Part shown: piece after piece, positions 1-64,000 of the stretch
Position numbering within the stretch: position 1 is the first letter of the stretch
Layout of the letters: every line of letters begins with the position of its first letter
Origin: Flexivirga meconopsidis
GTDB taxonomy: Bacteria; Actinomycetota; Actinomycetes; Actinomycetales; Dermatophilaceae
Reading direction: 5' to 3'
Assembly: GCF_026162425.1 (NCBI RefSeq)
Contig: NZ_JAOBQJ010000005.1
Location: 248,001 to 312,000 of the forward strand
DNA: 64,000 nt
Position numbers and translations under genes: made by a program
The notes under the pieces: model-generated
What the model saw: only the letters and a program-made list of their open reading frames with translations
What the model was told of the DNA's origin: nothing
The model's database searches: none

Positions 1-837
1 ATCGTCCGGGTGACGACACTGTCGTTCCAGCGGTACAACCTGCGCGAGGTGATCAGCGGCAGCCCTGTCTTCATCGGGTGGGACAACTACAAGCAGGTCT
101 TCACCGGTGCACCCGGCCTCCCCGGGTCCTACCTGTGGCGGACCATCCTGCCGAACACCGTCGTATTCGCAGCATTGGCAGTCATTCTCACGATTGTGCT
201 CGGCACATTGGTCGCGCTGCTGCTGCAGTCGGTGGGACCGAGGGTGCGCGCCCTGGTGATCGGCGCCGCCCTGATCGCCTGGGCGCTGCCGGCGGTGACC
301 GGCACCTACGTGTGGGTGTGGATCTTCGACCCTGACAACGGGGTCGCGCTGCACTTCCTGCAGAGCATCGGGATCCTCGGCCAGGAGGGCCACAACTGGT
401 TCACCGACCGCTACTCGTTCTACGCGATTGCGTTGCTCAACGTGGTGCACCACAGCTATCCGTTCGTGGCGATCACCATCTTCGCCGGACTGCTGACCGT
501 GCCGACGGAGTTGCACGAGGCCGCCAAGATCGACGGGGCGAGCGCCTGGCGCCGCTTCTGGTCGATCACCGTGCCGTTGATGCGGCCGGTGTTCGCGGTG
601 GTGACGATCCTGTCGACGATCTGGGACTTCAAGGTGTTCGCGCAGATCTATCTGATGCCCGGCGGCGACGGCAGCAACCCGGAGGTTTTCAACCTCGGGG
701 TGTGGTCCTACGTGTCGTCGATCAACCAGACAAAGTACGGCCTCGGGTCGGCCATCGCGGTGCTGCTGACCGTGGTGCTGTTGCTGATCACGCTGGTCTA
801 CCTGCGATTGCTCTTCCGTGAGGAGGACACCGCATGA
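1..837 (+). CDS. Sugar ABC transporter permease (MalF/UgpA type), 5' end outside window
   Basis: Membrane subunit of a carbohydrate importer of the MalFGK class. The reading frame is open to base 1, and the first visible residues (SFQRYNL) match the segment just after the first membrane helix of MalF/UgpA proteins. The N-terminus therefore lies upstream, and the GTG at base 10 is probably not the start. About five hydrophobic segments follow. The EAA coupling loop (HEAAKIDGASAWRRF, about codons 167-181) would dock the ATPase. The last four bases overlap the next permease (ATGA), so the two are translationally coupled. The solute-binding protein is presumably just upstream; no ATPase gene is in the window, so a shared MsiK-like ATPase is possible (inference). 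Confidence 0.9.
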   Translation: MVRVTTLSFQRYNLREVISGSPVFIGWDNYKQVFTGAPGLPGSYLWRTILPNTVVFAALAVILTIVLGTLVALLLQSVGPRVRALVIGAALIAWALPAVTGTYVWVWIFDPDNGVALHFLQSIGILGQEGHNWFTDRYSFYAIALLNVVHHSYPFVAITIFAGLLTVPTELHEAAKIDGASAWRRFWSITVPLMRPVFAVVTILSTIWDFKVFAQIYLMPGGDGSNPEVFNLGVWSYVSSINQTKYGLGSAIAVLLTVVLLLITLVYLRLLFREEDTA

Positions 838-1655
838 CCACCCGCACCTGGACCAGCGTCGGCAAGACCGTCGCGGTCGTAGCGCTGCTGACGTTTACGC
901 TGTTCCCGGTCTACTTCATGCTGAGCACCGCGCTGAACGGCCAAAACGGTTCCGGCACGGACAGTCTCGTGCCGAGCGACTTCACCCTCGACAACTTCAG
1001 TCGGGCCTTCACCGAGGACCATTTCGGTCGCTACATGCTCAACTCGGCGATCGTCACCGTCGCGACCGTGGTGGTGTCGGGCGCGCTCGCGATGCTGGGT
1101 GCGGTCGCGATCGCCCGGTTCCGGTTCCGTTTCCGCAGCACGATGCTGGTCCTGATCCTGATCGTGCAGATGCTGCCCGCCGAAGCGTTGGTGATCCCAC
1201 TCTTCCTGCAGATGAAGGACTGGCGGATGCTCAACTCACTGCTCGGCCTGATCCTGGTCTACATCGCCTTCTCGCTGCCATTCGCGATCTGGAACCTGCA
1301 GGGATTCGTCGCGGCGGTCCCCCGTGAGCTGGAGGAAGCGGCTTACCTGGACGGATGCGGTTGGTGGCGGATGTTCCGGTCGGTTCTGCTGCCCCTCGTC
1401 GTGCCGGGATTGGTTGCCACCTCTGCGTTTTCGTTTGTGATGGCGTGGGAGGAGTTCACCTTCGCACTGACCTTCCTGAGCAAGGACGACCGGCTCACGG
1501 TCGGGGTCGGTCTGCAACGGTTCTTCGGCGCACACGTCAACGACTGGGGCGGGCTGATGGCCGCATCGACGATGGTCACGATCCCGGTCGTCGTGGTGTT
1601 CGTGCTGGCCCAACGGCGGCTCGGCGCCGGGCTGGTCTCGGGAGCGGTGAAGTGA
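834..1655 (+). CDS. Sugar ABC transporter permease (MalG/UgpE type)
   Basis: Second inner-membrane subunit of the importer, 273 aa, the usual length for MalG-type proteins. The N-terminal helix is about residues 12-30, followed by the long extracytoplasmic loop typical of the family. The EAA loop (EEAAYLDGCGWWRMF) lies around residues 170-185. The start overlaps the previous stop (ATGA), and the stop overlaps the GTG start of the downstream glycosidase. The three genes thus form one transcript whose glycosidase should act on the imported sugar. The substrate is not readable from the permeases; the GH3 partner suggests an N-acetylglucosamine-containing oligosaccharide (inference). Confidence 0.92.
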   Translation: MTTRTWTSVGKTVAVVALLTFTLFPVYFMLSTALNGQNGSGTDSLVPSDFTLDNFSRAFTEDHFGRYMLNSAIVTVATVVVSGALAMLGAVAIARFRFRFRSTMLVLILIVQMLPAEALVIPLFLQMKDWRMLNSLLGLILVYIAFSLPFAIWNLQGFVAAVPRELEEAAYLDGCGWWRMFRSVLLPLVVPGLVATSAFSFVMAWEEFTFALTFLSKDDRLTVGVGLQRFFGAHVNDWGGLMAASTMVTIPVVVVFVLAQRRLGAGLVSGAVK

Positions 1656-3166
1656 TCGACCCGGCCGTCGACCGTCTGGTGCACCGGGTGCTGAAGCCCG
1701 GGTTCGCGGGGCGCTCCGCCCCACCGGACTGGCTGGCGAGGGCGCTCGAGGCCGGCCTGGGCGGAGTCGTCTACTTCAGTCACAACATCGGGGATGTCAC
1801 CGAGACCGCCGCACTGTCAGCACGACTGCACGGCCTCGGCGAAGTCGTGATCACCACCGACGAGGAAGGTGGCATCGTCAGCCGACTCGGCGCCCGGGGC
1901 GGCTCGCCGCACGTCGGTGCCGCTGCACTCGGACGTGCCGATGAGCCTGCCCTCACCCGACTCGTCGCCGCCGCGATCGGCCGGGACCTCGCGGCGTCGG
2001 GGATCGACGTCGACCTGGCCCCGGTGGTCGACGTCAACAGCAACCCGGACAACCCGGTCATCGGCGTCCGCTCCTTCGGTGCCACTGCCGAGCTGGTCTC
2101 ACGCCACGGAGTCGCGTATGTCGAAGGACTTCAGGGCGTCGGGATCGCTGCAACCGCAAAGCATTTCCCAGGGCACGGCGACACCGCGGTCGACTCGCAC
2201 GTCGGACTCCCCCGGGTCGAGGCTCCGATCGCGGTGCTGCGCGAGCGGGAACTCGCGCCCTTCGCCGCAGTGGTGGCGGCCGGAGTGCGGGCGGTGATGA
2301 CCGCCCACGTGATCATCGGCGCGGTCGACCCCGACCGACCGGCCACGATCAGCCCGGCTGCGCTGCGGCTCCTGCGAGACGAGCTCGGCTTCAACGGCGT
2401 GATCATGAGCGACGCGCTCGACATGGGCGCGATCCGCGACACCATCGGCCTCGGCGAGGGGTGCGTGCAGGCGCTCCTCGCCGGCGCCGACCTGCTCGGG
2501 TTGGGCAACCCGGTGCTCGGCGCCGATCATCCGGACAATGACGAACGCGTTTTCACCGAGGCACGCTCGGCGGTGCTTGCCGCAACGCACCAGGGCCGGC
2601 TTCCGGTCGGCCGACTCGAGGAAGCGGCTGCCCGGGTCGAGGAGCTGCGACGGTGGTGCACCGAGCGTGCCGGGGCCGCCGGCGCCGGGGATGTCGAAAC
2701 CGACTCCGACCGGCTGGTTGCGCAGCGTTCGTTGGCCGTGCGCGGCGACGTCAGACTGCCCGCTGCACCGCAGCGGATCGTCGATCTGCGCCGGCAGCGC
2801 AACGTCGCCAGCGGCGCCTTGACCGCCCCCGTGGTGGCCGCACTCGTCAACGCGCGGCCGGGCTCGGCCGTCACCAGCGCATTCACCCTGCGAGGCGGCG
2901 GTGAAGGGCAGGCCGCCACCGAGGAGCTGGTGGCTCGGACTGACCTTCCACGGCCCGACGTGATCATCGTCGGATCGCCCGCACGGGACGAGCTGGAGCG
3001 ATCCGAGTTGCGAAAAGCGTTGCGCCGCAACCCGAATGCATTGCTGGTCGCGCTCGGGTATGTCACCGATGACGATCCCCTGGAAGGCGCGAGCCGCGTC
3101 ATACGGACGTTTGGTGACAGTGTGCCGACTGGTCGCGCAGTCGTTCGGCTGGTGGCCGGCGGCTGA
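1652..3166 (+). CDS. Glycoside hydrolase family 3 beta-N-acetylhexosaminidase (NagZ-like)
   Basis: Cytoplasmic retaining enzyme predicted to remove terminal GlcNAc from imported muropeptides or chito-oligosaccharides; no signal peptide. The NagZ loop KHFPGHGDTAVDSH (residues 170-183) supplies the His/Asp acid-base pair of GH3 N-acetylglucosaminidases, and SDALDM (D254) carries the nucleophile. After the TIM barrel (about 1-350) comes a shorter C-terminal domain, giving 504 aa, longer than single-domain enterobacterial NagZ. The GTG at 1652 is chosen because it overlaps the upstream stop (GTGA); the frame stays open upstream but would run through the permease gene. Specificity between cell-wall recycling and chitin or glycoprotein breakdown is unresolved. 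Confidence 0.88.
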   Translation: MIDPAVDRLVHRVLKPGFAGRSAPPDWLARALEAGLGGVVYFSHNIGDVTETAALSARLHGLGEVVITTDEEGGIVSRLGARGGSPHVGAAALGRADEPALTRLVAAAIGRDLAASGIDVDLAPVVDVNSNPDNPVIGVRSFGATAELVSRHGVAYVEGLQGVGIAATAKHFPGHGDTAVDSHVGLPRVEAPIAVLRERELAPFAAVVAAGVRAVMTAHVIIGAVDPDRPATISPAALRLLRDELGFNGVIMSDALDMGAIRDTIGLGEGCVQALLAGADLLGLGNPVLGADHPDNDERVFTEARSAVLAATHQGRLPVGRLEEAAARVEELRRWCTERAGAAGAGDVETDSDRLVAQRSLAVRGDVRLPAAPQRIVDLRRQRNVASGALTAPVVAALVNARPGSAVTSAFTLRGGGEGQAATEELVARTDLPRPDVIIVGSPARDELERSELRKALRRNPNALLVALGYVTDDDPLEGASRVIRTFGDSVPTGRAVVRLVAGG

Positions 3167-3188
3167 TCCGTCCGGCAGAGCAAAGGGT

Positions 3189-3204
3189 TAGTAAACGTTT
3201 TCCG
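3189..3204. promoter_or_regulatory. LacI-family operator candidate
   Basis: The perfect 8-bp palindrome AAACGTTT (3193-3200) sits in the 101-bp gap between the GH3 gene and the sialidase-like gene, about 70 bp before the latter's start. Its A/T-flanked central CG is typical of LacI/PurR-family sites in sugar operons. It suggests sugar-dependent control of the secreted glycosidase genes. The cognate regulator is not in the window. Confidence 0.5.
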
Positions 3205-3267
3205 AAACGCTTGTCTTCACGGAAATCAACCAGCACCATGGGGTGATCGCACGCCCGGAGGCAACCC

Positions 3268-4857
3268 ATGACCCAACGCACTCTGCTTGCCGCTCTGACA
3301 CTGATGGCACTGCTCGTGAGCGGCCTCCTGCCTGCCGCGAGCCGCGCCGAAGCCGTGCCCGCGAGCGCTACGACGGACCCGAACCTGTTGAGTGATCCCG
3401 GCTTCGAGCAGCAGACCAGCGCCTCGCTCGGCGGTGCATGGCACTGTGTCGGCAACTGCGGCGCCGACCTGGCCAAGGGCTGGGCCCACGGTGGCTCGAA
3501 CAATGCGTTCGCCCGCTACAACAGCGGCTGGAACAGCGTCTACCAGACGGTCACCGTCACCCCCAACACCACGTACGCACTCACCGGTTGGCTTCGCACC
3601 TCGACGAACTCGACCGAGGGCTACATCGGTGCCCGGGTGCCGGGAGGCGGACCCGTGCGCAACGAGGATCGATTCGCCGCAGTCGGTGACTGGCAACGGG
3701 TCAGCGTCACCATCGACAGCGGCGACGCCACGTCGCTCGATGTCTATGGCGGTCTCTGGGCAAGCGGTGACACCTGGGCCCAGTTCGACGACTTCTCACT
3801 GATCTCGGTGGGCTCCGACCAGCTCGGCGCCGGCAGCAACATGTATCCGCGCGCAATTCGGCTGCAGCACTCAGGCTCAGCCAACGGTCAGATCATCGCC
3901 TCCAGCTCGTATGACGCACAACGAGTTTCGTCCATCTACCGAAGCACCGACGACGGACGCACCTTCACCAAGATTGCCGCCATCAACGAGCCGCGCGCAC
4001 CGCAAGGCGTCTGCTGCGCGAGCATCTACGAACTCCCGCAAGCCGTCGGTGACCTACCCGAGGGGACCTTGCTGTTCGCTGCGTCATACGGCGCAAATGC
4101 CCTGCCGATGTCGCTGGAGCTTTGGGCGTCCACCGACCACGGGGTCACCTGGGCCAAGCGCTCGACGGCGCTGACGGCCACACCGGGCGGGCACCTCTGG
4201 GAGCCGGAGCTGCGGGTAAATGCCGAGGGCCAGCTGACGATGTACTACTCCGACGAGACCCGGCCGGGACACAGCCAGACGCTCATGGAGGTCTTCTCAC
4301 CCGACGGCGGGCGAACCTTCGGAAAGCCTTATCCAGTCGTCGAACTAAGCGACCCGGGCGCCCGGCCCGGTATGGCGGTGGTCCGCGAGCTCAAGAACGG
4401 CACTCGGATCATGACGTATGAGATCTGCGGCTCGTCATACGGTTGCGACGTCTACTTCCGCACCTCCAGCGACGGCGCCGACTGGGGCAATCCCGGCGCG
4501 GCCGGCACCCGCATCGTCGCGAGTGACGGCACCCGCTTCCAGCACACGCCAACCATCACCGTGGTCGATGACGGATCGGCCACCGGCAAGCTCGTCCTCG
4601 CCGGGCAGTTGTACGTCAACTCAACCGGCGCTCGCGACGGGGGCAACGGCATCACCCTGCTCACCAACTCGACCGGTGGGGCCGGAGCGTGGCACCGAAT
4701 CGTCGCCCCGGTGAGCGTCCCGCAGGCGGCGAACAACATCTGCGACAACTACAGCCCGGCGCTCGTGCCGACCGCGGCAGGCAGGCACGTGCTCGAGATC
4801 TCGACCATGTGGGCCGGTGACACCTGCATCGCCCGCTTCGCGACCGGGCGTGTCTGA
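3268..4857 (+). CDS. Secreted sialidase-like protein with N-terminal carbohydrate-binding domain and Asp-box repeats
   Basis: Exported protein of 529 aa. A Sec signal peptide (hydrophobic 5-22, cleavage likely after AEA near 29) is followed by a beta-sandwich resembling carbohydrate-binding modules (about 38-180, starting LLSDPGFEQ). The rest looks like a six-bladed sialidase/BNR propeller with Asp boxes STDDGRTF, STDHGVTW, SPDGGRTF and a weaker SSDGADW. A good Shine-Dalgarno (GGAGG) precedes the ATG. The fold also occurs in GH93 arabinanases, so the exact substrate is open; co-location with NagZ-type and permease genes fits host or mucin glycan use (inference). It is followed within 30 bp by a second exported protein. 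Confidence 0.75.
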   Translation: MTQRTLLAALTLMALLVSGLLPAASRAEAVPASATTDPNLLSDPGFEQQTSASLGGAWHCVGNCGADLAKGWAHGGSNNAFARYNSGWNSVYQTVTVTPNTTYALTGWLRTSTNSTEGYIGARVPGGGPVRNEDRFAAVGDWQRVSVTIDSGDATSLDVYGGLWASGDTWAQFDDFSLISVGSDQLGAGSNMYPRAIRLQHSGSANGQIIASSSYDAQRVSSIYRSTDDGRTFTKIAAINEPRAPQGVCCASIYELPQAVGDLPEGTLLFAASYGANALPMSLELWASTDHGVTWAKRSTALTATPGGHLWEPELRVNAEGQLTMYYSDETRPGHSQTLMEVFSPDGGRTFGKPYPVVELSDPGARPGMAVVRELKNGTRIMTYEICGSSYGCDVYFRTSSDGADWGNPGAAGTRIVASDGTRFQHTPTITVVDDGSATGKLVLAGQLYVNSTGARDGGNGITLLTNSTGGAGAWHRIVAPVSVPQAANNICDNYSPALVPTAAGRHVLEISTMWAGDTCIARFATGRV

Positions 4858-4885
4858 CAACACTTTTCGACCAGGAGGACCGGTG

Positions 4886-5950
4886 ATGCACCCGACCCGA
4901 CGGACCGTGCTGACGGGAAGTGCGGCGGCCGCACTCACAGCGCTCGCCACGCGAGCGGCAGGCGCCGACCCGCTGCCGGGCAGCGGCGCCACCAAGATCA
5001 AGGACCTGAGCGGACCAGCACAGACCGGTCAGTTCGCCACCCCGTGGAGTGACCTCGGCATACCTGCACGATGCCCGGACGGCTCGATGCTCTTCGTCGG
5101 TGGCGACTCGTTCGACGGCGCCGGTGCCCCAGGGACCAACTGGCGCTCTCCTGTCGGATTGCGTTCCAGCAGCAGCAATCTCGCATCGCTGACGATCGAC
5201 AGTGCGGTGGGCGGCAGTTCCGCGGTCGGTCTGGTGCCGGAGGGGCACGTGCCGGTCGGAGATGGCCGGACGACGGCGATCCCGAGCGACATCTTCACCA
5301 TCGGCAACACGATGTACCTGCATTTGATGCGTGGTGTCATCTATCGGACCGACCACAGCGACTTCTGGAAGTCCGACGACAACGGCAACACCTGGACGTT
5401 TCTGTGCCAGTGGCCCGGCGACCTGCTCGGTGGCCAGTTCCAGCAGAAGACCTACGCTGTCGCCGACGACGGCTACTGCTATGTGCTGTCAAGCGTCTTC
5501 AACCGCAAGGCCGTCTCGGGGCTGCTGCTGCACCGCGTGCCGCATGCCGAGGTCGGTGTGCCCGCGTCATACCAGCCGTGGGGTTTCGCGAATGGCGCTT
5601 GGGCCTGGGGCAATCCGGCGTCTACGATCACCACTGCACGGGGCTGGGGCGAGATCTGTTTCCGGCAACTCGACGGGCATTTCGTCTTCACCTTCTTCAA
5701 CGACGCGGACGCCACCATCCGGGCCCAGGTGTTGAGCAGCGCACTCGGCAACTTCTTCGCGACGCGTGAACAGACGTTGATCACCAACGGTCCGGTCGCG
5801 GCGCAGGGCGGGACGGTGGTCACCTCGCCATACGGCGGATTCGTCGTGCCCGGGTCCACGATCGCGGACTTCCACATCGTGGTGAGCCAGTGGTACGACT
5901 CGACGAACTATCGGTTCATGCAGTACCGCATCAACGGCCTGGGTGTATGA
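4886..5950 (+). CDS. Tat-exported DUF4185-domain protein
   Basis: 354-aa secreted protein of the DUF4185 type. The twin-arginine signal (RRTVLTG, residues 5-11) is followed by an Ala-rich h-region ending near ADPLPG. The body has the family's opening (LSGPAQTGQF, TDLGIP-like segment) and closing (VPGSTIADFHIVVSQW) motifs and is probably a five-bladed propeller related to glycosidases; no catalytic residues can be assigned. The ATG is chosen because AGGAGG lies 9 bp upstream; the open frame extends further but has no ribosome site. It follows the sialidase-like gene by 28 bp, so both likely act outside the cell on the same glycan. Confidence 0.75.
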   Translation: MHPTRRTVLTGSAAAALTALATRAAGADPLPGSGATKIKDLSGPAQTGQFATPWSDLGIPARCPDGSMLFVGGDSFDGAGAPGTNWRSPVGLRSSSSNLASLTIDSAVGGSSAVGLVPEGHVPVGDGRTTAIPSDIFTIGNTMYLHLMRGVIYRTDHSDFWKSDDNGNTWTFLCQWPGDLLGGQFQQKTYAVADDGYCYVLSSVFNRKAVSGLLLHRVPHAEVGVPASYQPWGFANGAWAWGNPASTITTARGWGEICFRQLDGHFVFTFFNDADATIRAQVLSSALGNFFATREQTLITNGPVAAQGGTVVTSPYGGFVVPGSTIADFHIVVSQWYDSTNYRFMQYRINGLGV

Positions 5951-6014
5951 CGACGGCGCCTCACATGGATGCGTGGCGGCACCTACCGAGTACGTACCCG
6001 ATCGATCCACAGTG

Positions 6015-6031
6015 ATGTCACCAAGTGACAT
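6015..6031. promoter_or_regulatory. TetR-type operator (inverted repeat)
   Basis: Perfect inverted repeat ATGTCAC-CAA-GTGACAT, 7-bp arms with a 3-bp spacer, located 22 bp before the TetR gene start. It overlaps the expected promoter, with a TAGGCT -10-like hexamer at 6041. Size and symmetry are those of an autoregulatory TetR site. Confidence 0.7.
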
Positions 6032-6052
6032 GACGGGTGTTAGGCTGATGGC

Positions 6053-6664
6053 GTGGCTCGATGGCAACCCGGTGCGCGCGAGCGCCTATCTCAAGCGGCG
6101 ATGGAGTTGTTCCTGGAGCAGGGTTACGACCGGACCTCGGTGACCGAGATCGCCCAGCGGGCCGGCCTGACCAAACGCACCTTCTTCCGCTATTTCGGCG
6201 ACAAGCGTGAAGTGATCTTTGCCGAACGTGACCTGCTCGGTGACGCAATGACCGCGGCGATCGCGGCCGCACCAGCGGGAACAACTGCGTGGCAGACCGC
6301 GCTCCTCGCCGTCGAGGCGGTCGCCGAGATCTTCCCCGACGAGCGCCGGGCCTTCGTCCGCACCAGAGGGGCCGCCGTCGGATCGGCACCCGAGCTGCTG
6401 GAGCGCGACCTGCTGAAGCGGCAGGCGCTCACCGACAGAGTCACCGATGCAGTGCGGCGGCGCGGCATCCCGGCTTCGAGCGCGGTCACCGTCGCGACCC
6501 TCACCGTGCTCTGCCTGCGCAACAGTCTGGCGGCGTGGGCCACGGGAGACTCCGACTTCGGGGCCGCCGCCCGCAAGCAGCATCGACAACTGTCCGACCT
6601 GCTTGCCGATGGGTTGACCCAACCCCTCCCCTCCTCCCCCTCAGCGCCCGACATCAAGGAGTGA
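6053..6664 (+). CDS. TetR/AcrR family transcriptional regulator
   Basis: 203-aa repressor. The N-terminal helix-turn-helix (about residues 10-56) has the characteristic TSVTEIAQRAGLTKRTFFRYF signature; the C-terminal ligand domain is not recognisable by family. The GTG at 6053 gives the standard MARW-like lead into helix 1. The perfect inverted repeat at 6015-6031 indicates autoregulation. The gene is followed after 5 bp by an NAD-dependent epimerase-like gene, so the regulator probably controls that enzyme in response to a small molecule or toxic compound (inference). Confidence 0.9.
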   Translation: MARWQPGARERLSQAAMELFLEQGYDRTSVTEIAQRAGLTKRTFFRYFGDKREVIFAERDLLGDAMTAAIAAAPAGTTAWQTALLAVEAVAEIFPDERRAFVRTRGAAVGSAPELLERDLLKRQALTDRVTDAVRRRGIPASSAVTVATLTVLCLRNSLAAWATGDSDFGAAARKQHRQLSDLLADGLTQPLPSSPSAPDIKE

Positions 6665-6669
6665 TCGCC

Positions 6670-7557
6670 ATGCGCGTCTTCGTCACCGGAGCATCCGGTT
6701 GGATTGGATCGGCCCTCGTGCCAGAACTTGGGGCGGCCGGACATCAGGTCGTCGGATTGGCTCGATCCGAAGCCGCAGCAACGGCGTTGACCGCCCAGGA
6801 CGTCGAAGTCGTCCGGGCAGACATGACTGACCTGGCCGCGATGGGCGACGCCGCTCGGGATGCCGACGCCGTTGTCCACCTCGCCTTCAACCACGACTTC
6901 TCCCGCATGCAGGAGTCGGTGGCCGAGGATGCCGCACTGATCGCGGCGTTCGGCGACGCGCTCGAGGGCAGTGGCAAGCCGTTCACCATCGCGTCCGGCA
7001 CTCCCGTCATACCCGGGCAGATCGCGACTGAACGAGACCGTGCCGCGGCAGGCAGCCCCGCGTCCGGGCGCGATGACAATGGGTACGCCGTGCTCGCGCT
7101 CGCAGATCGGGGTATCCGCTCGTCCGTGGTGCGGCTGCCACGGTCCGTCCACGGCGCCGGCGAGCAACACGGCTTCATCACCCGACTGGTCGAACTCGCC
7201 CGCACCTCAGGCGTTTCCGGGTACGTCGATGACGGCTCGCAGCGATGGCCGGCTGTGCATGTGCGGGATGCTGCAACCCTTTTCCGACTCGCTCTCGAGC
7301 GCGCCGAACCCGGCACGATGCTGCACGCCGTCGGTGACGAAGGAGTGCGCACTCGCGAGGTGGCCGAACTCATCGGCGCACAACTCGGCCGGCCGGTCGC
7401 TGCGCGCCCACCTGAGGACTTTGGTTTCCTCGGTGCACTGCTGTCGAACGACCAGCCTGCCTCTGCCGAGCTGACCCGACGACTCCTTGGCTGGGAGCCG
7501 ACCCACCCAAGCCTGACCGAGGACCTGGCAGCCGGGCGGTACACGGCGCGCATCTGA
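6670..7557 (+). CDS. NAD-dependent epimerase/dehydratase family protein (extended or atypical SDR)
   Basis: 295-aa cytoplasmic oxidoreductase-like protein with a Rossmann nucleotide site GASGWIG (residues 7-13) at the N-terminus. It resembles the NAD(P)-binding SDR proteins commonly encoded beside TetR genes. The usual YxxxK pair is not in canonical form: the position reads as a Tyr in DDNGYAVLAL without the Lys four residues on, as in atypical SDRs. Substrate unknown. The ATG at 6670 is the only start that keeps the glycine motif near the N-terminus. It shares a transcript with the TetR gene. Confidence 0.85.
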   Translation: MRVFVTGASGWIGSALVPELGAAGHQVVGLARSEAAATALTAQDVEVVRADMTDLAAMGDAARDADAVVHLAFNHDFSRMQESVAEDAALIAAFGDALEGSGKPFTIASGTPVIPGQIATERDRAAAGSPASGRDDNGYAVLALADRGIRSSVVRLPRSVHGAGEQHGFITRLVELARTSGVSGYVDDGSQRWPAVHVRDAATLFRLALERAEPGTMLHAVGDEGVRTREVAELIGAQLGRPVAARPPEDFGFLGALLSNDQPASAELTRRLLGWEPTHPSLTEDLAAGRYTARI

Positions 7558-7571
7558 CCCGCATCCCGCTC

Positions 7572-8561
7572 TCAGCCCACCCGGTCTGCGGTGTAGCTGC
7601 GGCGGTGGACGCTCGGCGAAATGCCGACACACGAACGGAATTGGGCTCGGAACGCGGCCGTGGTGCCGAAGCCGCACGCGGCGGCGACCTGATCGATGGA
7701 CAGGTCCGACTCCTCCAGCAGGTGCCGCGAGTGGACGATGCGCGCGGCCGCCAGCCACTCACCGGCCGACTGACCGGTCTCGGCCCGGAAGTGCCGGGTG
7801 AAGGTGCGCACGCTCATCCGCGCGTGCTTGGCCAGGTCGGCCAAGGTCAGTGGCTCCTCCAGATGTTCCAGCGCCCATGTGCGGGTTTGGCCGGTGCCCT
7901 CCCCGGCCACGGTCGGCACCGGCCGGTCGATGAACTGTGCCTGGCCGCCCGGCCGCGCCGGTGCCACGACGCAGCCGCGGGCGACTTTCGCGGCAGCAGC
8001 AGCCCCGTGGTCCTTGCGAATCACGTGCAGTAGCAGGTCGATTCCCGCGGCGTTCCCCGCGGAGGTCAGGATGGAGCCGTTGTCGACGAACAACACGTCG
8101 GGGTCGAGGTCAATGTCCGGAAACAGGTGGCGGAATGCCTCAGTGTGCCGCCAGTGGGTGGTGACGCGCAGCCCGTCGAGCATCCCACGCGCGGCCAGCA
8201 CGAAGGCACCGGTGCACACGCTGATCCATCGGGCGCGGTCCGGCACGAGGTCGAGCGCCGCGTGCTCGGCGTCGGAGAGGGTTCCGTCGCGCATCACCGA
8301 GTGGCCGGGCATGCCACAGATGACGACGGTGTCGGCCTCGGCCAGCGTTGCGACCGGGTGTGTCGGCAGCACCTGGTAACCCGCTGACGTCGTCACCGGT
8401 CCATCGTCGACCGTGACATGGGAGACGACATACGGCGGACTCCCCTGCGGTGCCTCCGGCCAGCCGGGCAGCAGCGAGTCGGTCGCGAAGAACCGGGCGG
8501 GCAGCCCGAGCTCGAACGCCACGACGTTGTCCAGAGCCAGAACGACCACGTGATGAGGCAT
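7572..8561 (-). CDS. GlxA-family regulator (DJ-1/PfpI domain plus AraC helix-turn-helix)
   Basis: 329-aa transcription factor. Residues about 4-170 form a DJ-1/PfpI-like amidotransferase fold (opening VVVLALDNVVAFELGLPARFF); SVCTGAFVLA sits at the nucleophile elbow. Residues about 220-325 hold two AraC helix-turn-helix units (LADLAKHARMSVRTFTRHF and IDQVAAACGFGTTAAFRAQF). Members often activate catabolic genes for small amides or betaines. It is divergent from an MFS transporter; the shared 71-bp gap carries an inverted repeat, suggesting control of that transporter (inference). Confidence 0.9.
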   Translation of the reverse strand: MPHHVVVLALDNVVAFELGLPARFFATDSLLPGWPEAPQGSPPYVVSHVTVDDGPVTTSAGYQVLPTHPVATLAEADTVVICGMPGHSVMRDGTLSDAEHAALDLVPDRARWISVCTGAFVLAARGMLDGLRVTTHWRHTEAFRHLFPDIDLDPDVLFVDNGSILTSAGNAAGIDLLLHVIRKDHGAAAAAKVARGCVVAPARPGGQAQFIDRPVPTVAGEGTGQTRTWALEHLEEPLTLADLAKHARMSVRTFTRHFRAETGQSAGEWLAAARIVHSRHLLEESDLSIDQVAAACGFGTTAAFRAQFRSCVGISPSVHRRSYTADRVG

Positions 8562-8579
8562 GGCCTGATTCTTTCATAT

Positions 8580-8597
8580 AGTGGCTCACCGGCCACT
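8580..8597. promoter_or_regulatory. Inverted repeat in divergent GlxA/MFS promoter
   Basis: AGTGGC-TCACCG-GCCACT, perfect 6-bp arms, lies between the divergent GlxA-type regulator and MFS transporter genes. It is next to an A/T-rich TATA segment usable as a -10 on the minus strand. Likely the site through which the regulator controls itself and the transporter. Confidence 0.5.
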
Positions 8598-8632
8598 CGT
8601 TTTTGTATGACGCAGCGGGGCACCCTGATCGA

Positions 8633-9937
8633 GTGAGCATTGACACCCGACGCATCCCACGGCTGCTGCACCCTGCTTGGGCAATTGCCGCAGTCACCTT
8701 CCTGACGATGATCGGTTCTGCCGGGTTTCGCGCGGCCCCAGGTGTTTTCATGGATCCACTGCATCAGGAGTTCGGGTGGTCGATGGGCCTCATGGGGTCG
8801 GCGGTGTCACTCAACTTGGTGCTTTTCGGGTTGACCGCGCCGTTCTCTGCGGCGCTGATGGAGCGCTTCGGCATCCGGCCGGTGTGCATGGTCGCCCTGG
8901 TCCTGGTGGCGGCCGGCGCGATCCTGCCGGTCTGGATGACCAGTCCATGGCAGCTCATTGTGTGCTGGGGGTTATTGATCGGACTCGGCACGGGCTCGAT
9001 GTCGATGTCACTGGTGGCGACCGTCACCGGCCGCTGGTTCCACGCCAAGCGCGGGCTGATCTCCGGCGTACTCACCGCGGCCAACGCCACCGGTCAACTG
9101 ATCTTCCTGCCTGTCCTGGCAGCCATCTCGCACGCGGCCGGCTGGCGCTGGGCAACTTCGGTGGTCGGCCTCGCGGCCTTCGCCGTGGTGCCACTGGTGC
9201 TCGTCTTCATGCGCAACCGGCCCGAAGACCTCGGCACCGTGGCCTACGGCGCACCGGAGGGCTACAGGTCGCCGAAGTCGACCGGCGGGGCACGAATGGC
9301 CCTGGAAACGCTCAAGATCGCAAGCCGAAGTCGCGCATTTTGGTTCCTCGCCGGCACATTCGCGATCTGTGGGGCGACCACCAACGGACTGGTGAGCACG
9401 CACTTTATCCCGGCCGCCATGGACCACGGCATGCACGAGACGACCGCAGCGTCACTACTCGCGTTGGTCGGCATCTTCGATATCGTCGGCACGATCGGGT
9501 CCGGGTGGCTCACCGACCGGGTCGATCCCCGGATACTTCTCGTCTTCTACTACGGGCTGCGCGGTGTCGCACTGAGCCTGTTGCCATCGCTGTTCTCCGG
9601 GACGATGCGGCCGAACATGCTGGCGTTTGTGCTCTTCTACGGACTGGACTGGGTGGCGACCGTGCCACCGACAATGGCGCTGGCGCGGCAGCACTTCGGG
9701 GACCGGGCACCGGTCGTCTTCGGCTGGATCTTCGCCTGCCACCAGCTCGGTGCCGCGCTCGCGGCGTGGGGTGCGGGATGGATCCGGGACGACACCGGCA
9801 CCTACGCGTCAGCGTTCTACATCGCCGCGGTGCTCTGTCTGGTGGCAGCCGCGGTCTGTCTTACGATCCGACGCATCAATGGTCCGGCAACATCCGAGGC
9901 CGCACCGACACCCCTCGCGGTGTCGGAGCCGACCTGA
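8633..9937 (+). CDS. MFS transporter
   Basis: 434-aa integral membrane protein of the major facilitator superfamily with about 12 hydrophobic segments in two halves. It resembles the oxalate/monocarboxylate-type branch, with paired GLGTGSM-like and GSGWLTDRVD motifs in the loops. The GTG at 8633 is preferred because the frame upstream of it has no ribosome site and adds a non-conserved leader. Transport direction and substrate cannot be read. The divergent GlxA-family regulator is the obvious controller, which hints at uptake or efflux of a small organic acid or amide (inference). Confidence 0.85.
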   Translation: MSIDTRRIPRLLHPAWAIAAVTFLTMIGSAGFRAAPGVFMDPLHQEFGWSMGLMGSAVSLNLVLFGLTAPFSAALMERFGIRPVCMVALVLVAAGAILPVWMTSPWQLIVCWGLLIGLGTGSMSMSLVATVTGRWFHAKRGLISGVLTAANATGQLIFLPVLAAISHAAGWRWATSVVGLAAFAVVPLVLVFMRNRPEDLGTVAYGAPEGYRSPKSTGGARMALETLKIASRSRAFWFLAGTFAICGATTNGLVSTHFIPAAMDHGMHETTAASLLALVGIFDIVGTIGSGWLTDRVDPRILLVFYYGLRGVALSLLPSLFSGTMRPNMLAFVLFYGLDWVATVPPTMALARQHFGDRAPVVFGWIFACHQLGAALAAWGAGWIRDDTGTYASAFYIAAVLCLVAAAVCLTIRRINGPATSEAAPTPLAVSEPT

Positions 9938-9950
9938 CAGGATCGGCGGC

Positions 9951-10670
9951 ATGGAAGCCTCGAACGTGGTCCGTGCCCTGGCCCCGACCGGCACCCTGCG
10001 GGCGGTCATCAACCTCGGCAACCCGGTGCTGGCCGGTGGCTCCGCCGCAGAGCCCACCGGCGTGACTGTCACCCTCGCGCAGGAGCTCGCGCGCGGATTG
10101 GGCGTCCCGGTCCAATTGCGGACCGTCGATGCCGCGCGAGACTCATTCGCCGCGCTGACTTCGGGGGAGGTCGACATCGCCTTCCTCGCCAACGAGCCGG
10201 CGCGTGCTGCGGAAGTGACGTTCAGTGCGCCATACGTGGTGATCGAGGGGGTGTATGCCGTGCCTGCCGACAGCGAGTTGCAGCATGCGGACCAGGTCGA
10301 CCGAGCCGGCAATCGCGTTGGGGTCAAGGAGGGTTCGGCCTACGACCTGTTCCTCACCCGCACGCTGCAGCAGGCGACCGTGGTGCGCGGGGCGGACGGG
10401 GTCGAGGTCTTCGAGGCGGCGCGCCTGGAGGTGGCTGCGGGCATCCGGCAGCCGGTGCTGGCTCATGCCGAACGCTTCGACCTGCGGGTGCTCGAGCCGG
10501 CGTTCATGCAGATCCAGCAGGCGGTCGCCGCACCCAAGGCGCTGCCGCCGGTCGCTGCGTCATACCTGCGCGCGTTCGTGGAGCACGCCAAGTCGAGCGG
10601 GCTGGTCGCCGACGCGCTGCGCCGCTCCGGACAGGAAGCAACGGTCGCCCCGGCAACTGATTTCGTATGA
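9951..10670 (+). CDS. Solute-binding-like protein (SBP family 3 fold) without export signal
   Basis: 239 aa. The order of elements (LRAVINLGNPVLAG, then TGVTVTLAQELARGLG, then SGEVDIAFLANEP, AEVTFSAPYVVIEGVYAV and VGVKEGSAYDLFLTR) is that of amino-acid-type periplasmic binding proteins. However, it starts directly with the mature domain: no signal peptide or lipobox is present, and no in-frame upstream extension would give one. It may therefore work in the cytoplasm as a ligand-binding or enzyme-like protein. The ATG follows the MFS stop by 13 bp, and its own stop overlaps the MOSC gene (ATGA). Confidence 0.75.
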   Translation: MEASNVVRALAPTGTLRAVINLGNPVLAGGSAAEPTGVTVTLAQELARGLGVPVQLRTVDAARDSFAALTSGEVDIAFLANEPARAAEVTFSAPYVVIEGVYAVPADSELQHADQVDRAGNRVGVKEGSAYDLFLTRTLQQATVVRGADGVEVFEAARLEVAAGIRQPVLAHAERFDLRVLEPAFMQIQQAVAAPKALPPVAASYLRAFVEHAKSSGLVADALRRSGQEATVAPATDFV

Positions 10671-11332
10671 CGCTCGAGGTGCGTCTCGATGCGGTGCGCG
10701 TCGGGGGCGTCAGGCCGCTCCCCCGGGAGGGGCAGCCGTCGGCGATCGACAAGCACGAGGTGGACGGGCCCGTCCAGGTGACCACGCTCGGTCTTGCCGG
10801 TGACGAACACGGCGACCCGCGCGTCCATGGTGGCCCCGAGAAGGCGCTGCACTTCTTCTCCGTCGAGGGATACCGCAAACTTGCCGACGCGCTGCCCGAT
10901 GTCGATGTGCGGATCGGGTCACTGGGCGAGAACCTCCGCGGCGTTGGCGCGACCGAGCAGAACGTGTGCGTCGGCGATGTGTTCCGACTGGGCACGGCGC
11001 TCGCACAGGTCTCCCGGCCACGCTCTCCCTGCTGGAAGATCGACCACGTCCTCGACCATGACGGCGCAAACCTGACCCTCGCCGAATTACGTTGCCAGGG
11101 CTGGTATCTGCGCGTACTCGAGGAGGGCGAGGTTGCCGCCGGGGACCGCATGACGTTGGTCGACCGGCACTCACCCGCGGCAACGCTCGACCGGTTGCTC
11201 CGAGTGCAGCAGGAGCACCGGCCGGACGTCGCCGAGCTGCGGGAACTGGCCGGAGCCACCGGCCTCGCCGATCAGATCAGGCGTCGACTGCTCGGGCGTG
11301 CGCAGTGGCTGCAGGCCAATCCCGGAGCGTGA
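10667..11332 (+). CDS. MOSC domain protein (YiiM-like)
   Basis: 221-aa cytoplasmic protein with a MOSC beta-barrel (about 45-165) that binds molybdenum cofactor sulfur or acts on N-hydroxylated compounds. The conserved Cys is in SRPRSPCWKID, and the HGGPEKALHFF stretch is typical of YiiM. The C-terminal helices (about 170-215) match the YiiM 3-alpha domain. YiiM-type proteins reduce N-hydroxylated substrates such as 6-hydroxylaminopurine; that function is inferred by family. It is translationally coupled to the signal-less binding-like protein upstream. Confidence 0.85.
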   Translation: MTLEVRLDAVRVGGVRPLPREGQPSAIDKHEVDGPVQVTTLGLAGDEHGDPRVHGGPEKALHFFSVEGYRKLADALPDVDVRIGSLGENLRGVGATEQNVCVGDVFRLGTALAQVSRPRSPCWKIDHVLDHDGANLTLAELRCQGWYLRVLEEGEVAAGDRMTLVDRHSPAATLDRLLRVQQEHRPDVAELRELAGATGLADQIRRRLLGRAQWLQANPGA

Positions 11333-11338
11333 AGGCCG

Positions 11339-11698
11339 TCAGCAGTTCGCCCAGCCGTAAGTCGCCTGGCTCAGGTACACCTGCCCAGTCCAGGTCGACC
11401 AAGTCCCGGCGTCGTACAACCGCTTCGTCTGTCCGTTGTAGATCGTGATGCAGCTGTCCTGGTATGGCGCGTTGACGTAAGTCCAAGTAAAGCCTGTCTG
11501 CAGGTAGACCTTCATCTGGCCCTTGATCCGGATCGTTTTGCCACAGTTGTTGTGTGCACCTTCGAACGACCGGTTGGGTCCGACCCATGTCTGCACGCAG
11601 GACGCAGCATCCGCAGCAGGTGCGACTGCGACGTATCCAGCCCCGCTCCCTCCCGCGACGATCGCGGCAGTCAGTGCGGTCCGTGCAAGCTTCTTCAT
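11339..11698 (-). CDS. Small secreted four-cysteine protein, unknown function
   Basis: 119 aa. A Sec signal peptide (MKKLART start, hydrophobic Ala/Gly stretch, cleavage likely near ADAAS, residue 33) precedes a mature chain of about 86 residues rich in Trp, Tyr and Thr. Cysteines at 34, 52, 83 and 119 would allow two disulfides. No family was recognised; the fold is likely a small beta barrel. It is monocistronic, convergent with the MOSC gene (6-bp gap), and its upstream region faces the GAF-LuxR regulator gene, which may control it (inference). Confidence 0.65.
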   Translation of the reverse strand: MKKLARTALTAAIVAGGSGAGYVAVAPAADAASCVQTWVGPNRSFEGAHNNCGKTIRIKGQMKVYLQTGFTWTYVNAPYQDSCITIYNGQTKRLYDAGTWSTWTGQVYLSQATYGWANC

Positions 11699-11856
11699 TG
11701 CTCTCCCCTTTGGTGAACGTCGACAACGTCAGTGAGTTCGGTGACGGTTCGGTGCCGGCACGCTCGAACGCTAGAACGCCAACCTTGTGGTGGCCAGTAC
11801 TGATGTAGTGCCGCACACGTACTGCTTCCGGGCGGCACCTGCGGCATGATCTTCGC
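11699..11856. promoter_or_regulatory. Divergent intergenic region (secreted protein / LuxR regulator)
   Basis: 158 bp between divergent starts. A purine-rich GGGGAGAGC next to the secreted-protein ATG acts as its ribosome site. No convincing long inverted repeat was found; both promoters must lie here. Confidence 0.4.
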
Positions 11857-12756
11857 GTGCAGTTCAGTCCTCGGGTCGCGGTCGCCCTGCGTGACGCCAA
11901 CCGTCGTCTCGCATCCGTCAGCCCCGGCAGCCGGACCGAACCTGCCCAAGCGTGCCTGCACGCGATGCTGACCCTGGCGCCGGTCGACAGCTTCTACGTC
12001 GGCTTCTTCGAACCGCACAGCGTGGTGCGTATGACGTATGTCTTCGATGGCGGCCGGGTGCTCGGCCCCGACATGGTCCCCTATGGACCGCATGGGCTGT
12101 CGGCGCATGTGCGCGCCGGGCACACTTACTCATGGAGCCAGGATGCCGGCGCCCTCGTGCAACGCGGGTTGTCGTTCGGAGATATCGAGCGAGTCAGTCA
12201 CGATGCCGTCGTTACCCCGATCCGAGACGACGTCGGGCCACCACTCGGTTTGATCGGGTACCTCTCCTACCAGCCGTCAGTCTTCTCCAGCGAACTCGTG
12301 GCCGCAGCCGAATGGCTCGCGGACGCATTCGCGGTCACCGAGAAGTGGTCTCGCAGCTATCACTTGCGCATCGACCATGCTGCGATCACCGGTCCACAGA
12401 TAGAACTGACTCCGGCCGAGGCACTGTTGCAGGTTCGCAAGAAGTTGGCTCAGCTCTCGGACCGCATGAGCACGCTGCGCACCGAACAGCGAATCACCGT
12501 GGGCGATTTGGACGAGCTCATCGCGCTGTGCGAGCAAGCGACGACGAGCGCACTCCAGGCGCGCGACGAGTCAGCATGCGTAGGAACGAACTTCAGCATC
12601 CTGACGGATCGTGAGCGCGAGGTTGCCTTCTTGGTACGCGAGGGACGCACCAACGCTCAGATCTGTTCTTCGCTCCATCTGTCGGAGAGCACCGTCAAAG
12701 GACATGTGACTCACATCCTCGCCAAGCTCGGCCTGCAGAACAGGACCCAGATCTGA
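11857..12756 (+). CDS. GAF-like sensor / LuxR-type transcriptional regulator
   Basis: 299 aa. The N-terminal half (about 25-170) resembles a GAF sensor (FYVGFFEPHSVVRMTYVFDGG and PLGLIGYLSYQPSVFSSELV). A helical linker (about 180-240) leads to a LuxR/FixJ helix-turn-helix at the C-terminus (LTDREREVAFLVREGRTNAQ, then LSESTVKGHVTHILAKLGL). The protein stops right after NRTQI, so the last helix usual in this family is missing or very short; the stop lies 9 bp from the convergent phosphatase gene. No phospho-acceptor receiver domain. The signal is unknown; the divergent secreted protein is a possible target. Confidence 0.8.
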   Translation: MQFSPRVAVALRDANRRLASVSPGSRTEPAQACLHAMLTLAPVDSFYVGFFEPHSVVRMTYVFDGGRVLGPDMVPYGPHGLSAHVRAGHTYSWSQDAGALVQRGLSFGDIERVSHDAVVTPIRDDVGPPLGLIGYLSYQPSVFSSELVAAAEWLADAFAVTEKWSRSYHLRIDHAAITGPQIELTPAEALLQVRKKLAQLSDRMSTLRTEQRITVGDLDELIALCEQATTSALQARDESACVGTNFSILTDREREVAFLVREGRTNAQICSSLHLSESTVKGHVTHILAKLGLQNRTQI

Positions 12757-12765
12757 GATTGCTCA

Positions 12766-13317
12766 TCACAGGGGCCAAGGTCTGACGCCTCCATTGGGCA
12801 TCGGGCTGTCCCAGTCGACCTCGCGATGAGTGCGCCCGTCGAGGATCGCGAGAGCGACCCGGATCGCGTCGCCGTGGCTGACCAGGACGTGCGTGCCCTC
12901 GTCGAGTTCGGCGAGAAAGATTGCCAGACGCCGATGAACGTCGAGCACGGATTCGCCGCCGCCCCAGCGGACTTCGCTGATATCAAGGCCGCCGGCGGGC
13001 GGATCCTCGGCGCGAAGCTCGTCATAACCGCGCCCCTCGAGGTCCCCCATGCCCTGCTCCCGCAGCGCCGGAGACTCCCGGGGCGTCAGGCACAGCCGCA
13101 TCCCGATGACTGCCGCCGTCTGCCGGGCGCGCACCAGATCGCTGGTCCAGAGCGTTGGCGGCCGGTCACTACCCAGCCGGTCTCGTAGCTCGGCGGCCGC
13201 CGACGCCGCCTGGGCACGGCCGAGCTCGGTGAGCGGTGGATGCGCGGTCTGCCCTTGCAGCCGACGCTCGTGATTCCAGGTCGACTGCCCGTGCCGGACC
13301 AGGTAGATGGTGCGCAT
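12766..13317 (-). CDS. Histidine phosphatase family protein (candidate alpha-ribazole phosphatase)
   Basis: 183-aa cytoplasmic phosphatase. LVRHGQSTWN at the N-terminus is the phosphohistidine motif, and LVSHGDAIR carries the second catalytic His. The ATG at 13317 places the RHG motif at residues 7-9 as in the family; the longer open frame adds an unsupported leader. It diverges from cobQ with a 49-bp gap. Because the B12 cluster otherwise lacks an alpha-ribazole-phosphate or adenosylcobalamin-phosphate phosphatase (CobC/CobZ), this is the best local candidate (inference). The family is too broad to prove it. Confidence 0.8.
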   Translation of the reverse strand: MRTIYLVRHGQSTWNHERRLQGQTAHPPLTELGRAQAASAAAELRDRLGSDRPPTLWTSDLVRARQTAAVIGMRLCLTPRESPALREQGMGDLEGRGYDELRAEDPPAGGLDISEVRWGGGESVLDVHRRLAIFLAELDEGTHVLVSHGDAIRVALAILDGRTHREVDWDSPMPNGGVRPWPL

Positions 13318-13366
13318 TGCGGTCCACCCTACGTGCCCGCCGACGCGCCACACCTACACTTGCCCC

Positions 13367-14806
13367 GTGCCTGGGATCCTCGTTGCCGGAACGACTTCCG
13401 ATGCCGGCAAGTCCTTGGTCACCACCGGCCTGTGCCGGGCATTGCGTCGACGTGGGCTGCGCGTTGCACCGTTCAAGGCGCAGAACATGTCGAACAATTC
13501 CATGGTCTGCACCGACGGCTCGGAGATCGGGAGGGCGCAGTATCTCCAGGCTTTGGCTGCGGGGGTCGAGCCGGGCAGTTTGCACAATCCGGTCCTGCTG
13601 AAGCCGTCCTCGGACCGGCGCTCGTTCGTGGTCGTCCGGGGTCGGCCGGCCGGCGAGCTTCGGTCCGGCGAATATGCCACTGGTAGAACGGCATTGGCGG
13701 CTGCTGCGTTCGACGCATATGACGAATTGGCGGCGACCTGCGACGTTGTCGTCTGCGAGGGTGCCGGCTCCCCGGCCGAGATCAACCTGCGCGAAGGCGA
13801 CTACGTGAACATGGGCCTGGCCCGACACGGCCGGCTTCCGGTGGTGTTGGTCGCCGACATCGACCGCGGTGGTGCGCTGGCTGCGATCTACGGCACGTGG
13901 GGCCTGCTGGACGAGGCCGATCGTGCTCTGCTGAGCGGCTACCTGGTCAACAAGTTCCGCGGCGACGAGACCGTGCTCAAGCCGGGCCTGGCGGAGCTGA
14001 CCCGGCGATGCGGGCTCCCGTCATACGGTGTCGTGCCGTGGCTGCGTGACGTCTGGATCGACTCGGAGGACGCCCTGTCCAACGGTCGCTACGCACCAGT
14101 GAGCCCCGAGGAGCCGACGCTCTCGGTGGCCGCCGTGGCGCTGCCTCGTACCTCGAACGCGACCGACCTCGACGCGCTGGAGTGTGAGCCCGGGGTAGCC
14201 GTCACCGTGACCCGCGACCCACGCGTCTGCGCCTCGGCCGATCTGCTGGTGCTGCCCGGCTCGCGGGCAACCGTCGCCGACCTGCGCTGGTTGCGCGAGT
14301 CCGGCATCGCTGACGTGGTGCGTGACCGGGCCGCGAAGGGACGGCCGGTGCTGGGCATCTGCGGCGGCTACCAGATGCTGTGCGAACGCATCGACGACCC
14401 GGTCGAGAGCCGAGCCGGCGCGGTCGACGGACTTGGACTTCTCGGCGGCACAGTGCAATTCACGACGGACAAGGTGTTGGGTCGCCCCTCGGCCGTATGG
14501 CGGGGGCTCCCGGTCGCCGGTTACACGATCCACCACGGACGACCCGACGCGGACGGCTCGTTCCCCGGCGGTGCGACCACCGGCAGCATCACCGGCACCA
14601 TGTGGCACGGCATCTTCGAGAGCGACGACTTCCGCGCGGCGTGGCTGCGGCAGGTCGCGGAGACGACCGGCTCAGCTTGGCGTCCGGCAGCCGACCGGCC
14701 GCGCTTCGCCGCCGCCCGTGAAGCGATGATCGACCGCCTCGCAGACACACTCGAGACCCATGCCGACGTTGACCGGATGATCGAAGTTGCGGGTGAATCA
14801 CGATGA
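13367..14806 (+). CDS. cobQ: Cobyric acid synthase
   Basis: 479 aa. Uses glutamine and ATP to amidate the b, d, e and g carboxylates of adenosylcobyrinic acid a,c-diamide, giving cobyric acid. The dethiobiotin-synthetase-like N-domain opens with LVAGTTSDAGKS and continues with KAQNMSNNSMV and DIDRGGALAAIYG; the glutaminase domain has the nucleophile in GICGGYQML and the His in YTIHHGRP. The GTG at 13367 keeps the P-loop near residue 10. The stop overlaps cobF by 4 bp. No riboswitch is visible in the short upstream gap. Confidence 0.95.
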   Translation: MPGILVAGTTSDAGKSLVTTGLCRALRRRGLRVAPFKAQNMSNNSMVCTDGSEIGRAQYLQALAAGVEPGSLHNPVLLKPSSDRRSFVVVRGRPAGELRSGEYATGRTALAAAAFDAYDELAATCDVVVCEGAGSPAEINLREGDYVNMGLARHGRLPVVLVADIDRGGALAAIYGTWGLLDEADRALLSGYLVNKFRGDETVLKPGLAELTRRCGLPSYGVVPWLRDVWIDSEDALSNGRYAPVSPEEPTLSVAAVALPRTSNATDLDALECEPGVAVTVTRDPRVCASADLLVLPGSRATVADLRWLRESGIADVVRDRAAKGRPVLGICGGYQMLCERIDDPVESRAGAVDGLGLLGGTVQFTTDKVLGRPSAVWRGLPVAGYTIHHGRPDADGSFPGGATTGSITGTMWHGIFESDDFRAAWLRQVAETTGSAWRPAADRPRFAAAREAMIDRLADTLETHADVDRMIEVAGESR

Positions 14807-15582
14807 GTGCCAGGCACGTTCGGCAGGTCGAGGTGATCGGCATCGGCGCCGGGTCACCCGGTCACCTGACTGTCGGAGCGATCGACGCGATCCGGCGCGT
14901 CGACACCTTCCTGGTGGCCCACAAGGGCGACGCGAAGCGGCAGCTGGTCGCCCTGCGTGAGGAAGTCGTGCGGCGCAGTGCCGGCGACCATCCCCATCGC
15001 TTCGTGACGCTGCCCGACCCGCAGCGCGGGCCCGACGCGGCGCGACCGGCTGCGGCATACGCCGGAGCAGTGCGTGACTGGCACGAGGCCCGGACCGTCG
15101 CCTACGCCGAGGTGATCGCGGGCCTGCCGCCCGACGAGGTCGTCGGTTTCCTGGTATGGGGCGATCCGGCCTTCTACGACAGCACGATCCGGGTAGTGGA
15201 CAACCTCGCCGGTCGAATGCCGCTGGACGTGCGAATCACGCCTGGCATCACCGCGTTTCAGGCCCTCGCCGCCGCCCACGGGACCGTGCTGCACGGCATC
15301 GGCGAGCCGGTGCACATCACCACCGGACGGCGGCTCGTCGAGTCCTACTCCCCCGACCTCGGGACGGTCGTGGTCATGCTCGACGGCCACCTGCGGTGCG
15401 CTGAGCTGGTCGAGCGCTTCCCCGACCTGCAGATCCAGTGGGGCGCCCAGCTCGGCCTGCCGTCACAAGCCCTCGACGCGGGACGCCTGTCCGACGTCAT
15501 CGACCGGATCACCAGCACGCGCGCGCAGATCCGCAGGCGCGACGGCTGGGTGATGGACGTCTACGCCCTCAGCAGCGGCTAG
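14803..15582 (+). CDS. cobF: Precorrin-6A synthase (deacetylating)
   Basis: 259-aa SAM-dependent C1 methyltransferase of the aerobic pathway; converts precorrin-5 to precorrin-6A with loss of acetate. The N-terminal VIGIGAGSPGHLTVGAIDAI is the corrin methyltransferase signature, and GFLVWGDPAFYDST is the substrate-binding loop specific to CobF. Its presence is diagnostic for the oxygen-dependent route. It is coupled to cobQ by a 4-bp overlap and converges on the bluB-cobT gene, sharing 4 bp at the stops. Confidence 0.95.
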   Translation: MSARHVRQVEVIGIGAGSPGHLTVGAIDAIRRVDTFLVAHKGDAKRQLVALREEVVRRSAGDHPHRFVTLPDPQRGPDAARPAAAYAGAVRDWHEARTVAYAEVIAGLPPDEVVGFLVWGDPAFYDSTIRVVDNLAGRMPLDVRITPGITAFQALAAAHGTVLHGIGEPVHITTGRRLVESYSPDLGTVVVMLDGHLRCAELVERFPDLQIQWGAQLGLPSQALDAGRLSDVIDRITSTRAQIRRRDGWVMDVYALSSG

Positions 15583-17309
15583 TCGACCGTGCGTGCGGTG
15601 CCCGCACGGATCGCGGTGCCCTGCAGCAACAACGAGGTCGCGAGGCACGCGCCGACTCCCTCACCGGCGCGCAGGCGCAGTTGAAGCAGAGGTTCGAGGC
15701 CGAGGTCTGCGAGCAGCGCCCCGTGGGCCATTTCCCGACTCTGCTGTCCGGCAATCAGATAGGCCTGCACCCCCGCTTCCATCCGTATGGCGAGGGCCGC
15801 GGCCACCGAGGTCGCCAAGCCGTCGAGCACGACCGGCGAGCCGGCGGCGGCCGCACCGAGTGCGACCCCAGTCAGCACCGCGATCTCGGGTCCGCCGAGC
15901 TCTGCCAACAAGGCCATCGGCTCGCGGACAGACCCTGCACGGGCGAGCGCCTGGCTCATCACCTGCCTTTTGCGCGCGACGATCGCATCGTCAGCTCCGA
16001 CGCCGAGTCCGGCGACCTCTGACGGGCGCAATCCCAGCAGAGCGCAGGCCAGAGACCCCGCGACGGTGGTGTTACCGATGCCGACCTCGCCGAGTGCGAC
16101 GATGCCTGTCGCAGCTGCGGACTCGCCGATCGCCCTGCCCCGATCAAGCAAGGCCTCGACGCTGTCCGGGCTCATCGCCGGGGTAGCGACCAGGTCACCG
16201 GTCGGTCCGGCAACTCTGGCGTCCAACGCTCCCGGCACCGCGCCACCGGCGACTCCTGCATCGACCACGACGACCTCGAGTCCCGCGGCACGGGCCGCAA
16301 CCGCTCCCGCCGAACGCCCTTCGACGGCCGCCGTGAGCACGTCTCGGGTCACCGATTGCTCGAACGCACTGACCCCGCGGCCGACCACCGGATGATCGGC
16401 GCCCGCCAAGATCAGGCTGCCACCCCGCACCCGGCTGCCGGTCAGCGCGGACACCCGTGTCACCGCACGGTCGAGCACCCCGAGTGCGTCGGGCGGGGTG
16501 AGCACTGCATCCGCCGAGTCTGTTGCAGTCACGAGCTTCTCGGCGGCCGGCCCGCGCACATGAGAGTCCGGCGGGGCGTGCTCCTGCCAGCCGTCGCGCA
16601 TCACCACCTGATCCAGCGGCAACCGCCGGGACCACGCCGCCCGTGCCAGCCCGGGCTCCGGCGGTCGCTCGTCAGGCCAGCCGAGGCACAGCCAGCCCAG
16701 GGTCTCGACGCCGTCGGGCAGCCCGAGCAGCTCGGCCAGCTCGCCGGGCTCGAAGAGGGTGACCCACCCCATGCCGAGACCCAGCGTGCGCGCGGTGAGC
16801 CACATGTTCTCGATCGCGCAGGCGCACGACCACAGGTCAGTGTCGGGGAAGGTCGCCCGGCCCAGGACTCCGGCGGCGGCCGCACGCCGGTCGCAGGCAA
16901 CCACGACGCCGAGCGGCGCTTCGCGGATCCCCTCGAGTTTCAGGTCGAGCAGTCGGGCTGCCCGGTCCGGCGTCATCCCGGATGCCTGCCGGATGCGCTC
17001 CCGATCCGCCATATGCGCAGCCCGGTCGCGCAGACCGGGGTGGGTGACCACGATGAATCGCCAGGGCTGAGAATGTCCGACCGAGGGCGCGGAATGCCCT
17101 GCCGTCAGGACCTTTTCGACATACTCCCCGGGCACGGGGTCGGGGCGGAAACGCCTGATGTCACGCCGGGCACCGATCGCCGCGTCGAGTCCCTGAACGA
17201 TCTCGTCAGCCATTTGCCAGCCCGCCGGATCCGTGCCGCGTTCACGTGCAGACGACCGGTCGCCGACCACCGGGGTCGGTCGGCGGAAGCCGCGCTCAGG
17301 CGCCGTCAT
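15579..17309 (-). CDS. BluB-CobT fusion: 5,6-dimethylbenzimidazole synthase / nicotinate-nucleotide-DMB phosphoribosyltransferase
   Basis: 576-aa two-domain enzyme for the lower ligand. The N-terminal flavin nitroreductase-like domain (about 35-245; RRDIRRFRPDPVP, SAPSVGHSQPWRF) matches BluB, which cleaves FMNH2 to DMB. The C-terminal domain (about 275-576) matches CobT, which activates DMB to alpha-ribazole phosphate: GEVGIGNTT holds the likely catalytic Glu and DGLATSVAAALA the substrate loop. The ATG at 17309 overlaps the end of cobN; an ATG at 17213 (MADEIV) also fits and neither has a strong ribosome site. It is expressed with cobN under the minus-strand riboswitch. Confidence 0.9.
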   Translation of the reverse strand: MTAPERGFRRPTPVVGDRSSARERGTDPAGWQMADEIVQGLDAAIGARRDIRRFRPDPVPGEYVEKVLTAGHSAPSVGHSQPWRFIVVTHPGLRDRAAHMADRERIRQASGMTPDRAARLLDLKLEGIREAPLGVVVACDRRAAAAGVLGRATFPDTDLWSCACAIENMWLTARTLGLGMGWVTLFEPGELAELLGLPDGVETLGWLCLGWPDERPPEPGLARAAWSRRLPLDQVVMRDGWQEHAPPDSHVRGPAAEKLVTATDSADAVLTPPDALGVLDRAVTRVSALTGSRVRGGSLILAGADHPVVGRGVSAFEQSVTRDVLTAAVEGRSAGAVAARAAGLEVVVVDAGVAGGAVPGALDARVAGPTGDLVATPAMSPDSVEALLDRGRAIGESAAATGIVALGEVGIGNTTVAGSLACALLGLRPSEVAGLGVGADDAIVARKRQVMSQALARAGSVREPMALLAELGGPEIAVLTGVALGAAAAGSPVVLDGLATSVAAALAIRMEAGVQAYLIAGQQSREMAHGALLADLGLEPLLQLRLRAGEGVGACLATSLLLQGTAIRAGTARTVD

Positions 17310-20300
17310 CTTCGAGGTCGCCCTCGACGTCGAGATAGATCCGCTGCATCGCCTCGATCGTCTCCTGGTCAGGGTCTTCCCACAGGCCACGCTCGACCGC
17401 TTCGGTCAGCCGCTCGACAATGCCCTGCAGTGCCCAGGGATTGGCTTGACGCAGGAAGTCCTGGTTCTCCTTGTCCAGCACGTAGGCGCCGGCGATCTGC
17501 TCGTACATGTGGTCTGCCACCACGCCGGCCGTAGCGTCGAAACCGAAGAGGTAGTCGACCGTGGCGGCAAGCTCGAAGGCACCCTTGTAACCGTGCTTGC
17601 GCATCGCGGCGATCCAGCGCGGGTTGACCACCCGTGACCGGAAGACTCGATTGGTCTCCTCCTGCAGCGAACGTGTCCGCACCGCACCGGGATTCGTCGA
17701 ATCACCGACGTACGCTCTGGGTTCCTGACCGCTCAGCTGACGGACGGTGGCGACCATGCCGCCGTGGTACTGGAAGTAGTCGTCGGCGTCGAGGATGTCG
17801 CTCTCGCGGTTGTCGATGTTCTTGGCAGCGACCTCGATGCGACGGTAGCTGCGCTCCATGTCCTCCCGTGCCGGCTTGCCGTCGAGATCGCGGCCATAGG
17901 CGTAACCACCCCACGCGGTGTAGACCTCGGCCAGGTCGCTGTCGCCGCGCCACTCACCGGATTCGACGACCTGCAGGACCCCTGCCCCGTAAGAGCCGGG
18001 CTTCGAGCCGAAGATGCGGGTGCGGGCCCGGCGGATGTCACCGTGCTCGGCCTCGTCGGCGCGAGCATGCGCCCGCACGAAGTTTTGCTCCTCCGGCTCG
18101 TCGAGTCCGGCCACAAGGGCGACGGCATCGTCGAGCAGCGCGATGACGTGCGGGAAGGCGTCCCGGAAGAAGCCGGAAATGCGCACGGTCACGTCGATGC
18201 GCGGGCGGCCCAGCTCGGCCAGCCCGATCGGCTCGAGTCCGGTGACGCGGCGAGATGCCTCGTCCCAGACCGGCGTCACGCCGAGGAGCGCGAGGATCTC
18301 GCCGATGTCGTCGCCGGAGGTGCGCATGGCGGACGTGCCCCATGCGGAAATGCCCACGGACCGCGGAAGTTCACCGGTTTCCTCGCGGTATCGGTCGAGC
18401 AGAGACTCGGCCATCAGCTGGCCGGTCTCGTAGGCCAGGCGCGACGGAATCGCCTTCGGATCGACCGAGTAGAAGTTGCGCCCGGTGGGCAGCACGTTGA
18501 TCAGACCACGCAACGGGGAGCCGGACGGGCCGGCAGCGATGTAACGGCCGTCGAGTGCCCGCAGCACGTTGGCCAGCTCGTCCGGTGTCCGGTCGAGACG
18601 CGGCACGATCTGCGTGCAGGCGAACCGCAAGGCAGCAGAGGCCTGCTCGTTCGGCGCACCGAGCACGCCGGCGACCGCGTCGTCCACGGCGTCCAGGCTC
18701 CAACCGGCATTGGCCACGGCTTGCACGAGAGACCGTGCGGTCTGCTCCGCCCGGTCCACCGCGCCACGGTCACCCTCGGACTCGTCGAGGCCGAGGGTGG
18801 TGCGCAGACCCGGCACCGCGGCCGTCGTGCCGTCGAACATCTGCGTAGCTCGGAGCATCGCCAGGACCAGATTGACCTGGCCCGCACCGGCGGGCGTCTG
18901 CCCGAGGATGTGCAACCCGTCCCGGATCTGCACGTCCTTGACCTCGCACAGCCAGCCGTCGACGTGCATCACGAAGTCGTCGAAGGCATCCGAATCATCA
19001 ACGTCGACACCGGAAACACCGAGATCGTGGTCCATTTTCGCGGCCTGGATCAGAGTCCAGATCTGAGCGCGCAGCGCGGGTGCCTTCGCCGGGTCCATGG
19101 CTGCGACGTTGCCGTACTCGTCCAGCAGCTGTTCGAGCCGAGCGATGTCGCCATAGGACTCGGCACGAGCCATCGGCGGCACCAGATGGTCAACGACGGT
19201 CGCGTGCGCGCGGCGCTTGGCCTGAGTGCCCTCCCCCGGGTCGTTCACCAGGAACGGATAGATCAGCGGCATCGTGCCGAGGGCAGCATCGGTGCCGCAG
19301 CTGGGCGACATCGCGAGGTTCTTACCCGGCAGCCATTCGAGGTTGCCGTGCTTGCCGACGTGCACGACGGCGTGCGCCCCGAACTCCTCCTGCAGCCACC
19401 GGTAGGTCGCAAGGTAGTGATGCGTCAGTGGCAGGTCCGGATCGTGATAGATCGCGATCGGGTTCTCGCCGAATCCTCGAGGAGGCTGCACGAGTATGAC
19501 GACGTTGCCGGACACCATTGCCGCACAAACAATTTCGCCGCCCGGGTCCGCACCCGGCTGACCGACGCGCGACCTGTCGACGTAGAGCGAACCGGGTGCC
19601 TCTCCCCACTTCTGCGTCATCGACTGGCGCAGGTCGTCGGGCAGCGCGTCGAACCACTGCCGGTAGCGAGCCGCCGGAATGCGCACGACGTGCTCGCTGA
19701 GCTGCTGCTCGGTGAGCCAGTCGGGGTCCTGACCACCGGCCGCGATCAGCGCGTGGATCAGCGCGTTGCCGCTCGTGGTGTCGGGCTCCTCGCCCTCGAC
19801 GGCCGGCAGCGGCACCAGCCCCGGGATCGCCGCCGGGTCGCCGACGTCGTAGCCCGCGTCGCACATCGCGCGCAGCAACCGGATGGTGGAGACCGGTGTG
19901 TCGAGCCCGACCGCATTGCCGATGCGGGAGTGCTTGGTCGGGTATGCCGACAAAACCACCGCGATCCGCCGCTCCCCCACCGGGGTATGACGCAGTCGCC
20001 CGTGGTTGACCGCGAGCCCCGCGACCGCCGCGCAGCGCTCCGGGTCGGCGACGTAAGCGGGTAGCCCGTCGGCGTCGATCTCCTTGAACGAGAACGGAAC
20101 CGAGATCAGTCGGCCGTCAAACTCCGGCACGGCGACCTGGGTCGCGACATCGAGCGGGGACATCCCGTCGTCGGAGGCCGCCCACTCGGCGCGGGACCAG
20201 GTCAGGCACAGCCCCTGGATGATCGGGACGTCCAGCGCGGCGAGCGCGGCCACGTCCCATGCCTCGTCGTCACCCCCGGCCCCGGCCGTGCCGGGCTTGG

Positions 20301-20964
20301 TGCCACCCGCGGCCAGCACAGTCGTGACCAGGACGTCATACGACTGGAGATGCGAGAGCAGGTCGTCGTCGGCGTCCCGCAAGGAGCTGACGTAGAGCGG
20401 CTGCCCGATGCCACCGGCGGCGTCCACTGCATCGGCGAGTGCATGGGCGTATGCATCGTTACCCGCGACATACTGCGCCCGGTAGAAGAGAATGCCAACC
20501 CTCGGACGAACAGCCGAATCATCCACAACTGCAGGGCGATCCAGCGCGCCCCAGCTCGGCAGGGTGGCGGGCGGGTCAAAGTCGTCATCGGTCAGCCGAA
20601 GGGTGGACGCCAGGAAGCCGTGCAGGCTGCGCAGGTTGTCGGCTCCGCCCTGCACGAAGTAGGTGTGCGCCTGGTGAACGACGCCCGCCGGCGCGGTCGA
20701 CAGCTCCATCAGCGCTGCGTTCGGGGTCTGCTCACCGCCGAGCACGACCAGCGGCTTGCCCGCGGCGCGCGCCTGAGCAAGGTAAGCCTGCAACTCGTCG
20801 GGGTTGCCGAGGAGGCGGATCACCACGATGTCGGAAGTGGTGATCGCAGCTGCCAGATCGACCGGGCCCGGCCTGGTCGGGTTGGCCAGCAGGTAGTCGG
20901 CGCCGCTCGCGCGAGCGGACAACAGGTCGGTGTCGGACGTCGACAGCAGGGCAATGCGCGTCAT
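17296..20964 (-). CDS. cobN: Cobaltochelatase large subunit
   Basis: 1222 aa, typical of CobN (1200-1280). Inserts Co(II) into hydrogenobyrinic acid a,c-diamide, powered by AAA+ partner subunits; here the partner is the ChlI/ChlD-like fusion at 26741 rather than proteobacterial CobS/CobT. Characteristic stretches are VLSAYPTKHSRIGNAVGLDT, HVGKHGNLEWLPGK and SPSCGTDAALG in the middle and HGYKGAFELAATVDYLFGFDA near the C-terminus. The ATG at 20964 has GAAGGAG upstream; the longer frame runs into the riboswitch. A cobalamin riboswitch precedes it. Confidence 0.95.
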   Translation of the reverse strand: MTRIALLSTSDTDLLSARASGADYLLANPTRPGPVDLAAAITTSDIVVIRLLGNPDELQAYLAQARAAGKPLVVLGGEQTPNAALMELSTAPAGVVHQAHTYFVQGGADNLRSLHGFLASTLRLTDDDFDPPATLPSWGALDRPAVVDDSAVRPRVGILFYRAQYVAGNDAYAHALADAVDAAGGIGQPLYVSSLRDADDDLLSHLQSYDVLVTTVLAAGGTKPGTAGAGGDDEAWDVAALAALDVPIIQGLCLTWSRAEWAASDDGMSPLDVATQVAVPEFDGRLISVPFSFKEIDADGLPAYVADPERCAAVAGLAVNHGRLRHTPVGERRIAVVLSAYPTKHSRIGNAVGLDTPVSTIRLLRAMCDAGYDVGDPAAIPGLVPLPAVEGEEPDTTSGNALIHALIAAGGQDPDWLTEQQLSEHVVRIPAARYRQWFDALPDDLRQSMTQKWGEAPGSLYVDRSRVGQPGADPGGEIVCAAMVSGNVVILVQPPRGFGENPIAIYHDPDLPLTHHYLATYRWLQEEFGAHAVVHVGKHGNLEWLPGKNLAMSPSCGTDAALGTMPLIYPFLVNDPGEGTQAKRRAHATVVDHLVPPMARAESYGDIARLEQLLDEYGNVAAMDPAKAPALRAQIWTLIQAAKMDHDLGVSGVDVDDSDAFDDFVMHVDGWLCEVKDVQIRDGLHILGQTPAGAGQVNLVLAMLRATQMFDGTTAAVPGLRTTLGLDESEGDRGAVDRAEQTARSLVQAVANAGWSLDAVDDAVAGVLGAPNEQASAALRFACTQIVPRLDRTPDELANVLRALDGRYIAAGPSGSPLRGLINVLPTGRNFYSVDPKAIPSRLAYETGQLMAESLLDRYREETGELPRSVGISAWGTSAMRTSGDDIGEILALLGVTPVWDEASRRVTGLEPIGLAELGRPRIDVTVRISGFFRDAFPHVIALLDDAVALVAGLDEPEEQNFVRAHARADEAEHGDIRRARTRIFGSKPGSYGAGVLQVVESGEWRGDSDLAEVYTAWGGYAYGRDLDGKPAREDMERSYRRIEVAAKNIDNRESDILDADDYFQYHGGMVATVRQLSGQEPRAYVGDSTNPGAVRTRSLQEETNRVFRSRVVNPRWIAAMRKHGYKGAFELAATVDYLFGFDATAGVVADHMYEQIAGAYVLDKENQDFLRQANPWALQGIVERLTEAVERGLWEDPDQETIEAMQRIYLDVEGDLEDDGA

Positions 20965-21011
20965 CGGCGGTCTCCTTCGCGGGGTCCGCGCCCCTGCGAT
21001 CCGGTGTGGGA

Positions 21012-21031
21012 CGCGCGACGTGCGTCGCGCG
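21012..21031 (-). promoter_or_regulatory. Hairpin in riboswitch 1 expression platform
   Basis: CGCGCGAC-GTGC-GTCGCGCG, perfect 8-bp arms, directly 3' of the B12 aptamer on the minus strand and about 50 bases before the cobN start. A further GGGG/CCCC hairpin (about 20978-20992) abuts the ribosome site. There is no U-run, so translational rather than termination control is likely (inference). Confidence 0.55.
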
Positions 21032-21137
21032 CCGGCCGGACGCTGTTCCTGACTTGCCGCGGGATGCACGGCTCACAGTGGCGGGACCGCGCCGGATTCA
21101 CACCGGCTTCCAGACCACCCGACCGCGGCCGACTCTA
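21030..21137 (-). promoter_or_regulatory. Cobalamin (B12) riboswitch upstream of cobN
   Basis: Read on the minus strand, the segment has the conserved core GGAAGCCGGTGTGAATCCGG followed by CGGTCCCGCCACTGTGA (about 21112 to 21073). A B12-box-like AGTCAGGAACAGCGTC lies about 21053-21038. The outer ends pair as CGGCCG/CGGCCG. It precedes cobN in the cobN-bluB/cobT operon, so adenosylcobalamin should lower expression of cobalt insertion and lower-ligand synthesis. Its 5' end faces the divergent cobG promoter within about 35 bp. Confidence 0.92.
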
Positions 21138-21170
21138 ATCCACCGATGCACCCGCGTACGCTCGGGAGCC

Positions 21171-22292
21171 GTGACGCCGCAATTGCCCACCCCTGACGCG
21201 TGCCCGGGAGTGTTGCGGCCTCATCCGGGCGGCGACGGGGCCATCGTGCGGCTGCGCCTGCCCGGAGGGTGGCTGCCACTGCCGACTCTGCAGGCCCTCC
21301 TGCAACTCGCCGACGGCTACGGCGCGCCGTTCTTGCAACTCACGTCCCGGGCCAACTTGCAGGTGCGCGGCCTGCCGGATCCGCTGCCCGATGCGTTCGT
21401 GGCCGAGATCAGCCGGCTAGGGCTGCTGCCGTCGACCACGCACGAGCTGGCTCGCAACGTGCTGACCGCACCGTTCTCGTCCACGGCAGCCAGCACGGCG
21501 CGACAACTCGACCGTGAGCTGTGCGGTCGGCCCGCACTCGCGGGGCTACCCGGACGGTTCCTCTTCGCGGTCGAGGGCGAAACCCCTACGGCCATCGGTG
21601 GATCCGGTGCCGACATCGTCATACGTCCCGGTGCGGTCGCGGTGCGCCGGCCCGACCTGACGTATGTCGGGCGCGAAGTGGAGCCCGGTGCCGAGATCAC
21701 CAGTGCCCTTGCCTTGGCCGAGCAGTTTCTCGCCAGCCGCCCCCACATCGGGGTATGGCGCACTCACCAACTCCCGCCTGAGTCAATGGTTTTCGCCGGG
21801 TTAGCGCCGTGGACCCCACCGGTAGTCCGCCCGCCACAGCCCGGCGTGCACGGCCAACACGCGCTGGCCGGCATACCGCTGGGGTTGCTCGGCGCCGGGG
21901 AGCTGACCGCTCTGTCCAACCTCGCCGATCGGCTTGGGTCCGACCGGGTTGAGCTGACGCCGTGGAAGGCCGTCGCGGTGCCGATCGGGCGGCCGGAAGC
22001 CGCTCCACCCGCCGTGACCGCTGCCCGGGACGAGGGGCTCGTGACCGACGACGCGCCCGCGGTCACAGCCTGCCTCGGCGCGCCGTGGTGTGGTCGCACC
22101 AATGTCCAAACTCTCCCGCTGGCACGCGCTCTGCTGGACCGGGCGAGCGCACCCGACACCCCCCTGCACCTGAGCGGCTGCGAACGTCGCTGCGGGACCC
22201 CGGCGCATGCTCACGTCGGCCTCGTGCCACGATCCGACGCGACAGCCGACGACCTGATGGATGCCTGGAAGACCACCACAACGCATGAATGA
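21171..22292 (+). CDS. cobG: Precorrin-3B synthase
   Basis: 373-aa iron-sulfur monooxygenase of the aerobic pathway: hydroxylates precorrin-3A and forms the gamma-lactone using O2. It has the sulfite/nitrite reductase-like repeats; the cluster ligands are C-x5-C in CLGAPWC and C-x3-C in GCERRCG, near residues 305 and 345. The GTG at 21171 is the first start after the cobN riboswitch region and gives family length. It starts the cobG-cobH-cobIJ operon, overlapping cobH by 8 bp. Confidence 0.93.
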   Translation: MTPQLPTPDACPGVLRPHPGGDGAIVRLRLPGGWLPLPTLQALLQLADGYGAPFLQLTSRANLQVRGLPDPLPDAFVAEISRLGLLPSTTHELARNVLTAPFSSTAASTARQLDRELCGRPALAGLPGRFLFAVEGETPTAIGGSGADIVIRPGAVAVRRPDLTYVGREVEPGAEITSALALAEQFLASRPHIGVWRTHQLPPESMVFAGLAPWTPPVVRPPQPGVHGQHALAGIPLGLLGAGELTALSNLADRLGSDRVELTPWKAVAVPIGRPEAAPPAVTAARDEGLVTDDAPAVTACLGAPWCGRTNVQTLPLARALLDRASAPDTPLHLSGCERRCGTPAHAHVGLVPRSDATADDLMDAWKTTTTHE

Positions 22293-22959
22293 CAATGCGG
22301 TTCGCCGTCCTAGCCGACGCTACGACTACGAGACCGACGGGCTGTCGATCTATCGGGAGTCGTTCGGGATCATCCGTGCCGAAGCACCGTTGCACGACCT
22401 GCCTGCGCCGCTCCGCCCGGTTGCGGTGCGAGTGGCGCACGCGGCAGGCGACGTGGACGTCGTGCGGCAACTCGCCGGCCATCCCGACGTGGTGACCGCT
22501 GCGCGCGTGGCGCTCGCATCAGGCGCTGCGATCCTCACCGACAGCGAGATGCTGGCCCGCGGCGTGACCCGCCGACGACTCCCCGCCGACAACCAGGTGC
22601 TGTGCACGCTGCGCGACCCGCGCACTACCGAGCTCGCCGCGGAGTGGGGCACCACTCGCTCGGCGGCGGCGGTGTCGCTGTGGCAGGACCGGCTCGACGG
22701 CGCGGTCGTCGCGATCGGCAACGCGCCGACCGCGCTGTTCCACCTGCTGGAGCTGCTCGCCGACGGGGCCCCGCGGCCGGCTGCAATCATCGGCATGCCA
22801 GTCGGATTCGTCGGTTCGGCGGAGTCAAAGGTGGCGCTCGCAGAGCACGCGCTGCCGGGCGGCCAGGTGCCCTGGCTGGTGGTGCACGGACGGCGCGGCG
22901 GGTCGGCCATGGCAGCGGCCACTCTCAATGCTCTGGCCCACCCCGACGAGTTGGCGTAG
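22285..22959 (+). CDS. cobH: Precorrin-8X methylmutase
   Basis: 224-aa enzyme that moves the C11 methyl to C12, converting precorrin-8X to hydrogenobyrinic acid. The N-terminal YRESFGIIRAEA, the catalytic-His neighbourhood RVAHAAGDVDV and AIGNAPTALFHLLEL are family signatures. The ATG at 22285 overlaps the cobG end, and the stop (TAG) overlaps the GTG of cobIJ by 1 base, so all three are coupled. Confidence 0.95.
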   Translation: MNDNAVRRPSRRYDYETDGLSIYRESFGIIRAEAPLHDLPAPLRPVAVRVAHAAGDVDVVRQLAGHPDVVTAARVALASGAAILTDSEMLARGVTRRRLPADNQVLCTLRDPRTTELAAEWGTTRSAAAVSLWQDRLDGAVVAIGNAPTALFHLLELLADGAPRPAAIIGMPVGFVGSAESKVALAEHALPGGQVPWLVVHGRRGGSAMAAATLNALAHPDELA

Positions 22960-24518
22960 TGCGCACTCGAACGGCCGCATCAGGTCAGCTCTACGGCGTC
23001 GGCGTCGGCCCCGGTGACCCGTCGCTGCTCACCGTGGCGGCGGCTGGCCTGATCGGCTCCGCGGATGTCGTCGCCTACCACCGGGCCGCCCACAAGGATT
23101 CGGTTGCGCTCTCGATCGCGCGGGATTACCTGCCGGACAACGTCATCCGGGAGGAGCTCATCTATCCGGTGACGACCGGCACGGCTGATCACCCCGGTGG
23201 TTACCACGCCCTGCTTGCCGAGTTCTACGACGAATGCGCCGAGCGGCTGGCGGCGCATCTGACGGCCGGACGCTCTGTCGTCGTACTCGCCGAGGGAGAC
23301 CCGCTCTTCTTCGGATCGTTCATGTATGTGCACGACCTGTTGAAGCCGCGCTTCCCGGTCGAGGTGGTGCCAGGTGTCACCTCCATGGCTGCCGCCACAG
23401 CGGCGGTCGGCACCGGGCTCTGCCGGCACGAGGACACGCTCACGGTGCTGCCTGGCACACTGCCGGTGCGCGACCTCGCCGACCGGTTGAGCGCCACCGA
23501 CGCGGCGGTGATCATGAAGCTCGGCCGCACCTTCCCGAACGTCCTGGAAGCGGTCCGCCAGGCGGGCCTGCTCGACCGGGCCTGGTATGTCGAGCGGGCG
23601 AGCAGCGATCGTCAGCGGGTGAAGCCCATCACCGAGGTCGACCCGACGACGGTCCCCTACATGTCCATGATCGTGATCACCGGCCGCGACCTGCGAGCGG
23701 ACGCAGCCGGACGCGCAACAACACCAACACAATCCGAAGACTCGGCGCCATCCGCCCGTCCCACGGGACGGACCGGGACGGTGCACGTCCTGGGGCTCGG
23801 CCCGGGGCCGGACGACTGGGTGACCCCGGAGACCGAACGGATTCTCGGCCAGGTGCGCCATGTCCTTGGCTACCGCCCGTATGTCGAGCGCGTCGTGCCA
23901 CGTGAGGGCCTGACCCGTCACTACTCGGCCAACACCGTCGAGGTCGACCGGGGTGTCGCCGCGCTCGATCTCGCCCGCGGCGGGGACGACGTCGCAGTGG
24001 TGTCCGGAGGCGACCCGGGCGTATTCGCCATGGCGTCAGCGGTATTGGAGGCGCAGCAGACCGCCGGTGCCGAGGACCCGTCATACAAGGCGATAGAAGT
24101 GCGGGTGCACCCCGGCGTCACCGCCGCTCACGCCGCCTCGGCCCGCGTCGGTGCGCCCCTGGGCGGCGACCACGCGCTCGTCTCATTGTCGGACCGGTTG
24201 AAGCCGTGGGAGGTGATCGAGCAGCGACTTCGCTCGTTGGCGGCGGCCGACATGGCAATCGCGATCTATAACCCGCGCAGTGTGACCCGCCCCGGAGGGC
24301 TGGCTCGTGCTCGTGAGGTTCTGCTGGACGCCACTGACGGCGATCGGGTCGTGGTGATCGGTCGGCGCATCGGCAAAGCGGATGAGACGGTCAGCGTGAC
24401 GACGTTGCGCGACTTCGACCCGGAGACGGTCGACATGGGTTGTCTGGTGATCGTCGGATCGAGCACGACCACGGTCACCGGCTCCGGCGCGGTCTGGACG
24501 CCGCGCTTTCAGTCCTGA
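22959..24518 (+). CDS. cobIJ: CobI-CobJ fusion: precorrin-2 C20- / precorrin-3B C17-methyltransferase
   Basis: 519-aa fusion of two SAM-dependent corrin methyltransferases. The CobI half (about 1-245) has GVGVGPGDPSLLTVAA and AEGDPLFFGSFMYV. A hydrophilic linker (about 245-265) leads to the CobJ half (about 266-519) with LGLGPGPDDWVTPE and VSGGDPGVFAMAS. The first adds the C20 methyl to precorrin-2; the second methylates C17 and contracts the ring. Such fusions are known in actinobacteria. The start GTG overlaps the cobH stop; the 3' end overlaps convergent cobM by 10 bp. Confidence 0.95.
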   Translation: MRTRTAASGQLYGVGVGPGDPSLLTVAAAGLIGSADVVAYHRAAHKDSVALSIARDYLPDNVIREELIYPVTTGTADHPGGYHALLAEFYDECAERLAAHLTAGRSVVVLAEGDPLFFGSFMYVHDLLKPRFPVEVVPGVTSMAAATAAVGTGLCRHEDTLTVLPGTLPVRDLADRLSATDAAVIMKLGRTFPNVLEAVRQAGLLDRAWYVERASSDRQRVKPITEVDPTTVPYMSMIVITGRDLRADAAGRATTPTQSEDSAPSARPTGRTGTVHVLGLGPGPDDWVTPETERILGQVRHVLGYRPYVERVVPREGLTRHYSANTVEVDRGVAALDLARGGDDVAVVSGGDPGVFAMASAVLEAQQTAGAEDPSYKAIEVRVHPGVTAAHAASARVGAPLGGDHALVSLSDRLKPWEVIEQRLRSLAAADMAIAIYNPRSVTRPGGLARAREVLLDATDGDRVVVIGRRIGKADETVSVTTLRDFDPETVDMGCLVIVGSSTTTVTGSGAVWTPRFQS

Positions 24519-25267
24519 GCCACGTCAGGGTCTCGCGACGCACCCGAATACAGGTGTGACTCCACGAAATCGCGGCTGTCGACCGCCCGGCCGACGATGA
24601 TCACGGCGGCCTGTTTCAGGCCGTGCCGCTCCGTCTGCTCCGCGATGTCGGCAAGCGTGCCCCGCAACACCAGCTCGTCCGGCTGGGTCACCCGGCTGCC
24701 GATGACCACCGGACAGTCGGCGCCGTAGAACGGCGTGAGCCGCTCGGCGATCTCACGCACCCGTCGGATCGACAGGTGCAACACCAGCGTTGCTCCCGTA
24801 GCGGCGAACGCCTCAAGCGTCTCTCCTCTCGGCATCCGCGTCGAATCCCGTTGTGTGCGAGTCAGCACCACCGACTGCGCGACCTCCGGCACGGTGAGTT
24901 CGCGTCCGGCGAGCGCGGCTGCCGCGGCATACGCAGGCACTCCGGGGCAGACGTCCCATGGCACGCCCGCAGCGTCGAGTCGGCGCGCCTGCTCCGCGAC
25001 CGCCGAGAAGACCGACGGGTCGCCGGAGCAGAGTCGCGCGACGTCCTGACCGGCGCCGTGGGCGGCCACCAGCTCGGCGGTGATCGTGTCCAGGTCAAGG
25101 TGTTGGGTGTCGACCAGCTTCGCGTCCGGCGGACAGTGCCCGAGCACTTCTGCGTCGAGGTAGGTGCCGGCATACAGGCACACCGGGCTCTGCTGGAGCA
25201 ACCGGACGGCGCGGACGGTGAGCAGGTCGGCGGCACCCGGTCCGGCGCCGATGAAGTGGACGGTCAC
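24509..25267 (-). CDS. cobM: Precorrin-4 C11-methyltransferase
   Basis: 252-aa SAM-dependent enzyme making precorrin-5. MTVHFIGAGPGAADLLTVRA and LCSGDPSVFSAVAEQ are the CobM/CbiF signatures, and CLYAGTYLDAEVL is typical of the C11 enzymes. The GTG start overlaps the cobL stop (GTGA), giving a two-gene cobL-cobM operon on the minus strand. Its 3' end runs 10 bp into the end of cobIJ. Confidence 0.95.
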   Translation of the reverse strand: MTVHFIGAGPGAADLLTVRAVRLLQQSPVCLYAGTYLDAEVLGHCPPDAKLVDTQHLDLDTITAELVAAHGAGQDVARLCSGDPSVFSAVAEQARRLDAAGVPWDVCPGVPAYAAAAALAGRELTVPEVAQSVVLTRTQRDSTRMPRGETLEAFAATGATLVLHLSIRRVREIAERLTPFYGADCPVVIGSRVTQPDELVLRGTLADIAEQTERHGLKQAAVIIVGRAVDSRDFVESHLYSGASRDPDVAQD

Positions 25268-26535
25268 GGCGCACCATCCTGCTGGATGGCCAACTGCACG
25301 ATCGCGCGGGCCGGGCGCAGGCTCAGGTATTCGCCCAACGGTTCAACGGATTCGACGGCGACGCGGCGCAGGGTCGCACTTCCGCCCTCGGCGACGATAC
25401 GCCGATATGCCTGCACCAGAACGCCTTCCGACTCCAGCGTCACCGCGTGGGCAACCAACCGGCCGCCGGGTCGCAGCGCAGCAAGGCACCGCTTGAGCAC
25501 CGGTTCGGTGACGCCGGCGCCGAGGAAGATCGCATCGGGACGGTCCAGGTCGACCAGCTCCACCAACGCACTGCCGATGTCGGTCGCGAGCACGTGCAGA
25601 TCTGCACCGGCCTCGGCTGCGTTGTGCTCGATCAACGCCACTCGGTCCGCGCGCCGCTCCACGGCATACGCCCGTGCGGAGGTATGGCGCAGGCACCACT
25701 CGAGAGCAACGGACCCGCTGCCAGCACCGAGGTCCCAGAGCACGGCGCCGGGAGCGGGACGCAATCGGGCCAGTGCGATCGCGCGCACCTCGGCCTTGGT
25801 GAGCTGACCGTCGGTGTGAAAGGCATCGTCCGGTCGACCGGCGGCACCACCGAGCAACGCGTTCTCGCCGCCGAACGGGCCGGGATGCCCAGCAGCGACC
25901 GCGGGAAGTTGCAGAGCGACGATGTTGAGTCTCGGTGCCTGGTAGGCGAATTCGGCTGCTGTGCAGTCGTGCCGGGACTCCGTCTGCGTGTCCAAGTCGC
26001 CCAGAACCGTGACGCGGGTGTCACCCAGGCCGCGGTCGGTGAGCAAGGCAGACAGCTGCGCCGGCGTGGTCTCGTCCGAGCTCAGCACCAGCACCCGCGC
26101 ACGGGGCGTGAGCAGTGGGGTCACCCGGCCGATCGGGCGGCCGACGACCGACACCCACGAGGTGGTCTCCGCCGGCCAGCCCATCCTGGCCCGGGCGACC
26201 GCAAGAGACGACACCGCCGGGTGCACTCGCACCCGCTCCGGCCCGAGGCGTCGCAGCAGAGTGCTGCCGATGCCGGACAGCAGCGGGTCGCCGGTCGCGA
26301 GCACCACAACAGACCCGTCGCCGGGCTCGCCGACCGAGTCGAGCAGATCGTCGAGACCGGGTAGCAGCGGCGTCGGCCAGGGGCGACGCTCCGCCCTGGG
26401 AGCGGGGTCCAAGGAGTCGAGAGCGCTCAGCAGGCGGCGCGAGGAGATGACGAGTGCTGCGTCATACAGCAGGGAGAGCTGGGTGGCGGGCAGGTCGGCC
26501 ACGCCGCTCGCGGGGCAGCCGACGACCTCAATCAC
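25264..26535 (-). CDS. cobL: Precorrin-6Y C5,15-methyltransferase (decarboxylating), CbiE-CbiT type
   Basis: 423-aa bifunctional enzyme. The CbiE-like half (about 1-205; IEVVGCPASGVADLPA, ATGDPLLSGIGSTLL) adds the C5 methyl. The CbiT-like half (about 225-423; LTKAEVRAIALARLRPAPG, SAM motif LWDLGAGSGSVALEW) methylates C15 and decarboxylates the acetate side chain, giving precorrin-8. The GTG at 26535 places the CbiE strand at the N-terminus; the frame upstream is open but would read antisense through the second riboswitch. First gene of cobL-cobM. Confidence 0.93.
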   Translation of the reverse strand: MIEVVGCPASGVADLPATQLSLLYDAALVISSRRLLSALDSLDPAPRAERRPWPTPLLPGLDDLLDSVGEPGDGSVVVLATGDPLLSGIGSTLLRRLGPERVRVHPAVSSLAVARARMGWPAETTSWVSVVGRPIGRVTPLLTPRARVLVLSSDETTPAQLSALLTDRGLGDTRVTVLGDLDTQTESRHDCTAAEFAYQAPRLNIVALQLPAVAAGHPGPFGGENALLGGAAGRPDDAFHTDGQLTKAEVRAIALARLRPAPGAVLWDLGAGSGSVALEWCLRHTSARAYAVERRADRVALIEHNAAEAGADLHVLATDIGSALVELVDLDRPDAIFLGAGVTEPVLKRCLAALRPGGRLVAHAVTLESEGVLVQAYRRIVAEGGSATLRRVAVESVEPLGEYLSLRPARAIVQLAIQQDGAP

Positions 26536-26563
26536 GCCGCCACAGTAATCTGCGCCGGCCCTT

Positions 26564-26664
26564 CGTGACATGATGCCCATGCCCTCGGCGAGGAACTCCG
26601 GTGCGAATCCGGGACGGTCCCGCCGCTGTGATCCCGGGCAACCCGGGAGAGTCAGAACGTCACC
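26564..26664 (+). promoter_or_regulatory. Cobalamin (B12) riboswitch upstream of chlID
   Basis: The core AGGAACTCCGGTGCGAATCC (26591-26610), followed by GGTCCCGCCGCTGTGA (26616-26631), is the classic B12 aptamer. The B12-box-like GAGAGTCAGAACGTCACC is at 26647-26664. GTGAC (26565-26569) pairs with GTCAC (26659-26663) to close the aptamer. It leads the long operon chlID to cbiB, so coenzyme B12 should repress most late pathway steps. It begins about 30 bp from the divergent cobL start. Confidence 0.95.
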
Positions 26665-26703
26665 GGGGGCACACGACCCGCGCCGCGGGCGTGTCCGGGC
26701 AAC

Positions 26704-26724
26704 GGTGAGCGAGGCACTCACCGA
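26704..26724 (+). promoter_or_regulatory. Ribosome-site hairpin of riboswitch 2
   Basis: CGGTGAG-CGAGGCA-CTCACCG, perfect 7-bp arms, ends just before the GAGGAGG ribosome site of chlID. The position suggests translational control through occlusion of the start region when B12 is bound (inference). Confidence 0.55.
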
Positions 26725-26740
26725 GGAGGTTCTGCTTGCT

Positions 26741-28786
26741 GTGTCCACCTTCCCTTTCACCGCCGTAGTCGGCGCCGACGACATGTCGCTCGCGCTCGTG
26801 CTGACCAGCGTCGCGCCAGAGATCGGCGGCGTGCTCGTCCGCGGCGAGAAGGGCACCGCCAAGTCGACACTGGTGCGGGCGTTGGCGGCGGTGCTCCCCG
26901 AACAGGACGTCATCGCCGGATGCCGGTTCGGCTGCGACCCGGGCGCGCCGGACCCGGAGTGCCCCGACACCGGCCGTCACGAGCAGGGGGTCGTACGGCG
27001 TCGCCCGCACCTGGTCGAGCTGCCGGTCGGCGCCGGTGAGGACCGGGTGACCGGGTCGCTGGACCTGTCCGCTGCCCTCTCCGAGGGGCACGCGGCGTTC
27101 GAGCCGGGCCTGCTCGCCGCCGCCAACCGCGGAATCCTTTACGTCGACGAGGTCAACCTGTTGCCCGACCACCTGGTCGACGTGCTGCTGGACGCAGCGG
27201 CCATGGGGCGCAATACCGTTGAACGCGACGGGGTTTCGGTCAGTCACGCCGCCCGTATGGAGCTCATCGGCACGATGAATCCCGAAGAGGGAGAGCTGCG
27301 CCCGCAGTTGCTGGACCGTTTCGGGCTGACCGTCGAGGTCGCCGCCAGCCGCGACCCGCAGGAGCGCGCCGAGGTGGTGCGACGCAGACTCGCCTTCGAC
27401 AACGACCCCGGGTCGTTCACCACCCGGTATGCCGACGCGCAGGCGGACCTGTCCGCACGTCTCGCGGCCGCGCGCAAACGACTGCCCGAGGTCGAGCTGA
27501 GCGACCGGGCGATGGCCGCAATCGCCCGGGTTTGTGCGGGATTCGACGTCGACGGAATGCGCGCCGACATCGTGACCGCCCGTGCCGCACTCGCCCACGC
27601 CGCCTGGCGCGGGGGTGACCAAGTGCTGCGTGAGGACATCCGGGCGGCGGCGATGTTCGCGCTCCCCCACCGGCGCCGCCGCAATCCGTTCGACGCGCCC
27701 GGCATGGACGAGGACCTGCTCGACCAGCTGCTCGACGAGTCGGAGCTGCCGGAGGACCCGCCCGATCCCGATGACGGACCGGACGATGACCCCAGTGGCG
27801 GCAAATCGACCGAGTCCCCTCAGTCTCCTGGTGATTCGTCCTCCAGCACGGGCACTGCACCGACGAGCCAGGACGCGCCACCTGCATCGGACACTGCGGA
27901 CTCGGCCGAGGATGCTGCGGACGCAGCCGATCCGCCGTCGGCGGGCATCGCACCGGTCGGCGTCGCCGGCGCCGAGACGCCATACCGGGCACGGGCATTC
28001 GAGGTCCGCGGCGTCGGCGAGGGCTCGCTCGGACGGCGCAGCAAGGCACGCACCGACGCCGGGCGCACCATCGCTCATTCGGTGTATGACGGGGGCTCCG
28101 TGCACCTGCCGGCGACCATCCGGACCGCCGCTCTGCGCGGTGCGCGCAGCGGCGAGTCGCGTCCGCAGCTCAGGATCGTGCGGGACGACCTGCGTCGGCA
28201 GGTGCGCGAAGGACGCGAGTCCAACCTGGTGCTCTTCGTGGTCGACGCGTCCGGCTCGATGGCCGCACGGAAGCGAATGACCGAGGTGAAGACGGCTGTG
28301 CTGTCGTTGCTCCTCGACGCCTATCAGCGACGCGACCAGGTGGGGCTGATCAGCTTCCGCGGCCGGACCGCCGAACTCACGCTGCCGCCGACGAGTTCGG
28401 TCGACACTGCAGCTGCCCGCCTGGCCGAGCTGCCCCACGGCGGCCGCACTCCCCTCGCCGAGGGTCTTGAGCTCACCGCACACACCCTGCGCCTGGCGCG
28501 GCTGCGCGACCCGCGCCGCCGGCCCCTCGTCGTGCTCGTCACCGACGGCCGGGCGACCGCAACGTCCGACGCTCTCGATCGCGCCAACGTGATCGCCGAC
28601 CACTGGGCCGAAACCGGTTGGGAAACCTTGGTGCTCGACTGTGAGTCCGGACGGATGAGACTCGGACTCGCGGCACGGCTCGCGGCCCGCATGCACGCAC
28701 GCCACGTGCCGATGGGGGACGTCGCCGCGCAGACCCTCGTCGACCACGTTGCCGAGTCCACCTCCCGGCTTAGCAGGAGCGCCTGA
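26741..28786 (+). CDS. ChlI-ChlD-type AAA+ / VWA chelatase subunit (cobaltochelatase partner)
   Basis: 681-aa fusion. The AAA+ domain (about 5-330) has Walker A GEKGTAKST (35-43), Walker B ILYVDEVN (132-139) and a Cys group (C61, C65, C74). A long Asp/Pro/Ser-rich linker (about 345-440) leads to a VWA domain with the MIDAS motif VVDASGSMA near residue 500. Annotated in many genomes as magnesium chelatase, but here it replaces CobS/CobT as the ATP-driven partner of CobN. No ChlH or other chlorophyll gene is present. The GTG has GAGGAGG 11 bp upstream. First gene of the riboswitch 2 operon. Confidence 0.92.
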   Translation: MSTFPFTAVVGADDMSLALVLTSVAPEIGGVLVRGEKGTAKSTLVRALAAVLPEQDVIAGCRFGCDPGAPDPECPDTGRHEQGVVRRRPHLVELPVGAGEDRVTGSLDLSAALSEGHAAFEPGLLAAANRGILYVDEVNLLPDHLVDVLLDAAAMGRNTVERDGVSVSHAARMELIGTMNPEEGELRPQLLDRFGLTVEVAASRDPQERAEVVRRRLAFDNDPGSFTTRYADAQADLSARLAAARKRLPEVELSDRAMAAIARVCAGFDVDGMRADIVTARAALAHAAWRGGDQVLREDIRAAAMFALPHRRRRNPFDAPGMDEDLLDQLLDESELPEDPPDPDDGPDDDPSGGKSTESPQSPGDSSSSTGTAPTSQDAPPASDTADSAEDAADAADPPSAGIAPVGVAGAETPYRARAFEVRGVGEGSLGRRSKARTDAGRTIAHSVYDGGSVHLPATIRTAALRGARSGESRPQLRIVRDDLRRQVREGRESNLVLFVVDASGSMAARKRMTEVKTAVLSLLLDAYQRRDQVGLISFRGRTAELTLPPTSSVDTAAARLAELPHGGRTPLAEGLELTAHTLRLARLRDPRRRPLVVLVTDGRATATSDALDRANVIADHWAETGWETLVLDCESGRMRLGLAARLAARMHARHVPMGDVAAQTLVDHVAESTSRLSRSA

Positions 28787-29400
28787 TGGTCCGCGGCAAC
28801 ACAGAAGTCACGCCGAAGGACGGCCTGACCACCCGCCAGCGACGCAACCAGCCCTTGGTCGTCGTCAATCACGGTGCGGGCAAAGGAAAATCGACCGCGG
28901 CGTTCGGTCTGGCACTGCGCGGCTGGAACCAGGGCTGGGACATCGGTGTCTTCCAGTTCGTGAAGTCGGCCAAGTGGCGAGTCGGCGAGCAGACGGCGCT
29001 GGAGACCCTCGGTCGGCTGCACACCGAGACCGGCGAAGGCGGCCCGGTCGAGTGGCACAAGATGGGTTCCGGCTGGTCCTGGTCGCGCAAGCAGGGCACC
29101 GAGGACGATCACGCCGCCGACGCTCGGGAGGGCTGGGCGGAGATCAAGCGCCGACTCGCGGACCAGCGCCACACCCTCTACGTGCTCGACGAGTTCAGCT
29201 ACGTCCTCAAGTGGGGCTGGGTCGACGCGGCCGAGGTGGTGGAGACACTGCGTGACCGCCCGGGTTATCAGCACGTGGTGATCACCGGCCGCGATCCCCA
29301 TCCGGACCTGCTGGCGATCGCCGACCTTTCGACCGAGATGGTCAAGACCGCTCACCCCTTCGACAAAGGGCAGAAAGGCCAACGGGGCATCGAATGGTAG
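28786..29400 (+). CDS. cobO: Cob(I)yrinic acid a,c-diamide adenosyltransferase (CobA/CobO/BtuR family)
   Basis: 204-aa ATP:co(I)rrinoid adenosyltransferase forming the Co-C bond of coenzyme B12. The P-loop GAGKGKST (30-37) and the downstream GVFQFVKSAKW and YVLDEFSYVLKWGW are family motifs. The ATG overlaps the chlID stop (TGATG). It needs Co(I), yet no recognised flavin reductase (CobR) is in the window. Confidence 0.95.
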   Translation: MVRGNTEVTPKDGLTTRQRRNQPLVVVNHGAGKGKSTAAFGLALRGWNQGWDIGVFQFVKSAKWRVGEQTALETLGRLHTETGEGGPVEWHKMGSGWSWSRKQGTEDDHAADAREGWAEIKRRLADQRHTLYVLDEFSYVLKWGWVDAAEVVETLRDRPGYQHVVITGRDPHPDLLAIADLSTEMVKTAHPFDKGQKGQRGIEW

Positions 29401-31898
29401 ACCTACCAAGGCTGCTCGTGGCCGCCCCGGCCTCCGGGCAGGGAAAGACCACGATCGCGGTCGGGTTGATGGCCGCGCTGCGCGCCGCAGGACAGGTGGT
29501 CGGTGCGGCAAAGGTCGGCCCGGACTACATCGACCCCGGCTATCACGCGCTGGCCACCGGTCGCCGAAGCCGCAACCTCGACCCGGTGCTCACCTCCCCC
29601 GACCTCGTCGGGCCGCTGCTGCGCCGAGCGGCCGAGGTGCCGCACCCGGCTGACATCACCGTGATCGAGGGTGTGATGGGTCTGTTCGACGGACGTCTCG
29701 GCACCGACGGCTTCGGCTCCTCCGGCTGGGTCGCCGCGCACACGCAGACGCCGGTCCTTGTGGTGGTCGACATTTCGCACGTCGGCAACACTGTCGGCGC
29801 ACTTGTCGCCGGACTGGCCGGAACGGACCCGGAGGTGCAGGTCGTCGGGGTGATCCTCAACAAGGCGGGCTCGGCTCGGCATGCCGACGAAGCGCGCCGT
29901 GCGGTCGAACGCATCGGCCTACCGGTCCTTGGCGTGATCCCGCGGGACACCGGTCTGCACGTGCCGTCCCGCCATCTCGGGCTGGTCCCGGTCGATGAGC
30001 ACGAGCGGGCGGCTGCCGCGCTCGATAGCGTTGCACGCACCATCGCCGACCATGTCGACCTCGACCGGGTGCTCCGGCTGTCTCGCTGCGCGCCCCAAAT
30101 CGATTGCGCGTCATGGGATCCCGTAGCCGCCCTCCAACCGGCTCAGCCGGTCTCCGACGCTCCTGTCGTCGCGGTGTCGGGCGGCCGGGTCTTCACCTTC
30201 CGCTACCCCGAGACGGTCGAGCTCCTCGAGGCGGCGGGCTGCCGCGTCGAGTTCTTCGACCCGATCATGGACCGCGAGCTCCCGGCCGGGACGAGCGCGC
30301 TCTATCTCGGCGGCGGCTTCCCTGAGGTGCACGCCGCGGCTCTGTCGCACAACCGGCCGCTGCGCAGCCAGATCAAGCAAGTCGTAGCTGCCGGTATGCC
30401 GACGGTCGCCGAGTGTGCCGGAATGCTCTATCTGGCAGACGAACTCGACGGCCAGCCGATGACCGGCGCGATTCCGGTCGTCGGCGCGATGCACCGGAAG
30501 CTTGTGCTCGGTTACCGCGAGGCACGACTGGCGACCGACAGCGTGCTCGGCCCGGCGGGCACCACAGTCACCGGCCATGAGTTCCACCGCACGCGAGTCA
30601 CCCCGGCCGCCGGTGCCGCCCCCGCCTGGCTGCTGTCGTATGACGGGGGCTGCGCTGTGCCGGATGGATTCGCGCTGGACCCGGCCGGCACCGGACGCGC
30701 AAGCGTGGTGGCGTCATACCTGCATCTCGAGTGGGCCGGTCACCCGCAGCTGGCGGCGAATTTCGCTGTCGCGGCAGCCGATTTCGCCGGCACCGACATC
30801 GCCACGCCCTCCCCGGCGGCCCACCGGCCGACGACACCGGAACATCCTGCCCCGGACCCACTCGACCATCACGGCGACGACGAGCTGGCCGAAGGCCTGG
30901 TCGACCTGGCCGTCAACGTCCGGGTGAGTGAACCTCCCGCATGGCTTGCCGACCGGCTCCGCAGGTCGATGTCCCGACTGGCGGCATACCCGGATCTGAC
31001 CGCGGCACGACGAGCAGTCGCCCAAGCGCACGGGATCGCCGAGCACCGGGTGCTGTTGACCGCCGGCGCCGACGAGGCGTTCACCCTCATCGCCCGCTGC
31101 GGCCTGACCCAGCGCGCGGCAGTCGTCCATCCGCAGTTCACCGAGCCGGAAGCCGCCTTGCGCCGGGCCGAGATCCAGGTCGAGCGGATCCTGCTGGACG
31201 CCGCCGAGGATTTCACGCTCACCGACGAAACGATCTCTAACGCAACGGCTTCCGGCGCCGACCTGATCGTGATCGGCAACCCGACCAACCCGACCGGAGT
31301 GCTGCACCCACGGGCGGCCATTGAGCAGCTCGCCGCACCTGGCCGCCTGGTCGTGGTCGACGAGGCATTCCTCGACGCGATCCCCGGTGAGCCGGAGTCG
31401 TTCCTGCAGGCAGGGCAGCGGGACGACGTGATCGTCGTCCGGTCGCTGACCAAGACCTGGGGCCTGGCCGGCCTGCGCGTCGGCTACGTCATCGCGGCAC
31501 CCACCGTGATCGACCGCCTCCGATCTGCGCAGCAGCACTGGCCGGTCGGCACTCTGGCCGCCGAAGCCGTGCTGGCGTGCTCCACCGCGACGGCATGCGC
31601 GGAAGCTGCCCGTGCGGCCGAGCAGCAGCTCCACCAGCGCGATCACCTGGCCGAGCGACTGCATGAGATCGGTGTCCGAACCGTCCCCGGGATGGCTCCG
31701 TTCGTCCTGGCCCAACCGGGCGTCGGCATCCGGGAGCGCCTGCGCGACAACGGTTTTGCGGTACGCCGCTGCGACACCTTCCCCGGTCTCGATGCCGGCT
31801 GGATCAGGATCGCGGCCCGCGACTTCATCACCACCGACGCGCTCATCACCAGCCTGCGGTCTGTGCTGCAACCAGCGCAGGAGCCGGCCCATGTCTGA
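29394..31898 (+). CDS. CobB-CobC fusion: cobyrinic acid a,c-diamide synthase / threonine-phosphate decarboxylase-like aminotransferase
   Basis: 834-aa fusion. Residues about 1-460 are CobB (hydrogenobyrinic acid a,c-diamide synthase): P-loop APASGQGKTT (11-20), GVMGLFDGR, and a glutaminase nucleophile C341 in VAECAGMLYLADEL. After a Pro/Ala-rich linker (about 460-490) comes a PLP fold-type I domain (about 495-834) with IGNPTNPTG and the PLP lysine K687 in RSLTKTWGLAG, like CobC/CobD. That half should supply aminopropanol phosphate or its precursor for the nucleotide loop. Overlaps cobO by 7 bp and cobA by 8 bp. Confidence 0.93.
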   Translation: MVDLPRLLVAAPASGQGKTTIAVGLMAALRAAGQVVGAAKVGPDYIDPGYHALATGRRSRNLDPVLTSPDLVGPLLRRAAEVPHPADITVIEGVMGLFDGRLGTDGFGSSGWVAAHTQTPVLVVVDISHVGNTVGALVAGLAGTDPEVQVVGVILNKAGSARHADEARRAVERIGLPVLGVIPRDTGLHVPSRHLGLVPVDEHERAAAALDSVARTIADHVDLDRVLRLSRCAPQIDCASWDPVAALQPAQPVSDAPVVAVSGGRVFTFRYPETVELLEAAGCRVEFFDPIMDRELPAGTSALYLGGGFPEVHAAALSHNRPLRSQIKQVVAAGMPTVAECAGMLYLADELDGQPMTGAIPVVGAMHRKLVLGYREARLATDSVLGPAGTTVTGHEFHRTRVTPAAGAAPAWLLSYDGGCAVPDGFALDPAGTGRASVVASYLHLEWAGHPQLAANFAVAAADFAGTDIATPSPAAHRPTTPEHPAPDPLDHHGDDELAEGLVDLAVNVRVSEPPAWLADRLRRSMSRLAAYPDLTAARRAVAQAHGIAEHRVLLTAGADEAFTLIARCGLTQRAAVVHPQFTEPEAALRRAEIQVERILLDAAEDFTLTDETISNATASGADLIVIGNPTNPTGVLHPRAAIEQLAAPGRLVVVDEAFLDAIPGEPESFLQAGQRDDVIVVRSLTKTWGLAGLRVGYVIAAPTVIDRLRSAQQHWPVGTLAAEAVLACSTATACAEAARAAEQQLHQRDHLAERLHEIGVRTVPGMAPFVLAQPGVGIRERLRDNGFAVRRCDTFPGLDAGWIRIAARDFITTDALITSLRSVLQPAQEPAHV

Positions 31899-32910
31899 GC
31901 CGAGTCTTGCTGGGCTGAGTCTTGCCGGCCGCACGGTGCTGGTGCACTCGCCCGGTCCGCGGGTCGCCGAGACCGTCCATGCTCTCGTCAGCAGCGGCGC
32001 CACGGTGACCGTGTTGCTGGCCGCCTCTGACCCGATCGTCAGCGATTTGGCCGACCGCAGGCTCGCTGCGGTGGTCCACGGATCACTCACTGCCCAATTG
32101 ATCGGTGAGTATGACGTGGTGCTCCGTGACGGTGCCGCGTCCGTGCCGTCACCGGCACCGGTGCCCAGCGATGCGCCCGGTGAGGTGGTGCTCGTCGGTG
32201 GAGGGCCTGGAGCGCCGGGGCTGCTCACCGTCGATGCAGTACGGGCACTCGAGCGAGCCGATGTCGTGGTGACCGACCGGCTCGCCCCCGTCGCGGTGCT
32301 CGACCGACTGGGACCTGAGGTCGAGGTGATCCACGTCGGCAAGATCCCGCGTGGCGAGAGCACGCCGCAGGAGACGATCAACCGGCTCCTCGTCGAGCAC
32401 GCGCGAGCGGGACTCCGCGTCGTACGGCTGAAGGGCGGCGACAGCTTCGTCTTCGGTCGCGGTGGCGAGGAGTGGATCGCGTGTGCTCAGGCCGGCGTTT
32501 CGGTGCGCGTCGTGCCCGGAGTGTCGAGTGCGCTCGCGGCGCCTGCCCTCGCCGGCATCCCACTCACTCACCGGTCGCTCACGCAGGGCTTCGCGGTGGT
32601 GTCCGGTCACGTCGCGCCCGACGACCCGCGCAGCGATGTCGACTGGGCGGCGCTGGCGCGCAGCGGGCTCACCCTGGTGATCCTGATGGGGATCGCGACC
32701 CTCGAGGCGATCACTCGCACCCTCATCGACGCGGGGATGTCACCGGACACTCCCGCCGCCACCATCGAGAATGCCGCGGTCACCGGGCAACGAGCCGTCC
32801 GGGCTCGCCTCGACGCCATCGCGAAAAGCACGCAATCCGAAGGTGTCCGGGCCCCGGCTGTCACGGTGGTCGGCCCGGTGGTCGACACCCTGCCCGAGGT
32901 CGGGAAGTGA
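31891..32910 (+). CDS. cobA: Uroporphyrinogen-III C-methyltransferase (SUMT) with vestigial N-terminal domain
   Basis: 339 aa. Makes precorrin-2, the entry point to the corrin branch. The methyltransferase domain (about 92-339) has VGGGPGAPGLLTVDAVRAL, HVGKIPRGESTPQE and RLKGGDSFVFGRGGEE. Residues 1-90 align in layout with the siroheme-synthase Rossmann domain of CysG, but the glycine-rich NAD loop reads HSPGPRVAE, so dehydrogenase activity is doubtful. That suits a B12-dedicated enzyme. Coupled to cobBC by an 8-bp overlap. Confidence 0.92.
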   Translation: MSEPSLAGLSLAGRTVLVHSPGPRVAETVHALVSSGATVTVLLAASDPIVSDLADRRLAAVVHGSLTAQLIGEYDVVLRDGAASVPSPAPVPSDAPGEVVLVGGGPGAPGLLTVDAVRALERADVVVTDRLAPVAVLDRLGPEVEVIHVGKIPRGESTPQETINRLLVEHARAGLRVVRLKGGDSFVFGRGGEEWIACAQAGVSVRVVPGVSSALAAPALAGIPLTHRSLTQGFAVVSGHVAPDDPRSDVDWAALARSGLTLVILMGIATLEAITRTLIDAGMSPDTPAATIENAAVTGQRAVRARLDAIAKSTQSEGVRAPAVTVVGPVVDTLPEVGK

Positions 32911-33701
32911 GTCCGGTGATCACCGGCCTGCGGGTCGCTGCCGGCGTCACGACGATCATCCCGGTCGGCCGCCTCCCCGATATCGATCGAGCCGCCGCGC
33001 GGACCGCCATGCTGCTGACGCCGGTCGCGATCCTTCCGATCCTCGCGATCGCCACCGCCGCCGGCGCGCTCGCCACCGAGCTCGGTGTCCCGGAGGTCGT
33101 GGCCGGTGCGGCCGCTGTCGGGGTGATGACCTACGGCTCGCGGGCCATGCATGTGGACGGATTGGCTGACACCGTCGACGGATTGGGCGGCGGCTGGACG
33201 CGCGAGCGCGCCCTGCAGATCATGCGCACGGGCGATGTCGGTCCGATGGGCGTGGCCGCGATCGTGCTGGTGCTACTCGTGCAGTCAGCCACCCTCGGCG
33301 CGCTGTTCGGCACGCCACGCGGGTGGCTCGTGGCGGCGGCCGCGCTCTGCTGGTCTCGCGTCGGCACAGCCATCACCGCCGAACGGCACTTCCCGGCGGC
33401 TCGCTCCGACGGCCTGGGAGCGGTGATGTCCGGATCGGTGCCAATGGCGCTCGCGGGCATCGCGGTCATCGGTTATGGAGCGGTTCTCTCCGCAGCGACC
33501 TGGTGGTGGCAGTCGACGTCCTCAGCGCCCGGTCGGCCTTGGCTCGGCAGCATCGCCGCCGCAGCCGCAACCGTGAGCGTACTTCTGTTGCTGCAAAGGG
33601 TGATTCGCCGCATAGGCGGGGTCACCGGTGACGTTTTCGGAGCCGCGATCGAGGTCGCGCTCACCGTCACGCTGGTGGTGTTGTCGGCGGGCGTGCGATG
33701 A
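32907..33701 (+). CDS. cobS: Cobalamin synthase (adenosylcobinamide-GDP ribazoletransferase)
   Basis: 264-aa integral membrane enzyme joining adenosylcobinamide-GDP to alpha-ribazole (phosphate), the last assembly step. The Asp-rich motif MHVDGLADTVDGLGGG (around residue 75) binds metal and substrate. Six or so hydrophobic segments follow. The GTG overlaps the cobA stop (GTGA), and the stop overlaps cobU (ATGA). Confidence 0.95.
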   Translation: MSPVITGLRVAAGVTTIIPVGRLPDIDRAAARTAMLLTPVAILPILAIATAAGALATELGVPEVVAGAAAVGVMTYGSRAMHVDGLADTVDGLGGGWTRERALQIMRTGDVGPMGVAAIVLVLLVQSATLGALFGTPRGWLVAAAALCWSRVGTAITAERHFPAARSDGLGAVMSGSVPMALAGIAVIGYGAVLSAATWWWQSTSSAPGRPWLGSIAAAAATVSVLLLLQRVIRRIGGVTGDVFGAAIEVALTVTLVVLSAGVR

Positions 33702-34273
33702 CTCTCGTGCTTGTCACCGGTGGCGTGCGCTCGGGCAAATCCGCGCTCGCCGAGCGGCTGTTCGACCCAGGCGCTCTGGTCCGGTATATCGCAACCGGCC
33801 CCGACCGCGACGACGCCGACTGGGCCGACCGGGTCCGCGCGCACCAGCGCCGCCGCCCCGCACACTGGAGCAACGTCGGCACCCTCAACGTGCCGGCGGC
33901 GCTGACCGATGCGCCCGGGGGGACGCTCGTGGACTGCCTCGGCACGTGGCTCACCGGCGTGCTCGACGCACTGGCTGCCTGGGACGCTCCACGCGCCGTC
34001 TGGGGGCCCGAATACGACCGGAAGGCGACGAGGTTGGTCGACGCCCTGCTCGCGCCGAGCGGCGACATTGTGGTCGTGACCAACGAGGTCGGCTGGGGCT
34101 TGGTGTCCGAGCACCGGTCGGGTCGCATCTTCGCCGACGAGCTTGGCCGGCTCAACCAACGGCTCGCGGAGGTCGCGGACGCGGTGCTGCTCTGCGTGAG
34201 CGGTCAGGTGCTACCCGTCAAGGGCGCTGCCCCGCCAGCCGGCAGTCTCGGCCGGCTGCACCGTGATGCGTAG
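33698..34273 (+). CDS. cobU: Adenosylcobinamide kinase / adenosylcobinamide-phosphate guanylyltransferase
   Basis: 191-aa bifunctional enzyme (CobU, called CobP in the aerobic nomenclature) that phosphorylates adenosylcobinamide and adds GMP. The P-loop GGVRSGKS (8-15) is at the N-terminus; H49 in VRAHQRRRP is the likely guanylylated residue. LVDCLGTWLTGVL and VVVTNEVGWGLV are family signatures. It sits between cobS and cbiB with overlaps on both sides. Confidence 0.95.
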   Translation: MTLVLVTGGVRSGKSALAERLFDPGALVRYIATGPDRDDADWADRVRAHQRRRPAHWSNVGTLNVPAALTDAPGGTLVDCLGTWLTGVLDALAAWDAPRAVWGPEYDRKATRLVDALLAPSGDIVVVTNEVGWGLVSEHRSGRIFADELGRLNQRLAEVADAVLLCVSGQVLPVKGAAPPAGSLGRLHRDA

Positions 34274-35192
34274 GGACTGGCCGCGGGCCGTCGGGCTACT
34301 GCTCGGGTGCGGCCTCGATCGGGCCTTCGGCGACCCGCGCAGCGGGCATCCGGTCGCGCTGTTCGGTTCTGCCGCAGGTCGATTGGAGCGAAGGCTCAAC
34401 ACGCGCACAGTGACCGCCGGCGTGGTCGCCGAGGCCGTCGCCGTGCTCCCGATCGTCGCGCTCGGGACAGCGCTGGAGCGGCGAGGGCCGCTGATGCGCT
34501 GTATGGCGACCGCAGGGGCTACCTTCGTCGTGCTCGGCAGCCGCACCCTCGCCGACGAGGCGTCGCTCGTCGCCGACTACCTCGGCGCCGGCAACCTTCC
34601 GGGGGCGCGCGAGCAGGTGACCCATCTGGTCGGCCGCGTCACTGATGACCTCACCGAAACCGAGATTACCCGGGCCGCAACCGAATCCGTCGCGGAGAAC
34701 TCCTCGGATGCGGTGGTCGCGGCGCTCTTCTGGGGCGTCGTCGCGGGCGTCCCTGGCCTGCTGGGATACCGGGCGATCAACACGCTCGACGCCATGTGGG
34801 GGCACCGCAGCGACCGCTACGAACGCTTCGGCAAGACCGCCGCCCGGGCCGACGACGCGGCCAACCTGCTGCCGGCCAGACTGACCGCGCTGCTCGTCGC
34901 GGCGGTGCGGCCGGACGCGACTGGCGCCATACGGCGCACTGTTGCGCGTGATGCGAGCGCCCATCCGAGCCCGAACGCCGGCGTGGTCGAAGCGGCGTTC
35001 GCGGCAGCGCTCGGCGTGCGGCTCGGCGGCCGGAATGTCTACGCATCGGGGGCCGAGGATCGGGGCACACTCGGCGACGGCGGACCGCCGCCCGTCACCG
35101 CTCTTCGGTCTGCGGTGCGACTGCTCGGGCGGGTGTCGGTTGCGGCTGCTGCTGTTTCGGTCGTCGCGAGCCTGCCGAGACCTGGTCGATGA
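34263..35192 (+). CDS. cbiB: Adenosylcobinamide-phosphate synthase (CbiB/CobD)
   Basis: 309-aa membrane enzyme attaching aminopropanol (phosphate) to adenosylcobyric acid. Motifs DRAFGDPRSGHPVALFG near the N-terminus, ESVAENSSDAVVAALFWGV in the centre and DDAANLLPARLTALL are characteristic. The start may be the GTG at 34263 or the ATG at 34266; both overlap the cobU end. The last 98 bp overlap the 3' end of a convergent DedA gene. Last gene of the riboswitch 2 operon. Confidence 0.94.
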   Translation: MMRRDWPRAVGLLLGCGLDRAFGDPRSGHPVALFGSAAGRLERRLNTRTVTAGVVAEAVAVLPIVALGTALERRGPLMRCMATAGATFVVLGSRTLADEASLVADYLGAGNLPGAREQVTHLVGRVTDDLTETEITRAATESVAENSSDAVVAALFWGVVAGVPGLLGYRAINTLDAMWGHRSDRYERFGKTAARADDAANLLPARLTALLVAAVRPDATGAIRRTVARDASAHPSPNAGVVEAAFAAALGVRLGGRNVYASGAEDRGTLGDGGPPPVTALRSAVRLLGRVSVAAAAVSVVASLPRPGR

Positions 35193-35748
35193 GCAGCCCG
35201 ATGCTGAGTGCGATGGCAATCCCGACACCGGCGGCGAGCAACGGGTTGTCACCGAGCAATCGGCCCGCCAGCGCGCCGACGAGGACGGACCAGCCGGACC
35301 AGGCGGCACAGCCGATCGCGGCGTAGGTGAGGAATCGGCGCGGTCGCATGCCGGTCGCGCCGGCGGTCATCATCACCGCAATGCGCCCGACCGGGATGTA
35401 GCGGGCAGTGAAGATCAGTAGGCCGCCGCGACGCTCGAGCTCGTTGCCGGCCCAGGTCAATGCCTTGGCAACTCGGGGTTTGCGTTGCCAGGCAAAGCGT
35501 TCGGTGCCGACACGGCGGCCGATCAGAAAGGCGACCGTGTCGCCGAGCAGTGCGCCGACCGCGCCGACGACGCCGAGCAACCACAGGTTGACTCCGCCCG
35601 CCTCCCCGAGCGCGGCCAGCGCGACGATTGCCGACTCGCTGGGCAGCGGCGGGATGAAGGCGTCGAGCGCCCCGAGGGCGCCGATGACGGCATACACCCA
35701 GGGTTGGCCGGCAAGTTGCAGGATGAAGTCGTTGACAGCTTCGAGCAC
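35095..35748 (-). CDS. DedA family membrane protein
   Basis: 217-aa inner-membrane protein of the DedA/VTT superfamily, linked to lipid flipping and envelope homeostasis. The motif FIPPLPSESAIVALAALG and the later FTARYIPVGRIAVMMTAGATGM are diagnostic; four to five hydrophobic segments. The GTG at 35748 has AGGGGGA upstream, whereas the longer ATG at 35817 does not. The C-terminal 32 codons, rich in Gln, Pro and Arg, overlap the end of cbiB on the other strand. No link to B12 is evident. Confidence 0.88.
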   Translation of the reverse strand: MLEAVNDFILQLAGQPWVYAVIGALGALDAFIPPLPSESAIVALAALGEAGGVNLWLLGVVGAVGALLGDTVAFLIGRRVGTERFAWQRKPRVAKALTWAGNELERRGGLLIFTARYIPVGRIAVMMTAGATGMRPRRFLTYAAIGCAAWSGWSVLVGALAGRLLGDNPLLAAGVGIAIALSIGLLIDQVSAGSRRPKQQQPQPTPARAVAPQTEER

Positions 35749-35838
35749 GGGTCGGTCCCCCTGGAACGGATCGGATGGCGTGCCTTCGACGTTACGAACG
35801 ATCACCGGGGTGCACATCGTGCCCAGGTCTGGTGTGTC

Positions 35839-36588
35839 CTACGCCCCAGGGAGGAGGGCGATCGCCGCTGCCGCCGCCTCGGGGCTGTCGACCGTGGTGA
35901 CACCGGCCGCCTGCGCCGGGCGGCGCACGACGACGACCGGCACCCCGAGCTGCGCCGCGGCAGCCAGTTTGGCGGCGGTGTAACTGCCGCCGGAGTCCTT
36001 GGTCAGCAGCACGTCGACCCGGTGCTGCCGCATCAGCGCCACTTCCCCGGGTATGACGTAGGGCCCCCGATCGTGCACGACCCGCCACGCGGTCGGCACC
36101 TCGACGTCGGGGTCCACGACGCGCAGCAGCACCTCGCGGCCGGCCCAGGCGGACGTGAAGAACGGCAGCGTCTGGCGCCCCGTCGTGAGGAACGGCCGCT
36201 GCCCCCATCGCTCGGCTTTCTCGCGCGCCGCGTCGTAGTCGTCGGCCCAGTGCCAGGTGTGCGCGTCAGGGTGCTCGGCCCATCCGGGCCGCGCCAGCCT
36301 GATGAGCGCAATCCCGCTCTCAGCACAGGCTTTTCGGGCGTTCTCCCGCATCCCGGTGGCAAAGGGGTGGGTTGCGTCGACGACTGCCTCAACCCGGTGC
36401 TCCGTCAGGTAGTCGCGCATCCCGGTCACACCGCCGAATCCGCCGATCCGCACCTGCCCCACCGGCAGCCGGGGTGAGGCCACGCGTCCCGCGAGCGAGG
36501 AGGTCAAGTCGTGGCCCCCGTCATACAGGATTTCGGCGAGGGCGCGGGCTTCGGCGGTCCCACCGAGCACCAGTACACGCACCTGCAC
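35839..36588 (-). CDS. cobK: Precorrin-6A reductase
   Basis: 249-aa NADPH-dependent enzyme giving precorrin-6B (dihydro-precorrin-6X). The N-terminal VLVLGGTAEARALAEIL binds the dinucleotide; VVDATHPFATGMRENARKAC and LLTKDSGGSYTAAKLAAA are family signatures. The start GTG at 36588 gives the usual length; a second GTG at 36582 is possible. It stands alone on the minus strand at the edge of the cluster, only 27 bp from the divergent Fe-S protein gene, so the promoters overlap. Confidence 0.93.
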   Translation of the reverse strand: MQVRVLVLGGTAEARALAEILYDGGHDLTSSLAGRVASPRLPVGQVRIGGFGGVTGMRDYLTEHRVEAVVDATHPFATGMRENARKACAESGIALIRLARPGWAEHPDAHTWHWADDYDAAREKAERWGQRPFLTTGRQTLPFFTSAWAGREVLLRVVDPDVEVPTAWRVVHDRGPYVIPGEVALMRQHRVDVLLTKDSGGSYTAAKLAAAAQLGVPVVVVRRPAQAAGVTTVDSPEAAAAAIALLPGA

Positions 36589-36615
36589 GAGGTTACCGGC
36601 CCGAGATAGCCTCCT

Positions 36616-37272
36616 ATGCCGATGGCCCACCCTCTCGGCGAACATCTCGCCTTCGACCTGCACGACCCGTCCGCGACGCCGGACGCGTCGTGGAGTCGTA
36701 TGACGGAGCTGCTCTCCCCCGCTTGGTTGAGGCAGCGAGTGGACACCGTGCAACGGCTGCTGCGTCAGCCCGGCGGCGCCCCCGTCGAACGGCGAGTGGC
36801 GGCCTCGACGGCGCACCTGGGCATCGTGGCGAAGCTGGTTGCCGCACACATTGGCGCACGGGCACTGGGGTGGCCGGGAGTCGTGCTGTCACCGGGCCAG
36901 GTGTGGTGCCGGGAAACGGCGGGTGGACCGTTGGCGTTCTCGTTCGCGGCTGCCACTCATCCGCGAGATCCGTTGCAGGACAGTGTCATCGAGACTTTCA
37001 CCGCCACCGTCGCCGACAGCTTCGCGGTCAGCGAGCGGGTGCTGTGGGGCAACGTCGGATCGGCCGCCAACAGCACGGTCACGCTGATGCGAATGTCCCG
37101 GCCCGACCTCGTGCCGGCCGCGACCGCCGAGGCCGACACTGTCCTCGCGGATCCGCGCATCGACGGCGGTGGCCTCCGCAGCGGCCCGGGCTTCCGGCGG
37201 CGCAGCTGCTGCCTCATCTACCGCGCCGCGGGCACCCGCGAAGCCATCTGCGGCGACTGCGTGCTCGGTTGA
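36616..37272 (+). CDS. FhuF-like (2Fe-2S)-binding protein
   Basis: 218-aa cytoplasmic protein. The C-terminal cluster-binding motif has C198, C199, C212 and C215 (CC-x12-C-GD-C), as in FhuF-type ferric-siderophore reductases, where the spacing is usually CC-x10-C-x2-C. The rest is weakly conserved helical sequence. FhuF members reduce Fe(III) in siderophores. Its place at the border of the cob genes, divergent from cobK, raises the alternative that it helps reduce Co(II) corrinoids (inference; the recognised CobR is missing). Start at 36616 or the second ATG at 36622. Confidence 0.75.
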   Translation: MPMAHPLGEHLAFDLHDPSATPDASWSRMTELLSPAWLRQRVDTVQRLLRQPGGAPVERRVAASTAHLGIVAKLVAAHIGARALGWPGVVLSPGQVWCRETAGGPLAFSFAAATHPRDPLQDSVIETFTATVADSFAVSERVLWGNVGSAANSTVTLMRMSRPDLVPAATAEADTVLADPRIDGGGLRSGPGFRRRSCCLIYRAAGTREAICGDCVLG

Positions 37273-37335
37273 GCCCTGCTCTCCGACGGCGGATCCGTCC
37301 CGTCCACGAAAATTTTTCTCGCATCTGTTCCCATA

Positions 37336-37353
37336 GTGGAAATCGATTACTAC
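37336..37353. promoter_or_regulatory. LacI-type operator candidate before esterase
   Basis: GTGGAAATC/GATTACTAC forms an 18-bp imperfect palindrome (7 of 9 pairs) centred on the perfect AATCGATT (37341-37348), 45 bp before the esterase ATG. The layout resembles LacI-family sites. No regulator gene is adjacent. Confidence 0.45.
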
Positions 37354-37397
37354 AGTCGGCGGCACCAACCGTTACCAACCGAGGAAGGCCACATCGC

Positions 37398-38384
37398 ATG
37401 TCTTCGCATCAGCCCAGTCGACGCAGGGTGCTCAAGGGTGTCGGCGGCGTCGCGGCCGCGACCGCATTGGGGACCGCCGCCGGCGTCGCAGCCGCACCTC
37501 GCGCACACGCGGTGGACGGTTTGCAACAGATCGAGCATCAGAGCTTCGGCCGCATGCAGTACTACCGATTCAAGACCACCGCTCTCGCCTGGAACCCGGC
37601 GGTCAACGTGCTGTTGCCCGACGGCTACACACCCAGCAAGCGTTACCCCGTCTACTACCTCTTCCACGGTGGGGCTCAGGACTTCCGAAAGTTCGACCTC
37701 GAGGACCACATTCGCGACCTGACCGTGGGCAAGCAACTGATCATCGTGATGCCGGATGGCGGCACGGCCGGATGGCACGGTGACTTCGCGCAGAGCAGCT
37801 TGGGTGTGAGGCACTACGAGCAATTCCACATTCACCAGCTGATTCCGTGGGTGGATGCAACGTTCTCGACCTTCGCGGAATTTGCCGGTCGCGCCGTCGG
37901 CGGGTTCTCGATGGGTGGTTTTGGGGCGCTCAAATTCGCGCACGTCTACTACGGTCACTTCGCGTCGGTGTCGGCGCACTCGGGGCCGGCCAACCTGCGC
38001 AGCGCGGCCAACCTCGACATCGTCACGCACTGGATCAACGTCAGCTCGCTGGCCGAGTCAGGCACCTTCCCGCTCTATGCGAACGGCCCGCTCTCGCCGG
38101 CGTGGAATCAGCAGTTCGTGTCCCGGGACAACCCGTGCGAGCACATCGACAGGTTCCGCGGAAAGCGAATCTTCCTCGTGTCGGGCACCAACCAGTCAGA
38201 CGTCAACGAGCGCTTCGTCTTCGGCACCCAGCGCGAGTTCAAGGGCCTGCTCAACGGCGCCGGCATCGGTTACACGGCGTACGAACTCGGCGGTGCCGGT
38301 GACAACGGTGGACACTTCGTGCGCCGCGACCGACTCGTCGAGGACATCAACGGCGTAGTGGCGCACCTGCGCAAGGCGGGCTGA
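37398..38384 (+). CDS. Tat-exported alpha/beta-hydrolase (esterase D / antigen 85-like)
   Basis: 328-aa secreted esterase-type protein. Tat signal SRRRVLKG (7-14) with cleavage likely after AHA near residue 38. The alpha/beta-hydrolase domain shows YYLFHGGAQDFRKF (oxyanion region), the nucleophile elbow GGFSMGGFGALKFAH, and the His in GGHFVRRD; the acid is probably in the LVSGTNQSDVNE loop. Relatives include mycolyltransferases and feruloyl or acetyl xylan esterases; the substrate is not determined. The ATG at 37398 has GAGGAAGG upstream. A palindrome 45 bp upstream suggests sugar-type regulation. Confidence 0.85.
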   Translation: MSSHQPSRRRVLKGVGGVAAATALGTAAGVAAAPRAHAVDGLQQIEHQSFGRMQYYRFKTTALAWNPAVNVLLPDGYTPSKRYPVYYLFHGGAQDFRKFDLEDHIRDLTVGKQLIIVMPDGGTAGWHGDFAQSSLGVRHYEQFHIHQLIPWVDATFSTFAEFAGRAVGGFSMGGFGALKFAHVYYGHFASVSAHSGPANLRSAANLDIVTHWINVSSLAESGTFPLYANGPLSPAWNQQFVSRDNPCEHIDRFRGKRIFLVSGTNQSDVNERFVFGTQREFKGLLNGAGIGYTAYELGGAGDNGGHFVRRDRLVEDINGVVAHLRKAG

Positions 38385-38393
38385 TCGAGTCGC

Positions 38394-39389
38394 TCAGGTC
38401 ACCGGGTCGGCGGGCCGTGTGCGGAACCGGCGGCGGTATTCGGCAGGAGTCGTGTCGAGCCGCCGCCGGAAGGCCCGCACCAGAGTGTCGACCGTGCCGA
38501 GACCGCAGGCGCCCGCGATCCGGTCGAGCGTGTCGTCGGTTGTCTCCAGTCGATTGCGGGCCGCCTCGACGCGCAGCGACTCGACATACGCGTGCGGCGT
38601 CACCCCGAGCTCGGTCTTGAACAGCCTCGTCAGCTGACGGTCTCCGACGTGTGCCTCTGCCGCGAGTTCGCCTACGGTGAGCGGCTTTTGGAGGTTGCGG
38701 AGGATGTAGTGCCGCAGCTCCTCGATCCTCCGAGTGGTCGCGATCTGCTCGAGCGGCACGCTGAACTGGCTCTGCCCGCTCGGCCGCTTCAGATACATCA
38801 CCAGCTGCCGCGCGACGCGCAGTGCGACCCCCTCGCCGAGGTCGTCCGCGATGAGCGCCAGCGACAGGTCGAGGCAGGAGCTGATCCCCGCCCCGGTCCA
38901 GACGTCACCGTCCCGGATGAAGATCGGGTCGGCGTCGACCTCCACGGCCGGGTGATCGGCCGCCAACTGGGCGGCCGTCGACCAGTGGGTGGTGGCCCGC
39001 TTGCCGTCGAGCAGGCCGGCGGCGGCCAGCACGTGGGCGCCGACGCACACCGACGTCACCCGTCGCGTCCGTCTCGCCAATCGGTCCACGGCGGCGACGA
39101 TCTCGGGGTCGACCACGGGCTGCACCCGCCGGTCGGTGTCGACGTCAACCGCCCCGGGAACGATCAGGGTGTCGATCGCCCGTCGCGACAGTTGCTCGAA
39201 GGTCACATCCGGCAGCACGCGCACGCCGGCACCGGTCGTGACCGGGTCGGTCGTCGCCGCCGCCAGCACCACCTCGTATGACGCAGCGTCGTCGGTCACT
39301 CGCCGCGCGAGCGAGAACACCTCCGGCGGCCCCGTGACGTCCAGCAGATCGACCCGGTCGAACAGCACGATCACGATCAGGCGGTCCAC
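38394..39389 (-). CDS. GlxA-family regulator (DJ-1/PfpI plus AraC helix-turn-helix)
   Basis: About 331-aa transcription factor, second of its type in the window. The DJ-1/PfpI-like domain (about 1-165) includes TSVCVGAHVLAAAGLLDGKRATTHW. The AraC DNA-binding domain (about 220-325) includes VGELAAEAHVGDRQLTRLFK and a second helix pair near LDRIAGACGLGTVDTLVRAF. The GTG at 39389 is chosen because GGGAGAGG lies at proper spacing; the GTG at 39395 is too close to it. It diverges from the isochorismatase operon across a 163-bp region with a perfect 10-bp inverted repeat, so it very likely controls that operon. Confidence 0.9.
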   Translation of the reverse strand: MDRLIVIVLFDRVDLLDVTGPPEVFSLARRVTDDAASYEVVLAAATTDPVTTGAGVRVLPDVTFEQLSRRAIDTLIVPGAVDVDTDRRVQPVVDPEIVAAVDRLARRTRRVTSVCVGAHVLAAAGLLDGKRATTHWSTAAQLAADHPAVEVDADPIFIRDGDVWTGAGISSCLDLSLALIADDLGEGVALRVARQLVMYLKRPSGQSQFSVPLEQIATTRRIEELRHYILRNLQKPLTVGELAAEAHVGDRQLTRLFKTELGVTPHAYVESLRVEAARNRLETTDDTLDRIAGACGLGTVDTLVRAFRRRLDTTPAEYRRRFRTRPADPVT

Positions 39390-39428
39390 GTGCACCCTCT
39401 CCCCCGGCGGTCATGACACGGCCCTTGC

Positions 39429-39464
39429 GGCAATGTCGGTTTATGCAGGTTAGACGACATTGCC
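39429..39464. promoter_or_regulatory. Large inverted repeat between GlxA regulator and isochorismatase operon
   Basis: GGCAATGTCG (39429-39438) and CGACATTGCC (39455-39464) are perfect 10-bp inverted arms separated by 16 bp. The arm centres lie 26 bp apart, about two and a half helical turns. A partial extra copy (CCGACAT) follows the right arm. Two-site geometry suits an AraC-type dimer. Located about 40 bp before the regulator start and 88 bp before the first operon gene. Confidence 0.7.
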
Positions 39465-39552
39465 GACATCTGGCCAGCCGCGTAGCGTGGTGAGCACCGC
39501 ACCGGAAACCTGTGCTGAGTCATGAAAACCGTTATCTGAGAAGGGATTTCCC

Positions 39553-40143
39553 ATGTCTCGAACCACCCTGCGCCAGCTCAACAAGTTCGACGACGCTCCG
39601 GCGCCACTGGCCGACTCGACGCTGATCATGGTCGATTACCAGAACACCTACACGACAGGGGTTATGGAGCTCGACGGCTGGGAGGCGGCGCTCGAAGCCG
39701 CCGCCGGCCTCCTCGCGCAGGCGCGCGAAGCCGGCGCCACCGTCGTACACGTCATCAATGACGGAGGTGAGGGCACGCCCTACGACATCCGGGCGGAGAT
39801 CGGGCAGATCCACCCGGCGGTGGCTCCGATCGAGGGAGAAGCCGTGGTCGTCAAGCAGGTGCCGGACGCATTCGTCGACACCGACCTGGGCAACCTCGTC
39901 GACGCCGCCGGGAACGACAATCTGGTCATCGCCGGCTTCATGACCCACATGTGCGTCGCCTTCACGACCCAGGGCGCCTTCCTGCGCAGCAACCGGGCGA
40001 CGGTCGTCGCCAACGCCTGCGCCACCCGCTCGTTGCCAGTCGCCGGCGCCGACCTCGACGCGTGCCAGGTGCATTACGGCGCACTGGCCACCATCGGCGA
40101 CCTGTTCGGCGTGGTGGTCGCGAACGCGAAGGAGCTGAACTGA
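39553..40143 (+). CDS. Cysteine hydrolase, isochorismatase family (cytosolic)
   Basis: 196-aa enzyme of the isochorismatase-like superfamily. The catalytic triad is visible: D28 in VDYQNTYTTG, K101 in VVKQVPDAF and C134 in MTHMCVAFTTQGA, with the cis-peptide region before the Cys. Relatives hydrolyse isochorismate, nicotinamide, N-carbamoyl or biuret-like amides; the active-site Cys argues for an amidase-type reaction. Ribosome site GAGAAGGGA. It overlaps (TGATG) a lipoprotein paralogue sharing the segment from TLRxLNK to LDGW, which points to tandem duplication. Confidence 0.9.
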   Translation: MSRTTLRQLNKFDDAPAPLADSTLIMVDYQNTYTTGVMELDGWEAALEAAAGLLAQAREAGATVVHVINDGGEGTPYDIRAEIGQIHPAVAPIEGEAVVVKQVPDAFVDTDLGNLVDAAGNDNLVIAGFMTHMCVAFTTQGAFLRSNRATVVANACATRSLPVAGADLDACQVHYGALATIGDLFGVVVANAKELN

Positions 40144-40862
40144 TGAGCCGATGGTCAGGCCTGGCGGCCTTCGCCGCGGCAGGAACACTCGCGCTTGGCC
40201 TCAGCGCATGCGGTGCAGCCGGAAGCACGGCCCAGCCGAAGGCCCCCGCGACCTCCACCACGGCCGGCAAGAACCTTGCGAAGGACACGACGACACTTCG
40301 TGAGCTGAACAAACTCCCGGAGAGTCCGGCGACTCTCGCAGATGCGACGCTGGTGCTCGTCGACTACCAGAACGTCTACACGTCGGGCGCGATGAAGCTC
40401 GACGGTTGGCGGCCCGCGGTCGACAACGCGAAGCAGTTGCTCGACAGGGCGCGGGCGGCACGCACTCCGGTGATTCACATCGTCGACAAGGGGTACGACC
40501 TCAAATCGGCGCAAGGACAGATCATTCCGGCGCTCAAACCACGGGCCGGTGAGCAGGTGGTCGTCAAGAGTGTTCCCGACGCGTTTCGGGGCACCCGACT
40601 CCTCGCGGATCTCAAGAAGACCGGCAGGACGAAGGTCATCGTGGCGGGCTTCATGACCCACATGTGCACCCTGTTCACCACCCAGGGAGCGTTCGTCAAC
40701 GGATTCGCGCCGACCGTCATCGGCGACGCGTCGGCAACTCGTGCGCTCCCGCTGAGCGGTGACCCGAACGGGATACCGGCCGATGCGGTTCAACGCACCG
40801 CACTCGCAACAGTGCAGGACCTGTACGGCGTCGTCGTACCCGCCCAACGCGACCTTTCCTGA
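40143..40862 (+). CDS. Lipoprotein isochorismatase-fold hydrolase (exported paralogue)
   Basis: 239 aa. A signal peptide with lipobox LSAC (C23) and a Ser/Thr/Ala-rich tether (about 24-48) precede a full isochorismatase-like domain. The triad is conserved: D74 (VDYQNVYTSG), K142 (VVKSVPDAF) and C175 (MTHMCTLFTTQGA). It is clearly a paralogue of the cytosolic hydrolase just upstream, with a membrane anchor added. Members of this superfamily are normally cytoplasmic, so placement outside the membrane is unusual. Coupled by TGATG. The pair may act on the same substrate on both sides of the membrane (inference). Confidence 0.88.
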   Translation: MSRWSGLAAFAAAGTLALGLSACGAAGSTAQPKAPATSTTAGKNLAKDTTTLRELNKLPESPATLADATLVLVDYQNVYTSGAMKLDGWRPAVDNAKQLLDRARAARTPVIHIVDKGYDLKSAQGQIIPALKPRAGEQVVVKSVPDAFRGTRLLADLKKTGRTKVIVAGFMTHMCTLFTTQGAFVNGFAPTVIGDASATRALPLSGDPNGIPADAVQRTALATVQDLYGVVVPAQRDLS

Positions 40863-40905
40863 CCACCGACCGTCACCGATCACACCAAACCCACAGGGGG
40901 GAACC

Positions 40906-42021
40906 ATGTCCACAACTCGCCGCAGCTTCATGGGCGGAGTCTCGGTCGCGGGTGCCGCGACGTTACTCGCAACGCCGGGAGCGCAGGCCGCGACGACGTC
41001 TGAGACTGCCGCGGTCACGGCCGCGCAGGCGAAGGCGTCCATCCGCGCGGTGAACGCCGGAATGCGCTCGAACTATGCAGCTTTGAAGTCTGAACTGATC
41101 AAGCATCTGTCGCCCGTGATCGTCGTCGAGAACGACGCAAGGGGCGGCAAGTTCACCCTCGTCACCAGTGGCGGGCAGGAGTCGGTCAATCCCGTACCGG
41201 AGGCGTTCGAGCTGGCAAAGTCGATCGCGCATGTGCCGCTCGGGTGCTTCTCGGTGCTCGCCTCATACCTTGCCGACGAGATTCCGGCCGTGCCGAATGC
41301 CGGCCGCATCGACGCGCACGACGTGCTCATGGTGGCGTTCCGCGACGCGTCCTCCACCGCATGGACGGTGCCGTTGCAGGCGTATGCAGACACGCTGACC
41401 ACGGCACGCAAGAATCTGCCGGCGGCCCAGCTGCCACCGGAACTGACACAGTCGTGCACGAACATCCTCGACGGCGCGTTGCGCTTCATCCGCAGTTGCC
41501 TGGCAACGAAGCGTTTTGACATGCAGACGTTCGAATCCTTCTCGGGCAGTGTCTATCCCGACATCCGCACCAACATGAGGTTCGCGTCCGAAGCGCAGAT
41601 CTCCGGTGTCCAGAACGTCATGAACACATGGCGCGCCAGGCTGGGCGCCGCTGCCTGGTCGGACCTCTACACGGTGGTGGTCTCCCAATGGACGACCTCA
41701 GTCCTCAACCAGAACACGATCATCATCAAGGACTGCATGGATCCGGCCAAGGTGGAAACGCACCTGATCGATCTGCCCGGGCTCGAACCGCCGACCGACC
41801 CCATCTTCACTGCGTTGGACAATCTGGCCCGGATCGTCCAGGACAACGTCGCCGCCGAACTCGTCTTCCCCCGGGACACGAAGGTGGCCGATGCGCTCAA
41901 GGGAAGCCAGGACCTGCTGTCCGACGAGATCCTGAACCAACTCGGTAGCACGTCGCCGCTCAGCGCACCGACCTACAACCTGGCCAATGCTGCGGAAGGC
42001 ACGTGTCCGGTCCGACGGTGA
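40906..42021 (+). CDS. Tat-exported protein of unknown function
   Basis: 371-aa protein, third gene of the GlxA-controlled operon. Tat signal TTRRSFMGG (3-11) and cleavage likely after AQA near residue 28. The mature part is mostly helical, with four Cys and no recognised catalytic motif. It contains a long region (about 50-150) with IVVENDARGGKFTLVTSGGQ and a C-terminal helical section ending in TCPVRR. A strong ribosome site (GGGGGGAA) precedes the ATG. No family was recognised. Operon position suggests a binding or catalytic role with the exported hydrolase. Confidence 0.75.
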   Translation: MSTTRRSFMGGVSVAGAATLLATPGAQAATTSETAAVTAAQAKASIRAVNAGMRSNYAALKSELIKHLSPVIVVENDARGGKFTLVTSGGQESVNPVPEAFELAKSIAHVPLGCFSVLASYLADEIPAVPNAGRIDAHDVLMVAFRDASSTAWTVPLQAYADTLTTARKNLPAAQLPPELTQSCTNILDGALRFIRSCLATKRFDMQTFESFSGSVYPDIRTNMRFASEAQISGVQNVMNTWRARLGAAAWSDLYTVVVSQWTTSVLNQNTIIIKDCMDPAKVETHLIDLPGLEPPTDPIFTALDNLARIVQDNVAAELVFPRDTKVADALKGSQDLLSDEILNQLGSTSPLSAPTYNLANAAEGTCPVRR

Positions 42022-42033
42022 CTGCGCGTTAGC

Positions 42034-42077
42034 AGCCAGCCAGAAGTGGGACAGCCAATCTCCACTTCTGGCTGGTT
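42034..42077. terminator. Bidirectional terminator hairpin
   Basis: CCAGCCAGAAGTGG (42036-42049) and CCACTTCTGGCTGG (42062-42075) form a perfect 14-bp stem with a 12-base loop, in the gap between the Tat protein gene and the convergent alcohol dehydrogenase. There is only a short T tract. It probably stops transcription from both sides. Confidence 0.8.
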
Positions 42078-42102
42078 CATCGCGGCCACCGGTGACGGCG
42101 GG

Positions 42103-43287
42103 TCACGGCTGCAGCACCACCTTGATGCAGCCGTCCTCCTTCTTCTGGAACATGTCGTACCCCTTGGCGGCATCGGCCAGCGGGAGGTGGTGGGTCGCGA
42201 GGCCCTCAACGTCGAAGACGTCATCGTCGCGACTCAGCACGTCGCGCAGTTCGTCGGTCCAGCGGCGCACGTTCGCCTGGCCCATCCGCAGCGTGATCCC
42301 CTTGTCGAACATGTCCATCAGCGGCATCGGGTCGACCATGCCGCCGTAGACGCCGCTGAGGGAGACGGTGCCGCCGCGGCGCACCGCGTCGAGCGCGGTG
42401 TGGAGCGCCTTCAACCGGTCGATTCCGGCCCGCTCCATGGCTTTTCGGGCGATGGCCTGCGGCATACGGGTCACTGCGGAGGTCGCGGTCTTGGCCAGCG
42501 GGTCGCCGTGTGCCTCCATGCCGACGGCGTCGATCACCCGGTCGGCTCCACGGCCGCCGGTCAGTTGCCGGACGACATCGCCGACATCCTTGTCGCGGCG
42601 TATGTCGATCGTCTCGACCCCGTGCGCGTCCGCCATCGCCAGCCGCTCGTCGACCAGGTCCGCGCCGAACACCCTTGCAGCGCCTTGCTGTTGGGCGGCT
42701 CGGGTGGCGAGTTGCCCCACCGGGCCGAGTCCGACGACCAACACCGTGTCGCCGTCGGTGACGTCGGCGTAGCGGGCGCCCTGCCAGGCAGTCGGGAGGA
42801 TGTCCGACAGGTAGAGCCAGCGCTCGTCGGACCCGCTCTCCGGCACCTTCACCGGTCCATACTGCGCCTGAGGCACGCGCACGAATTCGGCTTGGCCACC
42901 CGGCACCGAGCCGTAGAGGCTGGTGTAGCCGAAGAGCGCAGCGCCCTTCTCCTGCGAACGCACCTGGGTCGTCTCGCACTGCGCCTGCAGGCCGTGGTTG
43001 CACATCCAGCAGTTGCCGCACGAGATGTTGAACGGTATGACGACTCGGTCGCCGGGACGCAGGTCGCCCGCGGCGGCACCAACCTCCTCGACGATGCCCA
43101 TCGTCTCGTGCCCGAGCACGTCGCCCTTGCTGAGGAACGGGCCGAGGACGCTGTAGAGGTGCAGATCGGACCCGCAGATTGCGGTCGAGGTGACGCGGAC
43201 GATCGCGTCGTGCGGCTCCTCGATCCGTGGGTCCGGCACGTCGATGACTTCGACGTTCTCCCGGGACTGCCAGGTCAGTGCCTTCAC
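42103..43287 (-). CDS. Zinc-dependent alcohol dehydrogenase (glutathione-independent formaldehyde dehydrogenase-like)
   Basis: 394-aa MDR-family oxidoreductase. Catalytic zinc ligands sit in TAICGSDLH and LGHETMGIV; the structural zinc loop is CGNCWMCNHGLQAQC with four Cys. The NAD site is VVGLGPVGQLATRAA. The long insertion and overall layout resemble FdhA-like threonine or formaldehyde dehydrogenases commonly annotated simply as zinc ADH. Substrate not determined. Monocistronic on the minus strand; ends opposite the terminator shared with the Tat protein operon. Confidence 0.9.
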   Translation of the reverse strand: MKALTWQSRENVEVIDVPDPRIEEPHDAIVRVTSTAICGSDLHLYSVLGPFLSKGDVLGHETMGIVEEVGAAAGDLRPGDRVVIPFNISCGNCWMCNHGLQAQCETTQVRSQEKGAALFGYTSLYGSVPGGQAEFVRVPQAQYGPVKVPESGSDERWLYLSDILPTAWQGARYADVTDGDTVLVVGLGPVGQLATRAAQQQGAARVFGADLVDERLAMADAHGVETIDIRRDKDVGDVVRQLTGGRGADRVIDAVGMEAHGDPLAKTATSAVTRMPQAIARKAMERAGIDRLKALHTALDAVRRGGTVSLSGVYGGMVDPMPLMDMFDKGITLRMGQANVRRWTDELRDVLSRDDDVFDVEGLATHHLPLADAAKGYDMFQKKEDGCIKVVLQP

Positions 43288-43462
43288 GTCGGCTCCTTCG
43301 CTCGCGTCAATCTTTACGATCGCCGCCTACCCGAGCGGTCCCGTGGGCAAACGGACCCGGACGGCGGACTCGCGCTCGCTTGCCCCGCCGATGTTGTGCA
43401 ACAGGCTTTCTCCCAACATCTCCGCTCGAGGTCGCTGACGAGCGTCGAGGGAAGCTGCCCTC

Positions 43463-43672
43463 GTGACGTTCGCGGTAAGCGCCTCCGGCATCACCATCGC
43501 AAGCATTGACAGCGCCTTCTGGGGCCTGTTGGGCGGTCTCGCGGTCTACCAGATGCTCAAACAGCAAGGCATCCAATTGCCGTGGCGAAACACCAGGCGC
43601 TCCTCCGAGGCGCCTACCGACACACCCGCTAGCTCGACCTCATCCGCGCCACGCGCACCGCCAGCAGGGTAG
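43463..43672 (+). CDS. Small putative membrane protein, unknown
   Basis: 69 aa from a GTG with GAGGGAAG 8 bp upstream. One hydrophobic stretch (about 5-28, FAVSASGITIAS to GGLAVYQ) is followed by a polar Ser/Pro/Thr tail. The last 44 bp overlap the end of the convergent SDR gene. Plausible because of the good ribosome site and membrane segment, but no family is recognised and the size is near noise for this GC content. Confidence 0.4.
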   Translation: MTFAVSASGITIASIDSAFWGLLGGLAVYQMLKQQGIQLPWRNTRRSSEAPTDTPASSTSSAPRAPPAG

Positions 43673-44633
43673 AAGGCCGCACCCCCGTCTCGCGCTCGGA
43701 GAACTCCCATAGCTCGCGCGCGACGGCCTCGTCCCGGGACAGCCGGCTCGATGCCGCGACACCGGGGGTGCCGCGGTAGCCGCCGAGTTTGCTCGGGCCG
43801 ACGAAGGTGCCGTTGGGTAGCTCCGGGAGCGTGGCGGCGCAGACGGTCGGCCAGGCGCCCTCCTCCGCGGAAGTGGCAAGAAGGGCGTTGCCGAGTCTCA
43901 TCGTCAGGCGGGTGACGCCCTCTACCCCGTCGGTCTGCAGGTCGGTCGCCGAGTAGCCGGGATGCGCGGCATAACTACGCAGCGCCACGCCGGCTGTCGT
44001 GGCTCGCCGGGCCAGCTCGCGAGCGAAGACGAGGGTGGCGAGTTTGGAGCGCGCGTAGGCGGCGTTCTGGGCGTAGCCGCGAGTGAAGTGCATGTCGTCG
44101 AAGGCGAACGTGCCGAAGCGGTGGAAGACGCTGCTCAGGCTGACGACTCTCGGTGCAGGGCCGGCCAGGAGCGTGGGCAGCAGGAGTCCGGTGAGCGCGA
44201 AGTGGCCCAGGTAGTTGGTGCCGAGCTGGGCCTCGAAACCGTCGACGGTCGTCATGCGCGGACCCCACATCCGGCCGGCATTGTTGATCAGGACGTCCAC
44301 CGGCCCGTCCAACTCGTCGACGAACGACCGGACGGTCGGGAGGTCGGCCAGGTCGAGGTGACCGACCGTGACGTCGACCCCGTGCTCCCGGCGGATCTCC
44401 TCCGCCACGGCATACCCTGCCGCCGGGCTCCTCACGGGGAGCACCAGAGAGGCGCCTTTGCTGGCCAGTGCGAGCGCTGTCGCGCGACCCAACCCGCGGG
44501 TGGCACCGGTGATCACGACCCGTCGCCCCGCGAGGTCCGGCACCGAGCGCGCGGTCCAGCGCTTGCCGATGGCTGCCCGCGCCATGGCGTCGGACGCGGG
44601 CGACGCGATGCTGCCGGCCACACATTCGGTCAC
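43629..44633 (-). CDS. Short-chain dehydrogenase/reductase (retinol dehydrogenase-like)
   Basis: 334-aa SDR. Cofactor loop TGATRGLGRATALAL, NNAG motif (LINNAGRMWG), Ser in VVSLSSVFHRFG and YxxxK in AAYARSKLA are all present, so it should be an active NAD(P)-dependent oxidoreductase. The C-terminal TLPELPNGTFVGPSKLGGYRG is typical of the WWOX/retinol dehydrogenase-like group. The GTG at 44633 has GGGGGA 8 bp upstream; the longer frame begins in the low-GC island. Substrate unknown. Its start marks the edge of native high-GC sequence. Confidence 0.88.
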   Translation of the reverse strand: MTECVAGSIASPASDAMARAAIGKRWTARSVPDLAGRRVVITGATRGLGRATALALASKGASLVLPVRSPAAGYAVAEEIRREHGVDVTVGHLDLADLPTVRSFVDELDGPVDVLINNAGRMWGPRMTTVDGFEAQLGTNYLGHFALTGLLLPTLLAGPAPRVVSLSSVFHRFGTFAFDDMHFTRGYAQNAAYARSKLATLVFARELARRATTAGVALRSYAAHPGYSATDLQTDGVEGVTRLTMRLGNALLATSAEEGAWPTVCAATLPELPNGTFVGPSKLGGYRGTPGVAASSRLSRDEAVARELWEFSERETGVRPSTLLAVRVARMRSS

Positions 44634-44913
44634 GTGGGATTCCCCCGATCGGAAGGCTGCGACTAAGCCTAGCCGTGCGTCCAACATGGAAAACGCCCTC
44701 CTCATCCGCGACCATCATTACGCGAGCGAGAAGGGCGAACTCAGGAGTGGAGCTGGTTCGACGACTTTCACACCGTCGCATCGGCCCATTGCCGCAGTTC
44801 TGACTAGGGATCATCACTGACGTCCGAGACGCTCGTTCAGCAGACGGTCCTGCTCTGCCTGCAAGCTGCGGAAGCCATCGATATCGAGTACTGACACGTC
44901 GTCGATGCGACAT

Positions 44914-44938
44914 TAGCTCACTCTCATCGAGTGAGCTA
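44914..44938. terminator. Hairpin, possible terminator
   Basis: TAGCTCACT-CTCATCG-AGTGAGCTA, perfect 9-bp arms, 19 bp beyond the stop of the small minus-strand ORF. No T-run on either side, so factor-independent termination is uncertain. Confidence 0.45.
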
Positions 44939-44956
44939 GACGTCAGTGCAAAACGG

Positions 44957-45076
44957 TCAAACCAGGGCCTCAAGATCCGATCGCCGCAGGCCGAACAACG
45001 CATCGGGGTCAAGAACCAGCACTTGCATAAGCTGTTCGCGATATTCCACATAGCGTTTGCTGGTAAGGCGTGGCAT
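44957..45076 (-). CDS. Possible 39-aa ORF in low-GC island
   Basis: ATG to TGA, 39 codons, opening MPRLTSKRYVEYREQL and ending RRSDLEALV. The peptide is amphipathic-helical and reads like genuine coding sequence (balanced acidic and basic residues), perhaps a remnant of a larger gene. No ribosome site is obvious; a hairpin follows its stop. Listed only because the island is otherwise empty here. Confidence 0.25.
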   Translation of the reverse strand: MPRLTSKRYVEYREQLMQVLVLDPDALFGLRRSDLEALV

Positions 45077-45170
45077 CCAGCGTCAGGCATGACCGAAGTA
45101 ACTGAGAAATCCCCTACTCCGGCAGCTGATACCTAACACCGGACATAATGGCATAGTCGTTAGATCGCGC

Positions 45171-45182
45171 TAGTATTAGTGC
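45171..45182 (+). promoter_or_regulatory. -10-like element of TIR gene
   Basis: TAGTAT (45171-45176) lies 6 bp before the ATG, with no Shine-Dalgarno between. This arrangement suggests a leaderless transcript. No clear -35 was seen. Confidence 0.4.
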
Positions 45183-46355
45183 ATGTCACCCAAGAGTCTC
45201 GAGCTTCCACCGATTCAGATCTTCCTGAGCTATGCAAAGGAGGACGATAAGAACTTTCATTTTATCGAGCCGCTGCGAAGCACGCTCTCGCAGCTAATTG
45301 TCGCTACTACGGGGCGGAAAGCGGAGATCTTTTTAGACAGAGAATCAATACCTCTGGGTGAGAACTGGCAAGACAAGATCGAAAACGGCGTTCGTTCGTC
45401 CCTAGTCTTCATCGCCGTTTATACCGCGCACTATACCCAGCGCGAAGCGTGCCGTGAAGAATTTCTCTTGTTTCGAGACCGCGCAACCCAACTCCATGTG
45501 CCAGGGCTACTGCTCCCAGTGGTATTGCTCGGGTTCAGCTCGTTGTTGCCTGAGGGTGATGATGAAGTCTCAGACTACGTTAGGGCACACCAAGCGGCCG
45601 ACTTTCAACAAGCGTGGGTCGATGGAACTGATTCCGCGGAATTCCGCCAAGTTCTTCTTAAGCTGGCGACCCGAATCATCGACGTGGTTGCCAAGAACGA
45701 AGATGCCTTGGCAAGCTTGGAGTATGCCCAGGCCGACGCTTCATTGCCCGACACGGAATCGGCGAAGTCAAGTGCTCCTTCTAGCGGGAGTACACAACTT
45801 GATGAACTTGAGGATGAAGATGATTTTTTAGAACTAACGACTCAAATAGGTGAACAGATGGAGCTACTGACGACAGATGCGACCAACCTAGGTGAAAATC
45901 TAGGTTCCCTTGGCCAGATTCCGCCCCAGCCGGCGAACCTAGGATCGTCTCCCGCAGTGGCCTCGAAATACTTCGTCCGGGTCGCTGCCTCACTACGTGA
46001 TCCTTCCCTAAAGATCGAGGAGAACGGCCAGTCTATGCTCAATCATACACGTGAGGCCGACAGGACACTTAGAAGAATCGTCAACCTAGCCCGCGCCTCC
46101 GAATCCGAAGATTTTATCAGCACCATCTACACCCAACTAGACGAGGGAGTCGGCAGCCTTGACGGATTGCCATCGGTGGCGCAGCAGCTGGAAGACCTAC
46201 TAACCGCCATGAAAACGCCAGAAGCATTAAGCGCTACCATCAGAAAGTCGGTCCGCCCAGCCCGCAAAGGAATACTCAATATCAACGACGCCATAGCGAT
46301 CTTGTCGACATGGCGAGAAGCTATAGACACACTCAAACCTGCGTCTAGCGAGTAA
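45183..46355 (+). CDS. TIR-domain protein (putative NADase, possible antiphage defence)
   Basis: 390 aa. The TIR domain (about 10-175) opens with IQIFLSYAKEDD; the BB-loop region is AEIFLDRESIPLGENWQDKI (48-67), and REACREEF places the likely catalytic Glu at 92 or 93. A Ser/Asp/Glu-rich linker (about 180-215) leads to a helical C-terminal domain (about 215-385) not recognised. Bacterial TIR proteins usually cleave NAD+ on sensing phage. GC is 50% over the first 120 bases (60/120), and the gene uses TTA, AGA and ATA codons rare in its neighbours, showing recent transfer. No partner gene (Thoeris ThsA, Argonaute, STING) is adjacent. Confidence 0.8.
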   Translation: MSPKSLELPPIQIFLSYAKEDDKNFHFIEPLRSTLSQLIVATTGRKAEIFLDRESIPLGENWQDKIENGVRSSLVFIAVYTAHYTQREACREEFLLFRDRATQLHVPGLLLPVVLLGFSSLLPEGDDEVSDYVRAHQAADFQQAWVDGTDSAEFRQVLLKLATRIIDVVAKNEDALASLEYAQADASLPDTESAKSSAPSSGSTQLDELEDEDDFLELTTQIGEQMELLTTDATNLGENLGSLGQIPPQPANLGSSPAVASKYFVRVAASLRDPSLKIEENGQSMLNHTREADRTLRRIVNLARASESEDFISTIYTQLDEGVGSLDGLPSVAQQLEDLLTAMKTPEALSATIRKSVRPARKGILNINDAIAILSTWREAIDTLKPASSE

Positions 46356-46356
46356 C

Positions 46357-46413
46357 CGTGTTCCGACAGCACGCCGCGGACGGGCCTTGAAACACACGCT
46401 GCTGCGGAACACG
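46357..46413 (+). terminator. Hairpin after TIR gene
   Basis: CGTGTTCCG (46357-46365) pairs with CGGAACACG (46405-46413), with inner partial pairing (CAGCA/TGCTG), starting 2 bp after the TIR stop codon. The position fits a terminator, though the loop is long and there is no U-run. Confidence 0.45.
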
Positions 46414-46647
46414 AATAACGAGCGACACTGCGCGCGCAGCCACGGTTGTTACCAAGTAACCAGTCGGACCAGAGGCGATAACGACGCGTCGGCACGTTCT
46501 GGAAGCGCCCGGGGCGCGTAGCACGATTCCCTGATGGCCCGAACCAGACCACGCGACGACGTGCCGTGGCGCACGCGCCAACCCGAAACCAAAAGATCGC
46601 CCTTCTCACGCGCGTCCGTTCCGACGCGGGTGTGAAAGACGATCTAC

Positions 46648-46723
46648 TGGTGGAGCTAAGGGGATTCGAACCCCTGACCTCCTCCATGCCATGGAGGCGC
46701 GCTACCAACTGCGCCATAGCCCC
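46648..46723 (-). tRNA. tRNA-Ala (GGC)
   Basis: 76-nt cloverleaf on the minus strand including an encoded 3' CCA. The acceptor stem GGGGCTA/TAGCTCC shows the G3-U70 wobble that marks alanine tRNAs. Anticodon stem CCTCC/GGAGG with loop ATGGCAT gives anticodon GGC. The T-arm contains GGTTCGAATCC. The low-GC TIR island lies immediately beyond its 3' end, the classic side for integration. Confidence 0.97.
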
Positions 46724-46807
46724 TAGTGGGTGATCGCCGACCTGCGGCGACCGACATACTCTAGCCAGCCGGACCCGACTCCACCAAATCGGGTGGGGGC
46801 TGCGGGG

Positions 46808-47623
46808 TCACGCGACGGGTGCCGCCTCCTCGGCCTGCTTGAGGTCGCGCTTCCAGCGGCGGAAGCCCTCCTCGGTGCGGCCGTGCCGCCAGTAGCCGGA
46901 GATCGAAGCCAGGTCGGCCGGGACACCGCGGTCCTTGCGCAGGTAGGGCCGCAGCTGCTTCATCGTGACCTCCGCTTCGCCGTGCACGAAGACCTGCACG
47001 ACACCGGCCGGCCAGGGCGCGCTCGTGACCGCGTCATAGAGCGCCGAGTGGTCCTCCCCCACCCGCCGCACCCAGGTCAGCGAAACACCCTCCGGACGGT
47101 CCAGGTCGAGCTCGTCGGCGGCGTCCCCGGTCTCGACGTAGATCGCGCCCCTCGCACTCCCCGGCAGCGCGCGCAGCGCGGCGCTGATCGCCGGCAGCGC
47201 GGTCTCGTCACCGACGAAGAGGTGGAAGTCGACCTCGGCCTGCGGGCTGTATGCGCCGCCCGGGCCGAGCACCGTGACCGGATCGCCCGGCTTGGCCGCC
47301 AGCGCCCACGGACCCGCGACACCTTCGTCACCATGGACCACGAAATCGATTGCGATACGCCGGTTTTCGTCATCCACCTGCTGCACCGTGTAGGTGCGCA
47401 GCACCGGCTGCGCCTCCGGCGGGAAGCTGTCCCGCACCACGTCCAGGTCGAGCGGCTTCGGGTAGTCGAAGCCGGGAGCCAGGAACACGAGCTTCACATA
47501 CGAGTCCGTATGGCGCCGTGCGGCGACCGCGTCGAAGCCGTCTCCGGAGAGCCACACCCGCACGAAGTGCGGGCTGAGCGAAACGGTCTCCACGACGTGG
47601 AAGTCCTGCGGGGTGCGTGCCAT
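46808..47623 (-). CDS. Siderophore-interacting protein (FAD/NAD(P)H ferric-siderophore reductase)
   Basis: 271-aa cytoplasmic flavoprotein of the SIP/ViuB family, which reduces ferric siderophores to release iron. The FAD motif is RTYTVQQVDDENRRIAIDFVVHGD (RxYT), the GGAYSP loop follows, and DETALPAISAALRALP begins the NAD(P)H domain. The C-terminal GYWRHGRTEEGFRRWK is diagnostic. A perfect 18-bp DtxR/IdeR palindrome lies 16 bp before the start, so it should be repressed by iron. Confidence 0.93.
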   Translation of the reverse strand: MARTPQDFHVVETVSLSPHFVRVWLSGDGFDAVAARRHTDSYVKLVFLAPGFDYPKPLDLDVVRDSFPPEAQPVLRTYTVQQVDDENRRIAIDFVVHGDEGVAGPWALAAKPGDPVTVLGPGGAYSPQAEVDFHLFVGDETALPAISAALRALPGSARGAIYVETGDAADELDLDRPEGVSLTWVRRVGEDHSALYDAVTSAPWPAGVVQVFVHGEAEVTMKQLRPYLRKDRGVPADLASISGYWRHGRTEEGFRRWKRDLKQAEEAAPVA

Positions 47624-47638
47624 GACGTCAGCTCCTGA

Positions 47639-47656
47639 AGTTAGGTATACCTAACT
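47639..47656. promoter_or_regulatory. Iron box (DtxR/IdeR operator)
   Basis: AGTTAGGTATACCTAACT, a perfect 18-bp palindrome that closely follows the DtxR/IdeR consensus (TTAGGTTAGSCTAACCTAA). It is placed in the promoter of the siderophore-interacting protein gene. Confidence 0.85.
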
Positions 47657-47688
47657 CTATCCGCCGAGGCCTGGCAGCAAAAACCGGG

Positions 47689-48183
47689 TCAGCGGCCCTC
47701 GGGCTTCTTGCGGATGTAGACCTGCCGGCGCACGTGCGCGACCACGGTGCCGTCGCGCAGCAGCAGGTCGGTTTCGAACCACTGCAGCACCTTGCTGCCC
47801 GACTCGGCCTTGGCACGGATCGCCTCGGCGGTCTCCCGCGGCACCTCGAAGCGACCGTAGACCGTCGACGTGCCGGGACTGCGGTAGTCGATCTCGGCCT
47901 TGGCGTCCCACACGTAGTAGCCCGGACCGAGCTGGTTCATCAGCAGGATCGCGAAGAACGCGTCGGACATCGAGCCGATCGAGCCGCCGAACGCGGTGCC
48001 CTGCTGGTTGCGGTTCCAGCGGGTCAGGCGCAACCGGGTGCGGCATACGGTCCAGTCGTCGGAAAACTCCACCACCCGGATCCCCGCACCCAGCAACGGC
48101 GGGTAGATGCTGAGCGCCCGCGCCAGCCACTGCGGCGGGATGCGGCGGCGCTCGCCGAAGCGCGACGTCCTCGTGCGGCTCAT
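47689..48183 (-). CDS. DUF4442 (PaaI-like hotdog) protein
   Basis: 164 aa with a hotdog thioesterase-like fold. Motifs RLRLTRWNRNQQGTAFGGSIGSMSDAFFAILLM and KAEIDYRSPG are those of DUF4442 proteins; catalytic activity is not proven. The ATG at 48183 overlaps the stop of the phosphatase upstream (ATGA), so the two are co-expressed. The upstream open frame is not used. Confidence 0.85.
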   Translation of the reverse strand: MSRTRTSRFGERRRIPPQWLARALSIYPPLLGAGIRVVEFSDDWTVCRTRLRLTRWNRNQQGTAFGGSIGSMSDAFFAILLMNQLGPGYYVWDAKAEIDYRSPGTSTVYGRFEVPRETAEAIRAKAESGSKVLQWFETDLLLRDGTVVAHVRRQVYIRKKPEGR

Positions 48184-48797
48184 CGCGGCAGGTTCCATCC
48201 GGCGATCCGCCAGCCGGTGCCGTGCTCCTGCAGCGCCGCCCAGTGGCAGTTGCTCATGCCTTGCAGGCTCGTCCAGGCGACATACTGCGGCATCCCGACG
48301 AGCGCCGCGCACAGCGTCCGGGATGTCATCCCGTGGCAGGCGATCACGACGGTCTCCCCCGGCTCCAGCTGCGCCGCCACCTCGAGCGCGCCCTGCTCGA
48401 CCCGGGCCGCGAGCTCGCTGATCGTCTCCCCGGTGCCGCCGCGCCGCAGGTCCTCGCCGGCGTCGATGCGGTCCAGTAGGTTGCCGGTGCGGGCCCGCAC
48501 CTCCGCGCTGGTCAGCCCCGACCAGTCGCCGACGTCGACCTCACGGAAGCGCTTGTCGAAAGAGATCGGGATACCCGCCTCGTCGGCGAGCGCCTGACCC
48601 GTGTCCGCCGCGCGCGACAAGTCACTGGCCACGATCCGCGAAGGCCCGTATGCCGCAAGGAGTTTCGCGGCGTTGGCAGCTTGCTCGCGACCGCGCTCGG
48701 ACAGCGGCGCGTCGAACTGCCCCTGCCAGCGCCCGGCGGCGTTGTAGGTGGTCTCCCCGTGTCGCCATACGAGCAATCGGCGCGGCGCGTCGGTCAC
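48180..48797 (-). CDS. Histidine phosphatase family protein (GpgP-like)
   Basis: 205-aa cytosolic phosphatase. VWRHGETTYN (residues 10-19) holds the phosphohistidine; the partner His is in VVIACHGMTSR. Its place next to rsfS and nadD matches the mycobacterial order where the homologue is glucosyl-3-phosphoglycerate phosphatase, so that role is possible (inference from synteny). It follows rsfS by 3 bp and overlaps the DUF4442 gene. Confidence 0.85.
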   Translation of the reverse strand: MTDAPRRLLVWRHGETTYNAAGRWQGQFDAPLSERGREQAANAAKLLAAYGPSRIVASDLSRAADTGQALADEAGIPISFDKRFREVDVGDWSGLTSAEVRARTGNLLDRIDAGEDLRRGGTGETISELAARVEQGALEVAAQLEPGETVVIACHGMTSRTLCAALVGMPQYVAWTSLQGMSNCHWAALQEHGTGWRIAGWNLPR

Positions 48798-48800
48798 GGG

Positions 48801-49157
48801 CTATGCCTCCAGGTCGATCACCGGGCAGTCGCGCCACAGCCGGTCGAGCGCGTAGAACTCGCGCTCCTCCTCGTGCTGGACGTGCACCACGATGTCGCCG
48901 AAGTCGAGCAGCACCCAGCGTCCCTCGCGCTGGCCCTCTCGGCGAATCGGCTTGGCCCCCAACGAATGCAGCCGCTCCTCGACCGCGTCGACGATCGCGC
49001 TGACCTGGCGGTCGTTGGCGCCGGCGGCGACCACGAAGACGTCGGTGAGCGCCAGCTGGTCGCTGACGTCGATCGCGATCACCGAGGTCGCCAGTTTGTC
49101 CTCGGCGGCTACGGCCGCCGCCTTGGCGAGGTCGATGGCGCGGGTGGTGGCTGCCAC
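48801..49157 (-). CDS. rsfS: Ribosome silencing factor
   Basis: 118-aa RsfS/Iojap protein that binds uL14 and blocks subunit joining during starvation. VIAIDVSDQLALTDVFVVAAGANDRQVSAI and RWVLLDFGDIVVHVQHEEEREFYALDRLW are diagnostic. The GTG at 49157 gives standard length. Directly downstream of nadD with a 1-bp gap, the usual bacterial arrangement. Confidence 0.95.
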   Translation of the reverse strand: MAATTRAIDLAKAAAVAAEDKLATSVIAIDVSDQLALTDVFVVAAGANDRQVSAIVDAVEERLHSLGAKPIRREGQREGRWVLLDFGDIVVHVQHEEEREFYALDRLWRDCPVIDLEA

Positions 49158-49158
49158 G

Positions 49159-49827
49159 TCAGACGTCTTCCTTTGCGGTCTCGGCCTTGGGCCGGTAGAG
49201 CTGATACTTGCCGATGTATTGCACGACACCGTCGGGCACGAGGTACCAGACCGGTTGCCCCTCGGCGACCCGGCGACGCACGTCGGTCGAGCTGATCGCC
49301 ATCGCCGGCACCTCCATGAGCTTGACCCGGTCGCGTGGCAGGCCCTTGTCGGACAGTTCGTGCCCGGGCCGGGTGACGCCGATGAAGTTGGCGAGCGGCC
49401 ACATCTGGTCCACGCCCCGCCAGGAGAGGATCTGGGCCAGCGCGTCGGCACCGGTGATGAAGAACATCTCGGTGTCCGGCCGCTGCCGGTGCAGATCGGT
49501 GAGGGTGTCGAGCGTGTAGGTCGGGCCGGGCCGGTCGATGTCGACCCGGCTCACCGTGAAGCGCGGGTTGGATGCGGTGGCGATGACCGTCATCAGGTAA
49601 CGGTGCTCGGCCGGCGTGACGTCACGCCCGGCCTTCTGCCACGGCTGTCCGGTGGGGACGAAGACGACCTCGTCGAGGCCGAGCCGGGCCTGCACCTCGC
49701 TCGCCGCGACCAGGTGGCCGTGGTGGATGGGATCGAAGGTGCCGCCCATCACCCCCAGGCGGGTGGTCAGTGCTCCGACTTCCCGTCGGGCGAGGCGGTC
49801 TTGGCGGCGGTGTTGCGGAACGACCAC
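49159..49827 (-). CDS. nadD: Nicotinate-nucleotide adenylyltransferase
   Basis: NAD biosynthesis enzyme joining nicotinate mononucleotide to [19 protein letters not shown] is the nucleotidyltransferase signature with the HxGH site, and [12 protein letters not shown] is the ISSTxxR motif. No ATG or GTG lies close to the conserved start: the first ATG (49827) overlaps the small membrane protein gene by 61 bp, while a CTG at 49770, overlapping that gene's stop (CTGA), would give the normal [11 protein letters not shown]-terminus. The true start may be that CTG. Confidence 0.93.
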
Positions 49828-49958
49828 AGCACACCCAGCAGCGCAAGGAACACGGCCATCGCGATGATGCCGTAGACGATGTGCGGCATCGGCAGGTTGT
49901 TCTCCTCCAGCTTGGGCACGCTGGACTCCGCTGCGAGGTTGACCAGGGACGACTTCAT
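49767..49958 (-). CDS. Small single-pass membrane protein, unknown
   Basis: 63 aa. One membrane segment (about 26-46, [20 protein letters not shown]) is followed by a short polar tail ending KSEH. It precedes nadD with overlap. Comparable small proteins before nadD are common in actinobacteria; no function is known. Confidence 0.65.
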
Positions 49959-50013
49959 GCGGGGCAGCCTATCGGGTATGACGGGCGCCGCTCACCGCGC
50001 CTCACCGCACCTC

Positions 50014-51303
50014 TTATCGCACCTGACCGTCCCCGTCGACGAGCCACTTGGTGCTGGTCAGCTCCTGCAGCCCCATCGGCCCGCGCGCGTGCAGCTTCTG
50101 GGTGGAGATGCCGATCTCGGCGCCGAAGCCGAACTCGCCGCCGTCGGTGAAACGGGACGACGCGTTGACCATCACGACCGCAGCGTCGACCTGCGCCTGG
50201 AACTGCCGTGCCGCCGCCCGGTCCTGCGTCACGATCACCTCGGTGTGACCCGACCCGTAGCGGTCGATGTGCTCGATCGCGGCCGCCAGGTCGTCCACCA
50301 CCCCGACGCTCACGTCGAGGTCGAGGTATTCGGTGGCGAAGTCGCGCTCGGTCGCCTGCTCGTATGCCGTGCCGGCCCGCTCCGCGATGGCACTCGCCTG
50401 CTCGTCGGTGTGCAACCGCACGCCGGCGTCGCGCAGCGCGTCATACATCTGCGGCAGGAAGGTGTCGGCAACGTCGCGGTGCACCAGCAGTGACTCGGCG
50501 GCGTTGCAGACGCTGGGGCGGTGGGTCTTGGCGTTGAGCGCGATGGCGAGCGCCTGCTGCAGGTCGGCGGCGGAGTCGACGTAGACGTGCACGTTGCCGA
50601 CGCCGGTCTCGATGACCGGCACGGTCGCGCCCTGCACGACGGCCTGGATGAGCCGATCGCTGCCGCGCGGGATGACCAGGTCGACCAGTCCGCGGGCGGT
50701 GATCAGCGCGTCGACGTCCTCGTGGCCGCCGTCGAGCAACTGCACCGCGTCCGGCGAAATGCCTTGCTTGTCAAGGGCTTTGCGCAGCTCGTCGACGATT
50801 ACCCGGTTGGTGTCGGCGGCCGCCGAACCGCCCCGCAGGATCATCGCGTTGCCGCTCTTGAGACCGAGCCCGGCGGCGTCGACGGTCACGTTGGGCCGCG
50901 ATTCGTAGACCATCCCGACCACGCCCATCGGCACCCGCACCTGCCGCAGATGCAACCCGTTGGCAAGGGTCGAGCCGCGCACCACGTCACCGACCGGGTC
51001 CGGCAGCGCCGCGAGCGCGCGCAGGGCACCGGCGATGTCGGCGATGCGCTCGGGGGTCAGCGTGAGCCGGTCCTGCAGGCCCTGCGGCATACCGGCCTCG
51101 CGGCCGCGCAGCAGGTCCGCCTCGTTCGCGGCGACGATGCGCTCGGTCGCGGCGACCAGGGCGTCGGCCAGCGCGGCGAGCGCGGCGTCCTTGTCGGCCC
51201 GGGTGAGCAGGGCGAGCTGCTTGGCGGCGCGCCGCCCGGCTCGGCCGGCCGCGTCGACCCGGCTGCGGGCATCGGTGAGCACCGGCTGATCGAGCGTGGT
51301 CAT
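50014..51303 (-). CDS. proA: Gamma-glutamyl phosphate reductase
   Basis: 429-aa cytosolic NADPH-dependent enzyme, second step of proline synthesis. The catalytic Cys is in [31 protein letters not shown] and [24 protein letters not shown] are ProA signatures. Full length, ATG start. It is separated from proB by three genes; upstream lies a 185-bp region with an unusual repeat that may influence its expression. Confidence 0.96.
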
Positions 51304-51343
51304 GGGATCCAGCCTAAACGGCGCGTGCGAGCGGCCCCGCTCG

Positions 51344-51448
51344 TTTCTCGACCCTCGGCATACCGGATCCCGAGCATTTCTCGACCCTCGGCATAGCGAC
51401 GCGCCGGTGTCGCCGCTGATCGCGGCGTGTCCGTATGCCGAGGGTCGA
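51344..51448. repeat. Three-copy 15-19 bp element upstream of proA (two direct, one inverted)
   Basis: TTTCTCGACCCTCGGCATA occurs at 51344-51362 and again at 51377-51395. TATGCCGAGGGTCGA at 51434-51448 is the exact reverse complement of its last 15 bases. Either direct copy can pair with the inverted one, giving two mutually exclusive 15-bp stems in the proA leader. It may be an intergenic REP-like element or an RNA switch. Confidence 0.7.
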
Positions 51449-51488
51449 CTTTTGTCGCGGCCGCTGCCGCCGGGCGCGAGGCGCGGCC

Positions 51489-52310
51489 CTACGGCGCGAG
51501 GAACTCCCGCGCGCCGCGCAGCCGGGTGCGCAGACCGGCCTGCGTGCGGCGCGAGTCGAGGCGGACCTGCATCGGTCCGGGCTCGGGCAGGTCGCGACGG
51601 GAGCCGGTCCGCACCCCGGTGAGGTCGAGACCGTCGCGGGCGGCAATGAGCTCACCGAGTTCGACCCGGCTGACGGCATCGGCGCCGCCGCAGTGGAACA
51701 GCCCGGTCGCGCGGGCGTCCGCGAGCTCGAGCAGCGCGGCCGCGGAGTCGCATCGGTGCACCGGGCAGCGCACGTCGTCGGCGAAGAGCACGCCGTCGGC
51801 GCCGCCGATCAGGTCGTGCACCAGCTTCTCCATCGGCGACCCCGGTCCGAGCACGAGGCTGCTGCGGGCGATGGTCGCGGTGGGCGCGACGGCGCGCACG
51901 GCGGTCTCCGCGGCCGCCTTCGCCGCGCCGTAGGCGGTGATCGGGTCCGGGGCGCAGCTCTCGTCATACGACGGGCGGCGGCCGGAGAAGAGCGCATCGC
52001 TGGACACGTGCACCAGGTGCGCGCCGACGGCGGTCGCCGCCAGCGCCACGTGGGCCGCACCGTCGGCGGTGGTGGTCCAGTCCCGATAGTTGTATGCCGT
52101 GTGCACCACCACGTCCGGTGCCGCTTCGCGCAGCACGCGCAAGCACCCATCACGGTCGCGAATGTCCAGATGCTGCCAGCGGACCCCGCCGGCCACCTTG
52201 AGCCCCGGCACCCGCGAGGTCGTGGCCAGGACCTCGTCACCGCGCGCGAGCGCCTGGGCGACCACCTCGCTGCCGAGCAGCCCGGCGCCGCCGGTGACCA
52301 GCAGCCTCAC
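51489..52310 (-). CDS. SDR-family sugar reductase (RmlD-like)
   Basis: 273-aa Rossmann oxidoreductase similar to dTDP-4-dehydrorhamnose reductases. [11 protein letters not shown] (residues 7-17) is the NAD(P) loop; [20 protein letters not shown] and YGAAKAAAE (YxxxK) line the active site. It may act on a nucleotide sugar or be an RmlD-like protein of another role; no other rhamnose genes are nearby. The GTG overlaps the upstream membrane protein stop by 4 bp. Confidence 0.85.
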
Positions 52311-53110
52311 TGCTCGGCGGCCATCCGGCGTTGCTGCCGGTAGACGCCGAGGAAGACCACGACAAGGCCCGCGATGGTGATCCACTTGCTGTAGCTGGCC
52401 AGCTTGTCGACCAGGTCCTTTGCCGGCTCGCCCAGTTGGTAACCGGCGTACATCCACAGACCGCGATAGACTAAACCGGCAGCGAAGTCGATCAGCAGGA
52501 ACTTGCGCAGGCTCATCCGGGCATCGCCGACGAAGGCGTAGACGATCGAGCTCGGCAGGAACGGGATGAACCAGACCAGGAAGACCGCCGGGCCGCCGAA
52601 CTTGCGGGCGATGCCCTCGGCGTAGCGCGCGGTGCGGCCGGCCCATCTAGAGCGGGCGGCGATCATGTCGATGACGCCGCGGCCCCAGAGTCGCCCGGCC
52701 CACCACCACAGCCAGTCGAACTTGATCGAGGTCAGCGACGCGGCGATGACGGCCGCCCACCAGAACGGTTGCGACTGCCCGACCCGCATGAACGCGCCGA
52801 TGTCGACCATTGCGATGTTGGAGCCAGTGACCGCGGCGAGCACGTAGTCACGGGTCGGCGCCGTGAACGCCCCGAGGATCACCCCGCGCAAGAAGAGTGC
52901 GAACAACCCGTAGATGCCGGTGGCGATGATCAACCCGATGCACCACAACTCGGCCTTGCCCGGCTTGCCCTTCCAGGGCATGCGCGGGTCGTCCCACCAC
53001 TCCTTGGTGGGCGGCTGCTCGGTGCTGTCCGCGGTGTCGGCCACCTTGTCCAGGTCGACCTTGCCTGGCTCGCCGGCGACCGGCCGCACGGGCTCCCCTG
53101 CTGTGCTCAC
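52307..53110 (-). CDS. DedA/VTT-type membrane protein
   Basis: 267-aa membrane protein. A polar 50-residue N-terminus (WWDDPRMPWKGKPGKAE) precedes about five membrane segments. FLVWFIPFLPSSIVYAFVGDARM matches the VTT/DedA core (FIP/LPS element) although the family motif is diverged. A large hydrophobic insert contains several Trp (FDWLWWWAGRLWG). Likely lipid-related. GTG start. Lies between proB and the RmlD-like gene on the same strand. Confidence 0.8.
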   Translation of the reverse strand: MSTAGEPVRPVAGEPGKVDLDKVADTADSTEQPPTKEWWDDPRMPWKGKPGKAELWCIGLIIATGIYGLFALFLRGVILGAFTAPTRDYVLAAVTGSNIAMVDIGAFMRVGQSQPFWWAAVIAASLTSIKFDWLWWWAGRLWGRGVIDMIAARSRWAGRTARYAEGIARKFGGPAVFLVWFIPFLPSSIVYAFVGDARMSLRKFLLIDFAAGLVYRGLWMYAGYQLGEPAKDLVDKLASYSKWITIAGLVVVFLGVYRQQRRMAAEQ

Positions 53111-53142
53111 GTGGTCAATCCTCGTTCATCTGAGGGCAAATT

Positions 53143-54285
53143 TCATCGTCGGTCCCGGACCCGGTCGAGCACGGCGAGGTGATCGCGGTGGATCACTTCG
53201 CGTTCGTATGCCGGGCCGAGGTCACGAGCCAGGTCGTGCGTGCTGCGGCCGAGCAGCTCGGGCAGCTCCTTGGAGTCGTAGTTGACCAGCCCGCGGGCGA
53301 CCGCGCGGCCGGACTCGTCGATCAGGTCAACGGCGTCACCGGCCACGAAGTGCCCGGCCACCTGACGAATCCCAGCAGGCAGCAACGATTTTCCGCGCCG
53401 CGTCACAGCCTCGACCGCCCCCGGGTCGAGCAGCAACCGCCCCTGTGGGGAGGTCGCGTAGCGCAGCCACAGCTGCCGCGCGCTCGGCCGGGTCTTGGTC
53501 GGCGCGAACACCGTGCCGACGTCTTCCCCGGCGAGCGCAGCTCCCGCCCGGTCGGCGGCGGTCAGCACCGTCGGGACGCCGGCCGAGGTGGCGATCTGGG
53601 CGGCCTCGATCTTGGTGATCATGCCGCCGGTGCCGACGTGTGAGCCGGTGCCGCCGATGTCGACTCCGTCGAGCTGCGCATGGTCGGTGACCGTGTCGAT
53701 GCGCCGGGCGCCGGGGTGCGAGGGCGGCGCGTCATACAGCGCATCAACGTCGGAGAGCAGCACGAGCGCCCGGGCGTCGATCAGGTGCGCGACGAGCGCG
53801 GCGAGGCGGTCGTTGTCGCCGAAGCGGATCTCATGGGTCGCGACGGTGTCGTTCTCGTTGATCACCGGCACGACGCCGAGCGCGAGCAGCCGCTCAATGG
53901 TGCGGCGCGCGTTGAGGTAGTGCCCGCGCCGGGTGACGTCGTCGGCGGTCAGCAGCACCTGCCCGGTGGTCAGGCCGTGCCGCCCGAACTCGGTGCTGTA
54001 TGACGCAAGCAGCGCCCCCTGGCCCACACTCGCGGCGGCCTGCTGGGTTGCCAGATCGCGCGGCCTGCGGCGCAAGCCGAGCGGCACCATGCCCGCCGCG
54101 ATCGCCCCGGAGGACACCAGGATGACGTTGCTGCCGGCCAGCCGGCGGGTCGCGAGCGCGTCGACGAGGGCCGCGAGGCGGTCGGTGGAAAGACCTCCCT
54201 CGGGATCGGTCAGCGAACTCGAACCCACCTTGACCACAACGGTCTCGGCCGCCGCAATGCCGGCCCGCAGCTGAGCTGTCATCAC
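53143..54285 (-). CDS. proB: Glutamate 5-kinase
   Basis: 380-aa enzyme, first step of proline synthesis and target of proline feedback. The kinase domain starts VVVKVGSSSLTDPEGG and includes VINENDTVATHEIRFGDNDRLAALVA; a C-terminal PUA domain (about 285-365) is present. The start may be the GTG at 54285 or the adjacent ATG at 54282. Directly downstream of obgE (3-bp gap). Confidence 0.96.
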   Translation of the reverse strand: MMTAQLRAGIAAAETVVVKVGSSSLTDPEGGLSTDRLAALVDALATRRLAGSNVILVSSGAIAAGMVPLGLRRRPRDLATQQAAASVGQGALLASYSTEFGRHGLTTGQVLLTADDVTRRGHYLNARRTIERLLALGVVPVINENDTVATHEIRFGDNDRLAALVAHLIDARALVLLSDVDALYDAPPSHPGARRIDTVTDHAQLDGVDIGGTGSHVGTGGMITKIEAAQIATSAGVPTVLTAADRAGAALAGEDVGTVFAPTKTRPSARQLWLRYATSPQGRLLLDPGAVEAVTRRGKSLLPAGIRQVAGHFVAGDAVDLIDESGRAVARGLVNYDSKELPELLGRSTHDLARDLGPAYEREVIHRDHLAVLDRVRDRR

Positions 54286-54288
54286 CGG

Positions 54289-55848
54289 TCAGGCGTCGCC
54301 GGCGTCGTCGGGCAGGTCCTGCGTGGCAACCTCGACCGGGTCGCGGTCGGTCCACAGTCCTGCCTTGCGCTCGGCCTGCAGCTCCTCGCGGGCCTCCCGT
54401 TGGGCGTCCTTGCGCTGGTGGAACTGCTCGCGCTTCTCCGCACGCGTCGCCCGACCGGACTCGTCCAGCCGCAGGTCGGTGCCGCGTGGGCCGAGCAGCT
54501 CGGCGCCGGTGGCCATGGTGGGCTCCCAGTCGAAGACGACGGCGTTGTCGTCCGGGCCGATGAGCACGGTGGAGCCGGGCACCGCCCCGGACTTGAAGAG
54601 CTCCTCCTCGACACCGAGACGGTTCAGCCGGTCGGCGAGGTAGCCGACGGCCTCGTCGTTGGCGAAGTCGGTCTGCCGCACCCAGCGAGTGGGACGTTCG
54701 CCGATGATCCGGAAGATCGTCTCGTCGCCGTGCTTCTCCTTGCGGATGTGGAAGCCGGAGTCGTCAACCGCCTTGGGGCGCAACACGATCCGCTGCGGCG
54801 CGGTGGCGATCTCGATCTCGGCGCGCGCCTGGTCCACATGCTTGGCGAGCGAGAAGCTCAGCTCCCGCAGGCCCTCGTGGGCCACCGCGGAGACGATGTG
54901 CACCTCGAGGCCGCGTGCCTCCAGGTCGGGCTTGACCAGCTCGGCGAGCTCGCGCGCGTCGGGCACGTCGGCCTTGTTGAGCACCACGACGCGGGTGCGA
55001 TCGGACAGCGGTTTGCCGCCGAGGGTGTCGTCGGCGACATACTGCGACAGCTCCTGCTCGATGACCTCCAGGTCGGTCATCGGGTCGCGGCCGGCCTCGA
55101 GGGTGGCGCAGTCGATCACGTGCACCAGCACCGAGCAGCGCTCGACGTGCCGCAGGAACTCCAGGCCAAGACCCTTGCCCTCGCTCGCGCCCGGGATGAG
55201 GCCCGGCACGTCGGCGATCGTGTAACGCTGCGAACCAGCAGTGACCACACCGAGATTGGGCACCAGCGTGGTAAACGGGTAGTCGGCGATCTTGGGCCGG
55301 GCGGCGGACATCGCCGACACCAGGCTGGACTTGCCGGCCGACGGGAAACCGATCAGCGCCACGTCGGCGAGGGTCTTCAGCTCGAGGGTGATGTCGTGCT
55401 CGTCGCCGGGCTCGCCGAGCAGCGCGAAGCCGGGAGCCTTGCGGCGCGGGGACGCCAGCGCCTTGTTGCCGAGACCACCGCGGCCGCCGGCCGCTGCGAC
55501 ATACGTCGTGCCGGCACCGACCAGGTCGGCGAGCACGTCACCACGGGCGTCCTTGACGACGGTGCCCTCGGGGACCGGCAGCACCAGGTCGGCGCCGTCG
55601 GCGCCGTTCTTCTCGTCGCCCGCACCCGGTCGCCCGTTGGGCGCCGCGCGGTGTGGGCTGCGGTGGTATTCGAGCAACGTGGTCGACTGCGGGTCGACTT
55701 CGAGCACGACGTTGCCGCCGTGCCCGCCGTTGCCGCCGTCGGGGCCGCCGAGCGGCTTGAACTTCTCGCGATGCACCGATGCGACGCCGTGGCCGCCGTT
55801 GCCACCGCGCACGTGCAGCACGACGCGGTCGACGAAATTGGTTGCCAC
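54289..55848 (-). CDS. obgE: GTPase ObgE/CgtA
   Basis: 519-aa essential GTPase in 50S ribosome assembly. The Gly-rich Obg domain (about 1-158; [16 protein letters not shown]) is followed by the G domain with [12 protein letters not shown] and NKADVPD. A C-terminal OCT domain (about 350-430) is followed by an additional charged tail to residue 519. The GTG at 55848 has GGAGAAA 8 bp upstream; the longer open frame is not used. Follows rpmA, as is usual. Confidence 0.96.
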
Positions 55849-55945
55849 GGGGGTTTCTCCTACTGGTTCAGATGTGTACGCCGAAAGGGGCGGGTCACCG
55901 GTTGGGACCCACCCCTTTGGGTTGCGACGTGCGCGCCGTGCGGCG

Positions 55946-56206
55946 TCAGGCCTGCTCGACCTCGACGACGTTGACGGTCTTGCGACCGCGCTTCGCGCCG
56001 AACTCGACGGCACCGTCGCGCAGTGCGAACAGCGTGTCGTCGCCGCCGCGGCCGACGCCCTCACCGGGGTGGAAGTGCGTGCCGCGCTGGCGGACGATGA
56101 TCTCGCCGGCGCCGACCAGCTGGCCGCCGAAGCGCTTCACGCCGAGGCGCTGGGAGTTGGAGTCACGACCGTTGCGGGTCGAGGACGCACCCTTCTTGTG
56201 TGCCAT
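55946..56206 (-). CDS. rpmA: 50S ribosomal protein L27
   Basis: 86 aa. [24 protein letters not shown] at the N-terminus (no extra leader to be cleaved) and [22 protein letters not shown] are classic bL27. Located between rplU and obgE as in most bacteria. Confidence 0.98.
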
Positions 56207-56267
56207 GTCTTTAGTGCCTTTGCTTGAGAGTGTGCTGGTGTGGGACGCGAGAGCCGAAGCGCGAGGC

Positions 56268-56576
56268 TTAGGCGTCGATTGCGGTGACCTTGACCTGGGT
56301 CAGCGGCTGACGGTGACCCTGCCGCTTGCGGTAACCGGTCTTGTTCTTGTACTTCATGATCGTGATCTTCGGGCCCTTGGTGGCCTTCATGACCTCGGCC
56401 TTCACGGTGACCTTCGCCAGCTTGCCGGCGTCGGAGGTCACGGTCGCGCCGTCCACGATCAGCAGCGGCTTCAGCTCGATGCTGTCGCCCGGGGCGACGG
56501 TCACTTTGTCGATGGTCAGGATGTCGCCGACGGAGACCTTCTCCTGGCGGCCGCCTGCGCGAACAATCGCGTACAC
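56268..56576 (-). CDS. rplU: 50S ribosomal protein L21
   Basis: 102 aa from the GTG at 56576. The start is chosen because AAAGAGAG lies 8 bp upstream and the protein then begins [11 protein letters not shown], the universal bL21 start. The ATG at 56597 would add seven residues and has no ribosome site. [20 protein letters not shown] near the end is the rRNA-binding signature. Confidence 0.97.
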
Positions 56577-56718
56577 GTTGGAACTCTCTTTCGTCATGAG
56601 TGCGCTCTTGATGGATTGACCGGCGGGCAGCTACCCCGGGGAAACCGGGACGCCCGCTCGGTGGGCACACCGAGGCACGAGTTTACCGGTCGCGCTCGGC
56701 GCGCTCCAAATCGTCGGA

Positions 56719-56754
56719 GCCGTATGGCGTGCGGGTTTGCTCACGCCATACGGC
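56719..56754 (-). terminator. Terminator hairpin after RNase E/G gene
   Basis: GCCGTATGGCGTG (56719-56731) and CACGCCATACGGC (56742-56754) form a perfect 13-bp stem with a 10-base loop, 13 bp beyond the RNase stop codon. No long U-run. It separates the gene from rplU. Confidence 0.75.
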
Positions 56755-56766
56755 CCGGGAGGGGGT

Positions 56767-59364
56767 TCAGGCGTCGTCGCCGGTCGGCGGGCCGGCCGGA
56801 GCCACCACGCGGGTGCGCTTCTTGCGCTTGGGCGCGGCGGTCGTAGCAACCGGTTGCACGGGCTCCGGCTCGTGACCGGCGTCCGCGGAGTTCTCGGCTG
56901 CCGCGGCGGTCACCGTCACCGGAGCCGGGGCGGCCGGGGTGTCCACGTGCGGCGCACTGCCGGCCGCGGCGGTCGCCCGCCGGCGCCGGGCCCGGCCGGT
57001 CAGCTTGGGTGCGGGCTGCTCGGCCGACTCATCGGGCTCGCTCGCAGCCTCCTGCTCGGCTTGCGCCCGGTCCGTCTCCTGCGCCGCGTTGCGCTGACTG
57101 CCGGCTCGGCCGGTCACCGCGAGGTCGGGCCGGTCGATGGCCTCGGCGGCGATCGTGTCGGACGTCGCGTCGTGCTCCCGGGTGCCGTCGGTGCCGTCGG
57201 CCCCGTCGGTGCCCTGGTCGTGCTTGTCGGCCGAGACGGCCGCGGCGTGGGCCGCGGCGGCGATCTGGGCGGCGGTCGGACCGCTGGGCACGGCCCGCTC
57301 GTCCTGTTGCTTCTTGCCCCGGCCCTTGCGTGACTTGCCGTTGCCGCCGGAGTTGCCGCCACCGCCGTTGCCGCCACCGGAGGGCTTGTCGACCGGGTCG
57401 GTGTGCACGATGATCCCGCGGCCGCCGCAGTGCTCGCACGGCTCGGAGAAGACCTCGAGCAGACCGGAGCCGACCCGCTTGCGGGTCATCTGCACCAGGC
57501 CGAGCGAGGTGACCTCGGCGACCTGGTGCTTGGTGCGGTCGCGGCCCAGGCACTCCAGGAGCCGGCGGACGACCAGGTCGCGGTTGGACTCCAGCACCAT
57601 GTCGATGAAGTCGACCACGATGATGCCGCCGATGTCGCGCAACCGCAGCTGACGGACGATCTCCTCGGCCGCCTCCAGGTTGTTCTTGGTGACGGTCTCC
57701 TCGAGGTTGCCGCCGGACCCGACGAACTTGCCGGTGTTGACGTCGATGACCGTCATGGCCTCGGTGCGGTCGATGATCAGCGAACCGCCGCTCGGCAGCC
57801 ACACCTTGCGGTCCAGCGCCTTGGCGAGCTGCTCGTCGATCCGGTGCACGGTGAAGACGTCCTGCTCACCGGTCCACTTCTCCAGGCGCTCGGCCAGGTC
57901 GGGCGCGACCGAGGTGACGTAACCCTCGACCTGCTTCCAGACGCCGTCGCCCTGCACGACCAGTTTGCTGAAGTCCTCGTTGAAGACGTCGCGGATGACG
58001 CGGACGGTCAGGTCGGGCTCGCCGTGCAGCAGACTCGGGGCGCCCGCGGTCTTGGCGTCGGCCTGGATCTGCTCCCACTGCGCCTGCAGCCGCTCGACGT
58101 CGGCGCGCAGGTCCGCCTCGCTCGCGCCCTCGGCGGCGGTGCGCACGATGACGCCCGCATCGGCCGGGACGACCTCCTTGAGGATCTTCTTCAGCCGGGC
58201 CCGCTCGGTGTCGGGCAGCTTGCGGGAGATGCCGGTCATCGAGTTGCCGGGCACGTAGACCAGGAAACGGCCGGGCAGCGACACCTGGCTGGTCAGCCGG
58301 GCGCCCTTGTGCCCGATCGGGTCCTTGGTCACTTGCACCAGCACGGTGTCGCCGGACTTCAGCGCGTTCTCGATGCGCTTGGCCTGGCCGTTCTCGAGGC
58401 CCGCGGCGTCCCAGTTGACCTCACCGGCATACAGCACGGCATTGCGGCCGCGGCCGATGTCGACGAAGGCCGCCTCCATGCTGGGCAGCACGTTCTGCAC
58501 CTTGCCGAGGTAGACGTTGCCGGCCATCGAGGCCTGCTGCACCTCGCGGGAGACGTAGTGCTCGACGAGCACGCCGTCCTCGAGCACGCCGATCTGGGTG
58601 CGGCCGTGGCGCTCGCGCACCACCATCTGCCGGTCGACGCTCTCGCGGCGGGCAAGGAACTCCGCCTCGGTGATCACCGTGCGGCGGCGGCCGGCCTCGC
58701 GGCCCTCGCGGCGGCGCTGCTTCTTGGCCTCCAGCCGGGTCGAGCCCTTGATCGCGGTGACCTCGTCACGGTCCTTGCGGGGCTCGCGCACCTTGGTGAC
58801 GGTGCCGGGCGGGTCGTCGCCCTCGCTGGTGGCGCCGCTGCGGCGGCGCCGGCGGGTACGGCGACGGCTGCCGTCGGACTGCTCGTCGTCCTGGTCGGAG
58901 TCGCCCGAGTCGGCGGAGTCGCCCGAGTCGTCGTCGGTCTGCTTGGCGTCAGACTTCTTGGCGTTCTTCCGGCCGCCCTTGCCCTTCGGCTCGTCGGCGT
59001 TGTCCTCACCCTTGTCGGCGTCGTCCTTGCGACGGCCGCGGCCGCCGCGGCGGCGGGAGCGGTTGCTCGGCTGCTGGTCGGTGCCCGAGTCCGCATCCGA
59101 GTCGGAGTCGCCCGAGTCATCGGCGTCGTCGATCGGCTCGGCCTGCTCGCGGCGCGGTGCGCGGGTCTCCGGGTCCGGCGCCTGGAAGAGCAGCCCGAAA
59201 TTCATCGGTGTCGACGAGGCGGGCTCGACTGGCGGGGCGGTCTCGGCGGTCCGGGCGGTGTCCGCGCTGTCGGTGGTCTGGGCGGTGTCGCCCGAAGTGG
59301 GTTCCTCGACGCCATCGGTGGATGCACCGGGCGCCAGGAACGGATTGGTGTCCTGGGGGGCCAT
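56767..59364 (-). CDS. rne: Ribonuclease E/G family protein
   Basis: 865-aa endoribonuclease for rRNA and mRNA processing. The N-terminal ~260 residues are disordered and acidic or Arg-rich (SRRRGGRGRRK, SRRRTRRRRRSG). The catalytic core (about 270-680) follows: S1 domain (GNVYLGKVQNVLPSMEAAFVD), DNase-I-like metal site (IDVNTGKFVG, GGIIVVDFIDM) and Zn-link CEHCGGRG. The C-terminal disordered tail (about 690-865) likely forms a degradosome-type scaffold, as in actinobacterial enzymes. The ATG at 59364 has AAAGAGGG upstream. Confidence 0.95.
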   Translation of the reverse strand: MAPQDTNPFLAPGASTDGVEEPTSGDTAQTTDSADTARTAETAPPVEPASSTPMNFGLLFQAPDPETRAPRREQAEPIDDADDSGDSDSDADSGTDQQPSNRSRRRGGRGRRKDDADKGEDNADEPKGKGGRKNAKKSDAKQTDDDSGDSADSGDSDQDDEQSDGSRRRTRRRRRSGATSEGDDPPGTVTKVREPRKDRDEVTAIKGSTRLEAKKQRRREGREAGRRRTVITEAEFLARRESVDRQMVVRERHGRTQIGVLEDGVLVEHYVSREVQQASMAGNVYLGKVQNVLPSMEAAFVDIGRGRNAVLYAGEVNWDAAGLENGQAKRIENALKSGDTVLVQVTKDPIGHKGARLTSQVSLPGRFLVYVPGNSMTGISRKLPDTERARLKKILKEVVPADAGVIVRTAAEGASEADLRADVERLQAQWEQIQADAKTAGAPSLLHGEPDLTVRVIRDVFNEDFSKLVVQGDGVWKQVEGYVTSVAPDLAERLEKWTGEQDVFTVHRIDEQLAKALDRKVWLPSGGSLIIDRTEAMTVIDVNTGKFVGSGGNLEETVTKNNLEAAEEIVRQLRLRDIGGIIVVDFIDMVLESNRDLVVRRLLECLGRDRTKHQVAEVTSLGLVQMTRKRVGSGLLEVFSEPCEHCGGRGIIVHTDPVDKPSGGGNGGGGNSGGNGKSRKGRGKKQQDERAVPSGPTAAQIAAAAHAAAVSADKHDQGTDGADGTDGTREHDATSDTIAAEAIDRPDLAVTGRAGSQRNAAQETDRAQAEQEAASEPDESAEQPAPKLTGRARRRRATAAAGSAPHVDTPAAPAPVTVTAAAAENSADAGHEPEPVQPVATTAAPKRKKRTRVVAPAGPPTGDDA

Positions 59365-59671
59365 GGCCCTCTTTCTGGTCCAGCACGCGAACGCACCCAC
59401 AACGAGGCAGTGCCTGCACGTCCGCATGTCGCGGATAGTCCGTCGCTTGCCGGGCGCCCCCTAAAGGCGCCCCTGCGACGCAAAGTCGGCTGTTACGCCC
59501 GGCCCGGGTTCGCGGCAGATGCGCGGCTTCCGTTGGGCCGACCGCCGTCGATCCGGCGCTGCGCTGATCGCGAGTCTCGCGGGCTCCAGTGCGGATATCG
59601 ACGGGGCGTGGGCACGTTGTGGCGATGCCGACGACCAGTGTCATTGTCGCACACGATCGGCGGCACGGATG
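59365..59671 (-). promoter_or_regulatory. rne promoter and leader region
   Basis: 307 bp with no gene. On the minus strand it contains a TTGACA -35-like hexamer at 59675-59670 (overlapping the stop of the upstream gene), no convincing -10 at normal spacing, and a 7-bp GGGCGCC/GGCGCCC hairpin at 59452-59472. Long leaders are common for RNase E genes that are autoregulated; that is inference here. Confidence 0.4.
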
Positions 59672-60388
59672 TCAACCGGTTTCGAGCGGGTTGCCGATCG
59701 TGCCCTGGGCGTCGGTCAGGGGGCCCTGGCTGAGCCGCGTGACCAGCGGACGGGTCGCCTCGTCCAGCCCGGCGTGTCGGTGCAGCGCGGCGAGCACGTC
59801 GTCGGGCCGGACGAGCGGGGTCTGGTGCCGCAGGACGAGTTCGAGTGAGCCGCCGTCGGCGGTGAGCGCGACGATCGCGGCGCGCACGTCGAAGCTGCGC
59901 TCGCCGCGTTTGGTCATCCGTGACACCTCGGCGGTGTCCAGGTCCAGCAGGCGCGCGGCGGCGTCGGCCACCCGCGACCCTGCCTCCGCCGGGAAGTCGA
60001 GCCGCCAGCGACTGCCCTGGAGCCGGTCGGCGAGCGCACCCTGCTCGGCTTCGGCGACCGCGAGGATGTCGAGCCCGTCGGGCAGCGCCGCGTCGAGTGC
60101 GGTCAGCACCTCGGCCGGCTCGCGGCGTTCGCGCAGTTGGACCTCGAAATACTCCGCCTCGCTCGCCGTGCCGGTGGGCGCGGCGTTGGCGTAGCTGATC
60201 TTCGGGTGCGGGTGGAACCCCGCGGAGAACGCCGTCGGTATGTCGGCCCGCCGCAGCGCCCGCTCCAGGGCCCGTTGGAAGTCACGGGTCGAGGAGAAGC
60301 GGAGACGGCCGCGCTTGGCGTACTGCACGCGGAGCTTCTGCACCGCCGGGTCGGGAGCCGGGCCTTCCGGCACGCGTTGTCTGGCCAC
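59672..60388 (-). CDS. TIGR03936/DUF2344 family protein
   Basis: 238 aa. QKLRVQYAKRGRLRFSSTRDF near the N-terminus and AGFHPHPKISYANAAPTG are the signatures of DUF2344, a domain found next to or fused with radical SAM proteins and usually located upstream of the RNase E/rplU/rpmA block. Function unknown, possibly tRNA or cofactor related. The GTG at 60388 is the first start that includes all conserved residues; an internal GTG at 60343 is possible. The 5' part overlaps the MFS gene on the same strand by about 107 bp. Confidence 0.85.
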   Translation of the reverse strand: MARQRVPEGPAPDPAVQKLRVQYAKRGRLRFSSTRDFQRALERALRRADIPTAFSAGFHPHPKISYANAAPTGTASEAEYFEVQLRERREPAEVLTALDAALPDGLDILAVAEAEQGALADRLQGSRWRLDFPAEAGSRVADAAARLLDLDTAEVSRMTKRGERSFDVRAAIVALTADGGSLELVLRHQTPLVRPDDVLAALHRHAGLDEATRPLVTRLSQGPLTDAQGTIGNPLETG

Positions 60389-61874
60389 CGGCCAACCGTA
60401 GCCGCCGGGGTGGGGTGTCATCCCCCGCCCATGACCGCAGCAGCGCGACGACGAGTACGCCGCAGAGCGCCACGACACCGGCCCCGGTGAAGAGCGCGTG
60501 GTGCATGCCTGCCATAAAGGCATCCCGCGCCGACTGCGCGACCGAGCCACCGAAGTGCGTTGCCGCCGCGACGGATTCGCGCGCCTTCCCAGCTGCCGGC
60601 TGCGGCAGTCCAGGCGTGCGCAGTCGCGCGCGGTAGGTGCTGGACAGGATGCTGCCGAGCACCGCGATCCCGAGCGCGCCGCCGAACTCGCGGGCCAGGT
60701 CGTTCATGGCGGAGGCGACGCCCTGCTGTTCGCGCGGCAGGGCGTCGGTGATCGCCGAGGTCGCCGGGGTCATCGTCCAGCCCATGCCGGTGCCGAGCAC
60801 CCAGAGCAGGACCGCGATCAGCCAGTAGGCGGTGGAGTCGCCGAGCGCGGCAAGGCCGCACATCGCCCCCGCGACCAGCGTCATACCGGCGGCGCAGAGC
60901 GGGCGGAGACCGAAGCGTGCAACGAGGTGCGGCGCCACCCGCGCACCGGGCATCAGCCCCGCTGCCAGGGGCAGCACCGCGCACGCCGTGACCAGCGGTG
61001 ACCAGTCCCGGACGAACTGCAGATATTGCACGAAGACGAAGACGAAACCGAAGAAGAGGAAGAACAACGCGCTGACGGCCAGCGTGCCGCCGGTGAACCC
61101 GCCGTGCCGGAAAAGCCGAACGTCGAGCAACGGCGCGGTGATTCGTCGCTCCCACAGCACGAACGCGGTGAGTACGACGGCGCCTGCGACCAGGCCGCCC
61201 ACGGTGCGCCCGGCGGACCACCCGTAGGTCGGTGCCTCGATGATCGAGTAGACGCCGATGCCGAGCCCGGCGACAGCGAGCAGGGCACCGACTCCGTCGA
61301 ACCGGCCGGTCCGCGGCTCGTGTGACTCGGGCACGTTGCGCCATGACGCAAGCAGTGCGATGCACCCAATCATGCTGCTGAGCAAGAAGATTGAGCGCCA
61401 GGACCACCAGGTGAGCAGCAGCCCGGAGCCCAACAGGCCGAGCACGGCGCTCGCGCCGGCGAGCCCGGTCCAGACGGCCACCCCCCGCATGCGCTCGGCC
61501 TCCGGGAAGGTCGCGGTGATGGTGGACAGGGTCGCGGGCATGACCAGTGCGGCCGCGACGCCCATCGCCACCCGCACCCCGATCAGTGCCGCGGGTGCCT
61601 CGGTGGCGACCGTTGCCAGTGTCGCGACGACAAAGAGCGTCAGGCCGCCGAGCAGCACCCGACGACGGCCCAGTCGGTCACCGAGGTAGCCGCCCGGCAG
61701 CAGCAGCGCGGCGAAGGTCAGCGCGTATCCGTCGACGATCCAGGACAGTTCGGTCTGCGTGGCGCCGGTTGCGCGGGCCAGGTCGGGCAACGCCACCATC
61801 AGCGACGACACGGCCGACACGACCGCGGTGAGCGCGAGGCAGACCGCGACGAGCGCGGCACGGTGTGTGTTCAT
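60282..61874 (-). CDS. MFS drug efflux transporter (DHA2 family)
   Basis: 530-aa transporter with about 14 membrane segments, the DHA2 (QacA/EmrB) layout. ELSWIVDGYALTFAALLLPGGYLGDRLGRRR contains motif A, and the antiporter motif C region is GLAGASAVLGLLGSGLL. The last helix ends near residue 490 and a polar Arg/Pro-rich tail extends into the next gene in another frame, so the 3' end may be slightly off or truly overlapping. Divergent TetR gene is the probable repressor. Confidence 0.9.
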   Translation of the reverse strand: MNTHRAALVAVCLALTAVVSAVSSLMVALPDLARATGATQTELSWIVDGYALTFAALLLPGGYLGDRLGRRRVLLGGLTLFVVATLATVATEAPAALIGVRVAMGVAAALVMPATLSTITATFPEAERMRGVAVWTGLAGASAVLGLLGSGLLLTWWSWRSIFLLSSMIGCIALLASWRNVPESHEPRTGRFDGVGALLAVAGLGIGVYSIIEAPTYGWSAGRTVGGLVAGAVVLTAFVLWERRITAPLLDVRLFRHGGFTGGTLAVSALFFLFFGFVFVFVQYLQFVRDWSPLVTACAVLPLAAGLMPGARVAPHLVARFGLRPLCAAGMTLVAGAMCGLAALGDSTAYWLIAVLLWVLGTGMGWTMTPATSAITDALPREQQGVASAMNDLAREFGGALGIAVLGSILSSTYRARLRTPGLPQPAAGKARESVAAATHFGGSVAQSARDAFMAGMHHALFTGAGVVALCGVLVVALLRSWAGDDTPPRRLRLAGGQTTRAGRPGSRPGGAEAPRAVRQARPSPLLLDP

Positions 61875-61948
61875 CGGAAGTCACTCCTTGGATTCGACGC
61901 CGGCGTACCTGCGCCGACCTCGTCACTCTCGGGCCGCACGGACGCTAG

Positions 61949-61965
61949 ATTCAACACTGATGAAT
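61949..61965. promoter_or_regulatory. Operator candidate at TetR start
   Basis: ATTCA-ACACTGA-TGAAT, 5-bp inverted arms, overlaps the TetR start codon. A -10-like TAGATT (61946-61951) lies only 8 bp before the ATG, suggesting a leaderless, autoregulated TetR transcript between the divergent MFS and TetR genes. Confidence 0.45.
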
Positions 61966-62562
61966 AAGTCACGAGGACGCCGACCGGGCCGTCCGCAGAC
62001 CCGCGAACGGATCCTGGACGCTGCCCGCGAGGCCTTCCTGGCGAGCGGTTACGAACGCACCTCGCTGCGGCGGATCGCCGCGGCAGCCGAGGTCGACGTG
62101 GCACTGCTGAGCTACCACTTCGGTTCCAAACAGGGGCTTTTCGCTGCCGCGATGACTCTGCCGATCCGGCCCGGTGACGAGATCGAGAAGGCGCTCGGCG
62201 CACCCGTCGAGCAGTGGCCCGAACGGATCCTGCGCACCGTGCTCCGTGTCTGGGACCACCCGCAGGCCGGGCCTGCCGCGGTCCACACCCTGCTTGCCGC
62301 CGCCGCGGACCCGGTCGCGCGGCGCGCTCTCGATGAATTCCTGGAGCGGGAACTGCTCGCCCGCATCGAACGGCATCTGGCCGGCCGCGACGCCCGCCAG
62401 CGGGCGATGGGCCTGCTCGTGCCGACCGCCGGATTGCTGACGACGCGCTACCTGCTGCGGGTGCCCGCGTACGCCGAGGCGTCGCACGACGAACTCGTGC
62501 GCATCGTGGCGCCGTCCCTCGCCATACACCTGCGCGGAGCGCGGGCGGCGTCGCCGGACTGA
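61960..62562 (+). CDS. TetR family transcriptional regulator
   Basis: 200 aa. The N-terminal helix-turn-helix (about 10-57) has RERILDAAREAFLASGYERTSLRRIAAAAEVDVALLSYHFGSK, a TetR signature; the C-terminal domain matches the TetR_C group with the conserved LLRVPAYAEASHDELVRIVAP ending. The ATG at 61960 follows a -10-like TAGATT. Divergent from the DHA2 efflux gene across 85 bp, so it likely represses the pump and responds to its substrate. Confidence 0.9.
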   Translation: MNKSRGRRPGRPQTRERILDAAREAFLASGYERTSLRRIAAAAEVDVALLSYHFGSKQGLFAAAMTLPIRPGDEIEKALGAPVEQWPERILRTVLRVWDHPQAGPAAVHTLLAAAADPVARRALDEFLERELLARIERHLAGRDARQRAMGLLVPTAGLLTTRYLLRVPAYAEASHDELVRIVAPSLAIHLRGARAASPD

Positions 62563-62653
62563 GCCACGTCGCCGCCGCGTACGACTGCGGTCGCAGACAA
62601 GAGGCGACCCGCGGGCGATCCACGGGTAGCGACGGTGCCGCGACGGTGGTGGC

Positions 62654-63382
62654 ATGACACAACAACTGCACTCACTCACTCCCCCGCCGACGGCCGACCG
62701 CACGCTGCTCGGGGACCGGCTGGTGAAGCGCTACGCGCCGTCGGTCCAGGACAGTCCGCCCGCGCTCGCCGGGGTCTCGCTGGCTGTCGCGCCCGGTGAG
62801 TCCGTCGCCGTCATGGGTCCGTCGGGCTCCGGCAAGACGACCCTGCTGCACGTGCTGGCCGGAATCGTCCGACCCGACGAGGGGGACGTCGTGTGGAACG
62901 GCAACAGCCTGCGCGGCGCCTCCGACGCCACTCGAACCACGTTGCGGCGCAGCGAATTCGGCTTCGTCTTCCAGTCCGGTCAGCTGATCCCGGAGCTGCC
63001 CGCGATCGAGAACGTCGCGCTGCCCCTACTGCTCGGCGGCACCGACCGCCGGCAGGCCGAAGCGCGCGCGGCCGCGCTCTTCGCACCTCTCGGACTGGGC
63101 GGCCTGGAGCGACGCCGACCGGGCGAGCTGTCCGGCGGCCAGGCGCAACGGGTGGCGATCGCCCGCGCGCTCGTCGGCACGCCGGGAGTCGTCTTCGCCG
63201 ACGAGCCGACCGGGGCGCTCGACCAGCACACCAGCGGCGAGGTGATGCACCACCTGACCGGACTGAGCCGCCACCTGGGGGCGTCCCTGCTGATCGTGAC
63301 CCACGACGCGAACGTCGCCGGCTGGTGCGACCGCACGCTGCATATGCAGGACGGCCGCATCGTCGGGGAGGCGCGCCGATGA
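62654..63382 (+). CDS. ABC transporter ATP-binding protein (MacB/LolD type)
   Basis: 242-aa ATPase of the MacB/LolD class. Walker A GPSGSGKTT, Q-loop VFQSGQLIPELPAIENVALP, ABC signature LSGGQAQR and Walker B VVFADEPTGALD are complete. It pairs with the FtsX-like permease downstream, overlapping by 4 bp (ATGA), and resembles bacitracin- or peptide-responsive exporters. No two-component genes are visible within the window. Confidence 0.95.
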   Translation: MTQQLHSLTPPPTADRTLLGDRLVKRYAPSVQDSPPALAGVSLAVAPGESVAVMGPSGSGKTTLLHVLAGIVRPDEGDVVWNGNSLRGASDATRTTLRRSEFGFVFQSGQLIPELPAIENVALPLLLGGTDRRQAEARAAALFAPLGLGGLERRRPGELSGGQAQRVAIARALVGTPGVVFADEPTGALDQHTSGEVMHHLTGLSRHLGASLLIVTHDANVAGWCDRTLHMQDGRIVGEARR

Positions 63383-64000
63383 ACGTGCTGCCTGCCCTGC
63401 GCACCGCCCGCCGCATCGAACGCGCCACCGACTCGTCCGGCCGGTTGCCCAACACCCTTGCCATCGTTGCCTTCTCGGTCGCGACGGCTGCCCTGCTCAT
63501 TGCGCTTGCCGGCCTGCACGGCTTCCAGGTGCGCGACGCGACCCACCCGACCGACGTGTCCTACACCTACGTCGGGCTCGCGGCCTGCGCTGCCGGCCTG
63601 CTCGCCGCGCCGGTGCTGACCCTTGGGGGCGTCGCCGCCCGGCTGACCGTCGGTCGCCGCGACCACCGTCTCGCGACGCTGCGCCTCGCGGGCGCCACTC
63701 GCACCCAGGTCGTCGCGATCACGCTCGTGGAGTCCGGACGGCTGGCCCTGCTCGGCTCACTCATCGGCATCGTCCTGTATGCCGGGAGTCTCGTGCCACT
63801 GTCGACCCTCCGTTTCGAGGAACACGCGTTCAGCTACCGCCAACTCGTGGTGCCGCTGTGGTGGTTGCCGCTCGTCGTGCTCGGCGTGACGCTGCTCGCC
63901 GTCGTGTCCGGGGCGATCGGGCTGCGCCGGGTCGCGATCAGTCCGCTGGGCGTGACTGCCCGCCATACGCCTCGAGGGCTGAGCGTGGTCCGGGTGCTAC
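63379..64000 (+). CDS. FtsX-like ABC permease, 3' end outside window
   Basis: The first 207 codons are present. The N-terminal membrane helix (about 26-46, TLAIVAFSVATAALLIALAG) is followed by two more hydrophobic segments, LAACAAGLLAAPVLTLGGVAA and a stretch ending RHTPRGLSVVRV. ATLRLAGATRTQV is typical of FtsX/MacB permease coupling regions. The ATG overlaps the ATPase stop (ATGA). The gene continues past base 64000. Confidence 0.85.
   Translation, partial: MNVLPALRTARRIERATDSSGRLPNTLAIVAFSVATAALLIALAGLHGFQVRDATHPTDVSYTYVGLAACAAGLLAAPVLTLGGVAARLTVGRRDHRLATLRLAGATRTQVVAITLVESGRLALLGSLIGIVLYAGSLVPLSTLRFEEHAFSYRQLVVPLWWLPLVVLGVTLLAVVSGAIGLRRVAISPLGVTARHTPRGLSVVRVL

Follow-up and report, generated by a model that had tools for sequence, protein, structure and literature searches.

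The stretch of Flexivirga meconopsidis DNA that we analysed, 64,000 nucleotides long and called the window below, carries a set of four genes encoding a GlxA-type regulator, two isochorismatase-like hydrolases (IHL1 and IHL2) and a Tat protein (P0003), all of them present. The coordinates of a first-pass annotation span the operator and the three operon genes, and the regulator lies just to their left. The features are:

38394..39395, minus strand: GlxA-type regulator, divergent from the operon, with an N-terminal DJ-1/PfpI-like sensor domain and a C-terminal AraC-type HTH, as judged from Pfam and orthologues
39435..39468, plus strand: 34-bp operator GTCGGTTTATGCAGGTTAGACGACATTGCCGACA, in the gap separating the regulator gene from the operon, recognised by its conservation across loci and its single genomic copy
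39460..39488, plus strand: promoter-like elements, with a -35 box TTGCCG (39460-39465) inside the operator, a -10 box TAGCGT (39483-39488) and a spacer of 17
39553..40143, plus strand: IHL1, cytosolic isochorismatase-like cysteine hydrolase of 196 aa, with D28/K101/C134, a PF00857 match and no signal
40143..40862, plus strand: IHL2, isochorismatase-like hydrolase and predicted lipoprotein of 239 aa, with lipobox LSAC (Cys23), D74/K142/C175 and a PF00857 match
40906..42021, plus strand: P0003, predicted Tat-exported protein of an undescribed family, 371 aa, with Tat signal TRRSFMG...AQA and a C-terminal Cys-Pro tail CPVRR

The gene set, its conservation, the operator with its promoter, the catalytic triads and the export signals are all features of the sequence itself. 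The start of IHL2 overlaps the stop of IHL1 as TGATG, and the order regulator, IHL1, IHL2, Tat gene is conserved in unlinked genomes, including about 20 Streptomyces loci in which the flanking genes vary. The set is real and conserved, and it looks mobile among soil actinobacteria. Among 296 Streptomyces genomes, P0003 was present in 24 and an IHL2 orthologue in 14, with both in 10 (hypergeometric p ~1e-9, a value that ignores kinship among the genomes). Both genes are nevertheless dispensable, as many loci consist of regulator and IHL1 only. When we checked the co-occurrence of the genes, as the first-pass annotation had proposed, we found a conserved operon in which the Tat gene keeps regulator or hydrolase neighbours in relatives. 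That annotation would have abandoned its idea had the Tat gene belonged to a known unrelated family with different neighbours; no known family was found, while different neighbours were found in part, since some loci hold the regulator with P0003 only, some the hydrolase pair without P0003, and P0003 also stands alone, without the operator.

The regulator matched PF01965 (80 bits) and PF12833 (79.5 bits), and its DJ-1/PfpI domain followed by an AraC HTH places it among GlxA-type proteins, although it did not reach the NCBIfam cut-off of the FtrA equivalog. It resembles GlxA/FtrA-type regulators in domain order, in lying divergent from its target, and in being paired with a cysteine hydrolase, a pairing also seen on S. 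meliloti pSymA; it differs from them in having its own 34-bp operator. The suggestion that regulator and operator are private to the set was borne out: in relatives, regulator orthologues (71-82% identical) have either the hydrolases or the Tat gene as neighbours, and no second operator copy occurs in the window's genome at up to three mismatches. The operator, with a core that chance would not be expected to produce in the window, precedes the hydrolases or P0003 at more than 50 loci. A -10 box TAGCGT, which was not part of the operator search pattern, follows it at a spacing of 17-18 in all but two of the listed loci, and operator and promoter persist even at loci where P0003 or IHL1 is the only operon gene left. 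Such a private operator offers a convenient reporter with which to look for the inducer.

Both hydrolases belong to the Isochorismatase superfamily (PF00857; IHL1 83.6 bits, IHL2 101.8 bits, cut-off 27). They are paralogues, 49-50% identical, and each has the intact Asp-Lys-Cys triad that had been read from the first inspection; the triad is invariant in 12 aligned IHL1/IHL2-type proteins. IHL1 orthologues are 62-78% identical, and a loop of IHL2 is five residues shorter, a trait common to its clade. By sequence the fold family includes CrcA/PA1677 (8CIB), 4H17 and 3LQY and, more distantly, BiuH, RutB, YcaC and PncA. The pair shares with isochorismatase-like cysteine hydrolases the Asp-Lys-Cys motif and the GFMTHMC motif around the catalytic Cys, and departs from them in the predicted export of one paralogue, in the shortened IHL2 loop and in falling below the cut-off of every named family. 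The NCBIfam equivalogs for BiuH, RutB, YcaC and nicotinamidase were not reached (best 46.7 bits against a cut-off of 370 for BiuH, the others lower). Many bacterial isochorismatase-like hydrolases have no assigned substrate, and the amide- or signal-degrading role first proposed for this set would be in keeping with the superfamily from which it is drawn. Literature searches combining isochorismatase with GlxA and Streptomyces found nothing, and those combining isochorismatase with twin-arginine and Streptomyces found nothing relevant by title.

The best PDB match of IHL1 was CrcA (8CIB; E 4e-34), which was also the second best match of IHL2, raising the idea of a non-catalytic or regulatory role such as that of CrcA in Pseudomonas aeruginosa, an isochorismatase-fold protein that binds and antagonises Crc (PMC10213629). 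CrcA and 4H17, however, have Ser at the position of the catalytic Cys, so that the active-site make-up expected of CrcA orthologues was not found here, whereas IHL1- and IHL2-type proteins keep Cys, Lys and Asp in 12 of 12 aligned cases. Because the catalytic Cys is kept, we disfavour a CrcA-like role; moreover, a cytosolic regulator could not be titrated by an exported copy, and we consider this explanation very unlikely.

Bacterial isochorismatase-like hydrolases are usually cytosolic. The first-pass annotation had assigned one hydrolase to the cytosol and the other a lipobox at C23, and our comparison agrees: IHL1 lacks a signal, and the predicted lipobox of IHL2 is retained in all intact orthologues as TAC, SAC, AAC or AGC. 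A second Streptomyces group (loci L076, L078, L081 and L082) instead has a hydrolase with a putative Tat signal in the IHL2 slot, and a hydrolase relative on an Ochrobactrum plasmid likewise has a Tat signal. With a lipobox in one group and a Tat signal in others, export appears to have been retained by two routes. Repeated independent gain of export was an attractive reading of the tree, yet one exported clade is not rejected by the AU test, and we make no such claim. In Brevibacterium and Ochrobactrum, where P0003 is not exported, it adjoins a cytosolic hydrolase only; this matching of compartments can be read from just three P0003 forms that lack a Tat signal, of which two neighbour a hydrolase.

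An isochorismatase-family enzyme acting outside the producing cell, where its signal would place IHL2, has a counterpart in filamentous pathogens: Phytophthora sojae and Verticillium dahliae reportedly secrete isochorismatases (PsIsc1/VdIsc1) that interfere with host salicylate signalling (PMC4348438). Those enzymes leave the cell by unconventional eukaryotic secretion rather than by lipobox or Tat export, and IHL1 and IHL2 match no isochorismatase equivalog above its cut-off. Carriers of the present set are mostly Streptomyces, and a membrane-anchored lipoprotein would make a poor secreted effector; interference with host signalling is therefore barely credible here.

The third operon protein had been described as a Tat protein of no recognised family, and this description stands. 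The NCBIfam Tat model scored at its cut-off and was the only NCBIfam match of the window protein, Pfam had no family for any of 20 members, and a PDB search by sequence gave no match. Relatives occur in Streptomyces, Embleya, Kitasatospora, Actinacidiphila, Brevibacterium and Ochrobactrum and, at 27% identity, in Agrobacterium/Rhizobium; nearly all have the twin-Arg motif, the exceptions being those at loci L036, L041 and L042 and the rhizobial ones. P0003 is, on these alignments, a new, rare and modular family, which adds an undescribed exported family with an unusual relocation of a motif. Its Cys-Pro tail is retained after an unconserved linker in 28 of the 28 rows that reach the tail (CPVRR, CPVNH, CPWHQ), and two other rows have CP at the N-terminus. 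Another motif lies at the N-terminus of the non-exported forms and in an internal insert of Tat forms. The tails, and the N-terminal GCPVRHD/ACPVKHG of the non-Tat forms, resemble Cys-Pro heme-regulatory motifs such as GCPWHD of Irr (PMC11442138), although the P0003 motif is a short dipeptide; P0003 is possibly heme-binding.

Structure prediction, also proposed at first pass, gave P0003 models with a single fold match, lpg1979 of Legionella pneumophila (PDB 4JX2; Foldseek probability 1.00, E 2e-3, TM 0.44 over ~300 columns). This protein is an uncharacterised putative secreted protein with 10% identity to P0003, and our literature search on it found nothing. The models suggest kinship rather than prove it, since E is above 0.001. 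A fold search against viral structures yielded nothing convincing.

That a conserved operon retains both a cytosolic and an exported copy, governed by a single dedicated sensor, suggests that the substrate is met inside and outside the cell, which narrows the search for it. We propose, with confidence evenly balanced against doubt, a system of amide/lactam/imide hydrolases that is induced by a ligand, works in two compartments and includes an exported accessory protein. A small compound in the cytosol would be sensed by the DJ-1/PfpI-like domain of the regulator, which would bind the 34-bp operator, its right half over the -35 box, and switch the promoter on. In the cytosol IHL1 would use the superfamily's Cys-Lys-Asp mechanism to cut the compound at an amide, carbamoyl, lactam or imide bond, and IHL2, tethered at the membrane's outer face, would cleave the compound before entry. 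P0003 would fold in the cytosol, leave by the Tat pathway and may then act outside beside IHL2 as a binding or redox partner; its conserved Cys-Pro tail perhaps holds heme or a different cofactor. The purpose is most likely to detoxify or scavenge a soil compound that is toxic or contains nitrogen. A bolder version, which is possible yet doubtful, sees in P0003 a new family of exported proteins that carry a cofactor (heme). Together with the duplicated hydrolase it would form an undescribed two-compartment system running the same reaction on both sides of the membrane, and the exported partner would have been rebuilt as the family changed from a cytosolic location to Tat export.

On a nutrient-scavenging reading, the enzymes would break down a nitrogenous substrate, for instance a ring amide, a carbamoyl amine or a polyamine conjugate, to obtain ammonia or a carbon skeleton. 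The hydrolases' weak resemblance to the models for biuret amidohydrolase and RutB points this way, as do the neighbours of distant relatives: those of P0003 in Agrobacterium/Rhizobium adjoin an ABC transporter and dihydropyrimidinase, and those of IHL1 lie near amine oxidase/permease or transporter genes or, in S. meliloti, beside a GlxA regulator and near adenine deaminase and betaine genes. The Agrobacterium operon, however, has no hydrolase of the IHL kind, the hydrolase scores are far under every NCBIfam equivalog cut-off, and the set has no transporter or downstream pathway gene as a conserved neighbour in actinobacteria, which speaks against a full catabolic pathway; we regard scavenging as unlikely.

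Streptothricin hydrolase is reportedly placed in the isochorismatase-like superfamily. The hydrolase pair might similarly inactivate an antibiotic with a lactam or amide group, both within the cell and outside it, for self-protection or resistance. The patchy, mobile-looking spread, mainly in antibiotic-producing Streptomyces and soil bacteria and including plasmids, is consistent with this, as are the inducible private regulator, the combination of one enzyme in the cell with one outside, which suits a diffusible toxin, and the reported treatment of streptothricin hydrolase alongside isochorismatases (PMC11702664, PMC4519933). No biosynthetic cluster, efflux pump or resistance gene is conserved beside the set, however, and we think resistance improbable to a similar degree as scavenging. 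It amounts to a sharper version of the two-compartment hydrolase explanation.

In the other 187 genomes of the organism's family, P0003 was absent save for three E~1e-3 matches within the first 105 residues. We nevertheless rejected recent horizontal acquisition of the set by the window's organism, because a sister genome holds a 3' remnant of the regulator gene that is 96% identical; at least part of the set must have existed in the common ancestor and been lost in the sister.

The divergent regulator and the three operon genes described in the first-pass annotation were all found where it had placed them in the window:

38394-39395, minus strand: GlxA-type regulator, with a DJ-1/PfpI domain and an AraC-type HTH
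39553-40143, plus strand: IHL1, predicted cytosolic isochorismatase-like hydrolase (isochorismatase family, 83.6 bits), triad D28/K101/C134
40143-40862, plus strand: IHL2, its predicted lipoprotein paralogue (isochorismatase family, 101.8 bits), triad D74/K142/C175, lipobox LSAC with Cys23
40906-42021, plus strand: P0003, with a Tat signal

As that annotation had read them, both Asp-Lys-Cys triads are intact, the IHL2 lipobox is followed by a linker (rich in Ser/Thr/Ala), and P0003 is an unrecognised Tat protein, matching no Pfam or NCBIfam family except the Tat signal model. The IHL2 start codon lies inside the IHL1 stop (TGATG), 43 bp separate IHL2 from P0003, and the genome holds nine PF00857 matches in total. 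The sequence itself shows this gene set, its export signals, the triads and the operator. Our best reading is a sensor-controlled two-sided hydrolase with an exported partner: the hydrolase would act on both membrane sides and P0003 would accompany it, binding, activity, substrate and localisation being what we infer.

A conserved element of 34 bp, with the approximate consensus GTCGGTATCTGCATGTTAGACGNCATTGCCGACA, lies in the gap between regulator and operon. It is present once in the genome and has a TTGCCG -35 box within its right half. Because the element was located by similarity, the conservation of the element itself is partly circular evidence. The -10 box lay outside the search pattern; more than 50 loci were listed, and in all of these except two TAGCGT, or rarely a variant, stands 17-18 bp past the -35 box. 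The element was not found in loci of orphan P0003 genes.

Scanning genomes with P0003 as the query yielded 37 loci, chiefly in Streptomyces (52-70% identity), the others in Embleya, Kitasatospora, Actinacidiphila, Brevibacterium and Ochrobactrum. Co-occurrence of the genes, proposed earlier as a check, held in part: the order regulator, IHL1, IHL2, P0003 is identical in most Streptomyces loci with enough flank, and 10 of 296 Streptomyces genomes carry both P0003 (24 genomes) and a close IHL2 orthologue (14), but partial sets exist. The set is modular. Some loci have the regulator and IHL1 without other members, three the hydrolase pair without P0003 nearby (L097, L099, L100), two the regulator and P0003 without hydrolases (L019, L020), and two IHL2 beside a decayed IHL1 (L025, L033). 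In L015 (7220-7798) a single hydrolase with an IHL1-like start and an IHL2-like continuation is an apparent fusion, probably from recombination between the tandem paralogues, with loss of the export signal. Remaining neighbours are common to subgroups of loci only.

The lipobox is kept in IHL2 orthologues. In a second group (L076, L078, L081, L082) a Tat signal replaces it on the second hydrolase, which is 65-68% identical to IHL1 versus about 50% to IHL2. Another Tat-type isochorismatase-like hydrolase lies on Ochrobactrum plasmid pLM19O2 (L056, 5866-6591). Its Tat signal, missed in the plasmid annotation, is encoded in frame before the annotated start, where an earlier start codon is available; the gene adjoins an integrase-core (IS3-like) transposase frame, and no P0003 match was found on this plasmid. 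In the hydrolase tree the Tat group is separate from the lipoprotein group, and an AU test did not reject a single exported clade (p 0.567). A safe statement is that export appears, from the encoded signals, to be conserved by two routes (lipobox and Tat), from one or more origins. The Brevibacterium (L036) and Ochrobactrum (L042) versions of P0003, which lack a Tat signal, adjoin a cytosolic hydrolase only, an arrangement that, in these few cases, matches the compartment idea.

The window hydrolases score far below the cut-offs of the NCBIfam equivalog models of biuret, ureidoacrylate and nicotinamide hydrolases. Their closest solved structures are 4H17 and CrcA (PA1677 of Pseudomonas aeruginosa, 8CIB), an isochorismatase-fold Crc antagonist of known role (PMC10213629); both have Ser where IHL1 and IHL2 have the catalytic Cys, and the CrcA role should therefore not be transferred. 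Distant IHL1 relatives lie beside an amine oxidase and APC permease (L060) or an oxidoreductase and ABC transporter (L059), a hint of amine-related substrates. The pairing of cysteine hydrolase and divergent GlxA-type regulator extends to Pseudomonadota, being found on S. meliloti pSymA (L129, 3924-5549).

The structure prediction suggested earlier for P0003 gave two AlphaFold models (pLDDT 75 and 81), mainly helical with a small beta section. For both, Foldseek returned one match, Legionella pneumophila lpg1979 (4JX2; probability 1.00, E 1e-2 and 2e-3, TM up to 0.44), itself uncharacterised. A [RDH][IVL][DE].HD[LV].[ML] segment is internal in Tat-signal forms and N-terminal in three forms without the signal (L036, L041, L042), which also lack the internal insert of the former. 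Near the C-terminus, Cys-Pro is present in 28/28 aligned rows reaching the tail, after an unconserved linker. It persists in Agrobacterium and Rhizobium relatives at 27% identity (CPHMA, CPHLRA) and is N-terminal in the Brevibacterium and Ochrobactrum forms (GCPVRHD, ACPVKHG). This tail resembles heme-regulatory motifs such as GCPWHD of Irr (PMC11442138), and we take a heme-regulatory-like motif as a lead. On their plasmids the Agrobacterium (L053) and Rhizobium (L054) relatives lie downstream of ABC transporter, dihydropyrimidinase, SDR and HbpS-like genes, and in L053 also of a D-glutamate cyclase gene, a neighbourhood suggestive of a ring-amide pathway in this branch.

Among the 188 genomes of the family that were searched, no full-length P0003 match was found outside the window's own genome. 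The flanks without the operon are found in a sister genome, G029, where flank identity is about 97%; there a 189-bp remnant of the regulator 3' end (C2; L127, 7268-7456; about the last 63 codons) is 96% identical, so the set has decayed in G029. Just upstream of the set, an open frame (36372-38384, plus strand) holds a Tat-signal putative esterase (PF00756; gene 37428-38384), which is also missing at the G029 locus; none of the four other Flexivirga genomes searched has it. A small protein encoded at 36616-37272 (plus strand) has an FhuF-type 2Fe-2S C-terminus (Pfam FhuF_C, 24.5 bits) and is likely a ferric-siderophore reductase.
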